Positions 1 through 64,000 of a stretch of DNA of 64,000 nucleotides are shown in pieces. How positions within the stretch are numbered: position 1 is the first letter of the stretch; each line of letters starts with the position of its first letter. A program made the translations under genes and the position numbers. Origin of the DNA: Tistrella mobilis (lineage in GTDB: Bacteria; Pseudomonadota; Alphaproteobacteria; Tistrellales; Tistrellaceae); the NCBI RefSeq assembly GCF_041468085.1, contig NZ_CP121017.1, forward strand, positions 3,165,676 through 3,229,675, in the 5' to 3' direction. Below the pieces are notes generated by a model, which was given only the letters and a program-made list of their open reading frames with translations, was not told the origin of the DNA and did not search any database.

Positions 1-1200
1 GCCTTCATCCGCGCGCATCAGGTCGCCCGGCTGTTCCTGCCGGTGGTGATGCTGCATGCGCTGGCCGATCATCTGGCGGCCCATCCCGACCGGATCCCGA
101 CCTCGGTTGCGCTGATCGTGACGGCGGGGGAACAGCTGCGCATCACCGGCCCGGTGCGCGACTGGTGCCGGCAGAGCCGGTTCGCCATCGACAACCAGTA
201 CGGGCCGACCGAAACCCATGTCGTGGCGGCAGAGCTGCTGCCGGCCGACGCCGTCGACGACTGGCCCGACCGGCCGGCGATCGGGCGGCCGGTGGATGGC
301 GCGGTGCTGTTCGTGACCGACCCGGAAGGCCGGGTTCTGCCCGACGAGGTGGCGGGAGAACTGCTGATCGGCGGCATGGCGCCGGCGATCGGCTATGCCG
401 GCGACCCGGTGCGCACCGCCGAGCGCTTCGTGACCGGCCCCGACGGCAGCCTGGTCTATCGCACCGGCGACCGGGTGATTCGCGGCCGCGACGGACGGTT
501 GACCTATCTGGGCCGGGCCGACGACCAGGTGAAGATCCGCGGCTTCCGGGTGGAGCCCGGCGAGATCGAGGCGGCGCTGGGGGCCCATGACGAGGTCGCC
601 CAGGTGCTGGTGGCGGTGCGCGGGATTGCCGGCGCCGCGACGCTGGTCGCCCATGTCGAGCCAAGGGTGATGCCGGCCGACGAGGCCGGTTTCGCGGGCC
701 GGCTGGCGGCCTGGCTGCGGGGCCGGCTGCCGGCGCCGATGGTGCCGGCGCGCTGGGTGATCACCCCGGCCCTGCCCCGATCGGCCAATGGCAAGCTGGA
801 TCGCAAGGCCCTGCCGCCGGTGGACGGGATCACCCCGGGCCAGACCGTGGGTGCGGCACCGGCGACGGAAACCGAGACGGCGCTGGCCGGGATCTGGACC
901 GCGATCCTGGGGGTGGAGACGGTGGCGCGCGGCGACGACTTCTTCGCCCTGGGCGGCCATTCGCTGCGCGCGACCCAGCTGGTCGCCCGCATCGAGCGGG
1001 ATCTGGGCCTGGCGATCCGTCTGGCGACGGTGTTCGAACACCCCACGCTCCAGGGCCTGGCCGCAGCGGTGGACGAGGCGCGGACCGACGCGCTTGCCGA
1101 TGACCTGTCCCTTCTGGACGAAGACGAGCTTGCCGCCCTTCTGGGCGGTAACGACCTGGACGCCCTTGCGGGCGACGACGATCCGGAGACCGCCGCATGA
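1..1200 (+). CDS. Non-ribosomal peptide synthetase, 3' part (adenylation-thiolation)
   Basis: The reading frame is open from base 1, so the N-terminus lies outside the window. What remains is the second half of an adenylation domain followed by a carrier domain. Visible core motifs are A5 (NQYGPTE, about nt 197-217), A7 (YRTGD, about nt 457), A8 (GRADDQVKIRGFRVEPGEIE, about nt 511-570), A10 (SANGKLDRKAL) and the carrier motif [15 protein letters not shown], whose Ser takes the phosphopantetheine arm. The protein ends in an acidic tail with no condensation or thioesterase domain, so it hands its amino acid to the next protein. It overlaps the next NRPS gene by 4 bp (ATGA), so the two are probably translationally coupled. 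The substrate cannot be read because the first half of the pocket is missing. Confidence 0.95.
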   Translation, partial: AFIRAHQVARLFLPVVMLHALADHLAAHPDRIPTSVALIVTAGEQLRITGPVRDWCRQSRFAIDNQYGPTETHVVAAELLPADAVDDWPDRPAIGRPVDGAVLFVTDPEGRVLPDEVAGELLIGGMAPAIGYAGDPVRTAERFVTGPDGSLVYRTGDRVIRGRDGRLTYLGRADDQVKIRGFRVEPGEIEAALGAHDEVAQVLVAVRGIAGAATLVAHVEPRVMPADEAGFAGRLAAWLRGRLPAPMVPARWVITPALPRSANGKLDRKALPPVDGITPGQTVGAAPATETETALAGIWTAILGVETVARGDDFFALGGHSLRATQLVARIERDLGLAIRLATVFEHPTLQGLAAAVDEARTDALADDLSLLDEDELAALLGGNDLDALAGDDDPETAA

Positions 1201-4200
1201 CCGACGCCCCCCGCCCCTCGGCCGAGGCGCTGCGCGCGAAACTGAAGACGCTCTCGCCCGAACAGCGCGCAGCGCTGGAACGCAAGCTGGCAGCGGCCAG
1301 GACGGGGGCTGCTCCCACCGGCATGGCCACTGCGGGCACAGCGATCCCGCGCATCCCGCGCGACCCGCCGCCCGCGGCATCCTTCGCGCAGGAGAGGCTG
1401 TGGTTCATCGACCGGCTGGCGCCGGGCACGGCGGCCTATAACATGCCGGCCGTGCTGCGGCTGGCCGGGGCGCTGGACCATCAGGCCCTGGAAACCGCCA
1501 TCGGGCGGATCGTGGCCCGGCACGAGGCGCTGCGCACCGCCCTGGTCGAACGGGATGGCCGGCCGGTGCAGATGATCGCCCCGGCGCCGGCCGCCTGGCC
1601 GATCGCGGTCGAGGATCTGAGCGGCTGCCCGGCCGAGACGGTCACCGCACGGGTTGCCGCCGAGGCCGAGACACCCTTCGATCTGGCCCGGCCGTTCAAG
1701 CTGCGCAGCCGGCTGCTGCGGCTGGGCGCCGACGACCATCTGCTGCTGATCACCCTGCATCATGTGGCCTCGGACGGCTGGTCGCTGGGGGTGCTGACCG
1801 CCGAGATCGGCGCGCATTACGCCGCCGCGCGCGACGGCCGCGACACGGATCTGCCGCCGCTTGCCTGCCAGTATGCCGATTTCGCCGCCTGGCAGCGCGG
1901 CCGGCTGAGCGGGGCGGCGCTGACGCGCGAGATCGACCACTGGCGCCGCACGCTCGACGGTTTCGTGCCGGGCGAGTTCCCGACCGACCGGCCGCGGCCG
2001 GCCGAGCAGTGCTTCGAGGGCGCGGTGGTCAGCCGCCGGCTGCCGGCGGCGCTGGCGGCGAAGGTCGATGCCGCAGCGCGGCGGCACAAGGCGACGCCCT
2101 TCATCATTCTGCTCGCCGCCTTCAACGCCCTGCTCGCCCGCTGGTCGGGGGAGATGGATGTGTCGGTCGGCATCCCGGTCGCCAACCGTACCCATCCCGA
2201 TCTGGAAGCGCTGATCGGCTTCTTCGTGAATGCGCTGGTGGTGCGGGTGCCGCTGGGCGGCGACCCCGCGATGGACGAGATCATCACCCGCAGCCGGGCG
2301 GCGGCCACCACCGCCTATGACCATCAGGACCTGCCCTTCGAACGGCTGGTGGCGGAGCTGGCGCCCGAGCGCGACCCGTCGCGGCCGCCGCTGTTCCGGA
2401 TCGCCTTTGCGGTGCAGAACGCGCCCCAGGGCGGCATCACCCTCGCCGGGCTGGAGCTGCGCCCCTTCACGGCCGAAATCACCCGCACCCGGATGGAAAT
2501 GGAGTGGCATGTCTTCGAACGCCGCGACCAGACCGGCGCCGCGGCGGGGCTGGATCTGGTCGTCGCCCATGCGACCGCATTGTTCGACCGGGCGACCGTC
2601 GACCGGCTGATCGACGGCTTCACGGTGCTGCTGGAGGCAGGGCTCGACCGCCCGGAGACGCGGCTTTCCGCCCTGCCGGTGATGACGGCGGCCATGGAAG
2701 CGGCGGTGATGACCGCGGGCCGCGGGCAGGCCCCCGAGGCCATCCCCGCCCCCGATCTGGGCCGGGTGCTGGCCGGGCGGCTCGCGACCGACCGGGTGGT
2801 GCTGGCAGAGGCGGATGGCCCGCGGCTGACCGGCCGCCAGCTGCTGACACGGATGGAGCGGATGGCGGCGGCGCTGGCGGCGCGCGGGCTTGCGCCCGAA
2901 ACGCCGGTGCTGCTGCTGATGGATCGTGGTATCGACCAGATCACCGCCACGCTCGCGATCTGGCGAGCCGGGCTCTGCCAGATGCCGGTCGATCCGGCCC
3001 AGCCGGATGCGCGGCTGGCGGCGATGATCACCGGCGGCGCCCCGGGGCTTGCGATCAGCGATGCCGGGGGGCTGGCGCGGCTTGCCGCCCTTGCCCCCGA
3101 CCTGCCGCGCTGCCGCACCGCCGACCTCGATGCCGAGCCGCGGCCATTGAAGGCGGTGCATGGCGACCAGCTCGCCTGGATGATCTTCACCTCGGGATCC
3201 ACCGGCACACCCAAGGCGACGCTGGTAACCCATGGCGGCGCGCTCAACACCGGCTTCGCCCAGGCGCGGATGCTGGGGCTGGGAACGGCCGACCGGGTGG
3301 CGCAACTCGCCTCCCCCGGCTTCGATGCCGCCCTCTCGGAACTGCTGATGGCGCTGATCGCCGGGGCCGAACTGATGCCGGTGCCGGCGGCGGTGGCGCG
3401 CGACCCGCTGGCGCTGGGCGATTTCCTGGCGGCCGAACGGGTGACGGTGGCGACGCTGACCCCCAGCATGCTGGCGGCGATCGGCCAGGATCTGCCCGAT
3501 CTGGCGGTGCTGCTGGTTGCGGGCGAGGCCTGCCCGCCCGAACTGGTGCACCGCTTCGCCCCTGGCCGGCAGCTGGTGAACGCCTATGGCCCCACCGAAT
3601 GCGCGGTCTGCGCGACCATGGCCGTGGGGCTGGTGGCAGAGGCGGGGCCGCCGCCGATCGGCACCGCCATCGACGGCGCGGACTGCCTGATCCTGGACCG
3701 GAACGGCCGGCTGGTGCCGGATGGCGTTGCAGGAGAACTCTGCATCGGCGGGCCGGGCGTCGGCCGCGGCTATGCCGGGCGGGCGGACCTCACCGCCGAA
3801 CGCTTCGTGCCCCACCCGGCGGCGGACCGGCCGGGTGCCCGGCTCTATCGCAGCGGCGACCTGGTCCGCCGCCGTCCGGACGGCGCGCTGGACTATCTGG
3901 GCCGGATCGACACCCAGCTGAAACTGGGCGGCAACCGGATCGAACCGGGCGAGATCGAGGCGGTGCTGCGCGCCGACCCGGCCGTGGCCGATGCGGTGGT
4001 GGATGTCGTCGAGATGCCCGGCTCCCCCGCCGCAGTCACCCCCGCGGCCCCGGCCGCCGACCAGAGCGACGGGCCGGCGATCGCGCTCCGCCCCGCCGAT
4101 GCGCTGGCCGATGGCCGGCGGCTGGAACTCTGGCCGTCGATCGCCGAGCATTTCGTCTATGACGAGACGCTCTACCACGCCATGACCCATGACGAGGCCC

Positions 4201-7200
4201 GCAACGCCCATTACCGGGCGGCGATCCGCGCCGCCGTGCCGGGCAAGGTGGTGGTGGATATCGGCACCGGCGCCGATGCCATTCTGGCCCGGCTCTGCGT
4301 CGAGGCGGGGGCCGCGAAGGTCTATGCGGTGGAGCTGCTGAAAGCCTCGGCCGACGCCGCGCGCGCGACCGTGCGGCGGCTGGGGCTCGACGACCGGATC
4401 ATCGTCGTCCAGGGCGATGCCCGGCGGGTGACCCTGCCCGAACCCGCAGACATCTGCGTGTCGGAAATCATCGGCCCGATCGGCGGCTGCGAAGGCTCTG
4501 CCGTCATCCTGAACGATGTCTGGCGGCTGCTGAAGCCCGGGGCGGAGATGATTCCGGCGCGCACGGTGTCGATGGTGGCGGGGCTGGAGCTGCCGGCCGG
4601 CTTCCGCGAGGCGCCGGGCTTTTCCGGCCTGACCGCCGGCTATGTCCGGCGGATTTTCGAGGATCGCGGCGGGCCCTTCGACCTCAGGCTCTGCCTGAAG
4701 GGCATCGGCCCCGACGATCTGCTGACCGATGCCGCGGTGTTCGAGGATCTGGACCATGCCGGGCCGGTCGCGACCGAAAGCCGGCATCAGGTGGTGCTGA
4801 CCACCCGCCGCGCCGGCCATCTGTCGGGGCTGACCGTCTGGCTGAAGCTGGAAGCCGCGCGCGGCCGGGTGATGGACACGCTGGGCGAGATCTGCTGCTG
4901 GCTGCCGGTTTTCCTGCCGGTCTTCGGCGAGGGCCGGCCCGTGCCCGCGGGCAGCCGCATCGCCATGACCATCACCCGCACGCTGCACGAAAACGGCATC
5001 AACCCGGATTTCCGGCTGACCGGCATGATCGAGATGCCCGACGGCACGGGCGAGCCCTTCGACTGGTTCTCGCCCAATCACGGCGCCGGGGCCGGCTTCC
5101 GCGCCTCGCCCTTCTATCGCCGGATCTTCCCGGAAACGGCGCCCGCTCCCGCCGCCCCCCTGCCCACCTCCCTGCTGTCTCCCGACACCGGCCGCCGGCT
5201 GGTCGCCTGGGTCACGCCGCGCGGCGGGGCCGACCCCGAAGGCGATGCGGCGCTGGCCCGCGACCGCGTGGAGGAATGGCGGGCGCTCTACGAGACCGCC
5301 GGGCCGGCGGCGGCAGAGACGCCGGCAGATCTCCGGGCGGACGCCCACCCGGACGACGCCCTCTTCGCCGGCTGGAACAGCAGCTATACCGGCCGGCCGA
5401 TCCCGGTTCACGAGATGCGCGACTGGCGCGACCGGACGGTGGCGGCGATCCGCCGCGCCATCCCCGCGGGACGCCTGCCGCATATCGCCGAAATCGGCTG
5501 CGGCGCCGGGCTGTTGCTGGAACCGCTGGCGCCCGCGGCCGCCTCGATCCTCGGCACCGATTTCTCGGCGGCGACCCTGGCGGGGCTGGAGGCACGGCTG
5601 GCCGGACGCGGCTGGCCGCATATCCGGCTGGAACGGCAGGAAGCCGCCGACCCGCTGCCGCTCGACCACCCGGTCGATCTGGTGGTGATGAATTCGGTGG
5701 CGCAGTATTTCCCCGCCCCCGCCCATGTAGAGAAGGTGCTGCTGCGGATCGGCGCGGCGCTGGCGGGGGGCGGTGCCGCCTTTCTGGGCGATATCCGCGA
5801 TCACGGGCTGGCGGAGATCTTCCATGCCTCGGTGCTGGCCTTTCAGTCCGGCGGCGCCCTGCCCGAGCGCGACGACGTGGCCCGGGCGGTGGCGGCGGAT
5901 GAAGAGCTGATGCTGGATCCGGCCTGGTTCCACGGCCTGATCGGCCGCATTCCCGGCCTCGCCCATGTCGAAACCCTGATCAAGCGCGGCCGGGGCGACA
6001 ATGAGTTGGTGCGCTATCGCTATGACGTGATGGCGGTGTTCGGCCCGGCCCCCGCCCCGATCCGCCCCGAGCTGACGCTGCCCTGGCCGGGGCCGGAGGC
6101 CCTGGCGACGTGGCTCGCCACAGTCGCGGGGCCGGTCGAGGTGACCGACATCCCCGATGCCCGCATCGCCGACGACACCGTCCGGGCGATGCGGCTGGGG
6201 CTGGTTTCCACAACTGCCGCGGGTGACGCGGCCGATCCCGACAGCCTGCACGAGCTGGGCCTGCGCCTGGGCCGGGCGGTGCGGCTGGCACCGGCGGCCT
6301 CTGGCATCGCGGGCGCAATGGACGCGCTGTTCGATGCGCCGGGGCTGGCCGACGACCCGCTGGCCCGGGGCTGGATGCGCGCGCCCTTGCCGCGGGGCCG
6401 GTTGGCGAACGATCCCCGGCTGGCGAACGACCCCCGATTGGCGAACGACCCCTTGGCGCGCCGGCGCAAGGCCGCCCTCGCCGACCGGCTGCGCCGCCGG
6501 GCGCGCGAGGTGCTGCCGGCGGCGATGGTGCCGCAGGCGGTGATGGTGCTGGACCGGCTGCCGCTCGGCGCCTCGGGCAAGCTCGATCGGGCACGGCTGC
6601 CGCGGCCCGAGACCGGCCATGCCCGCCACCCGGCGCGCGCCCTGCCGGCCGACCGGCTGGAGGCGGCGCTGGTGGCGCTGTGGGAAGAGCTGCTGGGCAC
6701 CGCGCCGATCGGGGTGACGGATGATTTCTTCGCCCTGGGCGGCCATTCCCTTCTGGGGGTGCGGCTGGTGGCCGAGGTGAAGGCACGGCTGGGCGGCACG
6801 GTGCCGCTGGACCTGCTGATGCGCGCGGGCAGCGTGCGGGCCATGGCCGACCATCTGCGTGCGACAGCTGCCGGGGCTGGAGATGCAGCGGCAGATGGCG
6901 GCCGCCTGATACCGCTGCGCCGCGCCGGCAGCGGCGCACCGCTGTTCTGCCTGCCGCCGGGTGGCGGCACGGTGTTCTGCTATGGCCCGCTGGTCGACCG
7001 GCTGGCCCCCGGCCGCCCGGTCTGGGGCCTGCAGGCCGCAGGCGTCGAGCCGGACGAGGACCCGCATGAAAGCCTGGAGGAGATGGCGGCCGCCTATCTG
7101 ACCGCGATCCGCCGCATACAACCAGAAGGACCGTATCACCTGATCGGCTGGTCCTTTGGCGGGCATGTCGCCTATCAGATGGCGGCCATGCTGACGGCGG

Positions 7201-7736
7201 CGGGCGAAGCGGTGGCGCTGCTGGCCCTGCTCGACACCTTCCCGCCCGAACATGTGCCGCGGGTGGATGAACGCTACCGGCGGGAAGAGGCTTATCTGGC
7301 CTATCTGGCCGGACTGGCGGGGATCGAAGTCGCAGAAGACGAGCTGGCGCCGCTTGCCTCAACGGCGCGGATCCGCCTGGTGGCGGACCGCGCGGTCGCG
7401 GCCGGCGCCCTGCCCGCCCGCGATGCCGAGGGCACGGTGCGCCGCCTGCTGGCCCTGACGCAGATCTCGGGCCGCCTGGCGCGCGAGGCGCAGCTGCCCG
7501 CCTATGGCGGCCCGCTCGCCATGCTGCGCGCGGCCGAGGCCCTGACCCCGGCCCTGGAAGACCTGGCCCGCCGCGACCCGGCCTGCGGCTGGGGCCGCCA
7601 CGCCACCGGCCCCCTTACCGCCGCAACCGTCCCCGGCCGCCACGACACGATGATGACCGCGCCCCATGTCGACCGCCTGGCAACCGTGATTGACCATCTG
7701 CTGACGCAGACTGTCACCGAAGCCGCAGCCGGGTAA
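1197..7736 (+). CDS. NRPS termination module C-A(MT-MT)-T-TE
   Basis: 2179 residues. Order: N-terminal docking-like helix; condensation domain (about 58-480) with active HHVASDGWS near residue 187; adenylation core with A3 (FTSGSTGTP, about 664), A5 (NAYGPTE, about 795), A7 (YRSGDL) and A8 ([14 protein letters not shown], about 905-920); first methyltransferase (about 975-1290), with [10 protein letters not shown] as SAM site and a PRMT-like [12 protein letters not shown] loop; second methyltransferase (about 1385-1700) with [14 protein letters not shown], of the usual NRPS N-methyltransferase kind; the adenylation lid (GASGKLDR, about 1790); a carrier domain ([11 protein letters not shown]); and a type I thioesterase with GWSFGG nucleophile and a late His (GRHDTM). 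The enzyme should load, methylate, condense and release the last residue of a peptide. Two methyltransferases of different families inside one adenylation domain are unusual. The first could be O-, N- or C-directed. Confidence 0.95.
6399..6452 (+). repeat. Three in-frame 18-bp repeats in the NRPS (RLANDP x3)
   Basis: Three consecutive 18-bp units encode Arg-Leu-Ala-Asn-Asp-Pro at residues about 1735-1752 of the NRPS. They lie in the linker between the second methyltransferase and the adenylation lid. The units differ only at synonymous positions, so this is a recent slipped-strand expansion in a loop rather than a functional motif. Confidence 0.85.
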
Positions 7737-7795
7737 GATCACACAGACCCACGAAACCTCCCCCCCTCGCAGGGACCAGATACAGGAGACGCCGG

Positions 7796-8035
7796 ATGAG
7801 CTGGGACGACGAAGAAGACCGCACGATCTATGAAGTGGTCGTGAACCACGAGGAACAGTATTCGATCTGGCCCGCCGACCGCGACCTGCCGCTCGGCTGG
7901 AACAAGGCGGGCAAACAGGGCCCGAAGGCCGAATGCCTGGAGTATATCAAAGAGGTCTGGACGGATATGCGGCCGCTTAGTCTGCGGAAGAAGATGGAGG
8001 AGGATGAGCGGCGGCGGCAGGCGGAGGAGAGGTGA
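7796..8035 (+). CDS. MbtH-like protein
   Basis: 79 residues with the full MbtH signature: [10 protein letters not shown], then LPLGW, then [17 protein letters not shown]. MbtH proteins bind NRPS adenylation domains and aid their folding and activity. The gene follows the NRPS by about 60 bp in the same direction, with AGGAGA about 9 bases before the ATG, so it closes the NRPS operon. The charged tail after MRPLSL ([15 protein letters not shown]) is a little longer than usual. Confidence 0.97.
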
Positions 8036-8042
8036 GGTCGGG

Positions 8043-8074
8043 AGCGGGGCAATGTGACATTGTGCCCCGCTTTC
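8043..8074 (+). terminator. Probable terminator of the NRPS-mbtH operon
   Basis: An inverted repeat pairs AGCGGGGC with GCCCCGCT and is followed by TT. It begins 8 bases after the mbtH stop codon. The T-run is short, so termination may be only partly intrinsic. It also overlaps the 3' end of the opposing antitoxin-like gene. Confidence 0.55.
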
Positions 8075-8291
8075 ATGCGGGCCCCGGCCCGAACGGGCCG
8101 CCCGCGCTGGCCGGCTGCCGATGCTTCTTGCGGGCAATTTCCGTCATGCCCCTGGCGCGGGCGACAACGCCAAGCGCCTTTGCAACATAGGCCGCATCGC
8201 CGGTTTCGACGGCATCGGCCATGAAGGCCGCGATTTCTTCGTCATCGACCAGTGCGGTGGCGGGGTCGTAGGTGGTGAGGGATTCGGCCAT
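8073..8291 (-). pseudogene. HigA-like antitoxin, C-terminally truncated
   Basis: 72 codons. The start (TTYDPATALVDDEEIAAFMA, then ALGVVARARGMTEIARK) matches the N-terminal half of the small 'addiction module antidote' family, which normally runs to about 95-105 residues and ends in a Xre-type helix-turn-helix. Here the match stops just where the recognition helix should begin, and the tail becomes an unrelated Gly/Pro-rich sequence. It is probably unable to bind DNA. It lies just downstream of the toxin remnant, the usual toxin-first order of this family. Confidence 0.6.
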
Positions 8292-8301
8292 CCTGGTTAC
8301 T

Positions 8302-8415
8302 CTATTCTTTGGCGAGATTTTTGGCGGTGGCGATGTCGCGGGCCGGCGACGCTTTGCCCCCGGGTTGCGACACGGTCAAGAGATCGTCGCGGCGCTGGAA
8401 ATATACACAGACCCA
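8302..8415 (-). pseudogene. 3' remnant of a HigB/Gp49-like toxin gene
   Basis: Too short for standard ORF calling. Read on the minus strand it gives VYFQRRDDLLTVSQPGGK, then ASPARDIATAKNLAKE and a stop 10 bases before the antitoxin ATG. This matches the C-terminal third of phage-derived Gp49/HigB toxins (pattern VYF-RR ... GGDKS-Q-RDI--AK-LA). The LLLCGGDK core is altered and everything upstream is missing. The match runs out about 15-25 bases from the 3' end of the SIR2 gene, so the 5' part was probably lost when that gene arrived. Confidence 0.6.
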
Positions 8416-8430
8416 TAAATCTAGGATCCC

Positions 8431-11400
8431 TCATTTCAGAAGAAATCCATGAAGCCTTTTATATTCGCTAACTTCAAGAAGGCGCGGATCAACCTCTCCA
8501 ATTTCATTGAGGCATTTCTCCAAATTTTCGAGATCCCATGGTCTTATGCCGATTGTTTTATTCAGCAACGTCAATGCCTTCTGAGGAAATTCAGAGCATA
8601 ACCCAGATTGGCTCAAGAGACTAACAATGATATCCGGACTCTCAATGGGCTGGATCCAGTCCTGGATGGTATCTAAAGCAGACGGAAACTCCTTCCCGGA
8701 CGCGATAGCCATACGGGCCAAAGGCCTCACCATCCGGGGGTCTCTCCGTTCACCGAATTTCGGCCAGATGTCGTGCCAGAACGGTTGAACACGATTCCTC
8801 CAGTATTCTTCCCGCTGGCTTGCGGAGCCTTCAAGAGCCTGCGAGAGTGCCCGAGCTGCTTCCACTAAGCCATCTTGCGGGAGTGAAGAAATCGCAGTTC
8901 GGAACTCCTCTACAGTGTATCCGTCGCTCCTTTCCAATGCAGCATAGGTGATGAAAGTGGCAAACTGATCGCGATGCTCGATGAGTTCAGCGTAATGTCT
9001 CGGGGTATCCAGAAGTTGCGGCTTCAGTGCTTCCAATAGAGGTCCATACAAGCGCGGGGACCAGAGAAAACCTTCCCAGACAGCCTTAGCTTCAACGGGA
9101 TTATCCCAACTGAACAACGGCAGAAGATGTTGCTCGGTCCACTGACGATCCCCACGAAACAACGCGATAAGCCGTGACCCCAGCAGAACACGGCCAGGGC
9201 GAAAACGGGCAGCCTGTACATCACAGATCCTGGTGAAAAAAGGCTTGATCGTGGGGGGAAGCCCGTCTCCGTCTTGAGGGTTCTTTTGGAACCAAAGATT
9301 TAATAACGCCCTCGTGACCAGACCAAACGGATGATTGATTGCGTCATCTACGGGCCGATCTGCCGGCTCCTCAAGCGCATTCGTCGTTTCAACAGTTTCC
9401 AGGGCCATATTCAGAACACGATCACACAGTTCCAGAAATATATCCTCATGGATGTTGATCGACATAGAGGCAGCATCAAGCCACCATGCAACACTATGCA
9501 CAAGCTTCTGCATGATATTGTCACGCATGGTAAATACTAAAGGCGCCGCACAGCGCCATGAGCGCTTGACGACGTGATCTGCACTCCACGCCTGTAATGC
9601 ATCGGACCATGGCTCCACCGGCCACATGTCGGTAGACGCAAGGTCAGACAATGCCATCAGGCAATGGAACATGCGCTCTCGGCAAACGTCGCGCCACTTA
9701 TCTTCATAATTAAATCTACGATCAGATCGAGTATTTTTTAGCCACTCCACCAATTCTTGGCGGCTTCGCGGAGGTACATCGATGGAAGAGTCGTCTCCGT
9801 TGTCGGGATCACCACTCACGCTCATCCAACGCGAAAATTCTTCATGCTTATGATCGCTCAGCGTCCAGCCTGGGAAATCGGCTGAAATCTGAATCAGTCT
9901 CTGCTCGCTGAGCGCTCCAAGAGCGGTACCAGAAGCTTTCAATTTGACCAAACGCAGCCAGACGGCACGACTGACGTCGTCCCGCCTGTGCTCCGGCATC
10001 AGGTCATCTGGATAATCCTCGTGCGGTGGCCCTGCCAGTATTATTGCCTCCAGGCGTTCCTGTGGCTCGCCCGCCAACGTGCAGCCCTGCAGCACGAGCA
10101 GCCTGCATACCTCCCGCTTCGTCTCTGGAGACCAAAGCCACAACGCGTCATCGGCAAGCAGCCACTCAACCCACTGCTCAGGCGGAATACAATTTTCATG
10201 GCTTGCGGCGAATAGAGCGAGGCGCTTAAAGGTGGGATACGGCAGTTCGAACCAAGCTTGGGCTACACGTGTGGCACGCGCGTCATCGTTGGCACGAACT
10301 TCCAGCCATGCATCACGCAATAATTCGATCAAGCTTACCCAGTCATGGAAGCCGCGACTCTGCCCATGCCGCTCGATCGAGGGCAAATCCCAATGTGATT
10401 GATCGTGACGATTGTCACCTTCTCTCAGATCACGAAATAGGTCGAGCGCATCCCGCAGTATATATTGAAAATCTTCCAACATATATGGCAATATTTCTTT
10501 AAATTTTTCATCGTATGGGAATTTTATTGTAGATCTCGCGTGATCAATCGACAGAACAATTTCCCAGTCTACCAATTGATTTACGCGTGCAACCTTCTCT
10601 TCATTTAAATCTCGCCCTCCCGAGGGAATCGGCGCCCTAATATTCACACAAGGCTTAAGTGCTTCACGCAGTTCGAACCGAAGACTGGCGGTCAACCCTG
10701 TTCTGTTCAGATGGCCCAACCAGCGACGCAAATGGAAGGTGTTCCAGGATGATTTTAGGCGCCCGCTGAGCACAATGTGCCATAGTTTTTTCATCACAGG
10801 ACTCGGGACGGCTTTTGGAGCGTGCGAGCGGATCTCATCAAGTTCCGCTGTATTTCCTTCACGTTCCAGCGATGCAAGACGCTCTAGTTCACGCTCGATG
10901 AGCGATGCCCAGTGGTCATGTAATTGTCCACCTTGTTGTGCAATCCAGATGATCAACCTTGGATCATCCAGATGGCGTGTCAGCCAGCGGGCCAAATGCA
11001 TCATCACATCGTCCCACCGGCTACGAGCATCCCCTCCCGACGCCAGCAGCATCCATGGCGCCCCCCGATAGGAAGCAGGTCGGCTCAACAGGCTGAAGCT
11101 CAGCTCGGTATCGACGTCATCATGCGCAGGCACATCAAATCGTATGAGATCGTTATGGCTGAAAGCCCGACGAGAAAATACCTCAAGAAACCAGTCCAGG
11201 GTCGGCACCGGATTGGAATCCGCGAATCGTTTGGCTGGTAAACCCGACTTATCCGAGATCGCCCATAGCATCCGAGCAATGAAATTGTCTTGCTGCGTAC
11301 TGGCCTGAGGTGCGGCCATGGCATATTTGACGACTATGGATTCTTTCCCCTGCGTGCCGTCACGATAGATACTGGCCCAGGCGCACAGCGTCCGGTGGAG

Positions 11401-12246
11401 CCCTGAATGATCAGTGCCATTTACCGCAGTATTGTAGAGGATAGGGGTGACACCTTTGCTCTTCCATTCGATGAATGCTTGATCCTCTTCTCCTGGTTTG
11501 CATCCACCAAGTGCCCAGGCTTGCGGCGTGACTTCACCCAGCATCCTGTCCGCTGCCAAGGCGTCCATCATGTACCGCAACACCGGGTCATTTATGGCGT
11601 ACCCCACAAAACAGACGGCGTAGTTTCTAAACAGTTCACTTACGAAGCGTGCCGCCCAGCGTTCAGTCAAATACGCCAGACCAAAATCACCGCTGGTCAC
11701 CACCAGGCGATTCAACGCCACCTCGTCCGACTTCTTCGGCAATATCCCATGAAGGTAGACCACTCCATCCCAGCGACTATTCTTCGGTACTGGAAGCATC
11801 GGAGCAGCATATGCCTCAAATTTTTGGTTTATGCGCTTCGCTGCCTTGTGAAAAACATGATCGAAGTTGGTCGTAACCAAACGCAACGTACCAGCCCGGT
11901 TGCGTGCCAGTCGCAATAGTGCCAGCTGTGTGTCGATGGCGCCTTTGCGGCGCAGTTTCGGCTTCAGAACCTGTGCAAGGACTTCACGCATCTCTTTACG
12001 CTGGCCCGGCAAACGTCGTTCTAATAAATCAAGTGTGACGTCATACTGCGCGCGCTCGAACGCCAACCGCTCAGTCTTAGAAAAATCCGTCCCGATTTTG
12101 CTGTAGATACTCTCTACCAACCCCCTGAAGTCCGGGAGGCCTGCCGGATAAGAGATCCCTGCACCACAGAAAAATATCACACGGCCATCTTCGTGCGCCT
12201 GCAAAAGCGCCTCTGGAATATCCGGTCCTCCCGCAATGAACTGCAT
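8431..12246 (-). CDS. SIR2-domain anti-phage defence protein (DSR1-like)
   Basis: 1271 residues. The N-terminal SIR2 domain shows FFCGAGISYPAGLPDF (residues 25-40), TTNFD (125-129) and YLHG with the presumed catalytic His166. Proteins of this design degrade NAD+ on phage infection and cause abortive infection (defence-associated sirtuins). The remaining roughly 950 residues look helical, without an obvious second enzyme, and probably form the sensor. The start fits: GAGGACGAGA lies just before the ATG. Base composition is clearly lower in GC than all flanking genes, with codons such as TTA, ATA and AGA that are rare elsewhere here, indicating horizontal gain. Its 3' end abuts a ruined toxin-antitoxin locus. 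The exact class (DSR1 versus a DUF4020 relative) is my inference from the N-terminal pattern and length. Confidence 0.85.
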   Translation of the reverse strand: MQFIAGGPDIPEALLQAHEDGRVIFFCGAGISYPAGLPDFRGLVESIYSKIGTDFSKTERLAFERAQYDVTLDLLERRLPGQRKEMREVLAQVLKPKLRRKGAIDTQLALLRLARNRAGTLRLVTTNFDHVFHKAAKRINQKFEAYAAPMLPVPKNSRWDGVVYLHGILPKKSDEVALNRLVVTSGDFGLAYLTERWAARFVSELFRNYAVCFVGYAINDPVLRYMMDALAADRMLGEVTPQAWALGGCKPGEEDQAFIEWKSKGVTPILYNTAVNGTDHSGLHRTLCAWASIYRDGTQGKESIVVKYAMAAPQASTQQDNFIARMLWAISDKSGLPAKRFADSNPVPTLDWFLEVFSRRAFSHNDLIRFDVPAHDDVDTELSFSLLSRPASYRGAPWMLLASGGDARSRWDDVMMHLARWLTRHLDDPRLIIWIAQQGGQLHDHWASLIERELERLASLEREGNTAELDEIRSHAPKAVPSPVMKKLWHIVLSGRLKSSWNTFHLRRWLGHLNRTGLTASLRFELREALKPCVNIRAPIPSGGRDLNEEKVARVNQLVDWEIVLSIDHARSTIKFPYDEKFKEILPYMLEDFQYILRDALDLFRDLREGDNRHDQSHWDLPSIERHGQSRGFHDWVSLIELLRDAWLEVRANDDARATRVAQAWFELPYPTFKRLALFAASHENCIPPEQWVEWLLADDALWLWSPETKREVCRLLVLQGCTLAGEPQERLEAIILAGPPHEDYPDDLMPEHRRDDVSRAVWLRLVKLKASGTALGALSEQRLIQISADFPGWTLSDHKHEEFSRWMSVSGDPDNGDDSSIDVPPRSRQELVEWLKNTRSDRRFNYEDKWRDVCRERMFHCLMALSDLASTDMWPVEPWSDALQAWSADHVVKRSWRCAAPLVFTMRDNIMQKLVHSVAWWLDAASMSINIHEDIFLELCDRVLNMALETVETTNALEEPADRPVDDAINHPFGLVTRALLNLWFQKNPQDGDGLPPTIKPFFTRICDVQAARFRPGRVLLGSRLIALFRGDRQWTEQHLLPLFSWDNPVEAKAVWEGFLWSPRLYGPLLEALKPQLLDTPRHYAELIEHRDQFATFITYAALERSDGYTVEEFRTAISSLPQDGLVEAARALSQALEGSASQREEYWRNRVQPFWHDIWPKFGERRDPRMVRPLARMAIASGKEFPSALDTIQDWIQPIESPDIIVSLLSQSGLCSEFPQKALTLLNKTIGIRPWDLENLEKCLNEIGEVDPRLLEVSEYKRLHGFLLK

Positions 12247-12328
12247 TCTCGTCCTCGTTCGAAATTTCTACCGCGATATCAAAATATGTTCTCGCAAGTG
12301 CTCTTACTTCCGCAACCATCTTGCACAC

Positions 12329-12372
12329 CTGTCACCCATGTCGGCGGGCTGAACTGTTACCTATCTTAGCGG
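12329..12372. repeat. Two degenerate 19-bp direct repeats upstream of the SIR2 gene
   Basis: CTGTCACCCATGTCGGCGG and CTGTTACCTATCTTAGCGG lie 25 bp apart, start to start. The wording (TGTCACCCATGT) resembles the ends of some IS elements found in alphaproteobacteria. No transposase gene remains here. They sit at the composition boundary of the SIR2 insertion, so they may be a relic of the event that brought it. Confidence 0.35.
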
Positions 12373-12383
12373 TCTGGACCACC

Positions 12384-13295
12384 TCACCCCCTCCTCCCCC
12401 AAACCCCAAAAAACACCACCCAAAACACCACCGCCGCGACAATCGCCGTCGCCACCAGCGCCCAGCTCATGCCCACCGGTTCGGCCAGGCGCCAGATCGG
12501 TTCGGCCGGGGTGACTTCGGGGTTCTGGACGATGGAGAACAGCGACAGGTTGTTGGCGAGGTGGACGCCGATCGCCGGTTCCAGGCGCTGGGCCTTGACC
12601 GTCAGCGCCGCCGCGAACAGGCCGGCGATGAACAGGCTGGCATAGGTTTCGGGCGTGTTGGCGGGGCTGTAATGGTAGAGGGAGAAAATCACCGCGGCGC
12701 CGATGGCGGCGACCACCGGGCGGCCGATCACGGCATAGACGCCCTGGAGGGGATAGGCGCGGAAGACCAGTTCGTCCGAGGTCGCCTGGATCAGGTAGAG
12801 CACCAGGCCGAGGGCCAGGCCCGCGATCCAGCCTGCCGGTTCGAAGACGAAGTTGAAGGTCACCGGCTGGCCGCTGAGCCAGATGCCGGCGAGCGAGGAC
12901 AGCGTCACCAGTGGCAGATAGATCAAAAAAGCGAGGCCGACCAGCTTCAGATTATAGGTGCGCGTGGGCGAGATCAGGGTCATGAACGGCCGCCGGTTGA
13001 GCAGCCGGACCACCAGAAACACGCCCAGGATCCAGATCGGGAACATCGCCATCCAGATCAGGAAGCCCACGATATTGGCCGTGGTCGCGAACAGGTTGAC
13101 CATGGCGTCGGGGGGGCCGTAAGTGCTGATCGCCCAGGCCTGGATCGGGCCGATCACCTGGGCGGCGCCCAGCGGCACCACCAGGAAGATGATGATCAGC
13201 CCGATGCCGTAGATCAGCTCGCTGCTGCGGCCGAGGCGGCCCAGGTCGAGATAGGCATTGGCCGGCGCGGCGCTGGTCTGGTCGCTGGCGGTCAT
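12384..13295 (-). CDS. CPBP-family intramembrane protease-like protein
   Basis: About 303 residues, with some eight hydrophobic segments. The family motifs appear in order: SDELVFRAY (the EExxxR-type motif), FSLYH, and HLANN. CPBP (Abi/Rce1-like) proteins are intramembrane glutamic endopeptidases. The first Glu of the canonical EE pair is Asp here. I prefer the second Met (13295) because AGAAGGGGG sits just before it; the longer start at 13316 adds seven residues. It stands alone between the defence insertion and an MFS gene. Substrate unknown. Confidence 0.8.
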   Translation of the reverse strand: MTASDQTSAAPANAYLDLGRLGRSSELIYGIGLIIIFLVVPLGAAQVIGPIQAWAISTYGPPDAMVNLFATTANIVGFLIWMAMFPIWILGVFLVVRLLNRRPFMTLISPTRTYNLKLVGLAFLIYLPLVTLSSLAGIWLSGQPVTFNFVFEPAGWIAGLALGLVLYLIQATSDELVFRAYPLQGVYAVIGRPVVAAIGAAVIFSLYHYSPANTPETYASLFIAGLFAAALTVKAQRLEPAIGVHLANNLSLFSIVQNPEVTPAEPIWRLAEPVGMSWALVATAIVAAVVFWVVFFGVWGRRG

Positions 13296-13420
13296 GGGCA
13301 CCCCCTTCTGATCCACGGCCGGTTGTCGGCATGCGGCTCGTGTCGGGTGCCCACTCTATCACCGGAACCGGGCGACCTGCATTATCCGACATCCATCGTC
13401 GGGTAATCTTTTCTGAAGGT

Positions 13421-14617
13421 TCACAACGTGCGGTCGCGGGCGGCGATCAGGCCGTTGACCAGGGCCACCAGGCCGATGCCGGTGAGCAGCCAGGCGACCA
13501 GCGACCAGCCGCCGGTGATTTCGTGGATCAGGCCGATGGCGAGCGGCCCGAGCGCCGCCAGGGTATAGCCCACAGACTGCGCCATCCCTGAGAGCCGCGC
13601 CGCCGTCATCGCATCACCCGACCGCAGCACGATCATCACCAGCGCCAGCGCGAAACAACCGCCCTGGCCGATGCCCAGAACCACCGCCCAGGGCCACATG
13701 GCAGCAATCGGCCCCCACATCATGCCCAGCATGCCGGCAATGGTGCAGAGCATGATGCCCAGAACCCAGAGCTGCTGATTGCGCCGCCGGGCCGCCAGCA
13801 CCGGCACGAACAGCGCCGAGACCGTCTGCACCAGCAGCGACACCGAGACCACCAGACCCGACATCACCACGCTGATGCCGCGATCCTGCAGGATGCTGGG
13901 CAGCCAGCCGAACACCGAATAGGCGAGCGAGCTTTGCAGCCCCATGAACAGCGTGATCGACCAGGCGAGCGGCGAGGTCAGCAGCCGCGTGCCGGTCTGG
14001 GGCCGATGCCCCGCCCGGGTGTCCAGATGCCGCGCCGCCGGCCACCAGACCGCGGCGGCGAGCAAGGCCGGGATCGCCCAGACGCCCAGCGCCACCGCCC
14101 AGCTGCCGCTGGCCTCGGCGATCGGCGCGGTGACACCGGCGGCAATCGCCGCCCCGCCGCACAGCGCCATGGTGTAGATGCCGGTCAACAACCCGGCTTT
14201 GTCTGGAAAGGCTTGTTTTACAACCCCTGGAAGCAGAACACCGGCAATGCCGATGCCGGCACCACCGAGCAGCGAGCCGGCGAACAGGCCCACGGGACCA
14301 AGAAAGCCGCGCAGCACCACGCCCATGGCGATCATCACCAGCGCCACCACCGCAGCGGCCGGCACGCCGATGCGGCGGGCGAGCATGGGGGCGGCCGGGC
14401 CGAACAGGCCCAGACACATCACCGGCAGGGTGGTCACCAGGCTGGCGGTGGCGCTGTCGAGGCCCAGAGCGTTCGACACCGTGCCGAGCAGCGGCCCGAT
14501 GCTGGTCAGCGCCGGGCGCAGGTTCAGCGCCACCAGCACGATGGCAACGATCAGCAGAAGCACGGCGCCGCGGCGGGCCGCGGCCGGGGATTGCGGGGAC
14601 GAGGTGGACATGGTCAC
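13421..14617 (-). CDS. MFS transporter, CynX/NimT type
   Basis: 398 residues, about twelve transmembrane segments, with LNLRPALTSIGPLL near the N-terminus, the signature of cyanate/2-nitroimidazole-type MFS carriers. The GTG at 14617 overlaps the stop of the upstream regulator (GTGA, 4 bp); an ATG two codons later is an alternative start. The tight coupling suggests the regulator controls this exporter or importer. The substrate cannot be read. Confidence 0.88.
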   Translation of the reverse strand: MTMSTSSPQSPAAARRGAVLLLIVAIVLVALNLRPALTSIGPLLGTVSNALGLDSATASLVTTLPVMCLGLFGPAAPMLARRIGVPAAAVVALVMIAMGVVLRGFLGPVGLFAGSLLGGAGIGIAGVLLPGVVKQAFPDKAGLLTGIYTMALCGGAAIAAGVTAPIAEASGSWAVALGVWAIPALLAAAVWWPAARHLDTRAGHRPQTGTRLLTSPLAWSITLFMGLQSSLAYSVFGWLPSILQDRGISVVMSGLVVSVSLLVQTVSALFVPVLAARRRNQQLWVLGIMLCTIAGMLGMMWGPIAAMWPWAVVLGIGQGGCFALALVMIVLRSGDAMTAARLSGMAQSVGYTLAALGPLAIGLIHEITGGWSLVAWLLTGIGLVALVNGLIAARDRTL

Positions 14618-15381
14618 AGACCGGGGGCTTTCAGTGTGCGGAGGGGCTTTGTACGGGAGGCTTTCGGGGGCGAAGACAGGTCGGACAACCGGCCTTCGAC
14701 CACCGCCATCAACGGCGCCAGCAGGTCGCGTGCGGCATGCGCGGCCCGATCGGGATCGCGCGCGGCAATGGCGTCACGCACCGCGACATGGGCCGCAAGG
14801 CTCGGCTCCGGCAGGCTCCGATCGGCGAGCGAGATGCGCAGATAGCGGCGCAGCTGGTTGGTGAACCAGCCGTAGAGTTCGGCGAGCGCGGCATTGCCCG
14901 CGGCCTCGGCCACCGAGAGGTGGAAGGCGATGTCCTGTTCCAGATAGGCCTCGAAGGCAGCCGGATCGGTGGGGGCCGGCTCGACCAGACCGCGGCCGGC
15001 CAGGGCGCGGTCGATGCGGGCCAGGCTGTCGGGCGTGACCCGCAAGGCCGCCAGCCGTGCCGCCTCTACCTCCAGCGCCGCACGCAGCTCCAGATGATCG
15101 CGCAGCCCGGCATTGGCGACGCGGCGAAGCGCATCGGCCGGCTCGTCGACGGCGCGGATATAGGTGCCGTCGCCCTGGCGAACCTCCAGCAGGCCCAGAT
15201 AGGCAAGCGCCCGCACGGCCTCGCGCACCGTGCCGCGGCCGACGCCCAGCGCCTGGGCCAGTTCCGGCTCCGGCGGGATCCTGTCCCCCGCACCCCAACC
15301 ATCCTGGCCGATCTGGGCACGCAACCGCTCGATCGCGGCATCGACGAGACTGCGCCGGGCGACGGCGCCGAGGCTGGACAT
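14614..15381 (-). CDS. FadR-type GntR transcriptional regulator
   Basis: 255 residues: winged helix at about 12-75 (ELAQALGVGRGTVREAVRAL) and a helical FCD ligand-binding domain (LELRAALEVEAARLAA ... FHLSVAEAAGN ... HVAVRDAIAARD). The frame stays open upstream into the surf1 gene, but the ATG at 15381, with GGAG about 10 bases before it, is the sensible start and gives the normal family length. It is translationally coupled to the downstream MFS gene. FCD regulators usually sense organic acids. Confidence 0.9.
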   Translation of the reverse strand: MSSLGAVARRSLVDAAIERLRAQIGQDGWGAGDRIPPEPELAQALGVGRGTVREAVRALAYLGLLEVRQGDGTYIRAVDEPADALRRVANAGLRDHLELRAALEVEAARLAALRVTPDSLARIDRALAGRGLVEPAPTDPAAFEAYLEQDIAFHLSVAEAAGNAALAELYGWFTNQLRRYLRISLADRSLPEPSLAAHVAVRDAIAARDPDRAAHAARDLLAPLMAVVEGRLSDLSSPPKASRTKPLRTLKAPGL

Positions 15382-15512
15382 GAACGACAGGCTCCGCTGA
15401 CATCGGTTCAGCAGATCATCGGATGTTTCGGCGCAGGATGCGAGCAGGAATGCGGGATGAAACAGGGCGGCCCCGCGGGACCGCCCTCGCCGCGCCGCCG
15501 CTGCATCAGAGA

Positions 15513-16301
15513 TCAGCCGCGCCGCCGCCGGATTTCCGAGCGGAGAACATAGGCCGCCCCCGCCGCCGACATCAGGGCGAGCGTGAACCAGGTGAGCGCG
15601 TAGACCAGATGGCTGTCGGGAAAGCTGACTTTCGTCAACCCGCCCACGGGATAGCCGCCGGGGGCGGTTTCCGCGGCATCGACGAAATAGGGTGCTGCCT
15701 CCGCCAGCCCGCGGGCCCGGGCGATCGCCGCCACGTCGCGGGAATACCAGGCCTCCGCCGCCGGGTCGTTCTCGCGCAGGAAGCCGCCGCCGGGTTCGGT
15801 GATCCGCAACAGACCCGTGACCGTGGTATCGGTTCCGATCTGGCCGGCGGCACGGCTGGCCGGGTCTTTCCGTTCCGGCGGCACGAAGCCGCGATTGACC
15901 AGCACGGTGAAGCCGCGATCGTCGGCGAAGGGCGTCACCACCCAATAGCCGGCGCCGAGATCGGTGGTGGCGCGGACCAGGGTTTCGCGGTCGTTCAGGA
16001 AGCGGCCGGCAAGCGCCACGCGGCGATATTCATCGCCGTCGCGGTCGATCCGGGGCCAGGTATCGCGACCCGGGGCCGCGACCGGATCCTGATGGATGCG
16101 GGCATCGATGCGCGCGATCAGATCATGCTTCCAGGCCCGGCGTTCCACCTGCCAGATGCCCAGCGCCAGACCGCCGGCAATGCCAATGAGAAAGAGGACG
16201 CCCACCAGAATGAGCGTCCCCGTCCTGCGGCCGCGCCGCCCGCCGGGAGGGGCCCCCTTTTCGGGCAGGCCTCCTTCCGGCGTGATGTCGCCTTTCGGCA
16301 T
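15513..16301 (-). CDS. SURF1-family oxidase assembly protein
   Basis: 262 residues from the ATG at 16301. A GTG at 16307 overlapping the cyoD stop is also possible; a more upstream ATG would lie inside cyoD. There is one membrane segment near the N-terminus (TLILVGVLFLIGIAGGLALG), then WQVERRAWK, a periplasmic domain with VLVNRGFVP, and a C-terminal membrane segment ending LVYALTWFTLALMSAAGAAY. SURF1 proteins help insert haem into haem-copper oxidases. It is the last gene of the cyo operon; no cyoE haem O synthase follows it. Confidence 0.93.
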   Translation of the reverse strand: MPKGDITPEGGLPEKGAPPGGRRGRRTGTLILVGVLFLIGIAGGLALGIWQVERRAWKHDLIARIDARIHQDPVAAPGRDTWPRIDRDGDEYRRVALAGRFLNDRETLVRATTDLGAGYWVVTPFADDRGFTVLVNRGFVPPERKDPASRAAGQIGTDTTVTGLLRITEPGGGFLRENDPAAEAWYSRDVAAIARARGLAEAAPYFVDAAETAPGGYPVGGLTKVSFPDSHLVYALTWFTLALMSAAGAAYVLRSEIRRRRG

Positions 16302-16303
16302 GG

Positions 16304-16729
16304 TCACGGCAGCTGTCTCATGTCGTGAACCGGCATCATGTTGGTGTTCAGATGGTACATGACCCACATGGACCCGGCGAGGGTGATCGCCACGATGATG
16401 ACGGTGAAGGTAAGGGACAGCATGTTCCAGCCGCCCTCGGAGCTGAGGTTCATATGCAGGAAGTAGACCATGTGGACCACGATCTGCACGGCCGCGAAGG
16501 CCATGATCACGATCGCCGTGGTCTGGGCGTCCTCGATCACGCCGCCCATCACCAGCCAGAAGGGGATCGCCGTCAGGATGACGGAGAGGATGAACCCCTT
16601 CATATAGCCGCCGAAGGAGGCGTGGCCCGCGCCGTGGTCGTCTTCGTGCGCGTGCCCGTGGGCGCCGTGGGCCTGGGCACCATGCCCGTGGACGTTGGCG
16701 CCGTGCAGGCTGTTCAGCTCCGCGCTCAT
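16304..16729 (-). CDS. cyoD: Cytochrome bo3 ubiquinol oxidase subunit IV
   Basis: 141 residues with a His-rich N-terminal stretch (HGHGAQAHGAHGHAHEDDHG) before three membrane segments (GFILSVILTAIPFWLVM, AVQIVVHMVYFLHM, VIIVAITLAGSMWVMYHLN). HMVYFLHM is typical of the CyoD family. The ATG overlaps the cyoC stop by 4 bp. The frame extends far upstream antisense-free but within cyoC, so the start at 16729 is firm. CyoD aids assembly of the copper-haem site. The long His-rich tail is unusual and could bind metal. Confidence 0.95.
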   Translation of the reverse strand: MSAELNSLHGANVHGHGAQAHGAHGHAHEDDHGAGHASFGGYMKGFILSVILTAIPFWLVMGGVIEDAQTTAIVIMAFAAVQIVVHMVYFLHMNLSSEGGWNMLSLTFTVIIVAITLAGSMWVMYHLNTNMMPVHDMRQLP

Positions 16730-17388
16730 CGCAGCATCCCCATCAGATAGACGAAGGTGAAGACGCCGATCCACACGACGTCCAGGAAGTGCCAGAACAT
16801 GCTGAGGCACATCAGGCGGCGGCGATTGGCCGGAACCAGGCCGCGCTTCGAGACCTGGACCATCAGCGTCACCAGCCAGATGATGCCGAAGGTGACGTGC
16901 AGGCCATGGGTGCCGACCAGGGTGAAGAAGGCCGACAGGAAGGCGCTGCGCTGCGGCGTGGCCCCGATATGGATCAGATGCGCGAACTCGTAGAGTTCGA
17001 TGGCGAGGAAGGCGAGGCCGAACAGGCCCGTGATCCCCAGCCACATCTGGGTCTCGGCCACCTTGCGCTTCTCCATCGAGATCATGGCGAAGCCGTAGGT
17101 GATGGACGAGAGCAGCAGCATGGTGGTGTTGAGCGCCACCAGCTCCAGGTCGAAGAGATCGGCCGGCGCCGGCCCGGCGGCATAATTGCCACCGAGCACG
17201 GCATAGACCGCGAAGAGCGCCGCGAAGATCAGGCAGTCGCTCATCAGATAGATCCAGAAGCCGAGATACGTGCTGCTGCCTTCGGCGTGCGCGTGCTCTT
17301 CTTCCAGGTAGAACGGGCGGGCTGACGCGGCCCGGCCCGAGGCCAGGCGACCCGAAGCGGAGGGGGCGCCGTGAACGGTTGCAGTCAT
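16726..17388 (-). CDS. cyoC: Cytochrome bo3 ubiquinol oxidase subunit III
   Basis: 220 residues. Five membrane segments follow a soluble N-terminus; LGFWIYLMSDCLIFAALFA and LVGTHGLHVTFGIIWL are standard for CyoC. It lies 4 bases after cyoB and overlaps cyoD by 4 bp. It is a non-catalytic core subunit of the quinol oxidase in the cytoplasmic membrane. Confidence 0.97.
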   Translation of the reverse strand: MTATVHGAPSASGRLASGRAASARPFYLEEEHAHAEGSSTYLGFWIYLMSDCLIFAALFAVYAVLGGNYAAGPAPADLFDLELVALNTTMLLLSSITYGFAMISMEKRKVAETQMWLGITGLFGLAFLAIELYEFAHLIHIGATPQRSAFLSAFFTLVGTHGLHVTFGIIWLVTLMVQVSKRGLVPANRRRLMCLSMFWHFLDVVWIGVFTFVYLMGMLR

Positions 17389-17392
17389 GTCG

Positions 17393-19396
17393 TCACCCCT
17401 GAACCGCGAGCTGGCGGGTCCGCTCGGCTTCCGTCTTCTCCACGGTCTCGACCGGGATGTGGAAGTCGCGGTTGTAGTTGAAGGTGTGATAGATCGCCGA
17501 GCCGATCAGCGCCACGAAGGACACCGCCGCCAGCCACCAGATGTACCAGATGAGGGCCGCACCAAGGACGACGCTGATCCCCGCCAGGATGATGCCGGCG
17601 CCGGTGTTCTTGGGCATGTGGATCGACCGGAAGCCCATCTGCGGACGCTGATAGCCGTTCTTCTTCATGTCCCACCAGGCGTCGCGATCATAGACGACCG
17701 GGGTGAAGGCGAAGTTGTAGTCCGGCGGCGGCGACGAGGTCGCCCATTCCAGCGTGCGCGCATCCCAGGGATCGCCGGTCGTGTCGCGCAGCTTGTTGCG
17801 GTTGCGGACGCTGACCGCGATCTGGATCAGGAAGGCGGCGATGCCGCCCGCGATCATCACCGCACCCAGGGCGGCGATCACGAACCAGATCTGCAGCGAC
17901 GGGTCGTCGAAGACGCGCATGCGGCGGGTGACGCCCATCAGGCCCAGCACGTAGAGCGGCATGAAGGCGAAGTAGAAGCCAACCACCCACAGCCAGAACG
18001 AAACCTTGCCCCAGAAGACGTCGAGCTTGAAGCCGAAGGTCTTCGGGAACCAGTAGGCGATCGCGGCGAAGGCGCCGAACAGCACGCCGCCGATGATGAC
18101 GTTATGGAAGTGGGCGATCAGGAACAGGCTGTTGTGCAGCGAGAAGTCCGCCGGCGGCACCGCGAGCAGCACGCCGGTCATGCCGCCGATCACGAAGGTC
18201 AGCATGAAGGCGACCGTCCACATCATCGGCAGCTCGAAGCGGATGCGGCCGTGATACATGGTGAACAGCCAGTTGAACATCTTCGCGCCCGTCGGGATCG
18301 AGATGATCATGGTGGTGATGCCGAAGAAGGCATTCACACTGGCGCCCGAGCCCATCGTGAAGAAGTGATGCAGCCAGACGATGTAGGAGAGGACGGTGAT
18401 GGCGACGGTCGCATAGACCATCGACTTGTAGCCGAACAGGCGCTTGCCGCAGAAGGTGGCGGTGACTTCCGAGAACACGCCGAACATCGGCAGGATCAGG
18501 ATGTAGACCTCCGGGTGGCCCCAGATCCAGATGAGGTTGACATACATCATCGGGTTGCCGCCGAAGTCGTTCGTGAAGAAGTTGGTCCCCACGTAGCGGT
18601 CGAGCGACAGCAGAGCCAGAACGGCGGTCAGGATCGGGAAGGCGGCGACGATCAGGACGTTGGTGCAGAGCGCGGTCCAGGTGAAGACCGGCATCTTCAT
18701 CATGGTCATGCCGGGCGCGCGCATCTTCACGATGGTGCAGATCAGGTTCACGCCCGACAGCAATGTGCCGACACCCGCGATCTGCAGGGCCCAGATGTAA
18801 TAGTCGACGCCGACATTCGGGCTGTAGGCGATGTTCGACAGCGGCGGATAGGCCAGCCAGCCGGTCTGGGCGAATTCACCCACGAACAGCGACATCATGA
18901 TCAGGACCGCGCCGCCGGCCGTCATCCAGAAGCTGAAATTGTTCAGGAACGGGAACGACACGTCGCGGGCGCCGATCTGCAGCGGCACGATGTAGTTCAT
19001 GAGACCCGTGACGATGGGCATCGCCACGAAGAAGATCATGATCACGCCGTGGGCCGTGAAGACCTGATCGTAATGATGGGCGTTGAGGTAGCCTTCGCTG
19101 CCGTTGAAGGCGATGGCCTGCTGGAGGCGCATCATGATCGCGTCGGCAAAGCCACGCAGCAGCATGATGATGCCCAGCACCATATACATGATGCCGATGC
19201 GCTTGTGGTCCACCGTGGTGAACCACTCCTTCCAGAGATAGCCCCACAGCCGGTAGCGGGTGAGGACGGCGAAGAGGGCGAGGCCGCCGAGGGCGACCGC
19301 GATGAACGTTCCAACCACGATCGGCTCGTGGAGCGGCAGTGAGTCCAGGCTCAGCCGGCCGAGGAGGAACGACGTCCCTGCGGTTTGTTCAGACAT
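17393..19396 (-). CDS. cyoB: Cytochrome bo3 ubiquinol oxidase subunit I
   Basis: 667 residues, the usual length. It carries the haem-copper signature [19 protein letters not shown] (the His-Tyr pair at CuB), HHFFTMG and [10 protein letters not shown] for the haem ligands, and the extra N- and C-terminal membrane segments of the quinol-oxidase branch. It reduces oxygen to water using ubiquinol and pumps protons. It is the second gene of the cyoABCD-surf1 operon, 18 bases after cyoA. Confidence 0.98.
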
Positions 19397-19414
19397 GATT
19401 ACCGGAGTCTCAGG

Positions 19415-20602
19415 TCAGGAATTGGCGGGGCCGGGCACGCCGGTCTCGGGGGCCGGGGTCAGCATCGACACCGCCTTCGGGGCCGGACTCACGTCCTGGT
19501 CGTTGTTGGCATTGATGACCGGCATCTGGGCGGCAGCGCCGCCGGCGCGCAGGCCGATCGGGTCTTCGGGTGTGCAGAGGGCGGCGACATAGACCGGCTC
19601 GGGTCCGAACACCGCACCGCGGCGACCGGTCTTGTCGTATTCGAGCGAGGCCACCGGGATGACGTTGTCGATGCCGGCGATGCCGAGACCGCCGCGGTCG
19701 TCGATCGCCATCATCTCACCCATGCACATCTTGCCCGGCTCGACGCACATGTTGAGGATGCGGTCATAGAGCTTGGGGTCGGCATGGGCGAAGTGCATGA
19801 CCGGCACGTTCTCGCTCGGCCGCTCCAGCGTCAGATAGGTCGGCCCGTCGAGCGTCTGGCCCGAGGCGCGGACGGTGGAGACCCAGCCCGCGAATTCGTC
19901 CTGCGACAGGCCGTGGAACTTGAAGCGCATGCCCGAGAAGCCGGCACCGCTGTAATTGGCCGACAGGCCGTCGAAGGTGCCGGGCTTGTTGATCACCGCG
20001 TGCAGCTTGGTCTGCATGCCCGGCATGGCATAGATCTGGCCCGCCAGCGCCGGCACGAAGAACGAGTTCATCACCGACGAGGCCGTGATCCGGAAGGTGA
20101 TCGGCCGGTCGACCGGCGCCGCCATCTCGTTGACGCTCGCGATCCCGTATTCCGGATAGATGAACAGCCACTTCCAGTCGAGTGCGACCACCTCGACCTC
20201 CAGCGGCTTCACATCGGCGGCAACCGGCCGGTCGGGGCCGATACGATCGAGCGGCTTGTAGGGGTCCAGCGCGTGCGTGCTGATCCAGGTCACCGTGCCC
20301 AGGCACAGGATGATCACCAGCGGCGCGCCCCAGACCGCCAGCTCGATCTTCGTGGAATGGCTCCACTCCGGCTCGTAGCGGGCGTTCTTATTGGACTGCC
20401 GGTATCGCCAGGCGAACAACACGGTCAGAAGCATGACCGGCACGATCACCAGCAACATCAGCACGGTCGACAGAAGGATGAGGTCCCTCTGCTGCGACGC
20501 AATGTCACCAGACGGATTGATCAGGACGAGATTACAACCGCCCAACAACGCCATGAGAGGCAGGGTGGACAGGACGCGGATCCGGCTCAAGACAGTACTC
20601 AT
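19415..20602 (-). CDS. cyoA: Cytochrome bo3 ubiquinol oxidase subunit II
   Basis: 395 residues from the ATG at 20602, giving a lipoprotein signal with lipobox ALLGGC (Cys23). Two membrane segments follow, then the cupredoxin-fold domain (VVALDWKWLFIYPEYGIASVN, SVMNSFFVPALAGQIYAMPGM). The CuA ligands of cytochrome c oxidases are absent, as expected for a quinol oxidase. The C-terminus is longer than in E. coli CyoA. It is the first gene of the operon. Confidence 0.96.
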   Translation of the reverse strand: MSTVLSRIRVLSTLPLMALLGGCNLVLINPSGDIASQQRDLILLSTVLMLLVIVPVMLLTVLFAWRYRQSNKNARYEPEWSHSTKIELAVWGAPLVIILCLGTVTWISTHALDPYKPLDRIGPDRPVAADVKPLEVEVVALDWKWLFIYPEYGIASVNEMAAPVDRPITFRITASSVMNSFFVPALAGQIYAMPGMQTKLHAVINKPGTFDGLSANYSGAGFSGMRFKFHGLSQDEFAGWVSTVRASGQTLDGPTYLTLERPSENVPVMHFAHADPKLYDRILNMCVEPGKMCMGEMMAIDDRGGLGIAGIDNVIPVASLEYDKTGRRGAVFGPEPVYVAALCTPEDPIGLRAGGAAAQMPVINANNDQDVSPAPKAVSMLTPAPETGVPGPANS

Positions 20603-21198
20603 GGGATAGGGTGTCACTTTTGTGCGGCGCAACAACGGACCATTGCGGCGCGCATCATAGGACTCGCCCCTGCCGAAGGCAAAAGCGAAGGTCGGCCGGC
20701 CTGACCAACCTCTGGTCCTATGCCCTGCGTCAGCGCCTGGAACCTATATGGTTCCCAAGGCTCTGCGGGGGGTGTGGATGCAGTGCGACATATTGGCGCA
20801 TCGCGGATGCGAAGAGCCTGCCGCAGCGTTCACTCCTCTTATGGGTAAGATATTTATCGCAGAACGAAATTTCGGTGCGGTCCGTGATCCGCATATCCGC
20901 AGACCGCACAGGCGCGCGCCGGCATGCGGCGACGGGCGGGCTTGACCGGCGACGGGCGCCACCCTTCCGCCGGGGGTGCGGGCGGGTTGGGCGGGGCGTG
21001 GTCAACCGGGGGGAGGGTGATGGGTCATTGGATGGGTCGGTGTGTTCGCTATTCAAATGTTGATGGCCCGTGGTCTTGGGGTGTAAATATCCAAAATCAA
21101 CCACAGTACATCAGAAATTCACCCCATGATTGCAGGATCTCTACTAAGACAAATTGCAGCTGTATCGATTGATCGTCAGTGCCTCCCGGAGACCATGT
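20603..21198. other. Gene-poor stretch upstream of cyoA
   Basis: About 600 bases without a convincing gene. It must hold the cyo promoter on the minus strand. Perfect 8-bp arms GTGCGGTC (20875-20882) and GACCGCAC (20902-20909) form an inverted repeat with a 19-base centre, a possible regulator site. GC falls towards 21000-21200, marking the left edge of the defence-like block. Confidence 0.4.
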
Positions 21199-21753
21199 AT
21201 GTCGCTGGATGATCTGTTCGGAGCAGCACTGACGGCGGCACGGCAAGGCGTCGTCGGCCTCGAAAACCGATGCAAGCCGAAGAGTTTACGCCGGCTGGAT
21301 AAAAACACAGTCAGATTCCTTGAGATCTATACCCGATCGATTGCGGAGAGAGTCAAATATGGAGATGTCATCGCGGCAGATGTTTACCTGCTCTGGCTGG
21401 TCGATGAAGCGGGAAAGATATGGCTGGCGTTCGAAGAGGCGTTTGACGAAAATGACGAGATGTTCCGTTTCGTGCTGAACCGTGAAACGCTGGGCGGTAG
21501 CATGCATGATTTGCCGAAACCGCTGGCAAAGCTTGGACATCCGTCTCTGGTCGGCGGGGGCAAGGCACGTATCGGGGGCGAACTGATCTTTGATCCGGAT
21601 GCGACGCCTCCCATATGGTATCTGAATAACAAGTCCGGTCGCTACGGTCTCCGGGCTGATCGGACGGTGGCACATCTGCAGAATGTGCAGAAGCTGTTCC
21701 GCGACCACGGGCTGGAGTTCCACATCGACTTCCGGCCTCCGGGACAATCTTGA
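21199..21753 (+). CDS. Protein of unknown function (LNNKSGRYG motif)
   Basis: 184 residues from the ATG at 21199, with CCGGAG about 9 bases before it; an upstream ATG at 21154 has no ribosome site. I do not recognise a named family. The second half follows a pattern I associate with putative effector or toxin-linked domains: LGHPSLVGGGKARIGGEL, then WYLNNKSGRYG, then LQNVQKLFRDHGLEF. The first half is mixed with WLAFEEAFDE. GC is lower than in the neighbours. It is followed 10 bases later by another unknown gene and then by a type III R-M system. Confidence 0.6.
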   Translation: MSLDDLFGAALTAARQGVVGLENRCKPKSLRRLDKNTVRFLEIYTRSIAERVKYGDVIAADVYLLWLVDEAGKIWLAFEEAFDENDEMFRFVLNRETLGGSMHDLPKPLAKLGHPSLVGGGKARIGGELIFDPDATPPIWYLNNKSGRYGLRADRTVAHLQNVQKLFRDHGLEFHIDFRPPGQS

Positions 21754-21763
21754 GGATGGGCCG

Positions 21764-22201
21764 ATGCCGGGCGAAGCAAGCACGCTGACACCTGAAGACG
21801 TCGTGAACAGACTGGCACGGCTGAGCTTTGCCCGCCTGCGCCCCAGCGAACGGCGCAAGCTTGCCGAGGCCCTGGATACTCCCGAACTGAGGGGGCAGGT
21901 GTTCGATCGGTTCGGGGCGTTCCTGCGCGGCCTGCCGCTGGAGACGGCCGACGGGCAGGATGAGCTGCTGGTGGCCGTTGCAGATCTGAACATGACCGGT
22001 TTCTGGGATCGCCTGCCCAAGCATGTCATCCACGACTGGCAGCATTTCGGCGTCAGCCGCGAACAGCTTCAATATCTGGCCAGTCTGGTTCGGGGATATG
22101 AAGGCGCTGCCGCAGAGAGAATCGAGCATGCCCTGAAGCCGCGGGTTCAGCGCGCAGATGAAGCCCGACCGGATCCGGCCATCCGCCAGGTCATTTATTG
22201 A
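21764..22201 (+). CDS. Protein of unknown function, helical
   Basis: 145 residues from the ATG at 21764, preceded by GAGGATGGG, 10 bases after the previous stop; the two genes are almost certainly co-transcribed. It is predicted mostly helical and charged, with LTPEDVVNRLARLSFARLRP and WDRLPKHVIHDWQHFGVS. There is no signal peptide or membrane segment. It may be a partner or immunity protein of the upstream product (inference from arrangement only). Confidence 0.55.
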   Translation: MPGEASTLTPEDVVNRLARLSFARLRPSERRKLAEALDTPELRGQVFDRFGAFLRGLPLETADGQDELLVAVADLNMTGFWDRLPKHVIHDWQHFGVSREQLQYLASLVRGYEGAAAERIEHALKPRVQRADEARPDPAIRQVIY

Positions 22202-22356
22202 GACATCAGCCTCAACTGCCGGCGCCCCGCGTCTTCCACCACATCACCCCCTAGGCACACCCGCGTCTCGCGACCATAATGGCGCCGGGATCACGCCCCC
22301 CGCGCTTGGGATAGGGGGGTGAAACTGTGCGATGCAGACGGGAGGGGCGGCGGTTC

Positions 22357-25224
22357 ATGGCCAGGAAGCCGATCGAGGTCACCACGCTGAAGCATGATGC
22401 AGCAACCCGGCGGAACATTCCGACCGCCGAGCTGGAAGCGGTGATGACCGACGGCGACAAGGCTCCGCTGGCCGTCGCCTATGCGCGGCGCAACCCCGAT
22501 CTGGACCCGCAGCTGATCTGGCGCGGCAAGGAGGCGCCGGGAACGGTCGACGCAGGGGCCGAGGCGGCGACGCTGAACGTCGCGGCCCCCCCGCTTTATA
22601 TTCAGGAGAAGGTCCACCCCCAGGTCCTGATTGAGGATCTGCGCCGCGAAACCGAGGCGCGCGCAGCCGAGGCCCGGGCGGCAGAGGCCGGCGACACGCC
22701 CGATCTGTTCGCCGACTTCAACGGCCTGCCCGATGGCGAGGCGGTGACCGAGTTCTATGCCCACGACCAGCACTGGTCGAACCGCATGATCCTGGGCGAT
22801 TCGCTTTCCGTGATGGCAAGCCTGGCCGAGCGCGAGGGGCTGCGCGGCCAGGTGCAGTGCATCTATTTCGACCCGCCCTATGGCATCAAGTTCAACAGCA
22901 ATTTCCAGTGGTCCACCACCACCCGCGACGTGAAGGACGGCGATCGCGGCCATGTGACCCGCGAACCCGAACAGGTCCGCGCCTTCCGCGACACCTGGCG
23001 CGACGGCATCCATTCCTACCTCTCTTATATCCGCGACCGCCTGACGGTGGCCCGCGACCTGCTCAGCGAGAGCGGCAGCATCTTCGTGCAGATCGGGGAT
23101 GAGAATGTCCATCGGGTGCGGGCGGTGATGGATGAGGTGTTTGGAGATGGGAATTTGATCTCCGTCATCTCCTACATAAAAACTACCAGTCAGACTTCGG
23201 AATATATCGCGAGCGTCAATGATTACGTTCTCTGGTATTCAAGAGATCGATCTAAATTTAAATATCGGCAAATGTATTCCATGAAAAGAGTCGGCAGCGA
23301 TGGCGCATCTGGTTATAGCCGCATTGAAGAGGCGTCGCTTATTAGGCGAAATATGTCGATTGAAGAGCGACGTTCCCCGGAATCAATTCCAGATGGCGCG
23401 AGAGTTTTTTCATTGGATAACCTTACGAGCCAGAGGCCGCCGGGAAATTTTCCGGTTCTTCTGTCAGGTCGGAAAATTACTCCAAATCGAGGGTATTGGA
23501 AGACTGGGGAGATCGGCATGCTTCGCCTTCAGAAGGCTGAGCGTGTAGAATTGGTGGGCAACACGCCTAGGTATGTCAGATATATTAATGATTTCCCTGT
23601 GTATCCGATCAATAACGTTTGGGTGGATACTGTCACCGCAGGATTTTCATCTGACAAGATTTACGTCGTGCAGACGCTCGAAAAGGTCGTCGAACGCTGC
23701 CTCCTGATGGCCACCGACCCCGGCGATCTGGTCCTCGACCCCACCTGCGGGTCGGGCACCACGGCCTATGTGGCCGAGCAATGGGGGCGGCGGTGGATCA
23801 CCATCGATACCTCGCGGGTGTCGCTGGCCCTGGCGCGGTCGCGGATCATGGGCGCGCGCTACCCGTATTATCTGCTGGCGGATTCCGAAGAGGGCCGGCG
23901 CAAGGAGGCGGAGGTGACGCAGAGCGTGCCGCGCTCCGGCCCGGTCGGGGGCGATATCCGCCAGGGCTTCGTGTATGAGCGGGTGCCGCACATCACGCTG
24001 AAATCCATCGCCAATAACCCCCGGATCGACGAGATCTGGGAAGCGTGGCAGGCGCGGCTGGAGCCGCTGCGCGCGGCGCTGAACACCGCGCTGGGGAAAT
24101 CGGACAAGGCCGGCACGGCCTGGGAAGACTGGCAGATCCCGCGAGAGGCCGGCCGCGACTGGCCGGAGGCCGCCAGCCGCGCCCATGCCGCCTGGTGGGA
24201 GGGGCGCATCGCCCGGCAGCGCGAGATCGATGCCGCGATCGCCGCGCGCGCCGACAGCGAATTCCTGTATGACCGCCCCTATATCGACCGCGGCAAGGTC
24301 CGCGTCGCCGGCCCGTTCACGGTAGAAACCCTGTCGCCGCACCGCACGCTGGCGGTGGATTGGGACGATGAGCTGATCGACACGCTGAAGGCCGCGGAAA
24401 CCCGGCGCGCGGGCGGGACCGGCGGGCCGGTGGTGCCGGATTTCGCCGCCATGATCCTGGACAATCTGCGCGCCGCCGGCGTGCAGCAGGCGCATAAGGA
24501 AGACCGGATCAGCTTCACCAGCCTGACCGGCTGGCCGGGCGACCATATCTGTGCCGAAGGCCGGTTCTTCGAAGGGGCGGACGACACCGGCCGCGAACGC
24601 CGGGCGGGCATTCTGGTCGGCCCGGAATTCGGCACGGTGTCGCGCGCCGATCTGGTGGCCGCGGCGCGCGAAGCGGGCGATGCCGGCTTCGACCTGCTGA
24701 TCGCCTGCGCCTTCAACTACGATGCCCATGCCGCCGAACTGGACAGGCTGGGCCGGGTGCAGGTGCTGCGCGCGCGCATGAACCCCGATCTGCATATGAG
24801 CGCCGATCTGAAGACCACCGGCAGCGGCAATCTGTTCGTGATTTTCGGAGAGCCCGATATCCGCATCGAGCCCGCGGACGAGGCCGGTGCCGACATGATC
24901 CGGGTGCGCATCCAGGGCGTGGACGTGTTCAAGCCCCAGAGCGGCGAGGTGATTTCGGAAGGCCCCGAGGGCATCGCCCTCTGGATGCTCGACACCGCCT
25001 ATAACGAAGAGAGCTTCTTCGTCCGCCACGCCTATTTCCTGGGGGCGAACGATCCCTACAAGGCACTGCGCACCACGCTGCGGGCCGAGATCGACCAGGA
25101 TGCCTGGGACAGCCTGCATTCCGATGTCTCGCGCCCCTTCCCCAGACCCGCCACCGGCCGGATCGCGGTCAAGGTGATCAATCATCTCGGCGACGAGGTG
25201 ATGAAGGTGTTCCAGGTCGACTGA
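22357..25224 (+). CDS. mod: Type III restriction-modification methyltransferase (Mod)
   Basis: 955 residues from the ATG at 22357, with GGAGGGG upstream. The catalytic motif IV is IYFDPPYGIKF (about residue 172). The SAM motif I comes later, LDPTCGSGTTAYVAEQWGRRW (about 459), so it is a beta-class amino-methyltransferase, as in type III Mod. The target-recognition region between them (nt about 23150-23645) is much richer in AT than the rest of the gene, so it has probably been swapped in. A long C-terminal extension (about 550-955) is conserved in Mod subunits of this subtype. It modifies adenine at an asymmetric site and partners with Res 20 bases downstream. Confidence 0.93.
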   Translation: MARKPIEVTTLKHDAATRRNIPTAELEAVMTDGDKAPLAVAYARRNPDLDPQLIWRGKEAPGTVDAGAEAATLNVAAPPLYIQEKVHPQVLIEDLRRETEARAAEARAAEAGDTPDLFADFNGLPDGEAVTEFYAHDQHWSNRMILGDSLSVMASLAEREGLRGQVQCIYFDPPYGIKFNSNFQWSTTTRDVKDGDRGHVTREPEQVRAFRDTWRDGIHSYLSYIRDRLTVARDLLSESGSIFVQIGDENVHRVRAVMDEVFGDGNLISVISYIKTTSQTSEYIASVNDYVLWYSRDRSKFKYRQMYSMKRVGSDGASGYSRIEEASLIRRNMSIEERRSPESIPDGARVFSLDNLTSQRPPGNFPVLLSGRKITPNRGYWKTGEIGMLRLQKAERVELVGNTPRYVRYINDFPVYPINNVWVDTVTAGFSSDKIYVVQTLEKVVERCLLMATDPGDLVLDPTCGSGTTAYVAEQWGRRWITIDTSRVSLALARSRIMGARYPYYLLADSEEGRRKEAEVTQSVPRSGPVGGDIRQGFVYERVPHITLKSIANNPRIDEIWEAWQARLEPLRAALNTALGKSDKAGTAWEDWQIPREAGRDWPEAASRAHAAWWEGRIARQREIDAAIAARADSEFLYDRPYIDRGKVRVAGPFTVETLSPHRTLAVDWDDELIDTLKAAETRRAGGTGGPVVPDFAAMILDNLRAAGVQQAHKEDRISFTSLTGWPGDHICAEGRFFEGADDTGRERRAGILVGPEFGTVSRADLVAAAREAGDAGFDLLIACAFNYDAHAAELDRLGRVQVLRARMNPDLHMSADLKTTGSGNLFVIFGEPDIRIEPADEAGADMIRVRIQGVDVFKPQSGEVISEGPEGIALWMLDTAYNEESFFVRHAYFLGANDPYKALRTTLRAEIDQDAWDSLHSDVSRPFPRPATGRIAVKVINHLGDEVMKVFQVD

Positions 25225-25243
25225 CCGGCGGAGGCAGAGCCCG

Positions 25244-28200
25244 ATGACCCAGTCCTTCTTTGACCGGCCGATCCTGAATTCACCCTATCTGATGCCCGAC
25301 CGGCATTGGGAACTGGTCGACGGCCAGCCCACCGACCGGATCATCCCCCGGCGCCGCCGGTCCGATCTGGTCACGCCGGTGCCGCAGCCGCAGAAGCGGC
25401 GCAGCATCGCCAGCCAGGCGGCGCTCGACCTGGGCGGCCGGGCGGCCGATCGCGGCGAGGATCAGGTCTATAACCCGACCCCGATCATCAACGAAGTCCG
25501 CGCGCTGATGGAAGACTGGCGCCGGCTGCCCAATCCCAATGACTGGAAGGTGACGCCGGAAACCGCCCGGCTGCTGAAACACTGGCGATCGCACAATTTC
25601 CAGGGCGTGCGGCCGTTCTTCTGCCAGATCGAGGCGGTGGAAACCGCCATCTGGCTGACGGAAGTGGCCCCCCATCTGGGAGAGCGCAGCCGGGGCATCC
25701 TGGCGCATCTGAAACAGGCCAATCGCGAGTTTAACGGCGAGCTGTTCCGCATGGCGCTGAAGCTGGCCACCGGCGCCGGCAAGACCACGGTGATGGCGAT
25801 GCTGATCGCCTGGCAGACGGTGAATGCGCTGCGCCATCCCGGCAGCCGCCGGTTCAGCCGCGGCTTTCTGATCGTCGCCCCCGGCATCACCATCCGCGAC
25901 CGGCTGCGGGTGCTGCTGCCCAACGACCCCGAAAGCTATTACAAGACCCGCGAAATCGTGCCGCCCGATCTGCTGCCGGCGATGAACCGGGCGATCGTGG
26001 TCATCACCAACTATCACGCCTTCAAGCTGCGCGAGACCCTGGAGATTTCCAAGGGCAACCGCGCCCTGCTGGAGGGCCGCACCGGGCCGAAGCTGTCCAC
26101 CCTGGAAACCGAAGGCCAGATGATCCAGCGGGTGATGCCGGAACTGGCCGGGCTGCGCGACATCGTGGTGCTGAACGACGAAGCCCATCACTGCTACCGG
26201 CCGAAGCTCAGCGATGCCGAGGGCAGCACCGAGGCGGATCTGAAGGGCGACGAGAAGAAGCAGGCCCAGGACGATAACGAGACCGCGCGGCTCTGGTTCT
26301 CGGGGATCGAGGCGGTGCGCCGCCGGCTGGGCCTGGCCCTGATCTGCGACCTGTCGGCCACGCCCTTCTTCCTGGCCGGATCGGGCTATCGCGAAGGTGC
26401 GCTCTTCCCCTGGACGATGAGCGATTTCTCGCTGATGGACGCGATCGAATGCGGCATCGTCAAGCTGCCGCGGGTGCCGATCGCCGACAACATGGCCTCG
26501 GGCGACATGCCGATGTTCCGCAATCTCTGGGACCATATCGGCAAGAAAATGCCCAAGAAGGGCAAGAGCCGCTCGGGTGGCGGCGGCTATGACCCGTTGA
26601 GCCTGCCCTCGGAACTCCAGACCGCGCTGGCGGCACTTTACGGCCATTACGAGAAGGTGTTCGCGCTCTGGCAGCAGCAGGGCATCGGCGTGCCGCCGGT
26701 GTTCATCGTGGTGTGCAACAACACCACCACATCGGATCTGGTCTACCGCTATATCTCGGGGTTTTATCGCGAGGAAGAGACGAACCAGGGCGACGCCGCG
26801 CCCCGGAGGGAGGACGGCGGTCTCAGCGGCCCGTTCGAACAGGGCCGGCTGGCGCTGTTCCGCAATTTCGACGACTACGGCAACCCCCTGCCCCGCCGCA
26901 ACACCATCCTGATCGACAGCGCGCAGCTGGAAAGCGGCGAAGGGTTGAGCGACGCCTTCCGCGCCGCGGCCGCCGACGAGATCGCCGAGTTCCGCCGCGA
27001 GATCGTGGAGCGCACCGGCGACCAGCGCGCCGCCGACAGCATCGACGATGCCACCCTGCTGCGCGAGGTGATGAACACCGTCGGCAAGCGCGGCCGGCTG
27101 GGGGAACAGGTGCGCTGCGTGGTCTCGGTGTCGATGCTCACCGAAGGCTGGGACGCCAATACCGTGACCCATATTCTGGGCGTGCGGGCCTTCGGCACCC
27201 AGCTGCTGTGTGAACAGGTGGTCGGCCGGGGGTTGCGCCGGCAATCCTATGAACTGAACGCCGACGGGCTGTTCGACGTGGAATATGCCGACATCCTGGG
27301 CATTCCCTTCGACTTCACCGCCAAGGCGGTGGTGGCGCCGCCGGCCATCCCGCGGGAGACGGTGCGGGTGCGGGCGGTGCGGCCGGAACGCGACCCGCTG
27401 GAGATCGTGTTCCCGCGGGTCGAAGGCTATCGCGTCGATCTGCCCGATGACCGGATCGATGCCGTGTTCAGCGCCGATTCGGTTCTGGAACTCACCCCGG
27501 ATCTGGTTGGCCCCTCGATCGTCAAATGCCGCGGCATCGTCGGCGAAGAGGTCGACCTGACCGTCGAACATCTGGACGGCATGCGCCCCTCGACGGTGAT
27601 CTATCACCTGACCCGGCATATGCTCTACACCCGCTTCCGCGACCCGGGCGAGGCGCCGAAACTGCATCTTTTCGGCCAGATGAAGCGGGTGGTGCGCCGC
27701 TGGATGGAGGGCTGGCTGCGCTGCGCGGGCGGCACCTCCCCGGCCCAGCTGGTCTATACCGAGATCGCCGACATGGCGGCGGAGCGGATCATCGCCGCGA
27801 TCAACCGCGCCATCCTGGGCCAGGATGGCCTGCGGGCCCCCGGCGGAGGGCGGATCCGTGCGATCCTGGACCCGTACAACCCCTCGGGGTCCAGCCGTCA
27901 CGTCAACTTCACCACCTCCAAGCCGCTGCGCTGGCAGACATCGCCCGATCACTGCCATGTCGACCTGGTGATCTGCGACAGCGAATGGGAGGCCGAATTC
28001 TGCCGGGTGGCCGAAGCCCATCCCCAGGTCCGGGCCTATGTGAAGAACCAGGGTCTGGGGCTGGAGGTGCCTTATCTGGACGGCAACATCCCCCATCGCT
28101 ACCTGCCGGATTTCATCCTGCGCATCGATGACGGCCGGCCCGACCTGCTGAACCTGATCGTCGAAATCAAGGGCTTCCGCGGCCGCGACGCCCGGATCAA

Positions 28201-28351
28201 GGCCGAGACCATGCACACCCATTGGGTGCCAGGGGTGAACAATCTCGGCCAGTTCGGCCGCTGGGCCTTCGCCGAATTCACCGCGGTCTATGAAATCGAG
28301 GCGGCGTTTGCACGGCTGATGGAAGAGGTACGGGGACAGATGGCTGCCTGA
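25244..28351 (+). CDS. res: Type III restriction endonuclease subunit (Res)
   Basis: 1035 residues. SF2 helicase: Walker A LATGAGKTTVMAML (about 175-188), NDEAHHCY (about 311), SMLTEGWDANTVTH, and motif VI QVVGRGLRRQ (about 660). A C-terminal PD-(D/E)xK nuclease follows: SEWEAEF, YLPDFILRIDD (about 955) and LIVEIKGFRG (about 973). It translocates on DNA and cuts between two unmethylated sites in complex with Mod. The whole gene has native-like high GC, unlike the recognition segment of mod. It ends 27 bases before the convergent helicase gene. Confidence 0.93.
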   Translation: MTQSFFDRPILNSPYLMPDRHWELVDGQPTDRIIPRRRRSDLVTPVPQPQKRRSIASQAALDLGGRAADRGEDQVYNPTPIINEVRALMEDWRRLPNPNDWKVTPETARLLKHWRSHNFQGVRPFFCQIEAVETAIWLTEVAPHLGERSRGILAHLKQANREFNGELFRMALKLATGAGKTTVMAMLIAWQTVNALRHPGSRRFSRGFLIVAPGITIRDRLRVLLPNDPESYYKTREIVPPDLLPAMNRAIVVITNYHAFKLRETLEISKGNRALLEGRTGPKLSTLETEGQMIQRVMPELAGLRDIVVLNDEAHHCYRPKLSDAEGSTEADLKGDEKKQAQDDNETARLWFSGIEAVRRRLGLALICDLSATPFFLAGSGYREGALFPWTMSDFSLMDAIECGIVKLPRVPIADNMASGDMPMFRNLWDHIGKKMPKKGKSRSGGGGYDPLSLPSELQTALAALYGHYEKVFALWQQQGIGVPPVFIVVCNNTTTSDLVYRYISGFYREEETNQGDAAPRREDGGLSGPFEQGRLALFRNFDDYGNPLPRRNTILIDSAQLESGEGLSDAFRAAAADEIAEFRREIVERTGDQRAADSIDDATLLREVMNTVGKRGRLGEQVRCVVSVSMLTEGWDANTVTHILGVRAFGTQLLCEQVVGRGLRRQSYELNADGLFDVEYADILGIPFDFTAKAVVAPPAIPRETVRVRAVRPERDPLEIVFPRVEGYRVDLPDDRIDAVFSADSVLELTPDLVGPSIVKCRGIVGEEVDLTVEHLDGMRPSTVIYHLTRHMLYTRFRDPGEAPKLHLFGQMKRVVRRWMEGWLRCAGGTSPAQLVYTEIADMAAERIIAAINRAILGQDGLRAPGGGRIRAILDPYNPSGSSRHVNFTTSKPLRWQTSPDHCHVDLVICDSEWEAEFCRVAEAHPQVRAYVKNQGLGLEVPYLDGNIPHRYLPDFILRIDDGRPDLLNLIVEIKGFRGRDARIKAETMHTHWVPGVNNLGQFGRWAFAEFTAVYEIEAAFARLMEEVRGQMAA

Positions 28352-28378
28352 ACGGGATGGGCAGAACAGGGCGGCTCG

Positions 28379-30514
28379 TCAGGCTTCAAGATCCGCCAGA
28401 AATTCCGAGCCCGGCGCCACGCCCGAGACCAGCAACCGGTCGCGGGCGCGGGTGCAGGCGACATAAAGCAGATGGCGTTCGGTGTCGTAGACATGGTCGA
28501 GATCGGCTTCGTCGGCGATGGCGGCGATGCGGGCGGCCGATGGCAGCGCGTCATCATCGCAGGCCATCACCGCGACCGCGCGGAATTCCAGCCCCTTGGC
28601 CACATGCATGGTGGCGATGGCGATCCGGCCGTCGGCCACCGCGACCTCGGCCCCCAGATGGGCCGGGACCAGACCGAGTGCGGCCGCCACCGCCTCGGCA
28701 CGTGGCCGCAGGCTGTCGTCGCGGATGATCAGGGCGATTTCCTCGGGCGACATGCCGTCATCCAGCAGGTCGAGCACCCAACCGGCGATCAGGCGGATTT
28801 CGGCCGCTTCGTCGGCGGCCAGCCGGATCTCAGGCGGTGGGCCGTCGAACAGTGAGACGGTGCCGTCGCGGCCCTCGCTGACGCCGTCGACATCGGCCAG
28901 CACATCTGGCAGCAGCCGGTCGGCCCGGGTGCGGATCTGATGCGAGGTGCGGTAATTGACCTTGAGCACATGCGACCGGCCGCGGATGTCGATGCCGAGT
29001 GCGGCCCAGGAAAAGGGCTGGCGGAAGATCCTCTGGCCCAGATCGCCGGCGAAGAAGAGTGTGTCGGGGCGGGGAGCATCGGGGCGGGAGGCATCGAGGC
29101 GTCCGGAACCGGAACGGGCGAGGCTGGCCAGGAAGCGCAGTTCGGCCGGCCCGACATCCTGCGCCTCGTCGACGATCACCGCATCGAAGCGCGCGTCATC
29201 GGTGGGCAGCCCTTGCGGCGGTGTGGCCGGGATGATCGCGGTGTAGATCGCGGCAAGCGTGGTGAAGCCCTGATCGGCCAGATCGGCACGCACCGCATCG
29301 ACCACCGCCCAGATCTCGTCGCGCTGGCGGGAACCCAGCCGGGTGCGGCGGCCAAGGCGCGGCGTGGCCCTGTAGGCCGCGGCATCGGTCAGGGCGCGGG
29401 CCTCGATCACCTCGTGCCATTCGGCGGTGATGAAGCCGGGGCGAAGATGGCGCGGGCCGGTCGGCCCTGCCGCCCGGGCCAGGATCGCCGCCCGCACGGT
29501 TTCCGCATCGGCGATCCGCACCGGCCCGAGCCGCGCGCGTGCGGCATCTTCCGCCAGATCGGGCAAGGCCCGCACGGTGATGCGGGCCGCAAGGTCGCTG
29601 TCATGGCCGGTCAGCCGCTCCAGCTTGTGGGCCAGGGCAGCGGCGAGCGGCGCCGAGACGGTGGTCAGCAGCACGCGCGCCCGGGCATCCCGGCGGGCGA
29701 TCCAGGCCGCGCGATGCAGGGCGACCACGGTCTTGCCGGTGCCGGCAGAGCCGGCGATCCGCACCGGGCCGCCATGATCACGCTCCACCAGCCGGCGCTG
29801 ATCCGGATGCAGGAACACGATCCAGCGATCCCAGGGGTAGTCCAGCGCCCGGCGCAGATCTTCCGGGGTGTGGATGGTGCGGAACCGGCGCCCGTCATCG
29901 GGATGTTCGAAGGCCGCAGTGCCCCCGGCGTCGGGGCGGGCCGGCAGACGGCCCGTGGAGACATAGTCGAGCAGCGCCTCGACCGCCTCCTGCGGCAGGC
30001 GTTCGGCCACGTCGAAGAAATCGGGCGACGAGGCGTGCCGCACGGCCTGAAGTTCCGAAGGCGGCACGCCGATGCCGAGCATGTCGTCATCGGTGAGATC
30101 CAGGAAGAGCGGCGGATGCCATGGCTCCTGGGGGACATCTGCCGCCTGCCGGAGCTGTGGGGCGGCGCCCTCATCGGGGCCGGCAACTTCCGGTAGCACC
30201 ACGATCTGCATGGCGCCGGTCACCGGATGGCGTTCGATCCGCCGCCGTTCGGCCCAGCGATAGGCGGCATCATGATGGTCGACATAGGCCAGCAGCAGCG
30301 CGTCGTCCAGCCGATGCAGAATGATACGGATGTCGGCATTCACCCGCACCGACCAGAAATGCCGATCTGCCGCCCGGTCGAGCCGGTGCATCCGCAACCC
30401 CGGCGCCGCCGGATCCAGCTGCAGATCGAAAGCCGCGGTCTTGGCGGCTTTCAGATCCGGCCCGTGGAGCCTGCGCAGCCCGTCGACAAAGCTGTCGGCG
30501 ATGCGGAAATCCAT
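28379..30514 (-). CDS. RelE-like domain fused to UvrD-type helicase
   Basis: 711 residues from the ATG at 30514, preceded by GGGGAGGGG; the frame is open further upstream but lacks a ribosome site. Residues about 1-95 have a RelE/ParE-like fold pattern (FVDGLRRLHGPDLKAAKTAA, FWSVRVNADIRIILHR, LAYVDHHDAAYRWAERR). A superfamily 1 helicase follows: Walker A IAGSAGTGKTVVALH (about 252), VIVDEAQDVG (about 448), NYRTSHQIR, IATMHVAKGLEFRAV and VACTRARDRLL. No nuclease domain is visible. The position tail-to-tail with the type III Res gene suggests a defence role (inference). The RelE-like part may be a sensor or RNA-binding module rather than an active toxin. Confidence 0.85.
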   Translation of the reverse strand: MDFRIADSFVDGLRRLHGPDLKAAKTAAFDLQLDPAAPGLRMHRLDRAADRHFWSVRVNADIRIILHRLDDALLLAYVDHHDAAYRWAERRRIERHPVTGAMQIVVLPEVAGPDEGAAPQLRQAADVPQEPWHPPLFLDLTDDDMLGIGVPPSELQAVRHASSPDFFDVAERLPQEAVEALLDYVSTGRLPARPDAGGTAAFEHPDDGRRFRTIHTPEDLRRALDYPWDRWIVFLHPDQRRLVERDHGGPVRIAGSAGTGKTVVALHRAAWIARRDARARVLLTTVSAPLAAALAHKLERLTGHDSDLAARITVRALPDLAEDAARARLGPVRIADAETVRAAILARAAGPTGPRHLRPGFITAEWHEVIEARALTDAAAYRATPRLGRRTRLGSRQRDEIWAVVDAVRADLADQGFTTLAAIYTAIIPATPPQGLPTDDARFDAVIVDEAQDVGPAELRFLASLARSGSGRLDASRPDAPRPDTLFFAGDLGQRIFRQPFSWAALGIDIRGRSHVLKVNYRTSHQIRTRADRLLPDVLADVDGVSEGRDGTVSLFDGPPPEIRLAADEAAEIRLIAGWVLDLLDDGMSPEEIALIIRDDSLRPRAEAVAAALGLVPAHLGAEVAVADGRIAIATMHVAKGLEFRAVAVMACDDDALPSAARIAAIADEADLDHVYDTERHLLYVACTRARDRLLVSGVAPGSEFLADLEA

Positions 30515-30593
30515 GGCGCCCCTCCCCCCTGCCGATCCTGCCCCCGTCTTCGACGTATAAGCCGTGGGGGCAGATCGCGCAATGGTAGGGCGT

Positions 30594-31346
30594 TCAGCAG
30601 ATGCCGTTGATGATGTCCAGATACCGCCGCACCGTCTCGTCCCAGCCATAGTCCAGCGCTTCGGCGGTGATGGCGTGGCCGATCGAGACTTCCAGGCAGC
30701 CAGGCGCGCGCGACAGGAAATCGGCGAGGTTGACCAGGTTCAGGTCGTGGCCGGCATTGAGGCCGATCCCGGCTTCCGCGGCGGCCTGGGCGGTGGCGGC
30801 CACATAGGCGGCGGCGGGTTCGAAATCCGGGCGCTCCCAGGCCATGGCATAGATGCCGGTATACATCTCCACCCGGTCGGCGCCCAGCGCCTTCGCCGCG
30901 GCCGGGGCCTTGGGGTCGGGGTTGATGAACACGGCGATGCGCGCGCCCGAGGGCCGCACCAGATCGATGCCCCGGGCCAGTTCTTCCGCACGGCTGCCGA
31001 AATTCCAGCCCTCTTCCGAGGTACGGGCGCCCGGCGCATCGGGGACCAGCGTCACCTGATGCGGGCGGACCTGGTTGACCAGTTCGGCGAAATCTTCCGA
31101 GGGGTAGCCCTCGATATTGAACTCGGCACCGATCACCTCGGGCAGATCGGTCGCAAACAGGCCGGCCAGATCGAACACGTCGCTGCGCCGGATATGGCGT
31201 TCATCCGGTCGGGGATGGACGGTGATGCCGTGTGCGCCCGCGCGCAGCACCCGCTTCGCCGTCGCCAGCACGTCGGGATAGCCGTTGTCGCGCTGATTGC
31301 GGAGCAGCGCCACCTTGTTGAGATTGACGCTGAGCTTGGTGGTCAT
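30594..31346 (-). CDS. pdxJ: Pyridoxine 5'-phosphate synthase
   Basis: 250 residues, the normal length. It has LSVNLNKVALLRNQR at the start, AGAHGITVHPRPDERHI, FNIEGYPS, VTLVPDAPG and GIGLNAGHDLNLVNL, all PdxJ landmarks. It condenses 1-deoxyxylulose 5-phosphate with 3-amino-2-oxopropyl phosphate, the last ring-forming step of DXP-dependent vitamin B6 synthesis. It appears to be a single gene; the 211 bases upstream separate it from ggpS. Confidence 0.97.
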   Translation of the reverse strand: MTTKLSVNLNKVALLRNQRDNGYPDVLATAKRVLRAGAHGITVHPRPDERHIRRSDVFDLAGLFATDLPEVIGAEFNIEGYPSEDFAELVNQVRPHQVTLVPDAPGARTSEEGWNFGSRAEELARGIDLVRPSGARIAVFINPDPKAPAAAKALGADRVEMYTGIYAMAWERPDFEPAAAYVAATAQAAAEAGIGLNAGHDLNLVNLADFLSRAPGCLEVSIGHAITAEALDYGWDETVRRYLDIINGIC

Positions 31347-31557
31347 TTGCCGCCATCCCCTGTCGTTCGCACATGCGCCCCATGCCGGTCATCCGGGCGA
31401 AAACACGCCCCGCCTGCCCTGGCCGGAAGCGGCCGGGCGGGCGAGGCGGGGGACAGGATATATCCGGAAGGCCGGCGCCTGCGACCGATTGTTCAGCGAA
31501 ATTTCTTCAGCCTGAACCGCAGCCTCCGGCAACTGCCGGCGCAGGCATGACGCCGGG

Positions 31558-33078
31558 TCACACCGCCTTCAGCGCCGGCGGCTCGTCGGGCCTGCCGATC
31601 TCGTCGAAACGCTCGAAGGTATGATCGGCCCAGCGGGCCACGTCGTAGCGGCGCACCGTCTCGTACATCGCAGCCATGCGCGCCCGCGCCTCGTCGGGCG
31701 CCATGTCCAGCGCCTGATCCATGGCCGCATCCATCGCCCGGTCGGAATAGGGGTTGGCCAGGATCGCCTGCGGGAACTCCACCGCGCAGCCGGTGAATTC
31801 CGACAGCACCAGCGCGCCTTCCTGGCCGCGCTTGGCCGCCACATATTCCTTGGCGACCAGGTTGAGGCCGTCACGCAGCGGCGTGATCACACAGACATCC
31901 GCCCGGCGGTAATAGGCGATCAGCTTGTCGAAGGGGATGGCGTTCGAGAACAGCAGGATCGGCGTCCAGCCAAGGGTGGAGAAGCGGCCGTTGATCCGGC
32001 CGACCAGGGCTTCCACCTCGCGCTGGGTGTCGCGATAGATCCGCATGCCCGCCGCGGCCCGGACCGAAACCACCACCAGCTTGACCTTGCCGTGCAGCTC
32101 CGGCCGGCGTTCCAGCAGGCGTTCATAGGCCTGCAGGGTCTCGCGGATGCCCTTGGTGTAATCGGTGCGGCCCACCGCCACGATCAGCCGGCGATCGCGA
32201 AGTTCCTCTTCGATCTCGGTCTGAAGCGCCTGGTTGGCCTCGGTGTCGAGCACCCTGGCCACGAAATCGGGGTTGGTGCCCACCGGGAAGGCGTCGATGC
32301 CGACCTTGTGGCCCTTGTGACGCACCGCCACCGGGACTTCGGGTTCCGACAGCGCCAGGCCCGAGGGCGACATGCCATCCTCCACCCGGGTGCTGGCATC
32401 CACCTCCACATCGCGGAGCGCGCGGGCGACATCGGCGAAGTTCTTGGCATAGCGGGGAATGTGGAAGCCGACCAGATCGCAGGCGAGCAGGCTGTCCACG
32501 ATCTCCTCGCGCCAGGGCAGGATGTTGAACACATCCGGCCCCGGGAAGGGGGTGTGGTGGAAGAAGGCGATCTTCAGATCAGGCTTGATCCGGCGCAGAT
32601 AGCCGGGCACCAGCCAGAGATTATAGTCGTGCACCCAGACCAGCGCATTGTCTTCGGCCTGGGCGGCGGCGGCTTCGGCGAACAGCCAGTTGACCTCGCG
32701 GAAGGTGTTCCAGTCGGTGGTGTCGTAGCGGAACAGCCAGGGGAAGGAATGCAGGATCGGCCACAGCGCCTCCTTCGAGGTGACGTGGTAGAACATCCTG
32801 ACCTGTTCGGCGGTCAGCGGCAGCCGCGAGACCGAATACCGGCCATAGCTGTCCTCGATATCGATCACCCGCTCGAAGCTTTCCTTGCGCTTGGGGCTGA
32901 CCTGTTTCCAGGCCACCCACGCGCCCTTGCCTTCGGGCACGCGGCCGAAAAAGCTCTTCAGCGTCGGAACGATCCCGTTCGGGCTTTTGTTTTCACGATA
33001 GACGACGCGGTCGCCGACCACCTCTTCCTCATAGGGCTGACGGTGATAGACGATCACGAGCGATGACTTGCGGTTCAT
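31558..33078 (-). CDS. ggpS: Glucosylglycerol-phosphate synthase
   Basis: 506 residues from the ATG at 33078 (AAAGGGACAGGG upstream). It is a GT20-family protein. The N-terminus LVIVYHRQPYEEE, then NKSPNGIVPTLKSFF, WVAWKQVSPKRKESFERV and FYHVTSKEALWPILHSFPW, reads like cyanobacterial GgpS rather than OtsA. Later motifs are VHDYNLWLVPGYLR, FFHHTPFPGPDVFNILPWR and VGRTDYTKGI. GgpS joins ADP-glucose and glycerol 3-phosphate to give the compatible solute precursor. The operon context supports this: gpsA supplies glycerol 3-phosphate and the HAD gene supplies a phosphatase. Trehalose-6-phosphate synthase is the alternative. Confidence 0.88.
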   Translation of the reverse strand: MNRKSSLVIVYHRQPYEEEVVGDRVVYRENKSPNGIVPTLKSFFGRVPEGKGAWVAWKQVSPKRKESFERVIDIEDSYGRYSVSRLPLTAEQVRMFYHVTSKEALWPILHSFPWLFRYDTTDWNTFREVNWLFAEAAAAQAEDNALVWVHDYNLWLVPGYLRRIKPDLKIAFFHHTPFPGPDVFNILPWREEIVDSLLACDLVGFHIPRYAKNFADVARALRDVEVDASTRVEDGMSPSGLALSEPEVPVAVRHKGHKVGIDAFPVGTNPDFVARVLDTEANQALQTEIEEELRDRRLIVAVGRTDYTKGIRETLQAYERLLERRPELHGKVKLVVVSVRAAAGMRIYRDTQREVEALVGRINGRFSTLGWTPILLFSNAIPFDKLIAYYRRADVCVITPLRDGLNLVAKEYVAAKRGQEGALVLSEFTGCAVEFPQAILANPYSDRAMDAAMDQALDMAPDEARARMAAMYETVRRYDVARWADHTFERFDEIGRPDEPPALKAV

Positions 33079-33137
33079 CCCTGTCCCTTTCGATCTCGGT
33101 TGCGGCTCCGACGGCGTGCGGGCGGTTGCCCGCCGGC

Positions 33138-33860
33138 TCAATCGAGGCCGAAATGGCGGATCGCCTCGGCGATGCCGGCAGCACCGTGGCCGGCGCTCCG
33201 GTAAACCCAGGGCTTGTCGGTCAGTTGCTCAACGAGGCGCGGTTCGGAATTGCCGACCGCCACCCCTTTCAGTCCGGTTTCGAACAGCGAGAGGTCGTTC
33301 AGCGTGTCGCCGGCGACCAGAACCCGGTCGGCCGGCAGGTTGAGGGTTGCGACCAGCTGCTGAAGGGTCGGCCCCTTGGCCACACCCTTGGGCAGCACGT
33401 CGAGGAACGTATCGGCCGAGAGCAGCCAGTCGAAACCGGCGGCCGCGATCTTGTCGAGGGTTGCGGTCTCAAGCTCGGCCGGCTCGTACCAATAGCTCAC
33501 CCGCCGCTCGAAGGGGGTGGGTTGCAGCCGGATGCCGGGCTCGCCCGACAGCATGGCCTTGACCCGGTCCCCCGCATCGTTCCAGGCCCGGGCGATCGGC
33601 GCCTGAACCTCGTCCACCACCCGGAAATCGCGGCCGGCGACCACGGTGGTGCCCACATCGCCGATCACGAAATCCGGATGCGGCATGCCGGGTTCGGCCA
33701 CGAGTTCGCGGATGAAGCCCAGATCACGGCCGGTCACGAAGATCAGCAAGGCATCGTCGCGGGCCTGAAGCGCCTGGTAAAGGGCGCGCCGGTCTTCATC
33801 CGAGCCCCCGAGGAAGGTTCCGTCGAGGTCGGTTGCGAGTATCAGCTTGTGATCGGTCAT
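33138..33860 (-). CDS. HAD-IIB phosphatase, probable glucosylglycerol-phosphate phosphatase
   Basis: 240 residues of the sucrose-phosphatase-like HAD group: motif I ATDLDGTFLGG, motif II FVTGRDLGF, the Lys in GVAKGPTLQQL and motif III/IV VAGDTLNDLSLFE. The ATG overlaps the gpsA stop by one base (TGATG), and ggpS starts 59 bases downstream. Family members remove phosphate from sugar-phosphate osmolytes. Here the likely substrate is glucosylglycerol phosphate, inferred from context. It differs from the cyanobacterial GgpP type. Confidence 0.8.
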   Translation of the reverse strand: MTDHKLILATDLDGTFLGGSDEDRRALYQALQARDDALLIFVTGRDLGFIRELVAEPGMPHPDFVIGDVGTTVVAGRDFRVVDEVQAPIARAWNDAGDRVKAMLSGEPGIRLQPTPFERRVSYWYEPAELETATLDKIAAAGFDWLLSADTFLDVLPKGVAKGPTLQQLVATLNLPADRVLVAGDTLNDLSLFETGLKGVAVGNSEPRLVEQLTDKPWVYRSAGHGAAGIAEAIRHFGLD

Positions 33861-35041
33861 CAGGCGTCCGTCGTCTCAAGGTCGCTCGCGCGGTGGGCGG
33901 GGTGGTCGATCGCGACCACCGGCTCCAGCGCGCGGCTTTCGGCCCGGATCGGGCGGGTGAGCAGGGCGGTCATCGCGGCATCGATGTCGAGCCGGCCCCG
34001 GATGACGGCGTGTACCGCTTCCGAAATCGGCATCTCGACGCCGAGCCTGCGGGCCAGCGCGGTGACGGTCTCGGCATTCACCGCCCCTTCGACCACGGCC
34101 GACTTGCCGGCCAGCGCCTCGTCGGGCGTGGCGCCGCGGCCCAGGGCCAGGCCGAAGGTGAAGTTGCGCGACTGCTCGCTGGAACAGGTGAGCGTCAGAT
34201 CGCCGATGCCGGCAAGGCCGGTGACCGTCTCGCGCCGGCCGCCCAGCGCCTGGGCCAGCCGCTTCAGCTCGGCCAGGCCCCGGGTGATGATCGCGGCGCG
34301 CGGATTGGAGCCGAGCCCCCGCCCGGCGGCGATGCCGCAGGCAATGGCGAGCACGTTCTTGACCGCGCCGCCGACCTCCACCCCGGTCAGATCGTCGGAG
34401 AGATAGGGCCGGAAGCTGGCGGTGCCCAAGGTGACCGCGACCCGGGCGGCGAGCGAGGCGACCAGCGCCGCCCCCATGCTTTCCGGGTCGAGCGGCCCGT
34501 CCTCGTCATCCTCCATCGGCTGGACATCGGCCGAGGCGATGGTGACGGCGGTGGGCTGGCCTTCGGCCACTTCGGCCGCGAAGCTGGGGCCCGAAAGCAC
34601 GGCCTGCGGACGGCCGGGCATGACCTCGGCGATCACCTGGGTCATCAGCAGGCCGGTGTCGCGTTCGATCCCCTTGCTGCAGATCACGACCGGCATGCCC
34701 GGCGCGGCATGGCGCCCTACCTCTGCCGCCATCGCCCGCAAAAACTGCGAGGGGATGACCAGCAGGGCAAGATCGGCGCCGTCGAGCGCCTGCCCCATAT
34801 CGCCGGTGACCGAGATCCCGGCCGGCATGTCGTGGTCTGGAAGAAAGGGATTGCGGCCGCCGGCACGGATCGCCGCCACGGCCTCGGCTTCACGGATCCA
34901 CAGCCGGGTCTCACGCCCGGCACGATCCGCCACCATTGCGAGCGCGCTGCCCCAGGCACCGCCGCCGATCACCGCCACCCGTCTGAACGGCGCGATCACG
35001 GGCACGGGCTCCGGAGCGTTGCTGCTCTCCTCGATACTCAC
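33860..35041 (-). CDS. gpsA: NAD(P)-dependent glycerol-3-phosphate dehydrogenase
   Basis: About 393 residues from a GTG at 35041 (GAGGGAG upstream but rather distant); an ATG at 35098 is possible. Landmarks are VAVIGGGAWGSALA (dinucleotide site), VICSKGIE, AVLSGPSFAAEVAEG, GVEVGGAVKNVLAIACGI (catalytic Lys) and RGLAELKRLAQALGG. It is longer than the usual 330 or so because of an acidic insert around PMEDDEDGPLDPE and a C-terminal tail. It makes sn-glycerol 3-phosphate, which here would feed GgpS. It is first in the gpsA-HAD-ggpS operon. Confidence 0.93.
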   Translation of the reverse strand: MSIEESSNAPEPVPVIAPFRRVAVIGGGAWGSALAMVADRAGRETRLWIREAEAVAAIRAGGRNPFLPDHDMPAGISVTGDMGQALDGADLALLVIPSQFLRAMAAEVGRHAAPGMPVVICSKGIERDTGLLMTQVIAEVMPGRPQAVLSGPSFAAEVAEGQPTAVTIASADVQPMEDDEDGPLDPESMGAALVASLAARVAVTLGTASFRPYLSDDLTGVEVGGAVKNVLAIACGIAAGRGLGSNPRAAIITRGLAELKRLAQALGGRRETVTGLAGIGDLTLTCSSEQSRNFTFGLALGRGATPDEALAGKSAVVEGAVNAETVTALARRLGVEMPISEAVHAVIRGRLDIDAAMTALLTRPIRAESRALEPVVAIDHPAHRASDLETTDA

Positions 35042-35250
35042 CGCGATGATGCTCCCTCGTTGTTGTCGGTCGTGCCACCCCGGCACAGCACGTCGCACCG
35101 GGCAGCACGTTGGCTACAGATATATGCTGCGCTGCAGCGAAATGAAGGGATCCCCCCGGAAAACCACGAAAGGACGCGTGAAAGGCACGGATCAATCGGT
35201 ATGATCATAGCACGAGGCGCCAGCGGGCGCGACAGCGAAGGAACGAACTG
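35042..35250. promoter_or_regulatory. Divergent promoter region between gpsA and the alpha-glucosidase gene
   Basis: 209 bases between diverging genes. It contains a perfect 10-bp palindrome TATGATCATA (35200-35209) and is richer in AT than its flanks. GAAGGA sits about 10 bases before the glucosidase ATG. No promoter box can be fixed with confidence. Confidence 0.4.
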
Positions 35251-36882
35251 ATGCAATGGTGGCGTGGCGCGGTGATCTATCAGGTGTATCCGCGCAGCTT
35301 CCAGGATACGAATGGTGATGGTGTCGGCGATCTTCCCGGTGTCACCAGGCGTTTGGGACATCTGGCGGCATTGGGTGTGGATGCCGTCTGGATTTCACCC
35401 TTCTTCAAGTCCCCGATGGCTGATTTCGGTTACGACGTCGAGAACTATCGCGAGGTCGACCCGCTTTTCGGAACGCTCGATGATTTCGATGTGATGCTGG
35501 CAGAGGCGCACCGGCTGGGGCTGAAGGTCGTGATCGACATGGTGTTGAGCCACACCTCGCAGCGCCACCGCTGGTTTCAGGAAAGCCGGCGCAGCCGCGA
35601 GAATGCCCGCGCCGACTGGTATGTCTGGGCGGATCCGCGCCCGGACGGCACGCCGCCCAACAACTGGCTGTCGATGTTCGGCGGCAGCGCCTGGACCTGG
35701 GAGCCGCGGCGGCGGCAATACTACCTGCACAATTTCCTGGCCGATCAGCCCGATCTGAACCTGCATCTGCCCGAGGTGCAGGATGCCCTGCTCGACGAAT
35801 GCCGTTTCTGGCTGAACCGCGGCGTCGACGGCTTCCGGCTGGATGCCTGCAACTGCCTGACCCATGACCCGCAGTTGCGCGACAACCCGCCACGCCCCGC
35901 CGACATGCCACCGACCGAAGCGGTGACGCCCTCCAATCCCTACAACTATCAGCGGCATCTTTATAATAAATCACAACCAGAAACCCTGGGGTTCCTCAAG
36001 CGCCTGCGCGCGCTCACCGATGAATACGGCGATATCCTGCTGCTGGCCGAAATCGCCGACGACGACAGCCTGAAGGTGATGCGCGACTATGCCGGACCGA
36101 AGGCGCCGCTCCATACCGCCTATTCCTTCGCCCTGCTCGGCCCGGAATTCGATCCGCGCCATGTGACGGGCGCGGTTGCAGCCTTTCATGCCGACGGCAT
36201 CGACGGCCGTCCCGGCCGGGACGGCTGGCCCAGCTGGGCGTTCAGCAATCATGATGTCGAGCGGGTCGTCTCGCGCTGGGGCGGGCGGGACGCGCCGCCG
36301 GAATTCGCCAAGGCCCTGATCGCGCTGCTCTGCTCGCTGCGCGGCACGGTTTTCCTCTATCAGGGCGAAGAACTGGGCCTGCCCGAGGCGGATGTGCCTT
36401 ACGAACAGCTGAAGGACCCCTACGGGCTGAACTTCTTCCCCGATTTCGCCGGCCGCGACGGCTGCCGCACGCCGATGCCCTGGGAGGATGGCGACCGTCA
36501 TGCCGGCTTTTCCACCGTCGACGGCTGGCTGCCGATCCCCAACGACCATCTGCTGAGGGCGGTGGCGGCCCAGGCGGCCGATCCGCAATCGGTGCTGTCC
36601 TTCACCCGCCATTTCCTGCGCTGGCGGAAAGCCCGGCCCGAACTTGTGACCGGTGACATCGACATCGTCGAGGCCACCGAGCACATGATCTGCCTGGTGC
36701 GCAGCCTGAACGGGTGCCGGCTGATGGTGGCGATCGAACTGGCCGGCCGCGGCGGATCCGTCGCCCTTGCGGGCGAGGTCGCGGAAGTGGACGAGGATCA
36801 CCGCCTTGCCCTCGGCTGGGTAGAACGTGACCGCATCACCCTGCCGCCCTATGGTGCGGTCTTTGCCTGGCTGCGCGATTGA
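35251..36882 (+). CDS. GH13 alpha-glucosidase
   Basis: 543 residues. It opens with WWRGAVIYQVYPRSFQDTNG and shows the four GH13 regions: DMVLSHTS, GFRLDACN (nucleophile Asp), LLLAEIAD (acid/base Glu) and AFSNHDVER. Length and start are typical of oligo-alpha-1,6-glucosidase/alpha-glucosidase (GH13_23-like) enzymes of Proteobacteria. There is no signal peptide, so it acts in the cytoplasm on small glucosides. Divergent orientation from the gpsA-HAD-ggpS operon suggests a link with osmolyte or storage-sugar turnover. Confidence 0.93.
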   Translation: MQWWRGAVIYQVYPRSFQDTNGDGVGDLPGVTRRLGHLAALGVDAVWISPFFKSPMADFGYDVENYREVDPLFGTLDDFDVMLAEAHRLGLKVVIDMVLSHTSQRHRWFQESRRSRENARADWYVWADPRPDGTPPNNWLSMFGGSAWTWEPRRRQYYLHNFLADQPDLNLHLPEVQDALLDECRFWLNRGVDGFRLDACNCLTHDPQLRDNPPRPADMPPTEAVTPSNPYNYQRHLYNKSQPETLGFLKRLRALTDEYGDILLLAEIADDDSLKVMRDYAGPKAPLHTAYSFALLGPEFDPRHVTGAVAAFHADGIDGRPGRDGWPSWAFSNHDVERVVSRWGGRDAPPEFAKALIALLCSLRGTVFLYQGEELGLPEADVPYEQLKDPYGLNFFPDFAGRDGCRTPMPWEDGDRHAGFSTVDGWLPIPNDHLLRAVAAQAADPQSVLSFTRHFLRWRKARPELVTGDIDIVEATEHMICLVRSLNGCRLMVAIELAGRGGSVALAGEVAEVDEDHRLALGWVERDRITLPPYGAVFAWLRD

Positions 36883-36917
36883 CGGCGCATCGGACACCAT
36901 CATCAGAGAGATGCGAC

Positions 36918-37376
36918 ATGGACGAGAAAATTGCCGGCACCTGCCGCTGCGGCACCGTCGCCTTCGAGGTGGACGGCCGGCCGCTGATCACCATGGCCTG
37001 CCATTGCCGCGAATGCCAGCATATGACCGGCAGCGCCTTCTCGCTCAGCAGCCTGTATCTTTCCGACCGCTTCCGGGTGACGGCCGGCACGCCGGTGGCG
37101 CGGCGGGTGGGGCAGATGGCCACCCATCATTTCTGCCCGGATTGCGCCAGCTGGCTGTTCACCCGCCCCGACGGCATGGACGAGCTGGTGAATGTGCGCG
37201 CCACCCTGCTGGCCGATGCGGCCGGTTTCCGCCCGTTCATCGAGACCTGGACCGCGGACAAACTCCCCTGGGTGACCACCCCCGCCACCCACAGCTATCC
37301 GGGCTTCCCGCCCATGGAGGCCTACCCGGCCCTGCTGGCCGAATTTGCCGGCGGCACGACGGCGCCCCGGCCCTGA
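36918..37376 (+). CDS. GFA/CENP-V family zinc protein
   Basis: 152 residues from the ATG at 36918 (AGAGAG upstream). Zinc ligands follow the GFA pattern: TCRCGTV, CHCRECQHMTGS and FCPDCASWLF. The family was named for glutathione-dependent formaldehyde activation, but most members are of unknown role. It lies 35 bases after the glucosidase gene, possibly in the same transcript, and is closed by a clear terminator. Confidence 0.88.
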   Translation: MDEKIAGTCRCGTVAFEVDGRPLITMACHCRECQHMTGSAFSLSSLYLSDRFRVTAGTPVARRVGQMATHHFCPDCASWLFTRPDGMDELVNVRATLLADAAGFRPFIETWTADKLPWVTTPATHSYPGFPPMEAYPALLAEFAGGTTAPRP

Positions 37377-37384
37377 TGCCGGAC

Positions 37385-37409
37385 GCGGCCCTTCGGGGCC
37401 GCTTTTTTT
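37385..37409 (+). terminator. Rho-independent terminator
   Basis: GCGGCCC and GGGCCGC pair around a short TTCG-type loop and are followed by seven T residues. It begins 8 bases after the GFA gene stop, ending the glucosidase-GFA transcription unit. Confidence 0.9.
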
Positions 37410-37433
37410 ATGTCGGCCACCCAGCCATCAAAC

Positions 37434-37450
37434 TCGAATAAATTCGAATT
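37434..37450. promoter_or_regulatory. Overlapping palindromes upstream of the TetR gene
   Basis: TCGAATAAATTCGA (6-bp arms) overlaps the perfect 10-bp palindrome AATTCGAATT. The site stands out as AT-rich in GC-rich surroundings and lies about 80 bases before the TetR start, as expected for an autoregulatory operator. Confidence 0.45.
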
Positions 37451-37531
37451 TACCGGCTTGAGCACCACCGGTTCTCACGCTAGGCTCATTCTCACATGGA
37501 ATCGGATCGACTTCAGTTCGGGGGGAGCCGG

Positions 37532-38176
37532 ATGACGTCGACGGTCGCGGATGCGCCCAGACAGCGGCGCGGAAGGCTGCGTTTCGAGAGCATTCTCGAC
37601 GCGGCGGAAAGTGTGCTCCAGCAGCGGGGCACCACCGAAATCAGCCTGCCCGAGGTGGCGGCGGCGGCAGGCGTGCCGCCGGCCTCGCTCTACCATTACT
37701 TTCCCAACACGCGGGTGCTGCTGTTCGAGCTGGCCCGGCGCTATATGGAAAAGTTCGAGGTTCTGGCCGAAGAGGAGGTCGATCACGACCGGCTGGAGGC
37801 CTGGACCGATCTGTTCCGCATCCATTGCGACCGGGCGCTCGGCTTCTATCGCAGTCATCCGGTGGCGATGCGGCTGCTGCTGGGGCCGGAAAGCGGCTGG
37901 CAGATCCGATCGGCCGATCTGTCCGCCAACCGCCAGATCGGCGAGATCCAGTATGACCGGCTGCTCCGCCATTTCGTGGTGCCCGACAGCGACGAGCTGG
38001 CCCGCGCCCTGCCCGTCTCGATCACCATCGGCGATGCGATCTGGGCCCTGTCCTTCGCCCGCGATGGTGATGTGACGCCCGACATGGCCGCGGAATCGCT
38101 CCGCGCCCGCATCGCCTATCTGCGCCTCTATATTGCCGAGAACACGCCCAAGCGCGTCCATCCCCTGGGGGGTTGA
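37532..38176 (+). CDS. TetR-family transcriptional regulator
   Basis: 214 residues from the ATG at 37532, with GGGGGGAGCC immediately upstream; a Met 12 codons earlier lacks this. N-terminal helix-turn-helix: ILDAAESVLQQRGTTEISLPEVAAAAGVPPASLYHYFPN. The C-terminal domain is typical in length. It is followed 3 bases later by a transaminase gene and is probably the local regulator of that operon. Confidence 0.92.
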   Translation: MTSTVADAPRQRRGRLRFESILDAAESVLQQRGTTEISLPEVAAAAGVPPASLYHYFPNTRVLLFELARRYMEKFEVLAEEEVDHDRLEAWTDLFRIHCDRALGFYRSHPVAMRLLLGPESGWQIRSADLSANRQIGEIQYDRLLRHFVVPDSDELARALPVSITIGDAIWALSFARDGDVTPDMAAESLRARIAYLRLYIAENTPKRVHPLGG

Positions 38177-38179
38177 GCC

Positions 38180-39130
38180 ATGACCGATCAGAACGACAAC
38201 AAGGCGGGCCGCTTTGCCGGTGGTGCCGCCTGGGTCCGCGGCCGTTTCGTGCCCATGGACGAGGCCGTCCTGCCCGTCACCGACTGGGGCTTCACCCGGT
38301 CGGATGTGGTCTACGACGTGGTCCACGTCCATGACGGCGCCTTTTTCCGCCTGCAGGACCATCTGGACCGGTTCGAGCGGGCGATGGCGCGCCGGCGGCT
38401 GAAGCCGGCCGAAGACCGGGCGGCGATCGAGGCGATCCTGCATCGCTGCGTGGCGCTGGCGGGGCTGTCCCATGCCTATGTCGCCATGGCCTGTTCACGC
38501 GGCCGGCCGCGGGTGGCCGGGTCGCGCCGCCCGGAAGACTGCGACAACCATCTGATCGCCTATGCCATCCCCTGGATCGACGTGATCCCCAAGGACGTTC
38601 AGGCCCGCGGCGCGCATCTGTGGATCGCCGGCACACCGCGCGTGCCCGATGCCTCGGTCGACCCCACGGTCAAGAACTACCAGTGGAGCGACCTGACCTC
38701 GGGCCTGCTGGAGGCCCATGACGAGGGGTACGACACCGCGATCCTGTTCGACCGCGACGGCTTCCTGACCGAAGGGCCGGGCTTCAACGTGTTCATCGTC
38801 TCGGGCGACCGGGTGCTGACCCCCGATCGCGGCGCCCTCCAGGGCATCACCCGCAAGACGGTGCTGGAACTGTGCGACGGGCTGGGCCTTGTGGGCCGGG
38901 TGGCGCCGATCACGCGCGAGATGCTGGACGAGGCCGACGAGGTCTTCACCACCACCACCGCCGGCGGGGTGATGCCGGTGTCGCGGGTGGGGGGCCGGAT
39001 CCTGGGCAATGACCGGCCGGGCCCCGTGACCATGCGGCTCTACGACGCCTATTGGGCGGCCCATGCCGATCCGCGCTATGCAACGCCGGTGCTGCCGCTG
39101 GACGCGACCGCCGGGCTGGAGGCCGCCTGA
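38180..39130 (+). CDS. Class IV aminotransferase, (R)-amine transaminase-like
   Basis: 316 residues, fold-type IV PLP enzyme. The catalytic Lys is in SVDPTVKNYQWSDL; other family landmarks are LTEGPGFNVFIV, TPDRGALQGITRKTV and TTTTAGGVMPVSRV, with a C-terminal YDAYWAAH. This set resembles fungal and bacterial (R)-selective amine:pyruvate transaminases more than branched-chain or D-alanine enzymes. It is tied to its neighbours by a 3-base gap and by a 1-base overlap (TGATG), so it belongs to a TetR-transaminase-amidase operon. Confidence 0.88.
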   Translation: MTDQNDNKAGRFAGGAAWVRGRFVPMDEAVLPVTDWGFTRSDVVYDVVHVHDGAFFRLQDHLDRFERAMARRRLKPAEDRAAIEAILHRCVALAGLSHAYVAMACSRGRPRVAGSRRPEDCDNHLIAYAIPWIDVIPKDVQARGAHLWIAGTPRVPDASVDPTVKNYQWSDLTSGLLEAHDEGYDTAILFDRDGFLTEGPGFNVFIVSGDRVLTPDRGALQGITRKTVLELCDGLGLVGRVAPITREMLDEADEVFTTTTAGGVMPVSRVGGRILGNDRPGPVTMRLYDAYWAAHADPRYATPVLPLDATAGLEAA

Positions 39131-40800
39131 TGAGCACGGCAACCGGTTCCGGATCCGCACGGGGCGACCGCCCCGGCGGTGACCTGCGGGCAAAGCCGTT
39201 GTCAGGGCCGCGCAACGGCGCCCGGGAACTCTGGGCAGAGCGTCCGGAACCCGACGGGCCGGCGGCCGCCTGGTGCTATTCCGACCGGCGGAGCTACCGG
39301 CCGGGAGAAACGGTGCGGTTGCACCTGTCGTCGACCCTGAAAGCGGTGCGCCTGCGCATCCTGCGCGAGGGGGCGACGCCACGGCTCGCGGCCGAAATCG
39401 GGCCGCTGGAAACCGGGTTCCATGCGGTGCCCGAACGGGCCTGGGAAACCGGCTGTGGCTGGCCGGTGGCCCATGACTGGACCATCCCTGCCGATCTGGC
39501 CCCCGGCGGCTATCTGATCGAGATCCGCGATGCCGCAGACCCGGCCGCCCTGCCCCTGGGTCACCATCTGGTGGTGATCCGCAATCCGGAACCGGCGGGC
39601 GGCATCGCCCTGGTCGCCGCCACCGGCACCTGGTCGGCCTATAACGACTGGGGCGGCGCCAATCACTATTACGGCATGGACCCGGAGCGTCCGCGCGGCC
39701 GCTCCCCCATCCTCTCGACCCAGAGACCCTGGGCGCGCGGCCAGATCCAGCTGCCCGAGGGGGCGCCCCGGTCGGTGAACGCGATCCGCCCCCGCGGCCC
39801 CGGTCCGGCACGCTATGACTGCGTCGAATGGGCCTTCCTGCACGGCTTCACCAAATATTACGCGCTCGCCGGCTGGGCCTCCTACGAACGGCCCTTCCTG
39901 ATCTGGGCGGAACAGGCCGGCTATCGGGTCGAGGTATTGACGCAGGAAGACCTCCATGCCGACCCGGCGGCGCTGGACGGCTATGACTGCGCGGTCTTCG
40001 TCGGCCATGACGAATACTGGTCGGCCGAAATGCGCGACACGGTGGACGGCTATGTCGCGCGTGGCGGCAGGGTGGCGCGCTTCGCCGGCAATTTCCTCTG
40101 GCAGATCCGGCTGGAGGACGATCTCCGCCGCCAGGTCTCGTACAAATACGATGCCCGCACCCATGATCCGATCCGGCTGTCGGGCGACACCACCCGCCTC
40201 ACCAGCGCCTGGGAAGACCCGCTGGTCGGCCGGCCGGGGGCGGAAACCTTCGGCGTGAATGCGCTCCGCGGCATCTATGCCGCCTTCGGCGGCATGGCGC
40301 GGCGGGCACCGCGCGGCTTCACCGTCTTCCGGCCGGAACACTGGGCCTTTGCCGGCACGGGGCTCTGCTATGCCGACATGTTCGGCGACGAGGCCAATAT
40401 CTTCGGCTTCGAAATGGACGGGCTGGACTACACCTTTACCGACGGCCTGCCGGAACCCCGCTTCACCGACGGCGCGCCGGATGGTCTTCAGATCCTGGCC
40501 ATGGGCTGGGCGACCCTGGCCGAAGGCGGCCGGCCCCAGGACGGCTGGTCACTGATGCTGGGCGATGCCGATGCCCGCTTCCGCGCCGCGCTGCTGACCG
40601 ACGATGCGTCGGAGGAAAGCCTCCGCAAACATGCCCGCGGCAGCGGCATGGTGGTGCATTTCACCAAGGGCGCCGGCGAGGTGTTCACCGCCGGCACCTG
40701 CGAATGGGTCAACGGGCTGATCACCCGCGACCCCTATACCGAGCGGGTGACGCGCAACGTGCTGGACCGGTTTTGTGGGGGGCGGGTGCACGGAGGTTGA
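39130..40800 (+). CDS. N,N-dimethylformamidase large-subunit-like protein
   Basis: 556 residues from the ATG at 39130, overlapping the previous stop by one base. The first 180 residues form a beta-sandwich-like part. The rest matches the C-terminal domain of the iron-dependent dimethylformamidase beta subunit: TWSAYNDWGGANHYYG, FLHGFTKYYALAGW, VFVGHDEYWSAEMRD and RFAGNFLWQIR. In the known enzyme, two Tyr and one Glu hold a single iron; candidate residues lie in these motifs. No small subunit gene is adjacent. An amide or formamide substrate linked to amine metabolism is inferred from the transaminase partner. Confidence 0.8.
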   Translation: MSTATGSGSARGDRPGGDLRAKPLSGPRNGARELWAERPEPDGPAAAWCYSDRRSYRPGETVRLHLSSTLKAVRLRILREGATPRLAAEIGPLETGFHAVPERAWETGCGWPVAHDWTIPADLAPGGYLIEIRDAADPAALPLGHHLVVIRNPEPAGGIALVAATGTWSAYNDWGGANHYYGMDPERPRGRSPILSTQRPWARGQIQLPEGAPRSVNAIRPRGPGPARYDCVEWAFLHGFTKYYALAGWASYERPFLIWAEQAGYRVEVLTQEDLHADPAALDGYDCAVFVGHDEYWSAEMRDTVDGYVARGGRVARFAGNFLWQIRLEDDLRRQVSYKYDARTHDPIRLSGDTTRLTSAWEDPLVGRPGAETFGVNALRGIYAAFGGMARRAPRGFTVFRPEHWAFAGTGLCYADMFGDEANIFGFEMDGLDYTFTDGLPEPRFTDGAPDGLQILAMGWATLAEGGRPQDGWSLMLGDADARFRAALLTDDASEESLRKHARGSGMVVHFTKGAGEVFTAGTCEWVNGLITRDPYTERVTRNVLDRFCGGRVHGG

Positions 40801-40866
40801 TTGCCCCCCAGGAACACTCCCCGTCTCTAAACCGTATTGCAGGGGCCCTTATCCTGCGTACTTTCC

Positions 40867-40891
40867 GAGGCCCGCGCTTAGCGCGGGTCTC
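40867..40891. terminator. Stem-loop downstream of the DMFase-like gene
   Basis: GAGGCCCGCGC pairs with GCGCGGGTCTC around TTA (11 bp with one G-T pair). No T-run follows. It lies between convergent genes and may act as a bidirectional terminator or end-stabilising hairpin. Confidence 0.45.
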
Positions 40892-40935
40892 CGTGTATCC
40901 GGGGTATGCGATGATGTACATTGCCGCCGCAAGCT

Positions 40936-40979
40936 TCCGGGAGTGCTGCACCCGAAGAAATCGTCGCAGCACTCCCGGA
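40936..40979. repeat. Perfect 14-bp inverted repeat between convergent genes
   Basis: TCCGGGAGTGCTGC and its exact complement are separated by 16 bases. An outer pair TATCCGGG (40896-40903) / CCCGGATA (41001-41008) frames it. The rest of the 230-base gap (40801-41034) holds no gene. It may be a transcription-end structure or a small palindromic mobile repeat. Confidence 0.6.
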
Positions 40980-41034
40980 CGTGACCGGGCAGAAATGACG
41001 CCCGGATATACAGGCAGTCAGGAGCCGACAGCCG

Positions 41035-41829
41035 TTACAGCTGCACCTTCTCCGTCCGCTTGCCGACGAAATCGCCCAGCCGGCCCTGGACGTCGTCGAT
41101 GGCGGTCTGGACCATGCACATGATCAGGCCTTCGGTGTAAAGGCCGTCGGTGGCCGACATGTCCGAGATCTTGTTGATCGCGGTGACGATGGCGTAATTC
41201 GACAGCCGGGCATTGCCGGCGATCTTGCGGGCGAGGTCCAGCGCCGTCGCGCGGGCGTCGTCGGCGATGTAATGGGCAAGGCCCAGGCGCCGGCCCTCTT
41301 CCACATCGATCACGCGGCCGGTGAGCATCAGCTCGATCATGCGGCCGGGGGTGATGATGCGCGCGACGCGGACGGTGGCGCCGCCGCCGGTGAAGATGCC
41401 GCGCTGGCCCTCGGGCAGGGCGAAATAGGCGGTGCGGTCGGCGACGCGGACATGGGCGGCGGCCGCCAGTTCCAGCCCGCCGCCGACCACCGCACCCTGC
41501 ATGGCCGCCACGATCGGGATGCCGCCATGCTGCATCTTGTCGAAAGCCCGGTGCCAGCCCTGGCAGACCCGCATGAACTCGGTCGGCGAGCGGCGCTTGG
41601 CGTGATGTTCCTTCAGATCCAGCCCGGCGCAGAAATGCGGGCCTTCGGTCTGCAGCACCACGGCGCCCACCTCGGGCGGCACATTGGAGAAGAAGGCGTC
41701 GATCTTCGCCACCGCCGCCTCGTCGAGCGCATTGCGCATCTCGGGCCGGTTGATGGTGACGATCGCGACATTGCCGTCGATCTCGATCTTCAGCACGTCG
41801 TCGGATGAGGGGGCGGGAATGGTGGTCAT
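41035..41829 (-). CDS. Enoyl-CoA hydratase/isomerase family protein
   Basis: 264 residues from the ATG at 41829 (CCGGAG upstream); the frame continues upstream only through non-coding sequence. Crotonase motifs: FCAGLDLKEHHAK and GAVVGGGLELAAAAHVRVAD (the oxyanion-hole loops). The Glu of EGQRGIFTGGGATVRV lies where hydratases carry a catalytic acid. It is divergent from an AraC-type regulator, which probably controls it. The acyl-CoA substrate is unknown. Confidence 0.9.
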   Translation of the reverse strand: MTTIPAPSSDDVLKIEIDGNVAIVTINRPEMRNALDEAAVAKIDAFFSNVPPEVGAVVLQTEGPHFCAGLDLKEHHAKRRSPTEFMRVCQGWHRAFDKMQHGGIPIVAAMQGAVVGGGLELAAAAHVRVADRTAYFALPEGQRGIFTGGGATVRVARIITPGRMIELMLTGRVIDVEEGRRLGLAHYIADDARATALDLARKIAGNARLSNYAIVTAINKISDMSATDGLYTEGLIMCMVQTAIDDVQGRLGDFVGKRTEKVQL

Positions 41830-41994
41830 GCTGGCTCTCCGGATCTGCTGGCGGAATGCGCCGCACGCGGCACGCTGTGCCGGCGCCTTGCTCGCAGGCA
41901 TACGCTGAAATCCCGCCGGAAAAAATCCCACGACCCGCCGCGGGATATGCATAATCCGCCAAACTTCATCCACGCGCGGCAGGAGGGCGGAGAT

Positions 41995-43071
41995 ATGCAG
42001 ACCGATGCCGGCGACACGCTCTCGACCGGCTTCGTGCACGGGTTGCTGGAGGCGGCAGCCGGCATCACCACGCCCGACCGGCTGCGCAGCTTCGTCGCCG
42101 CGGCCGGCATCGCCCCCGACCTGCTGGATGCGCCGGCGGCCCGCGTGACCCGCGACCAGATGGTGGCGCTGTACCAGCAGGTGGCCATCGGCACCGGCGA
42201 CGAGATGATGGGGCTGTGGTCGCGACGGATCCGCACCGGATCGCTGAAGCTGCTGTGCACCGCGATGCTCGATGCGCCCTCGATCCTGACCGCGCTCTAT
42301 CGCTTCACCCGGGTCTGGAACCTGCTGCTCGACGACTGGCGGCTGGACTGCCGCCGCCTGGGCGAGACCATCGAGGTGACGCTGGAGAAAGCCGCAGACG
42401 ACGCCCGGACCCGCCCCTTCGGCCATGCGCTGATGATGAAGCTGCATCACGGCGTGACCTCGTGGCTGGCCGGCCGGGAAACCCCGGTGACCGGGGTGGA
42501 TTTCGCCTTCCCGGCACCGGCCCATGCCGCCGATCACGCCCTGCTCTTCCCCTGCCCCGTGCGCTTCGACGCGCCGGTCACCCGGCTTTGCATGCCGGCC
42601 GCGATCGGGCGGGAGAGCTTCCGGCGCAGCCGGCAGGAGATGCTGCCTTTCCTGCAGGCGGCCCCGCGGCAATGGCTGTTCACCACACTGCGCGAACCGC
42701 AGATGGCCGACCGGGTGCGCGACGAACTGGCCCGCCATCTGTCCGGCCCCGCCGATCTGGCGGCGGTGGCCGCCGCCCTCGGCCAGTCGACCCGCAGCCT
42801 GTCACGCCGGCTGGCAGAGGAAGGCACCAGCTTCCGGGCGGTGAAAGAGGCGCTGCGCCGCGACATCGCGATCCGCGACCTCACCCGCACCGACCGGCCG
42901 ATCGCGGCGATCGCGGCGGCGCTGGGCTTCGATTCCGCCGCGGTCTTCCACCGTGCCTTCAAAAGCTGGACCGGCAGCACCCCGGGGGCCTATCGCCAGC
43001 CGGGCGGCGGGGCGGCCGGCGGGGAGAGCGGCGCTCCTACTTCGCGGCGCGGAACACGAGCGGGTTCATGA
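41995..43071 (+). CDS. AraC-family regulator (OruR/ArgR-like N-terminal domain)
   Basis: 358 residues from the ATG at 41995 (GGCGGAGAT upstream). The N-terminal half is the arabinose-binding-like domain common in AraC regulators of fatty-acid or amino-acid catabolism. The C-terminal double helix-turn-helix shows DLAAVAAALGQSTRSLSRRLAEEGTSFRAV and IAAIAAALGFDSAAVFHRAFKSWTGSTPGAYR. It is divergent from the enoyl-CoA hydratase gene with a 165-base shared control region. Its last 35 bases overlap the convergent FAD oxidase gene. Confidence 0.92.
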   Translation: MQTDAGDTLSTGFVHGLLEAAAGITTPDRLRSFVAAAGIAPDLLDAPAARVTRDQMVALYQQVAIGTGDEMMGLWSRRIRTGSLKLLCTAMLDAPSILTALYRFTRVWNLLLDDWRLDCRRLGETIEVTLEKAADDARTRPFGHALMMKLHHGVTSWLAGRETPVTGVDFAFPAPAHAADHALLFPCPVRFDAPVTRLCMPAAIGRESFRRSRQEMLPFLQAAPRQWLFTTLREPQMADRVRDELARHLSGPADLAAVAAALGQSTRSLSRRLAEEGTSFRAVKEALRRDIAIRDLTRTDRPIAAIAAALGFDSAAVFHRAFKSWTGSTPGAYRQPGGGAAGGESGAPTSRRGTRAGS

Positions 43072-44464
43072 TGCCCTTGGGATCCACCGCCTTGCGCAGC
43101 CGGGCGATCAGCTCGGCGCGCGGCTTCGGGCAGCGCCTGGCATAAGAGGCGGCCTTCAGCCGGCCGATGCCGTGCTCAGCGCTGATCGAGCCCGAGAACT
43201 GATCGACCACCCGATAGGTGATGTCCGACACGCCCTCGACCGCATCCCTGGATGCACCGGCCGGCAGCTGGACGTTGAAGTGGATATTGCCGTCGCCCAG
43301 ATGGCCGAAGGGGTTGATCAGCGCATCCGGATGCACCCGCCAGATCGCTTCCGAGGCTGCATGGACGAAGGCCGGCACGTCGGACACCTGGACCGAGACG
43401 TCGTGCTTGACCTGAATGCCCGGCGCCAGGCGCTGGCCTTCGACGATGGCTTCACGCAGCAGCCAGAGCGCCTTGGCCTGGGCCTCGCTTTGGGCAATCG
43501 TGCCGTCGGTGACGAGCCCGGCCGAGAAGGCCTCTTCGACCAGCCGGTCCAGATCCTCCTGCAGGCGTTCGTCGGAACGGCCGGAGATTTCGGTCAGCAC
43601 CGTCCATTCCGGCCGGCCGTCCAGCGGGTCGACCGCGCCCGCCACATGGGCGGTGGCGAAATCGATGCCCTGGCGCGGGATCAGCTCGAAGCTTTCCACC
43701 GCATCGCCGGTGAATTCGCGGCAGAGCGACAGCAGCTTCGGCCCGTCGGCGAGCGAGGGCAGCGCGAAGAACAGGGTGCGGCTGGCGCGCAGCTGCGGGA
43801 ACAGCTTGAGCGAGGCGGCCGTCACGATGCCGAGCGTGCCCTCGGCGCCGATGAACAGCTGCTTCAGATCATAGCCGACATTGTTCTTGCGCAGGGTGGT
43901 CAGCTCCGACAGCACCGAGCCGTCGGGCAGCACCACCTCCAGCCCCAGCACCAGATCGCGCATCATGCCATAGCGCATCACATGGATGCCGCCGGCATTG
44001 GTGGCGATCAGCCCGCCGATCTGGGCGGTGCCTTCGGCCCCCAGGCTGAGCGGGAATTTGCGCCCGGCATCGGCGGCGGCACGCTGGACCGTCTCCAGCA
44101 CGCAGCCCGCCTCCACCACCATCGAGAAATCGATGGTGTCGAGCGCACGGATCCGGTTCATCCGGCCCAGCTGCAACAGGATCGAGGCACCGTCGAGCCC
44201 CGGCACCGCCCCGCCGACCAGGCCGGTATTGCCGCCCTGGGGCACGATCGCGATCCCGGCCTCGGCACAAAGCCGCACCACGCCCGCGACCTCTTCGGTC
44301 GATTGGGGGCGGACCACGGCGATCGCCCGGCCCTTGTAGAGCTTCCGCCAGTCCTCGAGAAACGGCGCCATGTCGCCGTCATCGGTGATCAGACCGCGCG
44401 GGCCGGTGATCCCGCGCAGGCGGTCGATCAGGGTGTCGGGCGCGATGGTGGCGGCGGCAGGCAT
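43037..44464 (-). CDS. FAD-linked 2-hydroxyacid dehydrogenase (GlcD/D2HGDH type)
   Basis: 475 residues. FAD-binding PCMH fold: VPQGGNTGLVGGAVP, LSLGAEGTAQIGGLIATNAGG and GAEGTLGIVTAASLKLFP. The C-terminal FAD-oxidase domain has INPFGHLGDGNIHFNVQ and SAEHGIGRLK (metal/substrate His residues). Members oxidise D-lactate, glycolate or D-2-hydroxyglutarate. It is divergent from the FadR-amidohydrolase fusion gene, with a FadR-type operator between them, so it probably works in the same pathway. Confidence 0.9.
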   Translation of the reverse strand: MPAAATIAPDTLIDRLRGITGPRGLITDDGDMAPFLEDWRKLYKGRAIAVVRPQSTEEVAGVVRLCAEAGIAIVPQGGNTGLVGGAVPGLDGASILLQLGRMNRIRALDTIDFSMVVEAGCVLETVQRAAADAGRKFPLSLGAEGTAQIGGLIATNAGGIHVMRYGMMRDLVLGLEVVLPDGSVLSELTTLRKNNVGYDLKQLFIGAEGTLGIVTAASLKLFPQLRASRTLFFALPSLADGPKLLSLCREFTGDAVESFELIPRQGIDFATAHVAGAVDPLDGRPEWTVLTEISGRSDERLQEDLDRLVEEAFSAGLVTDGTIAQSEAQAKALWLLREAIVEGQRLAPGIQVKHDVSVQVSDVPAFVHAASEAIWRVHPDALINPFGHLGDGNIHFNVQLPAGASRDAVEGVSDITYRVVDQFSGSISAEHGIGRLKAASYARRCPKPRAELIARLRKAVDPKGIMNPLVFRAAK

Positions 44465-44587
44465 GGCTCCGGTTCCTCCGAATGATTGGCCGCTCTGCGC
44501 ACGCCTGAGGTGACGAACGGGCCGGCGGCGGGGCGAGGATGGCAGGCTTGCGTCCCTCTGCCCAGGGTAAATTCATACATCGGATTT

Positions 44588-44604
44588 CAGTTGTCAGACA
44601 ACTG
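44588..44604. promoter_or_regulatory. FadR-family operator
   Basis: CAGTTGTCAGACAACTG is a perfect 17-bp palindrome. Its core TTGTCAGACAA fits the FadR-subfamily consensus TNGTNNNACNA at every fixed position. It lies between the divergent FAD dehydrogenase gene (start 44464) and the gene for the FadR-type fusion protein (start about 44709), so it is the obvious binding site for that protein. Confidence 0.75.
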
Positions 44605-44708
44605 ACGTCATGCTACTCGTGACAACAGGCCGCGCCACTGGCATCAAGACCCTATGGGGACCCGCTTTGCGGGCTCCGCCATCCAAGGACAAGGCGCGAC
44701 AGACGGGG

Positions 44709-46370
44709 ATGAAACACGTGACCGACCGCAGCGGAAAGGCGCCGGAACGTCAGTTCCAGGCACTCAATCGTCCGAAAAGACTGTCCGACGAGATCGCCCG
44801 GCAGATTTCCGAGCGGATCGCGACCGGTGTCTTCGCCCCGGGCGAACGCATGCCGACCGAGGCCGAACTCGCCGTCGAGTTCGCCGTGGGCCGCAGCGCC
44901 ATCCGCGAGGCGATCGCAAAATTGAGACAGGAAGGCCTGGTCACCACCCGCCAGGGTGTGGGCGCCTTCGTGACCGAGGATCCGGGTGCCGCCTCGTTCC
45001 AGATCGACACCGACGGGCTCAGGACCATCGAGGATTTCCGTCATGTGATGGAACTCCGCATGGAACTGGAGGTCAGCGTCGCGGCCATGGCCGCGCGCCG
45101 GCGCAGCCGTGCCCAGCTGGAGAAGGTCGAAGAGGCGTTCCAGGCCCTCAAATCCCGGCTGGAGCGGGGGGAAGCGGCGGTCGACGAACAGCACGCCTTT
45201 CACCGCGCGATCGCCATCGCAAGCAACAACCCGCATTACCGCGATTTCATGCAGTTCCTGGCCTCGCGCATCCGCGTGGCGCTGTCGGTGGAAACCGAAC
45301 GCGCGACCGGCGGCCGCGATGCCGCGCGCAAGCTGCTGCGTGAATTCGAGGGAATCCTGACGGCCGTCCGCCTGGGCGATCCGGACAAGGCCCGCCGCGC
45401 GGCCTGGTTCCATCTGCTCCGGTCGGCGGACCGACTGGGCCTCCGCGGCCTGCAGGGTTGGGAAGAAAGCAGGATGACCTTGATCGGAGAGAATCTCATA
45501 CCGGTCTGCGCCCCCGCAGATCCGCAGCCGCGCAAGCCGCGCTTCACCCCGCCGCCGGGCGCCTGCGACTGCCATGCGCATATCTTCGGCCCCGAAAGCC
45601 GCTACCCTTACACGCGGCATCGCACCTATACCCCGCCGGATGCCCTGCTGCCGGCCTATAAGCACATGCTGGCCACGCTGGGCATTCAGCGGGCGGTGAT
45701 CGTGCAGCCCAGCGTCTACGGCACCGACAACCGTGCCACCCTGGATGCGATCCGTGCCGGCGGCCCGGATTTCCGCGGCGTGGTGGTGGTGGACGAGAAT
45801 ATCGACACCGCCGAGATGGAGCGGATGCACGAGGCCGGCGTGCGCGGCGTGCGCATCAACCTGCTGTTCAAGAGCGGCATCGAGGTCTCGGACGTCCGCC
45901 GCCTGGCCGAGAAGATCGCGCCCTTCGGCTGGCATATGCAGATGCTGATCGACGTGTCGGAATTCGCCGACATCCGCGAGACCCTGGGCCGGCTGCCGGT
46001 CGATGTGGTCTTCGATCATCTGGGCCATATGCCGACCTCGATCGGCACCGACCATCCGGGCTTCCAGGAGATGCTGTCGCTGCTGGCCGATGGCCGCGCC
46101 TGGGCCAAGATCTCGGGCGCCTATCGCATCACCTCGGCCAGCCGCACGCCCTATGACGATGTGGCGCCCTATGCCCGCGCGATCATCGCGGCCAATCCGG
46201 AACGGGTGGTCTGGGCCAGCGACTGGCCGCACCCCTATGTCAACATCCCGATGCCGAATGACGGCGACCTGCTCGACATGCTCGACGACTGGGCGCCCGA
46301 CGCCGCCACGCGCGACCGCATTCTGGCAACCAACCCCGCCAAACTCTACGGCTTCGAAGAGTCGTTTTAG
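44709..46370 (+). CDS. FadR-type regulator fused to an amidohydrolase
   Basis: 553 residues from the ATG at 44709 (an ATG at 44610 is possible, but the operator lies just before it). Residues about 20-90: winged helix (LSDEIARQISERIATGVFAPG, then AVGRSAIREAIAKLRQEGLV). About 110-250: FCD ligand domain. From about 265: metal-dependent amidohydrolase of the pyrone-dicarboxylate lactonase-like group, with CDCHAHIFGP, VVFDHLGHMP and VVWASDWPHPY. The join is in frame with no stop. An ATG at 45475, with GGGAAGAAAGCAGG just before it, could still produce the enzyme alone. A regulator carrying its own pathway enzyme is rare. The downstream TRAP genes suggest uptake of the same acid or lactone. Confidence 0.85.
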   Translation: MKHVTDRSGKAPERQFQALNRPKRLSDEIARQISERIATGVFAPGERMPTEAELAVEFAVGRSAIREAIAKLRQEGLVTTRQGVGAFVTEDPGAASFQIDTDGLRTIEDFRHVMELRMELEVSVAAMAARRRSRAQLEKVEEAFQALKSRLERGEAAVDEQHAFHRAIAIASNNPHYRDFMQFLASRIRVALSVETERATGGRDAARKLLREFEGILTAVRLGDPDKARRAAWFHLLRSADRLGLRGLQGWEESRMTLIGENLIPVCAPADPQPRKPRFTPPPGACDCHAHIFGPESRYPYTRHRTYTPPDALLPAYKHMLATLGIQRAVIVQPSVYGTDNRATLDAIRAGGPDFRGVVVVDENIDTAEMERMHEAGVRGVRINLLFKSGIEVSDVRRLAEKIAPFGWHMQMLIDVSEFADIRETLGRLPVDVVFDHLGHMPTSIGTDHPGFQEMLSLLADGRAWAKISGAYRITSASRTPYDDVAPYARAIIAANPERVVWASDWPHPYVNIPMPNDGDLLDMLDDWAPDAATRDRILATNPAKLYGFEESF

Positions 46371-46481
46371 CCCCTCGCCGGGCAGCCACTCCGTGGCCTT
46401 GGCCGCCGCCTCAATGGCGGGAGTCGTTTTAGCCCCTCGGCCCAAGCGGCCACTACCGTGGCCTTGGCCCCCGTCTCGCGA
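46359..46481 (+). repeat. Imperfect 62-bp tandem duplication after the fusion gene
   Basis: Both units begin GAGTCGTTTTAGCCCCTCG, which includes the stop codon of the fusion gene, and both contain a GCCAC...GTGGC hairpin followed by CTTGGCC. The second hairpin (46448-46463, GGCCAC-TACC-GTGGCC) is perfect. It sits in the gap before dctP and may attenuate read-through. Confidence 0.75.
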
Positions 46482-46510
46482 ACTGCCTGAAAAGCAAGAG
46501 GAACGCACCC

Positions 46511-47506
46511 ATGGGTTTCACCCGACGCACCCTTCTCGGCGCTGCACTCGGCCTCGGCGCGCTGGTCGCCACCGTGCCGGCGATGGCCGCCGACGTCACC
46601 CTGAAGCTGGGCTGGACCACCTCTGACGGTGCCACCGACCCCTATGCGATCGCGGCGCGCGACTTCGCCGCGGCGCTGGAAGCCGAGATGCCCGGCGTGT
46701 TCGAGGTGAAGTACTTCCCGAACCGCCAGCTGGGCGACGAGAAGGAAATGATCGAAGGCATGTCCTTCGGCACCATCGACGGCGGCATCATCACCAATGC
46801 GGTGATCGCCAATGTCGAGCCGGCCTTCCAGCTGCTGGACCTGCCCTTCCTGTTCGCGAACGAGGCCCAGGCCCACAAGGTGCTGGACGGCGATGTCGGC
46901 CAGGAGCTGATGGGCAAGCTGCGCAATCGCGGCATCATCGGCCTTGGCTTCGCCGAAGGCGGCTTCCGCCACATGATCAACAACACCCGGCCGGTGGCCA
47001 ACCCCGACGACGTGTCGGGCGTGAAGTACCGGGTGATGCAGAACCCGGTCTTCCTGGAGATGTTCAGCTCGCTGGGCGGCAACCCGGTGCCGATGGCCTG
47101 GGGTGAGACCTATACCGCCGTGCAGCAGGGCACGATCGACGGGCTGGAAATCCCGGTCGCGGTCGTCCAGGCCAACAAGTTCTCCGAGGTCACGAAGTAT
47201 CTGTCGCTCACCCGCCACACCTATTCGGCGCTGGGCCTGATGATTTCGAAGCGGACCTTCGACAAGATGACCAAGGAGCAGCAGGACGCCGTGCTGCGCG
47301 CCGCGCCGAAGGCGATCGCCGCCCAGCGCGCCGAGGTGGCCGAAAACACCACGAAGATCATCGAAGAGCTGAAGGCCGCCGGCATGACGGTCAACGAGAT
47401 CAACGATCCCGCCGCCTTCCGCGCCAAGGTGACCGGCGTCTACGACCGCTTCAAGCCGCGGATCGGTGCCGAGCTGATGGACAAGACCCTCGCCGAGGTC
47501 AACTGA
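46511..47506 (+). CDS. dctP: TRAP transporter substrate-binding protein
   Basis: 331 residues with a signal peptide (twin Arg in FTRRTLLG, hydrophobic core, cleavage after AMAA). DctP-family landmarks: YFPNRQLGDEKEMIEGMSFGTIDGG and GVKYRVMQNPVFLEMFSSLGGNPVPMAWGETYTAVQQGTIDGLE. It includes the conserved Arg of KYRVMQ that binds a carboxylate. It delivers an organic acid from the periplasm to DctQM. It follows the fusion regulator/amidohydrolase by about 140 bases. Confidence 0.96.
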   Translation: MGFTRRTLLGAALGLGALVATVPAMAADVTLKLGWTTSDGATDPYAIAARDFAAALEAEMPGVFEVKYFPNRQLGDEKEMIEGMSFGTIDGGIITNAVIANVEPAFQLLDLPFLFANEAQAHKVLDGDVGQELMGKLRNRGIIGLGFAEGGFRHMINNTRPVANPDDVSGVKYRVMQNPVFLEMFSSLGGNPVPMAWGETYTAVQQGTIDGLEIPVAVVQANKFSEVTKYLSLTRHTYSALGLMISKRTFDKMTKEQQDAVLRAAPKAIAAQRAEVAENTTKIIEELKAAGMTVNEINDPAAFRAKVTGVYDRFKPRIGAELMDKTLAEVN

Positions 47507-47522
47507 CCCTGGTGACGGACCG

Positions 47523-47559
47523 TCCGGCCGGCAGTGCGCCCCCCGCACTGCCGGCCGGA
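47523..47559 (+). promoter_or_regulatory. Strong stem-loop between dctP and dctQ
   Basis: A perfect 16-bp stem (TCCGGCCGGCAGTGCG and its complement) closes a 5-base loop of C residues, 17 bases after the dctP stop. No T-run follows. Such hairpins after binding-protein genes protect the upstream mRNA from 3' decay, so more binding protein than permease is made. Confidence 0.75.
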
Positions 47560-47656
47560 TGTCATTCGGGGCCAGCGCATCGCGCCCCTGCGCCCCGATC
47601 GCCTGTCCCCCCCGATCCCCTGTCCCCCGATCCTGACGGCAGACGGTAGCTTCCCC

Positions 47657-48163
47657 ATGTCGGCTTTGCTCCAGACCCTCTCGCGCGGGCTTGCCCGGGT
47701 AACCGGCTGGGTGATCGTGGCCATCACCACCTTGATGATGATGAGCCTGATCCTCCAGGTGTTCTCGCGCTATGTGCTCGGCCAGGGTTTCACCTGGACC
47801 GAGGAACTCGCCCTGTTCCTGTTCACCTGGGTCGTGCTGCTCGCCGCCACGACCGCGATCCGCGACGACGGCCATGTCCGCCTGCAGCTGTTCGTCGACC
47901 TGCTGCCGGGTGCTGCGCGGCGGATCTGGATGCGCCTCCTGACCCTCTCGGTGCTGGTCTTCTGCGTGGTGTTCGCGATGACCGGGGCCGAATACGTCTC
48001 GGCGACGCTGGGCCAGGTCTCGGCCGCGGTGCAATACCCGATCGAGGCGCTGCACATGGCGGCACCCGTCACCGGCGTGCTGGGCGCAATCCACGCCCTG
48101 GCCCGGCTGCTGGCCCCGCAATCGGTGATCGACGGCACCCCGGAAACCGGAGGCATGGTATGA
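47657..48163 (+). CDS. dctQ: TRAP transporter small permease
   Basis: 168 residues from the ATG at 47657; the frame is open upstream but only this start gives a normal DctQ. It has four membrane segments with VFSRYVLGQGFTWTEELALFLFTWVVLLAA, the family hallmark. The stop overlaps the dctM start (ATGA). Confidence 0.92.
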   Translation: MSALLQTLSRGLARVTGWVIVAITTLMMMSLILQVFSRYVLGQGFTWTEELALFLFTWVVLLAATTAIRDDGHVRLQLFVDLLPGAARRIWMRLLTLSVLVFCVVFAMTGAEYVSATLGQVSAAVQYPIEALHMAAPVTGVLGAIHALARLLAPQSVIDGTPETGGMV

Positions 48164-49443
48164 GCACCGCCGCAGCCGTTCTGCTGATCGTCTTCGCCGT
48201 CTGCCTGTTCGGCGGCGTGCCGATCGTCTTCTCGCTGGGCCTTGCCGCCATCGCCGGGCTCTGGGCCGCGGACTTCGATCTGATCGTGCTGGCCCAGCGC
48301 ACGATATCGGGCACCCAGGTCTTCACCCTGCTCGCCATTCCGGGCTTCGTTCTGGCCGGCGACCTGATGATGCATGGCGGGCTGTCCCGCCGCCTGGTCC
48401 GGCTCTGCCAGGTGCTGGTGCAGCATGTGACCGGCGGGCTCGGCATGGTCACCGTGCTGTCCGCCACCTTCTTCGCCGCGATCTCGGGCTCGGCACCGGC
48501 CACCACCGCGGCCATCGGCGGCATCATGGTGCCCGAGATGGAACGCCACGGCTGGAGCCGTCGCTTCGCCGCGGCACTCTCGACCGCCGCCGGCCCGATC
48601 GGGCAGATGATCCCGCCCTCGATCCCCATGGTGATCTGGGGCGTGGTGGCGGAGGAGTCGATCACCAAACTGTTCCTGTCGGGCATCGTGCCCGGCATCC
48701 TGATCGCCATCGGGCTGATGGTGGTGTGCTGGTTCGCAGCCCGCGCCCAGGGCATCCCCAGGGCGGCCCGCCGGGCGACGGCGCGCGAATTGCTGGTCGC
48801 GCTCAATGACGGCAAATGGGCGCTGGCGGCGCCGCTGGTCATCCTGGGCGGCATCTATGGCGGCATCTTCACCCCCACCGAAGCTTCGGCGATCGGCGTC
48901 GCCTATGCCTTCGTGGTGGGCATGTTCATCTATCGCGAACTGAAGGTCCGCGACCTGCCGGCCATCCTGCTCCAGTCGATGCGCACCACCACCATCGTCT
49001 GCAGCATCATCGCCGTCGCCTCGGCCTTCGGCTGGCTGGTCGCGATCGAGCAGCTGCCGACCGTGATCGCCGAGGCCATCCTGTCGGTGTCGTCGAACCC
49101 GATCGTCATCCTGCTGATGATCAACGTGCTGCTGCTGTTCATCGGCGCGATCATGGACAATGTGGCGGCGATGATCATCCTGGGCGGCGTGCTGACCAGC
49201 ATCGGCGCCAGCCTGGGGCTGGATCCGATCCATCTGGGCGCGATCGTGGTGATCAACTTCGCGATCGGCATGGCCACCCCGCCCTTCGGCTATTCGCTGT
49301 TCGTCGGTGCCGCGATCAGCAAACTGTCGGTCGAAGAGGTCTCGAAAGCGCTCTGGCCGATGCTGCTGGTCAAGATCCTGGTCCTGGCGCTGATCACCTA
49401 TGTTCCCTGGGTGGTGCTGGCCCTGCCCCGGCTGCTGGGGTGA
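48160..49443 (+). CDS. dctM: TRAP transporter large permease
   Basis: 427 residues, about twelve membrane segments. It has GGVPIVFSLGLAAI, SGSAPATTAAIGGIMVPEM, GPIGQMIPPSIPMVIWG and INFAIGMATPPFGYSLFV, all typical of DctM. It couples sodium or proton entry to solute import. It is the last gene of the dctPQM operon. Confidence 0.96.
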   Translation: MSTAAAVLLIVFAVCLFGGVPIVFSLGLAAIAGLWAADFDLIVLAQRTISGTQVFTLLAIPGFVLAGDLMMHGGLSRRLVRLCQVLVQHVTGGLGMVTVLSATFFAAISGSAPATTAAIGGIMVPEMERHGWSRRFAAALSTAAGPIGQMIPPSIPMVIWGVVAEESITKLFLSGIVPGILIAIGLMVVCWFAARAQGIPRAARRATARELLVALNDGKWALAAPLVILGGIYGGIFTPTEASAIGVAYAFVVGMFIYRELKVRDLPAILLQSMRTTTIVCSIIAVASAFGWLVAIEQLPTVIAEAILSVSSNPIVILLMINVLLLFIGAIMDNVAAMIILGGVLTSIGASLGLDPIHLGAIVVINFAIGMATPPFGYSLFVGAAISKLSVEEVSKALWPMLLVKILVLALITYVPWVVLALPRLLG

Positions 49444-49574
49444 CCATCTTCAACCATCGTCCCTGATGGCGGCTGGCATCGCGTCGCGGTGATGATATGC
49501 CTGATGATGGTTGGCTTTTGTCGTTGCCGGCGGTATTCCGGACGAGACACCCCGGATGACGGAGATGGTCCGCG

Positions 49575-50381
49575 ATGACAATCACCCGCTCTATCTTCAT
49601 CCTGGTCGTCACTGCCGGCGCCATGATGTCCATCGCCACACCGGCACGGGCCGGAACCGCGACGGCCCCCTGCGGCCCTGGCTTTGCGGCACCACTCCGG
49701 CTCGGCCCTCTCGCCAATGGCAACCCCGACCAGGCCTGGATGGCACTGCCGGTCGTCCATCTCTGGGGGCTCGACAATGCTGGCGTGGTGCAGGAAGACG
49801 GCCGGGCGATCCTTCAGGTCCGCTACCCCGAAGGATCGATAAACCCCGGCCGGCGGGACGCACCCAGGGGCGGGCTGGGATTCTTTCTGCCCGTCCCGGG
49901 CGCGCATGACGCCCGCGAGATCTGTTTGAGCTATGAGGTCCGCTTTCCCGACGGCTTCGCATTCGCACGCGGCGGGAAACTGCCCGGCCTCTATGGCGGG
50001 GATGCACCACGCGGTGGCGCCACAGACCGTATGGAGGGATTTTCCGCCCGGCTCATGTGGCGCGAGGCTGGGGCCGGCGAACTCTATCTCTATGCGCCGG
50101 ATCAGGCGCAGCCCTATGGCCAGAGCCTGGGGCGCGCGCATTTCTACTTCAGGCCCGGGCATTGGACCCAAGTCGTCGAGCATCTGCGCCCGGGTGTGGA
50201 TGGCCATCTGCGCCTGCTTATCGACGGTGCCGAAGTAACCTCGTTCCTGGGCCGGCTGCCCGTGGGCAGCGGCGCCGGACTGATGATGTCGACCTTCTTC
50301 GGCGGCAGCAGCCCAGACTGGGCGTCACCGCGCGACCAGTCTGCATCCTTCGCGGATATCACGATCTGGCTTCGGCCCTGA
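49575..50381 (+). CDS. Secreted polysaccharide lyase-like protein (PL14 type)
   Basis: 268 residues with a signal peptide ending near ATPARAGTA. It has a jelly-roll lectin/lyase pattern: EICLSYEVRFPDGFAFARGGKLPGLYGG, FSARLMWREAGAGELYLYAPDQ and STFFGGSSPDWASPRDQSASFADI, as in PL14-like alginate or glucuronan lyases. It lies tail-to-tail with the alg8/alg44 pair, which supports a role in trimming or releasing that polymer. Catalytic residues cannot be fixed by eye. Confidence 0.72.
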   Translation: MTITRSIFILVVTAGAMMSIATPARAGTATAPCGPGFAAPLRLGPLANGNPDQAWMALPVVHLWGLDNAGVVQEDGRAILQVRYPEGSINPGRRDAPRGGLGFFLPVPGAHDAREICLSYEVRFPDGFAFARGGKLPGLYGGDAPRGGATDRMEGFSARLMWREAGAGELYLYAPDQAQPYGQSLGRAHFYFRPGHWTQVVEHLRPGVDGHLRLLIDGAEVTSFLGRLPVGSGAGLMMSTFFGGSSPDWASPRDQSASFADITIWLRP

Positions 50382-50412
50382 CAGCGCGGGACCGCCCTGC
50401 CAGCCAACCCGC

Positions 50413-52026
50413 TCAGCGCCCGCCGAACTGCATCATCGGTGTTTCAGCGGCCATCAGATCAATGTCGGAGCCCGAAGCCCGACCAAGCTGGCGGTCGGCT
50501 TGGCTGGCCACGTCGCCGATATAGGCGACGAACAGCACGAAGGCGATGACAGCGGCAATGTTGTAGACATACGACGTCAGACTGTTCAACACGGCGAGGC
50601 CGGTCGATCCTGAGCCAGCGGCCAGCTTCTGCCGGGTCCATTTCTGACGATAGGGATGAAAGCTCATGAACACCTTCACCACCGAGCCGACGAACTGGGT
50701 GTAATAGAGCAACGCCGGGAACCAGGGGTGAAACCGCCCCCCATGCAGGCCGATGACTACACTGTTGAAGCTTCGGGTCAGAACGATCCAGAAGACATAG
50801 ATCAGCAGAAACACCGGTGCATGGAGAAGGCCGAGCAGGCCCGCAAAGGTGGGGCCGATGAGCGTCGTCCACATCGACAACCGCTGATCCAGCAGACACA
50901 TCCACAGAAACCAGCCTGTACGACGTGGTCCCAGAGCCAGGGCGCGGCCATTGGCCCGGATCATGTTGCCATACCAGCGCGACATGAGCGCGAGACTGGC
51001 CGGCACGAAACCGCCTGCGGGCAGTTCTTCCAGCGGGTGAGCCACCGCATCCGGTACATAGAGCATGTTCCAACCGCTCCGCAACACCGCATACCAAGTG
51101 CTTTTGTCATCGCCGGTGAGCAGCGCAATCCGCCCCAGCCGCCAATGGTGTATCACATCGGAGCGCACGGCGACGATGAAGTCGGGGCGTGTAGCGATCT
51201 CGGCACGAAACAGCGACAACCGGCCGGTCAACACCATCACCTTGCGCGACAGCGACACCGAGCACATCAGCACACTGCGCTGTGCCATGCGCAGGCGATA
51301 CCATTCACGCTGCAACGTGCTGCCCTTCACCAGCGGCACATTTTCAGTGGTCACGGCGCCGATATCAGGGTTCGTCTGTATGATTGATGCGGCCCTGGCA
51401 AGACAGCCCTCGCCGAGCAAAGTGTCACCATCCATCAGGATCACCTGTGAACCGGGCTTCGGATGGCGCGCCGCGATCAGTTCAAGGGCATCCGCCATGG
51501 CGTGGCGCTTGCCCTTGCCCGCCTGGAACACCGGCAGCAGCACCACGCGCGCCGACTCGGCATGGCGCCGCACCACGCGGCGCAGCACCTCAATGTCGGC
51601 GGGATCGGTTACACCGGCAATGATGGTGGCACCGCTGCCACAGGCTGCAATCTCGTCGATCAGGCGCCCATAGACCGCCGCGTTCATCTGCGCCGACATC
51701 CGGAAGCTGGTGACGAGGATATAAAAATAGGGAAGAGGCAGACGAGCGGCATCGGCGGCGGCGCGGATACGGGGAAACACGAAGAACTTGTAGCGGAATG
51801 CCCTGACGTAATGCATCGCCGCCCAGGAATACCGCCAGATCCCGATGATGCCGATGGTCGCGATGAACACCGTGGTGCCCGGGGTCAGCACGGCCGTTGG
51901 CATGATGCTGGCCAGAAAAATGATCAGCATGATCCAGAACGCGATGCCGGCCCACATGGAGAAGCGTGGCGACGTCTCCTCGTAGCCAGGCAGCAAAACC
52001 TTGAACCGATCCACCGGCCGCTTCAT
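50413..52026 (-). CDS. alg8: Alg8-like beta-glycosyltransferase (mannuronan synthase type)
   Basis: 537 residues. Membrane segments flank a GT2 domain. It follows Pseudomonas/Azotobacter Alg8 closely: WRYSWAAMHYVRAF, VTSFRMSAQMNAAVYGRLIDE, VILMDGDTLLGEGCL (acceptor Asp motif), EWYRLRMAQRSVLMCSVSLS, HHWRLGRIALLTGDDKSTWY and QRLSMWTTLIG. The ATG overlaps the alg44 stop by 4 bp. The rest of the alginate operon (algD, K, E, G, X) is not in this window, so the product could be mannuronan or a related polyuronide. Confidence 0.85.
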   Translation of the reverse strand: MKRPVDRFKVLLPGYEETSPRFSMWAGIAFWIMLIIFLASIMPTAVLTPGTTVFIATIGIIGIWRYSWAAMHYVRAFRYKFFVFPRIRAAADAARLPLPYFYILVTSFRMSAQMNAAVYGRLIDEIAACGSGATIIAGVTDPADIEVLRRVVRRHAESARVVLLPVFQAGKGKRHAMADALELIAARHPKPGSQVILMDGDTLLGEGCLARAASIIQTNPDIGAVTTENVPLVKGSTLQREWYRLRMAQRSVLMCSVSLSRKVMVLTGRLSLFRAEIATRPDFIVAVRSDVIHHWRLGRIALLTGDDKSTWYAVLRSGWNMLYVPDAVAHPLEELPAGGFVPASLALMSRWYGNMIRANGRALALGPRRTGWFLWMCLLDQRLSMWTTLIGPTFAGLLGLLHAPVFLLIYVFWIVLTRSFNSVVIGLHGGRFHPWFPALLYYTQFVGSVVKVFMSFHPYRQKWTRQKLAAGSGSTGLAVLNSLTSYVYNIAAVIAFVLFVAYIGDVASQADRQLGRASGSDIDLMAAETPMMQFGGR

Positions 52027-53621
52027 GTCGTTGGCTCACCCGGATTGACGTCGGAGGTGAACCAGCCGATCCCTGTCAATTTGAACAGAAGATCGCCCGG
52101 ATGGATCCGCATGGCGACAATCGCCGGCACGCCGCTCACGGGTCTCGGCATCGATGGCGGCAACGTCACCGTGACCAGCGCGAAACGGCTGACAGCCCGC
52201 AATTGCTCGGGCAGACCGGTTCTGCCGGTGTTGCGCGGGTTAAAATTGATCCGAGCGATCCGTCCGTCGATCTCTTCGGCCTGATCAGACAGAAGAACGC
52301 GCGCCTCACCACCGATACGGAGATAGCGGACCTGATCGATCGGCAGCAGCACATCAACCTCGGTGCCCTGATCGTGGCCATCGCCCAGCCCGTAAACGGC
52401 GGTGCCAGCTTCCACATATTCGCCGTCCCTGGCGCCCTGCATCTCGACCACGCAGTCGCATGGGCTGCGGACCACAAACCGCGCCTGTCGGGCACGCAGG
52501 GTCGCCTCTTTGGCTGAGAGTTGTTCGCGCCTCTCGGCAAGACTGCGGCGCACATCGCCGGGAGTCTGGCGGGTGGCACGGGTGTCGCCGAGATAGAGAC
52601 CGGCACCGGCAAGCTTCAGTTCATCCCGCAACCGCTGGAGGGTTGCCTTTTCGTCGGCCAGGGCAATCTGGGCCTGACGCAAGGCCACCTCTGCCTCGTC
52701 GACCTGCACGGCAGCTGCGCGGCCATCTTTCGCAAGGCCGGCCCGGCGATCAAACAGGCGCTGACGAACCGCGACCTCAGACGTCATCAGACGCACACGT
52801 GTATCGGCGGCGGCAATGTCGGCCTGCAACTGGCCCACCCAGGAGCCAAAGGCGGCCTCCACGTCAGACAGATGTTCTACCTCAAGCTCGATCTGTTTCT
52901 GCGCTGAAACGATCTCCTGTTCCAGCGCCGCAATATCCTGTGGATTGACCGGCGCGCTGATCTCGAAGAGAACGCTGTCGCGCGTAACCGTCTCACCGGT
53001 CGTCGCGGTTGCCGCCAGCAGAAAGCCTGCCTGCGGCGCCCGCATCACGATTCGGTCCGACGCCACCGCCGCATATTCGGATTGAACGGTCAGGAAACTC
53101 GACAGCAGCGAGACGGCACCGAAGGCTGCCACGCCAATCGTCACCACCAGAATCGCCCCAAGCCGCAGCGCGGCCGACACTGCCCGCATCCGTCGGGTTG
53201 TTTCGTCGGAGAAACTGATCTCCGGAGGCATCCCGTGCGATGCCAGCCCAGCGACAGTGACAATGTCGCCCGACAGGTAATTGTCGACGATGTAGGACAG
53301 TGCCTCGGCCTGATCCGCCGTCATGTCGACGAACTGAAAACCACGCCCCTTGCCATCGACGACCCGCACTGCTTTCGCCAACAGTGTCAGCGTCGCTTCG
53401 ACATGCGGGAAGATGAAGATGAGACGGCACTTGAAGACATCACCGGCCTCGCAGTCCGGTGCGGAGGCTTCGAGCCCAAATCCACCCAGGCTCCAATCCG
53501 CCACCACATGCCGAACACCGTTGATCTCGACGGTCAGGGGGATATCGATCCGCGGATGGACCCGCTGCCCACTCTTGCTGGTGATCGGCGAGGGGCGAGA
53601 GGCGGGGTCGGATGCACTCAT
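52023..53621 (-). CDS. alg44: Alg44-like PilZ / membrane-fusion protein
   Basis: 532 residues from the ATG at 53621 (GAGGATATC upstream). The N-terminal PilZ domain has RVHPRIDIPLTVEI and DWSLGGFGLEA, the c-di-GMP binding pattern. There is one membrane segment (about 180-205), then a HlyD-like periplasmic part with long coiled coil (about 250-370) and a beta-barrel (PCDCVVEMQGARDGEYVEAG). This is the Alg44 architecture: it activates Alg8 on binding c-di-GMP. Gene order is alg44-alg8, the reverse of Pseudomonas. Confidence 0.87.
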   Translation of the reverse strand: MSASDPASRPSPITSKSGQRVHPRIDIPLTVEINGVRHVVADWSLGGFGLEASAPDCEAGDVFKCRLIFIFPHVEATLTLLAKAVRVVDGKGRGFQFVDMTADQAEALSYIVDNYLSGDIVTVAGLASHGMPPEISFSDETTRRMRAVSAALRLGAILVVTIGVAAFGAVSLLSSFLTVQSEYAAVASDRIVMRAPQAGFLLAATATTGETVTRDSVLFEISAPVNPQDIAALEQEIVSAQKQIELEVEHLSDVEAAFGSWVGQLQADIAAADTRVRLMTSEVAVRQRLFDRRAGLAKDGRAAAVQVDEAEVALRQAQIALADEKATLQRLRDELKLAGAGLYLGDTRATRQTPGDVRRSLAERREQLSAKEATLRARQARFVVRSPCDCVVEMQGARDGEYVEAGTAVYGLGDGHDQGTEVDVLLPIDQVRYLRIGGEARVLLSDQAEEIDGRIARINFNPRNTGRTGLPEQLRAVSRFALVTVTLPPSMPRPVSGVPAIVAMRIHPGDLLFKLTGIGWFTSDVNPGEPTT

Positions 53622-54022
53622 GATATCCTCAATATCCTCGGCACTGCTTCAAGGTCGCTCGAATGGGTCATGTTCTGCAACGTCATGTCCCAAGGGTATA
53701 CGCCCCATAAATGAAAACTTCCATACGATGCGGCATCGGATTGGCAGCCTTAATGACCGTCGGAAGATGCACGCAGGACATTACTCGATACTGCCGTCGG
53801 GCGTCCCTTGATAGGTCCTCGCGATTGCCCCGGCTCTCAACTGGCCGGTCGCAGTGGAATGCCCCACGCCCACCCTCGTTGACATCATCCTGTCAGCAGG
53901 ATCGAAAACACTCTGCCCCCCGCCTGTTCGGAAGATTTTTGCCCGCATGGGCAGGATCTTCGCCGGGTTTGTCACACAACGCATCCGACAGACAGGGGCG
54001 GCCCGGGCCGGGTGGCGTTGGC

Positions 54023-54063
54023 GGTGATCAACTTCGCGATCGGCATGGGGCCACCCCGCCCTC
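54023..54063 (+). pseudogene. Fragment of a second dctM gene
   Basis: GGTGATCAACTTCGCGATCG and the bases after it match the intact dctM at 49248-49284, with one 2-base insertion that breaks the frame. It encodes the VINFAIGM...TPP segment near the DctM C-terminus. Nothing upstream in this 640-base gap continues the match, so it is a relic of a lost or rearranged TRAP operon that has kept its terminator. Confidence 0.65.
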
Positions 54064-54076
54064 CCATGACGACGAC

Positions 54077-54114
54077 ACCGCCCCCGCCGGCCGCCGGCGG
54101 GGGCGGTTTCATTT
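54077..54114 (+). terminator. Rho-independent terminator
   Basis: ACCGCCCCCGCCGG pairs perfectly over 14 bp with CCGGCGGGGGCGGT around a 3-base loop, followed by TTCATTTT. It lies just after the dctM fragment and upstream of the 54.2-62.8 kb operon, insulating the latter. Confidence 0.9.
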
Positions 54115-54153
54115 TCGGGTGCCGGCGCCGGATTCTTAGAACCTTAAGTTTAT

Positions 54154-54168
54154 TTTTGCCTGGCAAAA
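54154..54168. promoter_or_regulatory. Palindromic operator of the biosynthetic operon
   Basis: TTTTGCCTGGCAAAA: perfect 7-bp arms around one base, ending 4 bases before the -35 box. The surroundings are AT-rich in an otherwise GC-rich window. The regulator is not obvious nearby; the site does not look like a Fur box. Confidence 0.6.
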
Positions 54169-54172
54169 TGCC

Positions 54173-54200
54173 TTGACGCGTTTGTTTCGCATGATACAGT
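54173..54200 (+). promoter_or_regulatory. Sigma-70 type promoter
   Basis: TTGACG and TACAGT are separated by 16 bases, about 64 bases before the first ATG of the operon. The -35 box is one base off consensus and the -10 is moderate, which fits a regulated promoter. Confidence 0.6.
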
Positions 54201-54263
54201 CGCCCGGAAATTGAACAAGAACAGCCTGTAGTCCATTCTTCATCAGCTGGGGAGCGGCATCGG

Positions 54264-55280
54264 ATGAAGGTGTACGACTCGATCCTGGAGGCTGTCGGCG
54301 ATACACCGATGGTCCGGATCCGCAGCATTTCAAAACAGGTCCCGGCGGAAATCTTCGCCAAGCTCGAATTCATGAATCCCGGCGGCAGCGTGAAGGACCG
54401 GCTGGTCCGCTATCTGCTGGAGCGCTACGAAGAAGCGGGGGCGCTGACGCCCGAAACCGTGCTGGTCGAGAATTCCTCGGGCAATACCGGCGCCGCCCTG
54501 TCGATGGCGGCGGCGGTGCGCGGCATCGGTTGCGTGATCACCATCCCCGACAAGATGAGTTCCGAGAAGATCGCCCGGATGCGCGCCTTCGGCACACGGG
54601 TGGTGGTGGCCCCCACCGCCGTGGCCGCGGACGCGCCCGAGAGCTATTACAGCCAGGCACGGCGCATCGCCGAAGAAACCCCGGGGGCGATCTATCCCGA
54701 TCAGTACAACAACCCGCTGAACGCCGCTGCGCATTATGCGAGCACCGGCCCCGAGATCTGGGAGCAGACCGGCGGCCGGATCGATGCCTTCGTCTGCGGC
54801 ATCGGCACCGGCGGCACGATCAGCGGCGTCGGCCGCTATCTGAAGGAGCGCGACCCGTCGATCCGGGTGATCGGCGTCGACCCGGAAGGCAGCGTGTTCC
54901 ACGACCAGTTCCATCATGGCCGGATGAGCACCCCGCATGTCTATCAGGTGGAGGGCATCGGCGAGGATTATCTGGTCGAGGTGGTGGATTTCTCGGTGAT
55001 CGACGACATCATCCGCGTGGACGACCGGGCGTCGTTCCTGACCGCGCGCCGGCTGGTGCGCGAGGAAGGGTTGCTCTGCGGCGGATCCAGCGGCGCTGCG
55101 ATGTGGGGCGCATTGCAGGTGGCGGATCGCTTCCCCGGCGGCCGGATCGTGGTGCTGCTGCCCGATTCCGGCAACATGTATCTCAGCAAGTTCCTGGACG
55201 ACGGCTGGATGGTCCGGCACGGCTATCTGGCAGAGACGGACCTGCAGGCAGAGGCGCTCGCCCCGGCAGGTGCCGCATGA
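54264..55280 (+). CDS. Cystathionine beta-synthase-like PLP enzyme
   Basis: 338 residues, fold-type II PLP enzyme. GDTPMVRI, then NPGGSVKDR with the PLP Lys, SSGNTGAALSMAAA, DKMSSEKIARMRAFG, GIGTGGTISGVGRYLKE, GVDPEGSVF, VEGIGEDY and EEGLLCGGSSGAAM. This reads more like the catalytic core of cystathionine beta-synthase than like CysK, and the regulatory CBS pair is absent. Relatives in natural-product clusters make 2,3-diaminopropionate or beta-substituted alanines from serine or O-phosphoserine. It is the first gene of the operon and overlaps the next by 4 bp. Confidence 0.9.
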   Translation: MKVYDSILEAVGDTPMVRIRSISKQVPAEIFAKLEFMNPGGSVKDRLVRYLLERYEEAGALTPETVLVENSSGNTGAALSMAAAVRGIGCVITIPDKMSSEKIARMRAFGTRVVVAPTAVAADAPESYYSQARRIAEETPGAIYPDQYNNPLNAAAHYASTGPEIWEQTGGRIDAFVCGIGTGGTISGVGRYLKERDPSIRVIGVDPEGSVFHDQFHHGRMSTPHVYQVEGIGEDYLVEVVDFSVIDDIIRVDDRASFLTARRLVREEGLLCGGSSGAAMWGALQVADRFPGGRIVVLLPDSGNMYLSKFLDDGWMVRHGYLAETDLQAEALAPAGAA

Positions 55281-56689
55281 CCGCCATCACCGCCGAACCG
55301 CCCATGATCGAGCCATCCGTCGCCGCCGGTGTGATGCCGGGCATGCGCTGGGCCTTCGCCGACCGCATCGACCTGATGGATGAAAGCCTGCGCGAGGGGG
55401 CCGAGCGCGCCAGCGTGCCACCGGACCTGGACGCCAAATGCGACCTGGCCGAGGCGATCGCAGCCGTGGGCATCCGCACGCTCGTGGTCGGCATGTTCCC
55501 CGACGTGCCGCAGAATGCCGAGCTGCTGGCCCGGCTGGTGCGCCGCCAGCAGGCCGGACGGCTGCCCGCCGATCTGCGCTTCATGGTCATCTCCCATGTC
55601 GGGGTGACCATGCGCCAGACGCTGGCCCTGCTCGACGATCTGGCGATCCCGCTGGAGACGGTGCATGTGATCGCGATCCATTCGGTTTCGGATCTGCAGA
55701 TCACCCATCTCTTCCCGACCATCCTGCGCAAGGACGGCGCCGTCGACTGGGATCAGACCGCCTGGGAGGCGCTGGACGACGCCGCGCGGCGCGCGCGCAA
55801 TCTCGACTGGCTGGCCGATTTCCTGCCGGTGGTGACCGGCTGGCGCGGCGGCGGGGTGATGGTCGGGCTGCTGGATGCCTTCCGCGCCGATCACGGCCAT
55901 CTGATGAATGCGGTGGCAACCGTGGCCGCGGCCGGCATCCGCCAGATCCGCCTGGTCGACACCGCCGGCACCTGCCTGCCCCATCAGCTGCCCCAGACCG
56001 TGGGCGAGCCGGTGGCGCGCTTCCCCGACATCGCCTTCTACGGCCATTTCCACGACGATTTCGGCATGTCGACCGCCAATGCGGTGATGGGGTTGTCGCT
56101 GGGGCTGAAGGGGGTGGACGTCTCGGTCGGCGGCTTCGCCAACCGGGCCGGACATCCGCCGCTGGCCGAGGTGGTGATGGCGCTTCGCAAACTCTACGGC
56201 GTGGAGCTGCCGGGCGTGGACCCGACCCGGCTGCACGGCCTCAGCCGCATGGCTGAACGGATCTACGGGCTGATGGAAAACCCCGCCCAGGCGATCACCG
56301 GCGTCGTCACCCACAGCGTGCAGAGCGGCATCCGCACCGAACTGCTGCGCAAGGCCCCCCGGATCTTCGATGCCATCGCCCCCGAAGAAGTCGGCGCCCG
56401 GCTGGTGGCGATGTTCGGGGTGCGCAGCGGCCGCGACGGGCTGCTGCGCTTCCTGCGCGAACGCCAGCTGCTCGCCCCCTTCGGCCTGGAGCCGACCCCC
56501 GAGATCGCCGACGCGCTGTTCGAACACCTGGACGCCGAATGGGCCCGCCGCAGCGCCGGTGCCCGCGCACGGCTGGGCGAGCTGATCGAACAGTATCAGG
56601 ACACGCTGAACGCATCCTTCTTTACCGAAGAGGCTATGACGTCATGGCTGAGCGCGCATCTGACCGCCGTGCATATGAAGACGGCCTGA
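55277..56689 (+). CDS. DRE-TIM metallolyase/carboligase (HMGL-like)
   Basis: 470 residues from the ATG at 55277; the frame is open far upstream inside the previous gene, but this start gives the usual coupling. TIM-barrel signature DESLREGAERASVP replaces the common LRDGEQ of isopropylmalate/homocitrate synthases (Asp to Glu). Metal His residues appear in FYGHFHDDFGMSTANAV, with RLVDTAGTCLP before them. The C-terminal part is helical and lacks the LeuA regulatory domain. It probably forms or breaks a C-C bond next to a keto acid. The substrate is unknown. Confidence 0.82.
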   Translation: MTAITAEPPMIEPSVAAGVMPGMRWAFADRIDLMDESLREGAERASVPPDLDAKCDLAEAIAAVGIRTLVVGMFPDVPQNAELLARLVRRQQAGRLPADLRFMVISHVGVTMRQTLALLDDLAIPLETVHVIAIHSVSDLQITHLFPTILRKDGAVDWDQTAWEALDDAARRARNLDWLADFLPVVTGWRGGGVMVGLLDAFRADHGHLMNAVATVAAAGIRQIRLVDTAGTCLPHQLPQTVGEPVARFPDIAFYGHFHDDFGMSTANAVMGLSLGLKGVDVSVGGFANRAGHPPLAEVVMALRKLYGVELPGVDPTRLHGLSRMAERIYGLMENPAQAITGVVTHSVQSGIRTELLRKAPRIFDAIAPEEVGARLVAMFGVRSGRDGLLRFLRERQLLAPFGLEPTPEIADALFEHLDAEWARRSAGARARLGELIEQYQDTLNASFFTEEAMTSWLSAHLTAVHMKTA

Positions 56690-57705
56690 CCGCCACCGCC
56701 GCCGCGGCCGCCCTCTGGCCGATCTTCCGCGACCGGGCCGCAGGCGCCGATGAAGACCAGTGGCGCGACATGCTCGACCTTGCGGCCATCGCAGCCGGCG
56801 GGCTGGCGCAGGAGGACGGGCTGGACCCGGCCGGCGAACTGGCCGTGCACCGGGTGCTCTATGCCATCTATGCCGGCCGGATCCTGGTGCCCTGGTCGCC
56901 GCAATGGCGCGATCTGGACGATGTCCGGGTCGATCTGCTGCGCCGGACGCTGGAAACCGGCTGGGAGGCGGCCGAACGCCACCGGCTGACCGGCTTCTTC
57001 GGCCCCCTGCCGCAGGTGGCGGATTTCGCCGGCTGGGCCACCCGTCACTGCCAGGCCCACCGGTCCAATGTCGGCCACCCGCTGTTCGATTTCCTGAGCG
57101 ACCGGGCGAGCTTCGACCAGCTGCGCAGCTTCATCGTTCAGGAAACCCCCTTCGACATCCATTTCGGCGACATCGTGGCCATGATGCTGCCGGGGGTGCA
57201 TGGCGGCGCCAAGGCGGAATTCTCGCGCAATTTCTGGGACGAGATGGGCCGCGGCGACCAGCGGCTGGCGCATCGCCAGCTGCGGCTCGACATGATGACG
57301 GCGCTGGGGGTGCGCGAGGATGTGTATGTGACCGAGGTGGAGGCCTTCTGCCTGGAGGAACTTCGCCTCGCCAACATGTATTTCCACGGCGTGTTCAACC
57401 GCGCGCTGCTGCCGCAGGCGATCGGCATGATGCTTGCGACCGAACTGATGGTCCCCGGGCGGCTGGACCGGCAGATCCAGGGCTGGCGCCGGGTCGGGCT
57501 GGACGACGACACCATGCGCTATCTGATCGAGCACACCGTGGTCGACATCGAACACGCGGCCGGCTGGATGAACGAGGTGGTGCTGCCGATGCTGGCCGAG
57601 CGCCCCGAGGTGATGGGCGAGATCGTCCTCGGCATGGCCCGGCGCCTGGAACATGCCGCTGCGGTCTGCGACCGGATGATGACGCTTCTGCCTGCGGCGG
57701 CCTGA
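56644..57705 (+). CDS. Haem-oxygenase-like di-iron oxygenase (HDO) family protein
   Basis: 353 residues from the ATG at 56644 (GAAGAGG about 10 bases upstream). It overlaps the previous gene by 46 bp in another frame. Ligand-type motifs of the iron-containing redox enzyme family are FIVQETPFDIHFGDIVAM, EFSRNFWDEMGRGD and LIEHTVVDIEHAAGWMNE. HDO proteins cleave C-C bonds or N-oxidise amino acids (UndA, BesC, SznF types). Its place in an operon with an amino-acid forming enzyme and an ATP-grasp ligase suggests tailoring of an amino acid. Confidence 0.82.
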   Translation: MAERASDRRAYEDGLTATAAAAALWPIFRDRAAGADEDQWRDMLDLAAIAAGGLAQEDGLDPAGELAVHRVLYAIYAGRILVPWSPQWRDLDDVRVDLLRRTLETGWEAAERHRLTGFFGPLPQVADFAGWATRHCQAHRSNVGHPLFDFLSDRASFDQLRSFIVQETPFDIHFGDIVAMMLPGVHGGAKAEFSRNFWDEMGRGDQRLAHRQLRLDMMTALGVREDVYVTEVEAFCLEELRLANMYFHGVFNRALLPQAIGMMLATELMVPGRLDRQIQGWRRVGLDDDTMRYLIEHTVVDIEHAAGWMNEVVLPMLAERPEVMGEIVLGMARRLEHAAAVCDRMMTLLPAAA

Positions 57706-58950
57706 ATGACCGCCTTTCCCCTTCGAGACCGCCTCTCCGCCACAACAGACCCGGAGATCGTCCTCGCCGGCTGCGGCCTCAGGGGGATGGGTCTGCTGAC
57801 CGCCACGCCGGCCCTGCTCGACCATCGCCTGACGGTGGTCGATGCCGGGCCGCGGCCGGGGCCCGGTGCCTTTGCCGGCTACCGGATCCAGTCCAACTCC
57901 GCCGGCACCGACTTCTTCGGCTGGGTCGATCCGGCCGGGCCGTTCGGGCCCGTGCTGGACGACCCGGCCGTGCGCCGGCTGCGCGAGCATCAGGGGGCGT
58001 TCGATCTGGCGCTGCTGGCGGGCGCGCTCGACCGTTTCGGCGACCGGCTTGCAGCGCTGCTGCCGCCCGAGCGGCTGATCAGGGGGGACCGGCTGGCACA
58101 TGTGGCGACGGACGGGGCGACCATCGGGCTGACGCTCGCCTCAGGCCGCCGGCTTCAAAGCCGCGTGCTGGTGCTGGCGCTGGGCATCACCGAAGCCGGC
58201 CATGATGCGCTGGCCCCCTGGGCGGCCCGCACCATCCCGTCGGGCCGGATCGTGCGCGACCATCTGGCGGCCCTGCCGCCGATGCCCGCGGGCCGGCCCG
58301 CGCGGATCGTGATCGCCGGAGGATCGCACAGTGCCTATTCGGCGGCACTGGTACTGGCCGATGCCATGGATGCGGGGCATCTGAATGCCCGTGTCGCCAT
58401 TTTGCATCGCAGCCCCGCGCGGCTGTTCCATCAGAACCTGGCGGACCATGCCGCAGAGGCGCATGGCCCGCTGGAAGCCGTTCCCGACCCCGCCCGCGAC
58501 ATCTGCCCGGAAACAGGCCAGGTCTTCCGCTATTCGGGGCTGCGCCACCGGGCGCGGGCGCTGTTCCAAGAGATCGCCCGGGGCGGGCGCCCGGGCTTCA
58601 CCCAGCTGCGGATCCCTGCGCTGGCCGATGCGGCGGAGCTGCTGGACCGGGCCGATCTGATCGTCCAGGCGCTGGGCTACCAGAGCCACAGACTGTCGAT
58701 GACCATCGACGGCCACCCCTGGGATCCGGCGGGCGGAGGGGCGGTGGTGCGCCCCGGGCCCGATGGCCGCATCCCGCTGCCGGGCGGGTCTGCGGCACAG
58801 ATCTTCGTGATGGGCATGGACCCCTACCCCTATGACGACGGCGCGCTGACCCCCACGGGGCAGTACGCGCTGCGCGGCGGCCAGATCCTGGCCGCCCTTG
58901 CCCGGCTGGCTGCGGCCGGACAGCCCCTTCCCCTCGCAGAACCCGGATGA
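57706..58950 (+). CDS. FAD/NAD(P)-binding oxygenase-like protein
   Basis: 414 residues, beginning directly after the previous stop. Two dinucleotide folds: VLAGCGLRGMGLLTA at the N-terminus (FAD) and IVIAGGSHSAYSAALVLADA at about 205-225 (NADP). The latter GGSHSA form is seen in flavin N-hydroxylases. There is a later LIVQALGYQSH. It has the general plan of class B flavin monooxygenases (SidA/IucD-like) but is divergent and has an unusual RIQSNSAGTDFFGW near the flavin. It could hydroxylate an amine made by the upstream enzymes. Confidence 0.75.
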   Translation: MTAFPLRDRLSATTDPEIVLAGCGLRGMGLLTATPALLDHRLTVVDAGPRPGPGAFAGYRIQSNSAGTDFFGWVDPAGPFGPVLDDPAVRRLREHQGAFDLALLAGALDRFGDRLAALLPPERLIRGDRLAHVATDGATIGLTLASGRRLQSRVLVLALGITEAGHDALAPWAARTIPSGRIVRDHLAALPPMPAGRPARIVIAGGSHSAYSAALVLADAMDAGHLNARVAILHRSPARLFHQNLADHAAEAHGPLEAVPDPARDICPETGQVFRYSGLRHRARALFQEIARGGRPGFTQLRIPALADAAELLDRADLIVQALGYQSHRLSMTIDGHPWDPAGGGAVVRPGPDGRIPLPGGSAAQIFVMGMDPYPYDDGALTPTGQYALRGGQILAALARLAAAGQPLPLAEPG

Positions 58951-58953
58951 GGT

Positions 58954-60246
58954 ATGGCCATGGCGCATATGGTCTTCGTGGAAACCACCCGCCCCGCCAC
59001 GCGGGCGCTCGATCATGCGCTGGCCATGGGGCACGAGGTGACGCTGATCCGATCGGGCCGCTTCGACTGGCTGTTACCGCCCGCCGAGCATGAGCGGATC
59101 CGCGCGCTCGACATCCGTCGGGTGGAGATCGCCGACACCCGCTCCGATGCGCTGATCGAGACGGCCCTTCACGATCTGATGGCCCTGGGGCCGGTCGATG
59201 CCGTCCTGACCGCCTTGCAGCCGGTGGCCACCCCGGCCGCGATCGCCGCCGGCCGGCTCGGCATCCGGGCGACCGCGGCCCGGGGCATGATCAATGCCCG
59301 CGACAAGGCGCTGACCCGGGCGGCACTGGACCGCGCCGGCCTGCCCTCGGTCGCCCATGCCACGGTCCGCACGCTGGAGGATGCCCTGAACGCCGCGGAC
59401 CGCATCGGCTATCCGGTGATCGTGAAGCCGGTGAACGGCCTGGGCAAGGCGCTGACCACCTGGGCCAACCGCCCCGACGACATCCACAGGCATTTCGCCA
59501 CCCTGGGCGGGCGGCGCGAATTGCTGCAGACCGGGCTTTCGGACGAACTCGCCGATGCCGCCTTCATCATCGAGGAAATCGCCCGCGGCCCGCTGCATTC
59601 GCTGGAGCTGGCGGGGCTCGCCTCGGGCGCCAAAGTGCCGCTGATCCTGGTGCGGCGGAAGACCGGGCGGGATGATCCGGTGCTGGAGATGGGCTCCACC
59701 GTCCCCGCCCCGCTTTCCGCCGAAGACCGCCGGGCGGCAGGCGATTATGCGGTGGCGGTGGCCGAGGCGCTGGGCCTCGACATCGGCATCTTCCATATCG
59801 AGCTGATCATGACCGACAGGGGCCCGCGGCTGGTGGAGGTGAACCCGCGGATTGCCGGCGGCGCCATCCCCGATCTGATCCGCACCGCCACCGGCATCGA
59901 CCCGTTCGAGCTTCTGGTGCGCATCCATGCCGGCGAAAGCCCGGTTTCGGACTGGCTGCCCGAAACCTGCGCCGCCAGCCACAGCTTCATCACCATGGCC
60001 GAAGACTGTACCATACGCGCCGATCTGGCCCCCGACTGGTTCGATGCCTTCCGGCCGCGCATGGCCTCGGGCGGCTGCGACATCCGCCCGGGGGCCAGCT
60101 ACCGGCGCATGGACGGCAATCAGGACGTGCTGGGTGTTGTCCGAATGGTTGCACCAACCATCGGCGAAGCCGCCGCCGCCTGCGAGGCGCTGCGGGCGGA
60201 GATCGCCGCGACCCTGGGTGTGAAGCTGGTGGAGCTGGTGGAATGA
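58954..60246 (+). CDS. ATP-grasp amino-acid ligase
   Basis: 430 residues. N-terminal Rossmann-like part (VFVETTRPATRALDHALAMGHEV), then the ATP-grasp fold: NARDKALTRAALDRAGLPSV, YPVIVKPVNGLGKAL, ELLQTGLSDELADAAFIIEEIARG and the metal motif LVEVNPRIAGGAIPDLI. It is related to the dipeptide and carboxylate-amine ligases found in small-molecule clusters. It should activate a carboxylate as acyl phosphate and couple it to an amine. It overlaps the exporter gene by 4 bp. Confidence 0.88.
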   Translation: MAMAHMVFVETTRPATRALDHALAMGHEVTLIRSGRFDWLLPPAEHERIRALDIRRVEIADTRSDALIETALHDLMALGPVDAVLTALQPVATPAAIAAGRLGIRATAARGMINARDKALTRAALDRAGLPSVAHATVRTLEDALNAADRIGYPVIVKPVNGLGKALTTWANRPDDIHRHFATLGGRRELLQTGLSDELADAAFIIEEIARGPLHSLELAGLASGAKVPLILVRRKTGRDDPVLEMGSTVPAPLSAEDRRAAGDYAVAVAEALGLDIGIFHIELIMTDRGPRLVEVNPRIAGGAIPDLIRTATGIDPFELLVRIHAGESPVSDWLPETCAASHSFITMAEDCTIRADLAPDWFDAFRPRMASGGCDIRPGASYRRMDGNQDVLGVVRMVAPTIGEAAAACEALRAEIAATLGVKLVELVE

Positions 60247-61484
60247 GCGGCACCACCCAGCCCCTGCCCTCGCGGCTTGCGCTCTTCGCCGACCGGCGGT
60301 TCCTGCTGCTCTGGGCGGCGATGCTGGTCAGTGCCACCGGCACCTTCATGCTGCTGCTTGCGGTTTCGGCCGAATTGCTGAAACGCCATGGCTCGGGCCT
60401 CGGCGCCGCTTCGGTCTTTGCCTTTCAATGGATCCTGCCGGTGGTGGCGGTGTCGCTGGTCCGCCGGCTGGCCGAAAGCCGGCGGCTGCGGCGCACGGTG
60501 ATCCTGGCCGAAATCGCCGGGGCCGTGATCTCTCTGGCGATCGGCCTGCTGCTGACCGCCGATCTGACGGTGGCCGTGCTCGCCTGCTTCCTGATCCGGG
60601 GCCTGGCCGAAGCCGTGACCAAGACCTCGCGGGTGGTGCTGGTCAAGCTGATGTTCCAGGGGCCGGCGCTGACGCTCGCCTCCTCCACCTTCAACCTGTC
60701 CTTCTATGTCGGCGGGGCACTGGGCGGGCTGGCGGGCGCGGTGGCAGTGGAGCATCTGCCGCTGATCGGGGTCTGCGCGGTCGATGCCATGACCTTCCTG
60801 ATCTCGGCCGCCTGCTATCGGGCGCTGCCCGATCTGCGACCGTCCGGCGAGGCGCCCCGCGCCCCCGGCCGGCGCCGGGGCGCCATCGCCGAGGCGCTGT
60901 CGCTGATGCGCGCCGACCGCAGGCTGTGGCTGGCGGCAGGCTATGTGGTGGCAGCGACCGGCGTGCTTCAGGGTTTCCACAACACCGCCCGGGTGGTGCT
61001 GCCCATGCGCCATCTGGGCCTGGGCGAAAGCGCGGTGATGCATCTGCAGATCACCAGCGGCCTGGCCATCATCCTGGGGGCGCTGGCGATCCCGGTTCTG
61101 GGGGCGCTGGCCCGCCACCGCGGCTTCGCGCCGCTCACCCATCTGGGCGCCTGCGTCATGCTTTGGGCCGTGACGCTGGTCGCGGGCGAGACGGGGCTGC
61201 ATCTCGGCTATTTCGCCTATATCTTCCTGTTCGAGGCCGCCTTCACCGCCGCCCAGGCCCAGCTGATCCAGGCCACGCCCAGCCGCGACATGGCGACGAT
61301 GCAGGCGGCGGTGGGGGCGCTGGGCACCAGCCTGCTGATCGGCTGTACGCTGTTGAGCGGCGCGCTCGCCGATCTGATGCCGCTGCCGCTGGTGGCCGCG
61401 ATCACGGCCGGGATCGGGGTCGTCATCCTGCTCGCCATCGAGGCCGGCAGCCGCCACGGCATCCGCAAGGCCGCCGGTATCTGA
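60243..61484 (+). CDS. MFS exporter 1 of the biosynthetic operon
   Basis: 413 residues, about twelve membrane segments. FLLLWAAMLVSATGTFMLLL and SGLGAASVFAFQWILPVV near the start, and QAQLIQATPSRDMATMQAAV late. It is a clear paralogue of the next gene, with long identical stretches. It probably exports the product. Its stop codon is the first rung of the micro-ORF ladder. Confidence 0.88.
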   Translation: MSGTTQPLPSRLALFADRRFLLLWAAMLVSATGTFMLLLAVSAELLKRHGSGLGAASVFAFQWILPVVAVSLVRRLAESRRLRRTVILAEIAGAVISLAIGLLLTADLTVAVLACFLIRGLAEAVTKTSRVVLVKLMFQGPALTLASSTFNLSFYVGGALGGLAGAVAVEHLPLIGVCAVDAMTFLISAACYRALPDLRPSGEAPRAPGRRRGAIAEALSLMRADRRLWLAAGYVVAATGVLQGFHNTARVVLPMRHLGLGESAVMHLQITSGLAIILGALAIPVLGALARHRGFAPLTHLGACVMLWAVTLVAGETGLHLGYFAYIFLFEAAFTAAQAQLIQATPSRDMATMQAAVGALGTSLLIGCTLLSGALADLMPLPLVAAITAGIGVVILLAIEAGSRHGIRKAAGI

Positions 61485-61534
61485 TGAAGGCCCCCGTCTG
61501 ATGAAGGCCCCCTGATGAAGGCCCCCGTCTGATG
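61482..61534 (+). repeat. Stop-start ladder: three micro-ORFs between two exporter genes
   Basis: TGATGAAGGCCCCC occurs three times (61482, 61499, 61513), followed by TGATGAAAGG. Each TGATG joins a stop to a start. The result is a chain: the exporter 1 stop; ORFs 61484-61501 (MKAPV), 61501-61515 (MKAP) and 61515-61532 (MKAPV); then exporter 2 at 61532. Each overlaps the next by one base. No separate Shine-Dalgarno is available. Confidence 0.9.
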
Positions 61535-62791
61535 AAAGGGCTGCTGCACGACCGCAACTTCCTGCTGATCCAGGCGGCGACGCTGATCAGTGCCACCGGC
61601 AGTTTCATGCTGCTGCTCGCGGTTTCGGCCGAGCTGTTGCGGCGGTCGGGATCGGGGCTGGGGGCCGCCTCGGTCTTCGCCTTTCAGTGGATCCTGCCGG
61701 TGCTGGCGGTCTCGGCCGTGCGGCGGCTGGCCGATCTGCCGGGGCTGCGGCGGGTGCTGATCCTGGCCGAACTGGCCGGGGGCGCACTGTCGCTCGCCAT
61801 CGGCCTGCTGCTCACCGCCGATCTGCTGCCTGTCGTCCTCGGCTGTTTCCTGCTGCGCGGCTTCGGCGAGGCGGTCACCCGCACCGGAAGGGTGGTGCTG
61901 CTGCGCCGGTTGTTCGACGGCCCGCGCCTGGCCGCGGCCGCCGCCAGCTTCAACATCGCCTTCTATACCGGCGCCACACTGGGGGGCGTGACCGGCGGGC
62001 TGGTGGTCGGGCGGCTGTCGCTGACGGAGATCTGCGCGCTCAATGCCGCAAGCTTCCTGGTGGCGGCACTGTGCTGGCGGGCATTGCCGGATGCGCGCGG
62101 CGCGGCCGATGCAACCAAAGGAGGTAGTGGCGCACTACGGGATGCCTTTCGGCTGATGGCCCGCCATCCGGCGCTGCTGCGCCAGGCCGGCTATGTCGTG
62201 CTGTCGACCGGCGTGTTTCAGGGCTTTCACAACGCCGCCCGCACCCTGTTGCCCATGCGCGGGCTGGGGCTGGACGACCGGGCGGTGATGCATCTGCAGG
62301 TGGCAAGCGGGCTCGCGATCATCCTGGGGGCGGTGCTGGTGCCGCTGCTGGGCAGGCTCGCCCGCCGCCGCTGGCTGACGCCCTGCGCCTCGGTGCTTGC
62401 CTGCCTGCTGCTGGCCGCCGCCAGCCGCGCCCCCGGGCTCGGCCTGCTCATCGCCGCCTATCTGGCCTTCCTGGTCGCCTTCGAACTGGCCTTCACCGCC
62501 GCCCAGGCCGGGCTGATCCGGGCCGCGACCACCGGCCAGATGGCGACCATGCAGGCCGCCGCCAATGCCGGCGGCACGGCCCTGGTCATCCTGGTGACGC
62601 TGGCGACCGGCGGCCTGGCCGATCTGATGCCGATGGCGGCCGTGGGCCCGGTGATCGGCGTTCTGGGGCTGATGCTGATCGCCGGGCTGGAGCTGGCCGC
62701 GCGGCGGGCTCAGGCGATGCTATCGACCACGCCGCCATCCACCCGCAGGGCGGCGCCGGTGGTGGCGGACGACAGCGGCGAGGCCAGATAG
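61532..62791 (+). CDS. MFS exporter 2 of the biosynthetic operon
   Basis: 419 residues, about twelve membrane segments. FLLIQAATLISATGSFMLLL and SGLGAASVFAFQWILPVL mirror exporter 1, so the pair arose by tandem duplication. The ATG overlaps the last micro-ORF stop by one base. Its 3' end overlaps the convergent SDR gene by 82 bp. Confidence 0.88.
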   Translation: MKGLLHDRNFLLIQAATLISATGSFMLLLAVSAELLRRSGSGLGAASVFAFQWILPVLAVSAVRRLADLPGLRRVLILAELAGGALSLAIGLLLTADLLPVVLGCFLLRGFGEAVTRTGRVVLLRRLFDGPRLAAAAASFNIAFYTGATLGGVTGGLVVGRLSLTEICALNAASFLVAALCWRALPDARGAADATKGGSGALRDAFRLMARHPALLRQAGYVVLSTGVFQGFHNAARTLLPMRGLGLDDRAVMHLQVASGLAIILGAVLVPLLGRLARRRWLTPCASVLACLLLAAASRAPGLGLLIAAYLAFLVAFELAFTAAQAGLIRAATTGQMATMQAAANAGGTALVILVTLATGGLADLMPMAAVGPVIGVLGLMLIAGLELAARRAQAMLSTTPPSTRRAAPVVADDSGEAR

Positions 62792-63507
62792 ACCGCCAGA
62801 TTGGCGACCTCGTCGACCGAGGCGGCGCGCCGGATGAGCGAGCCCGGCCGGTTGTCGGCCACGAAATTCGCGGCACTGTCTTCGATCACATCCCCGTCCA
62901 CCGGCCGGCCATCCGCCTCCAGCATGCGCCGGAGCCCGCGGGAGAGGGTCGGGCCGGGCAGGATGGCATTGGCGGTGACGCCGGTACCGGCCAGCCGCTT
63001 GGCAAGCCCCCGCGACAGGGCCAGACAGGCGGTTTTGGTGACGCCGTAATGGATCATGTCGGCGGGGATGTTGAGCGCCGATTCCGAGGACAGGAAGATC
63101 ACCCGCCCCCAGCCGCGATCGACCATGCCCGGCACCAGCGCCCGCGACAGGCGCATGCCCGACAGGAAGTTGACCGCCAGGATCTGCTGCCAGAGATCGT
63201 CATCGGCCTCGAAGAAATCGGCCGGGCCGAAGACGCCGACATTGTTGACCAGAATGTCCGGCTGCGCGACCGCTCCGGCCAGGGTATCGCAGCCGGCCCC
63301 GGTGCCGAGATCGGCGGCGACACCGCGCACCTCCGCCCCGGGCACGGCCTGCTTCAGCGCCGCCACCGCCTGGTCGACATCCGGCTGATGCCGGCCATTC
63401 AGCACCACGGACGCCCCCGCCCCGGCCAGGCCGCGGGCGATGGCATGGCCGATGCCGGCGGTGGAACCGGTGACGACGGCCGAGCGGTCAGTGAGATCGA
63501 TCTTCAT
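62710..63507 (-). CDS. Short-chain dehydrogenase/reductase
   Basis: 265 residues, classical SDR. TGSTAGIGHAIARGLA (cofactor), NNVG, catalytic Ser in FLSSESALN, and YGVTK as the Tyr-Lys pair; C-terminal TTGAALRVDGGVV. It is convergent with the exporter operon and overlaps it. The neighbouring partial gene is also an SDR. Substrate unknown; 3-oxoacyl-reductase-like in style. Confidence 0.92.
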   Translation of the reverse strand: MKIDLTDRSAVVTGSTAGIGHAIARGLAGAGASVVLNGRHQPDVDQAVAALKQAVPGAEVRGVAADLGTGAGCDTLAGAVAQPDILVNNVGVFGPADFFEADDDLWQQILAVNFLSGMRLSRALVPGMVDRGWGRVIFLSSESALNIPADMIHYGVTKTACLALSRGLAKRLAGTGVTANAILPGPTLSRGLRRMLEADGRPVDGDVIEDSAANFVADNRPGSLIRRAASVDEVANLAVYLASPLSSATTGAALRVDGGVVDSIA

Positions 63508-63585
63508 CGGATTTGCCTCCAGACGACTGCGGGATCGTCAGAGGTGCGAACGCCGTGGCAGGCGATGCGTTCCGGCCCCGATCGA

Positions 63586-64000
63586 TCAGCGATAGCCGGC
63601 AGGATCGGCCGGCAGGCCTGCCTCCTGAACCTCCACCAGATAGCGGAAGCAGTCGGGGCGCGAGCCGTCGAGATCGTCGACGCCATAGACCCGGGCCAGT
63701 TCGCCGCTGGAGGTCGAGGTACCGTTCCAGCGCATCCGCCGGGGGTCTGCCGCCAGCGCCGCAATGCCGCGGCCAAGGAAACGGGGGGTTTCCGAGATGC
63801 AGAAATGCGGCTCCCGCGCGATGGCATCGTGCCAGCCGGCCTCGGTGACGCCATAATGGTCGAGCATCATCTCGGACCGCATCCAGCCGGGCGTCACCGC
63901 GACCGAACAGCAGCCATAAGGCTCAAGATCGCGGGCATGGGCCCAGGCCATCCGGATCACCGACATCTTGGCCAGATCGTAGAAGGGCGACAGCCGGTAG
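63586..64000 (-). CDS. SDR-family oxidoreductase, C-terminal part
   Basis: The frame is open through the window edge at base 64000, so the true start lies outside. The visible part includes the active-site pair in YDLAKMSVIRMAWAHA, then VTPGWMRSEMML and a tail rich in substrate-loop residues. The N-terminal cofactor fold is not in the window. It lies 78 bases downstream-to-upstream of the other SDR gene on the same strand, so both may form one transcript. Confidence 0.8.
   Translation of the reverse strand, partial: YRLSPFYDLAKMSVIRMAWAHARDLEPYGCCSVAVTPGWMRSEMMLDHYGVTEAGWHDAIAREPHFCISETPRFLGRGIAALAADPRRMRWNGTSTSSGELARVYGVDDLDGSRPDCFRYLVEVQEAGLPADPAGYR

Follow-up and report, generated by a model that had tools for sequence, protein, structure and literature searches.

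DhdR of Achromobacter denitrificans is a GntR/FCD protein that is reported to repress D-2-hydroxyglutarate dehydrogenase until D-2-hydroxyglutarate releases it, and the core of its footprinted palindrome is GTTATCAGATAAC (PMC8651671). In the MocR regulators a GntR DNA-binding domain is fused to an aminotransferase-like sensory domain (PMC5320631). LigI, a 2-pyrone-4,6-dicarboxylate lactonase (PDB 4d8l and 4di8), has a chain without a DNA-binding domain. The gene described here lies in a window of 64,000 nucleotides from Tistrella mobilis, the window being the whole stretch of DNA that was analysed. It joins a GntR/FCD half, whose closest solved protein both by sequence and by fold is DhdR, to an enzyme half that resembles LigI.

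The open reading frame at 44610-46370 on the plus strand is uninterrupted, and when read from the ATG at 44709, a start that is tentative, it gives a fusion gene (44709-46370) of 553 residues with its stop codon at 46368-46370. The protein has an N-terminal GntR winged helix-turn-helix (44781-44972, residues 25-88, Pfam E 2e-20) followed by an FCD domain (45045-45416, residues 113-236, E 3.1e-19), which is the domain order of the FadR subfamily of GntR/FCD regulators. Then comes an Amidohydro_2 domain of the LigI-like lactonase family (45564-46355, residues 286-549, E 1.7e-56), all three on the plus strand and each well above the Pfam gathering score that served as cut-off. The original prediction was of a FadR/FCD regulator continuing in frame into a metal amidohydrolase; the Pfam domains and the open frame bear out the fusion, but "metal amidohydrolase" was too specific, the closest solved structures being 2-pyrone-4,6-dicarboxylate hydrolases. 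AlphaFold, run with 41 sequences, modelled both domains well, but residues 249-262 between them had a pLDDT below 50 and, with a pTM of 0.59, the model gave no firm domain arrangement or interface. The fusion, as one open frame in each case, was found in Tistrella, Lutibaculum, Stappia, Shimia, Sulfitobacter, a Desulfobacterales MAG and a Denitrovibrio MAG; these seven lineages have ancestry in common, so that none of the counts out of seven given below is one of independent trials. At the end of the Tistrella gene there is a short tandem duplication, in which the 19 bases around the stop codon, GAGTCGTTTTAGCCCCTCG (46359-46377), recur exactly 62 bases downstream at 46421-46439 with a second near-repeat of 22 bases beside them.

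The regulator half is 38-40% identical to DhdR in Foldseek alignments (PDB 9jpj, 9jpl and 9vkn). Upstream of the fusion gene is a perfect 17-bp palindrome, CAGTTGTCAGACAACTG (44588-44604), and its 13-bp core, GTTGTCAGACAAC, has the same layout as the DhdR core given in the excerpted report and equals it at 11 of 13 bases (PMC8651671). The core pattern GTTGTCNGACAAC has one perfect match in the 6.3-Mb genome and one more with one mismatch, and its backward-read control had 18 matches per strand at one mismatch or fewer. In all seven lineages the fusion gene has an operator-like site upstream of it that departs from the pattern at 0-3 of 15 bases; not one of the 267-292 control stretches per lineage, taken from the same source, equalled it. 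The unfused loci L055, L056 and L061 also have an operator-like site, with 3 mismatches. No such site was seen at the unfused pair of Billgrantia, where the best candidate had 7 mismatches, the same as the controls. A short palindromic operator near the promoter is a trait of GntR/FCD regulators and, at the level of sequence, the fusion gene has it; a sigma-70 promoter scan gave no match. We infer from the likeness to DhdR that the palindrome at 44588-44604 is a DhdR-like operator bound by the regulator half of the fusion. The GntR/FCD half would bind this palindrome around its core and repress its own operon, which consists of the fusion gene and dctPQM. It would probably repress as well the divergent gene for a FAD-linked oxidase resembling D-2-hydroxyglutarate dehydrogenase (43037-44464, minus strand), which shares the intergenic region that carries the putative operator.

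Metal-binding FCD proteins use a set of Asp, His, His, and His. This set was scored as complete when it read D/E-H-H-H, Asp or Glu being accepted at the first place, and 12 of 33 regulator matches were dropped as repeat copies of a locus or of the genus of the window, so that 7 fused and 14 unfused regulators remained. None of the seven fused lineages has a complete set, a count in which one ancestral event may be counted seven times. The set is complete in 12 of the 14 unfused regulators, three of which are from the window genome (L004, L006, and L007), three from one genus (L055, L056, and L061), and the remainder partly from genomes of fused or overlapping carriers, not all of them adjoining the enzyme gene. 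The two exceptions are L006, whose alignment was cut short, and L090, which has Tyr for His as the second member. In Tistrella the four places read Q161, H165, F213, and H235. Across the fused lineages the first place is taken by Gln five times and by Glu twice, while the third place, position 213, reads F, Y, Y, Y, H, L, and L; the Stappia fusion also lacks the second member and that of the Denitrovibrio MAG the fourth. Judged by Asp/Glu-His-His-His, the fusion is an FCD protein without the complete set of the metal-binding FCD group and may lie outside that group. DhdR, by comparison, is not fused to an enzyme and has all four residues, D-H-H-H, in the alignment, whereas the fusion has an incomplete set and an attached enzyme. 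The incomplete metal set argues for a mode of action other than the response of DhdR to D-2-hydroxyglutarate.

The scattered replacements in the FCD domain read as relaxed constraint, which is what would be expected if the enzyme half took over sensing. R117 is kept in all seven fused and in 13 of the 14 unfused regulators and R187 in all seven fused ones, and for this reason a metal-free FCD ligand is possible in the fusion. E. coli FadR has no metal site, and it could be argued that the FCD domain is still the sole sensor, with a metal-free site like that of FadR, and that the fusion serves co-expression without any allostery. The two conserved arginines speak for this explanation. The lack of a complete set in every fused lineage, the varied residues at position 213, and the additional residues lost in Stappia and in the Denitrovibrio MAG speak instead for relaxed constraint, and we regard an FCD domain acting as the only sensor as an unlikely, if serious, alternative. 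The same comparison weakens the idea of a protein that uses two domains to sense its ligand, the retention of R117 being the point in its favour. Of the two proposed sensing domains, we think that the enzyme half is the likelier sensor: because every fused lineage has an incomplete set while most of the unfused regulators compared have a complete one, ligand occupancy of the catalytic domain, rather than of the FCD domain, would release the repressor from DNA.

The joint between the two halves, LGLRGLQGWEESRMT (45435-45479, plus strand, residues 243-257), is identical in all seven lineages and, with 15 residues, is the longest invariant run in the fusion protein, the next having 9 residues and lying in the enzyme part. 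It contains, 5' of an internal ATG, a purine run resembling a ribosome site, GGGAAGAAAG (45460-45469, plus strand), most of which is accounted for by the Trp-Glu-Glu codons. Among unfused relatives, the regulator stop and the enzyme start share an ATGA in Billgrantia (L026) and likewise in L055, the enzyme ATG is two bases past the regulator TAG in L056, and the regulator frame continues across the enzyme start in L061. In L055, L056, and L061, GGAGGA stands 5' of the enzyme start within the regulator frame, which there reads ...LEES, ...LEE, and ...PEE, respectively; the fused joint at the equivalent place reads ...GWEES-R-MT.... Since the joint lines up with the enzyme ribosome site in the regulator frames of these relatives, we infer that the invariant QGWEESRM is the former ribosome site of the enzyme gene, which is now translated. 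Starting from the ATGA overlap, a one-base shift suffices to bring regulator and enzyme into one frame. The fusion would have arisen when a slight change of frame between two genes that adjoined or overlapped took away the regulator stop and left the start codon of the enzyme, with its ribosome site, inside the joint. Conservation of the joint at the nucleotide level was considered and rejected, because there was no excess of synonymous-site conservation in it, variation being about as expected. The constraint is therefore apparently on the peptide, and this speaks for the long fusion as a genuine product.

The internal in-frame ATG that had been noticed at the joint is codon 256 (M256, 45474-45476, plus strand), with GGGAAGAAAGCAGG just 5' of it, and it is a candidate start of a free enzyme of 298 residues. 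Initiation was scored as the Shine-Dalgarno energy minus the folding energy of 50 bases. By this score M256 is the best in-frame ATG in six of the seven lineages, each having 10 to 20 ATGs, and the third of 16 in the Denitrovibrio MAG; when ATG, GTG, and TTG are all counted it ranks first in five of seven. The Shine-Dalgarno energy at M256 is -10.2 kcal/mol in four lineages, -6.0 in two, and a weak -4.2 in Tistrella. When the in-frame Met codons are ranked by this energy without the folding term, M256 comes first in four lineages, but it takes third place in the Denitrovibrio MAG, fourth place in Tistrella, and fifth place in Lutibaculum. In all seven lineages the stretch around the ATG folds less strongly than the surroundings of most codons do, 3% to 46% of codon positions being equally open. 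Rare codons peak at the joint when the seven lineages are taken together: 4 of 1000 shuffles matched the value anywhere and none of 1000 at the joint. This peak is driven by Tistrella and Lutibaculum and is weak once they are removed: among four other lineages 13 of 500 shuffles reached it at the joint, as did 78 of 500 with five other lineages. As a general sign of an internal start the rare-codon cluster was kept only in part, two lineages carrying the signal.

It could be that the full fusion is the sole product, the internal ATG and the ribosome-like site being fossils and the joint peptide serving to link the domains. That the synonymous variation of the joint is close to expectation, so that selection is on amino acids, is in keeping with this, as are the weak Shine-Dalgarno sequence in Tistrella and the equal invariance of residues 243-250, which lie 5' of the purine run. 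It fits poorly with the top rank of M256 in six lineages, with the Shine-Dalgarno energy of -10.2 kcal/mol kept in four, and with the rare-codon peak in Tistrella and Lutibaculum, and we consider it rather improbable that only the full fusion is made. The suggestion that the cell may make both fused and free enzyme is strengthened by the rank of M256 and by the alignment of the joint with the ribosome site of the relatives, and is tempered by the weak Tistrella Shine-Dalgarno sequence. Taken together, these features tip the balance towards a free enzyme made from M256. Internal initiation there would probably yield the free enzyme, and the long fusion would be the switch.

The solved proteins closest to the enzyme half are the 2-pyrone-4,6-dicarboxylate hydrolases and 4mup, an amidohydrolase of Agrobacterium. 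LigI aligns over nearly the whole of this half, with 36% identity in the best Foldseek match. Of ten LigI-aligned positions that were read, eight have the LigI residue in every one of the seven fused lineages, including the HxH motif, H437, and D505; D248 and the HxH motif of LigI are retained. The enzyme half has the full-length Amidohydro_2 barrel and the HxH, His, and Asp active-site residues of the LigI-like/COG3618 lactonases. Against the 4-sulfomuconolactone hydrolases (NF042924) it scored 226.9 bits, well short of the curated cut-off of 500. At LigI R130 the fused enzymes have Lys or Arg; at R183 they have His and in the Tyr156 region Q-M-L. The substrate is probably not pyrone dicarboxylate because of these last two differences, and the enzyme half looks like an intact lactonase-like enzyme with a substrate other than that of LigI.

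The catalytic half might also be a dead or dispensable passenger on an ordinary repressor. The Denitrovibrio MAG could be cited for this since, some 3 kb from its fusion, it carries a second, paralogous gene for the enzyme alone. The aligned catalytic residues are intact in all seven lineages, however, and the other enzyme-half matches listed, from five other carriers and the window genome, have at most 42% identity, so that we regard a mere passenger as very improbable. The unfused paralog of the Denitrovibrio MAG (L015, 10620-11507, minus strand) heads a TRAP operon on the opposite strand, and it is possible that in this organism fusion and free enzyme come from two genes. Separately, five Sphingobium plasmids (AP027337.1, AP027312.1, AP027322.1, AP027334.1, and AP027319.1; H23-H27) have enzyme matches, over query residues 244-549, that fall under features annotated as a GntR regulator and an alpha-hydroxy-acid oxidising enzyme. 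These plasmids may hold a further regulator-enzyme neighbourhood.

Downstream of the fusion gene, all on the plus strand, are the genes for a TRAP transporter: the solute-binding protein DctP (46511-47506), the small permease DctQ (47639-48163, with a tentative start codon), and the large permease DctM (48160-49443). The three genes lie 3' of the fusion in Tistrella, Lutibaculum, Stappia, Shimia, and Sulfitobacter. In the Denitrovibrio MAG the Dct genes are on the opposite strand, pointing at the fusion, behind the separate enzyme gene; the Desulfobacterales contig, which ends shortly past the fusion, had no Dct match. The best PDB match of the divergent FAD oxidase of Tistrella is 3pm9, a putative oxidoreductase, followed by human D-2-hydroxyglutarate dehydrogenase. 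Lutibaculum and Shimia have as their downstream neighbour a YdiJ-like FAD/iron-sulphur protein, with scores of 1077 and 936 bits that are below the cut-off of 1350. The Tistrella oxidase and the YdiJ-like neighbours have FAD-oxidase domains in common but are only distantly related, with 27-32% identity in the matched parts. DhdR and the fusion are both tied to D-2-hydroxyglutarate dehydrogenase, which DhdR represses and a likeness of which adjoins the fusion gene. Because both types of dehydrogenase occur beside a DhdR-like regulator, a D-2-hydroxy dicarboxylic acid is indicated, and the substrate of the enzyme is presumably the lactone of such an acid. The lactonase half would open a carboxylated lactone, perhaps 2-hydroxyglutarate lactone, imported by the TRAP system, and the opening would give the D-2-hydroxy acid for the dehydrogenase. 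A literature search for a 2-hydroxyglutarate lactonase brought up work on oral bacteria.

Other genes of the window are mentioned here for their own sake. A polysaccharide lyase family 14 gene (49575-50381) follows the TRAP genes, and no link between it and the fusion was seen. The region at 50413-53621 (minus strand) encodes a PilZ domain and HlyD-type secretion domains, adjoins a glycosyltransferase gene, and looks like an exopolysaccharide system under cyclic-di-GMP control. At 14617-15945 (minus strand) is another GntR/FCD regulator, in which about 200 residues of open frame without a Pfam match precede the GntR domain; its start has probably been placed too early.

The search for the same fusion elsewhere, which the original prediction had called for, found it unbroken in all three Tistrella genomes examined, the window's own among them, with 99-100% identity, and in another six lineages, which belong to three nominal phyla, with 61-72% identity to the window protein. 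Separate genes in all close relatives, the finding that was to count against it, are thus not what the genus has, and the regulator-enzyme fusion is confirmed. That an assembly or sequencing artefact removed a stop codon can be dismissed as practically negligible, given the same open frame in the three genus genomes and the six other lineages. A scan of genome contigs gave 42 loci, seven of which (L012-L018) have the fusion, the Tistrella match being plasmid pTM3 of Tistrella mobilis. Among plasmid records with a match, one of 157, the Tistrella plasmid, reached at least 80% query coverage. The class sample of 385 genomes had the fusion only in the three Tistrella genomes, with 21 others matched by the enzyme part alone, a number that depends on the search cut-off used, and the phylum sample of 398 genomes had it only in the window's own. 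In the samples of Shimia's family (345 genomes), Stappia's family (87), the order of the Desulfobacterales MAG (194), and the genus Sulfitobacter (62), the carrier itself was the one genome with the fusion, and none of 151 genomes of Billgrantia's family had it; in most genomes behind these counts only part of the first-look candidates were scored. The fusion is therefore rare and patchy. Ten long open frames ahead of unfused enzymes, a subset of all such frames, contained Amidohydro_2 alone in every case and a regulator domain in none.

In an enzyme tree of 80 rows, from which 14 duplicate loci and matches below 220 residues were excluded, as they were from the topology test, the seven fused rows fall in one group with support of 97/99. 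This group also includes two unfused rows on long branches, the Denitrovibrio-MAG paralog and L097, whose placement is unsure on account of these branches; fission in them is possible. A tree constrained to keep the seven fused rows together was not rejected (p-AU 0.434). Independent origins of the fusion are unneeded on these two results, which fit one origin followed by transfer. The two carriers outside Pseudomonadota, those from Desulfobacterales and Denitrovibrio, are metagenome bins, so that misbinning and transfer look alike in them.

Based on these findings, we propose, as a reading about as likely as not, that the gene encodes a single-chain, autoregulating repressor-lactonase whose catalytic domain may sense and whose enzyme is also made free from an internal start. 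Regulator and enzyme would probably serve one and the same pathway. In a fuller version, which we hold only tentatively, the FCD site decayed after the fusion, the catalytic lactonase is the sensor, its substrate frees the repressor from DNA, and the old ribosome site still makes free enzyme. If the proposal is true, one gene would give a scarce sensor-repressor and a plentiful catalyst. Living relatives show the build-up of a regulator-enzyme, from adjacent genes to overlap, to fusion, and to an incomplete sensor site. It can be tested here whether a catalytic site can replace the dedicated ligand pocket of a transcription factor and how a repressor is kept scarce and an enzyme plentiful from a single gene. 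The suggested activity is that of a hydrolase of carboxylated lactones tied to D-2-hydroxy acids, and the protein is a possible biosensor scaffold.

Bifunctional regulator-enzymes are already known, and the GntR/FCD-amidohydrolase fusion is apparently undescribed: none was found among the titles and abstract openings brought up by searches of the open-licence literature, a scope outside which most subscription papers fall. PutA is an enzyme and a transcription regulator in one chain, with domains that differ from those of the fusion. We know of no retained internal start for a free enzyme in PutA or in BirA. BirA is likewise one chain that is enzyme and transcription regulator, and the architecture of the fusion is similar with different domains. 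This architecture fits the bifunctional regulator-enzymes known as trigger enzymes. MocR regulators have no FCD domain. They and the fusion are alike in having a GntR DNA-binding domain joined to an enzyme fold but, unlike in MocR, the enzyme half of the fusion still has its catalytic residues and is preceded by an FCD domain of full length.
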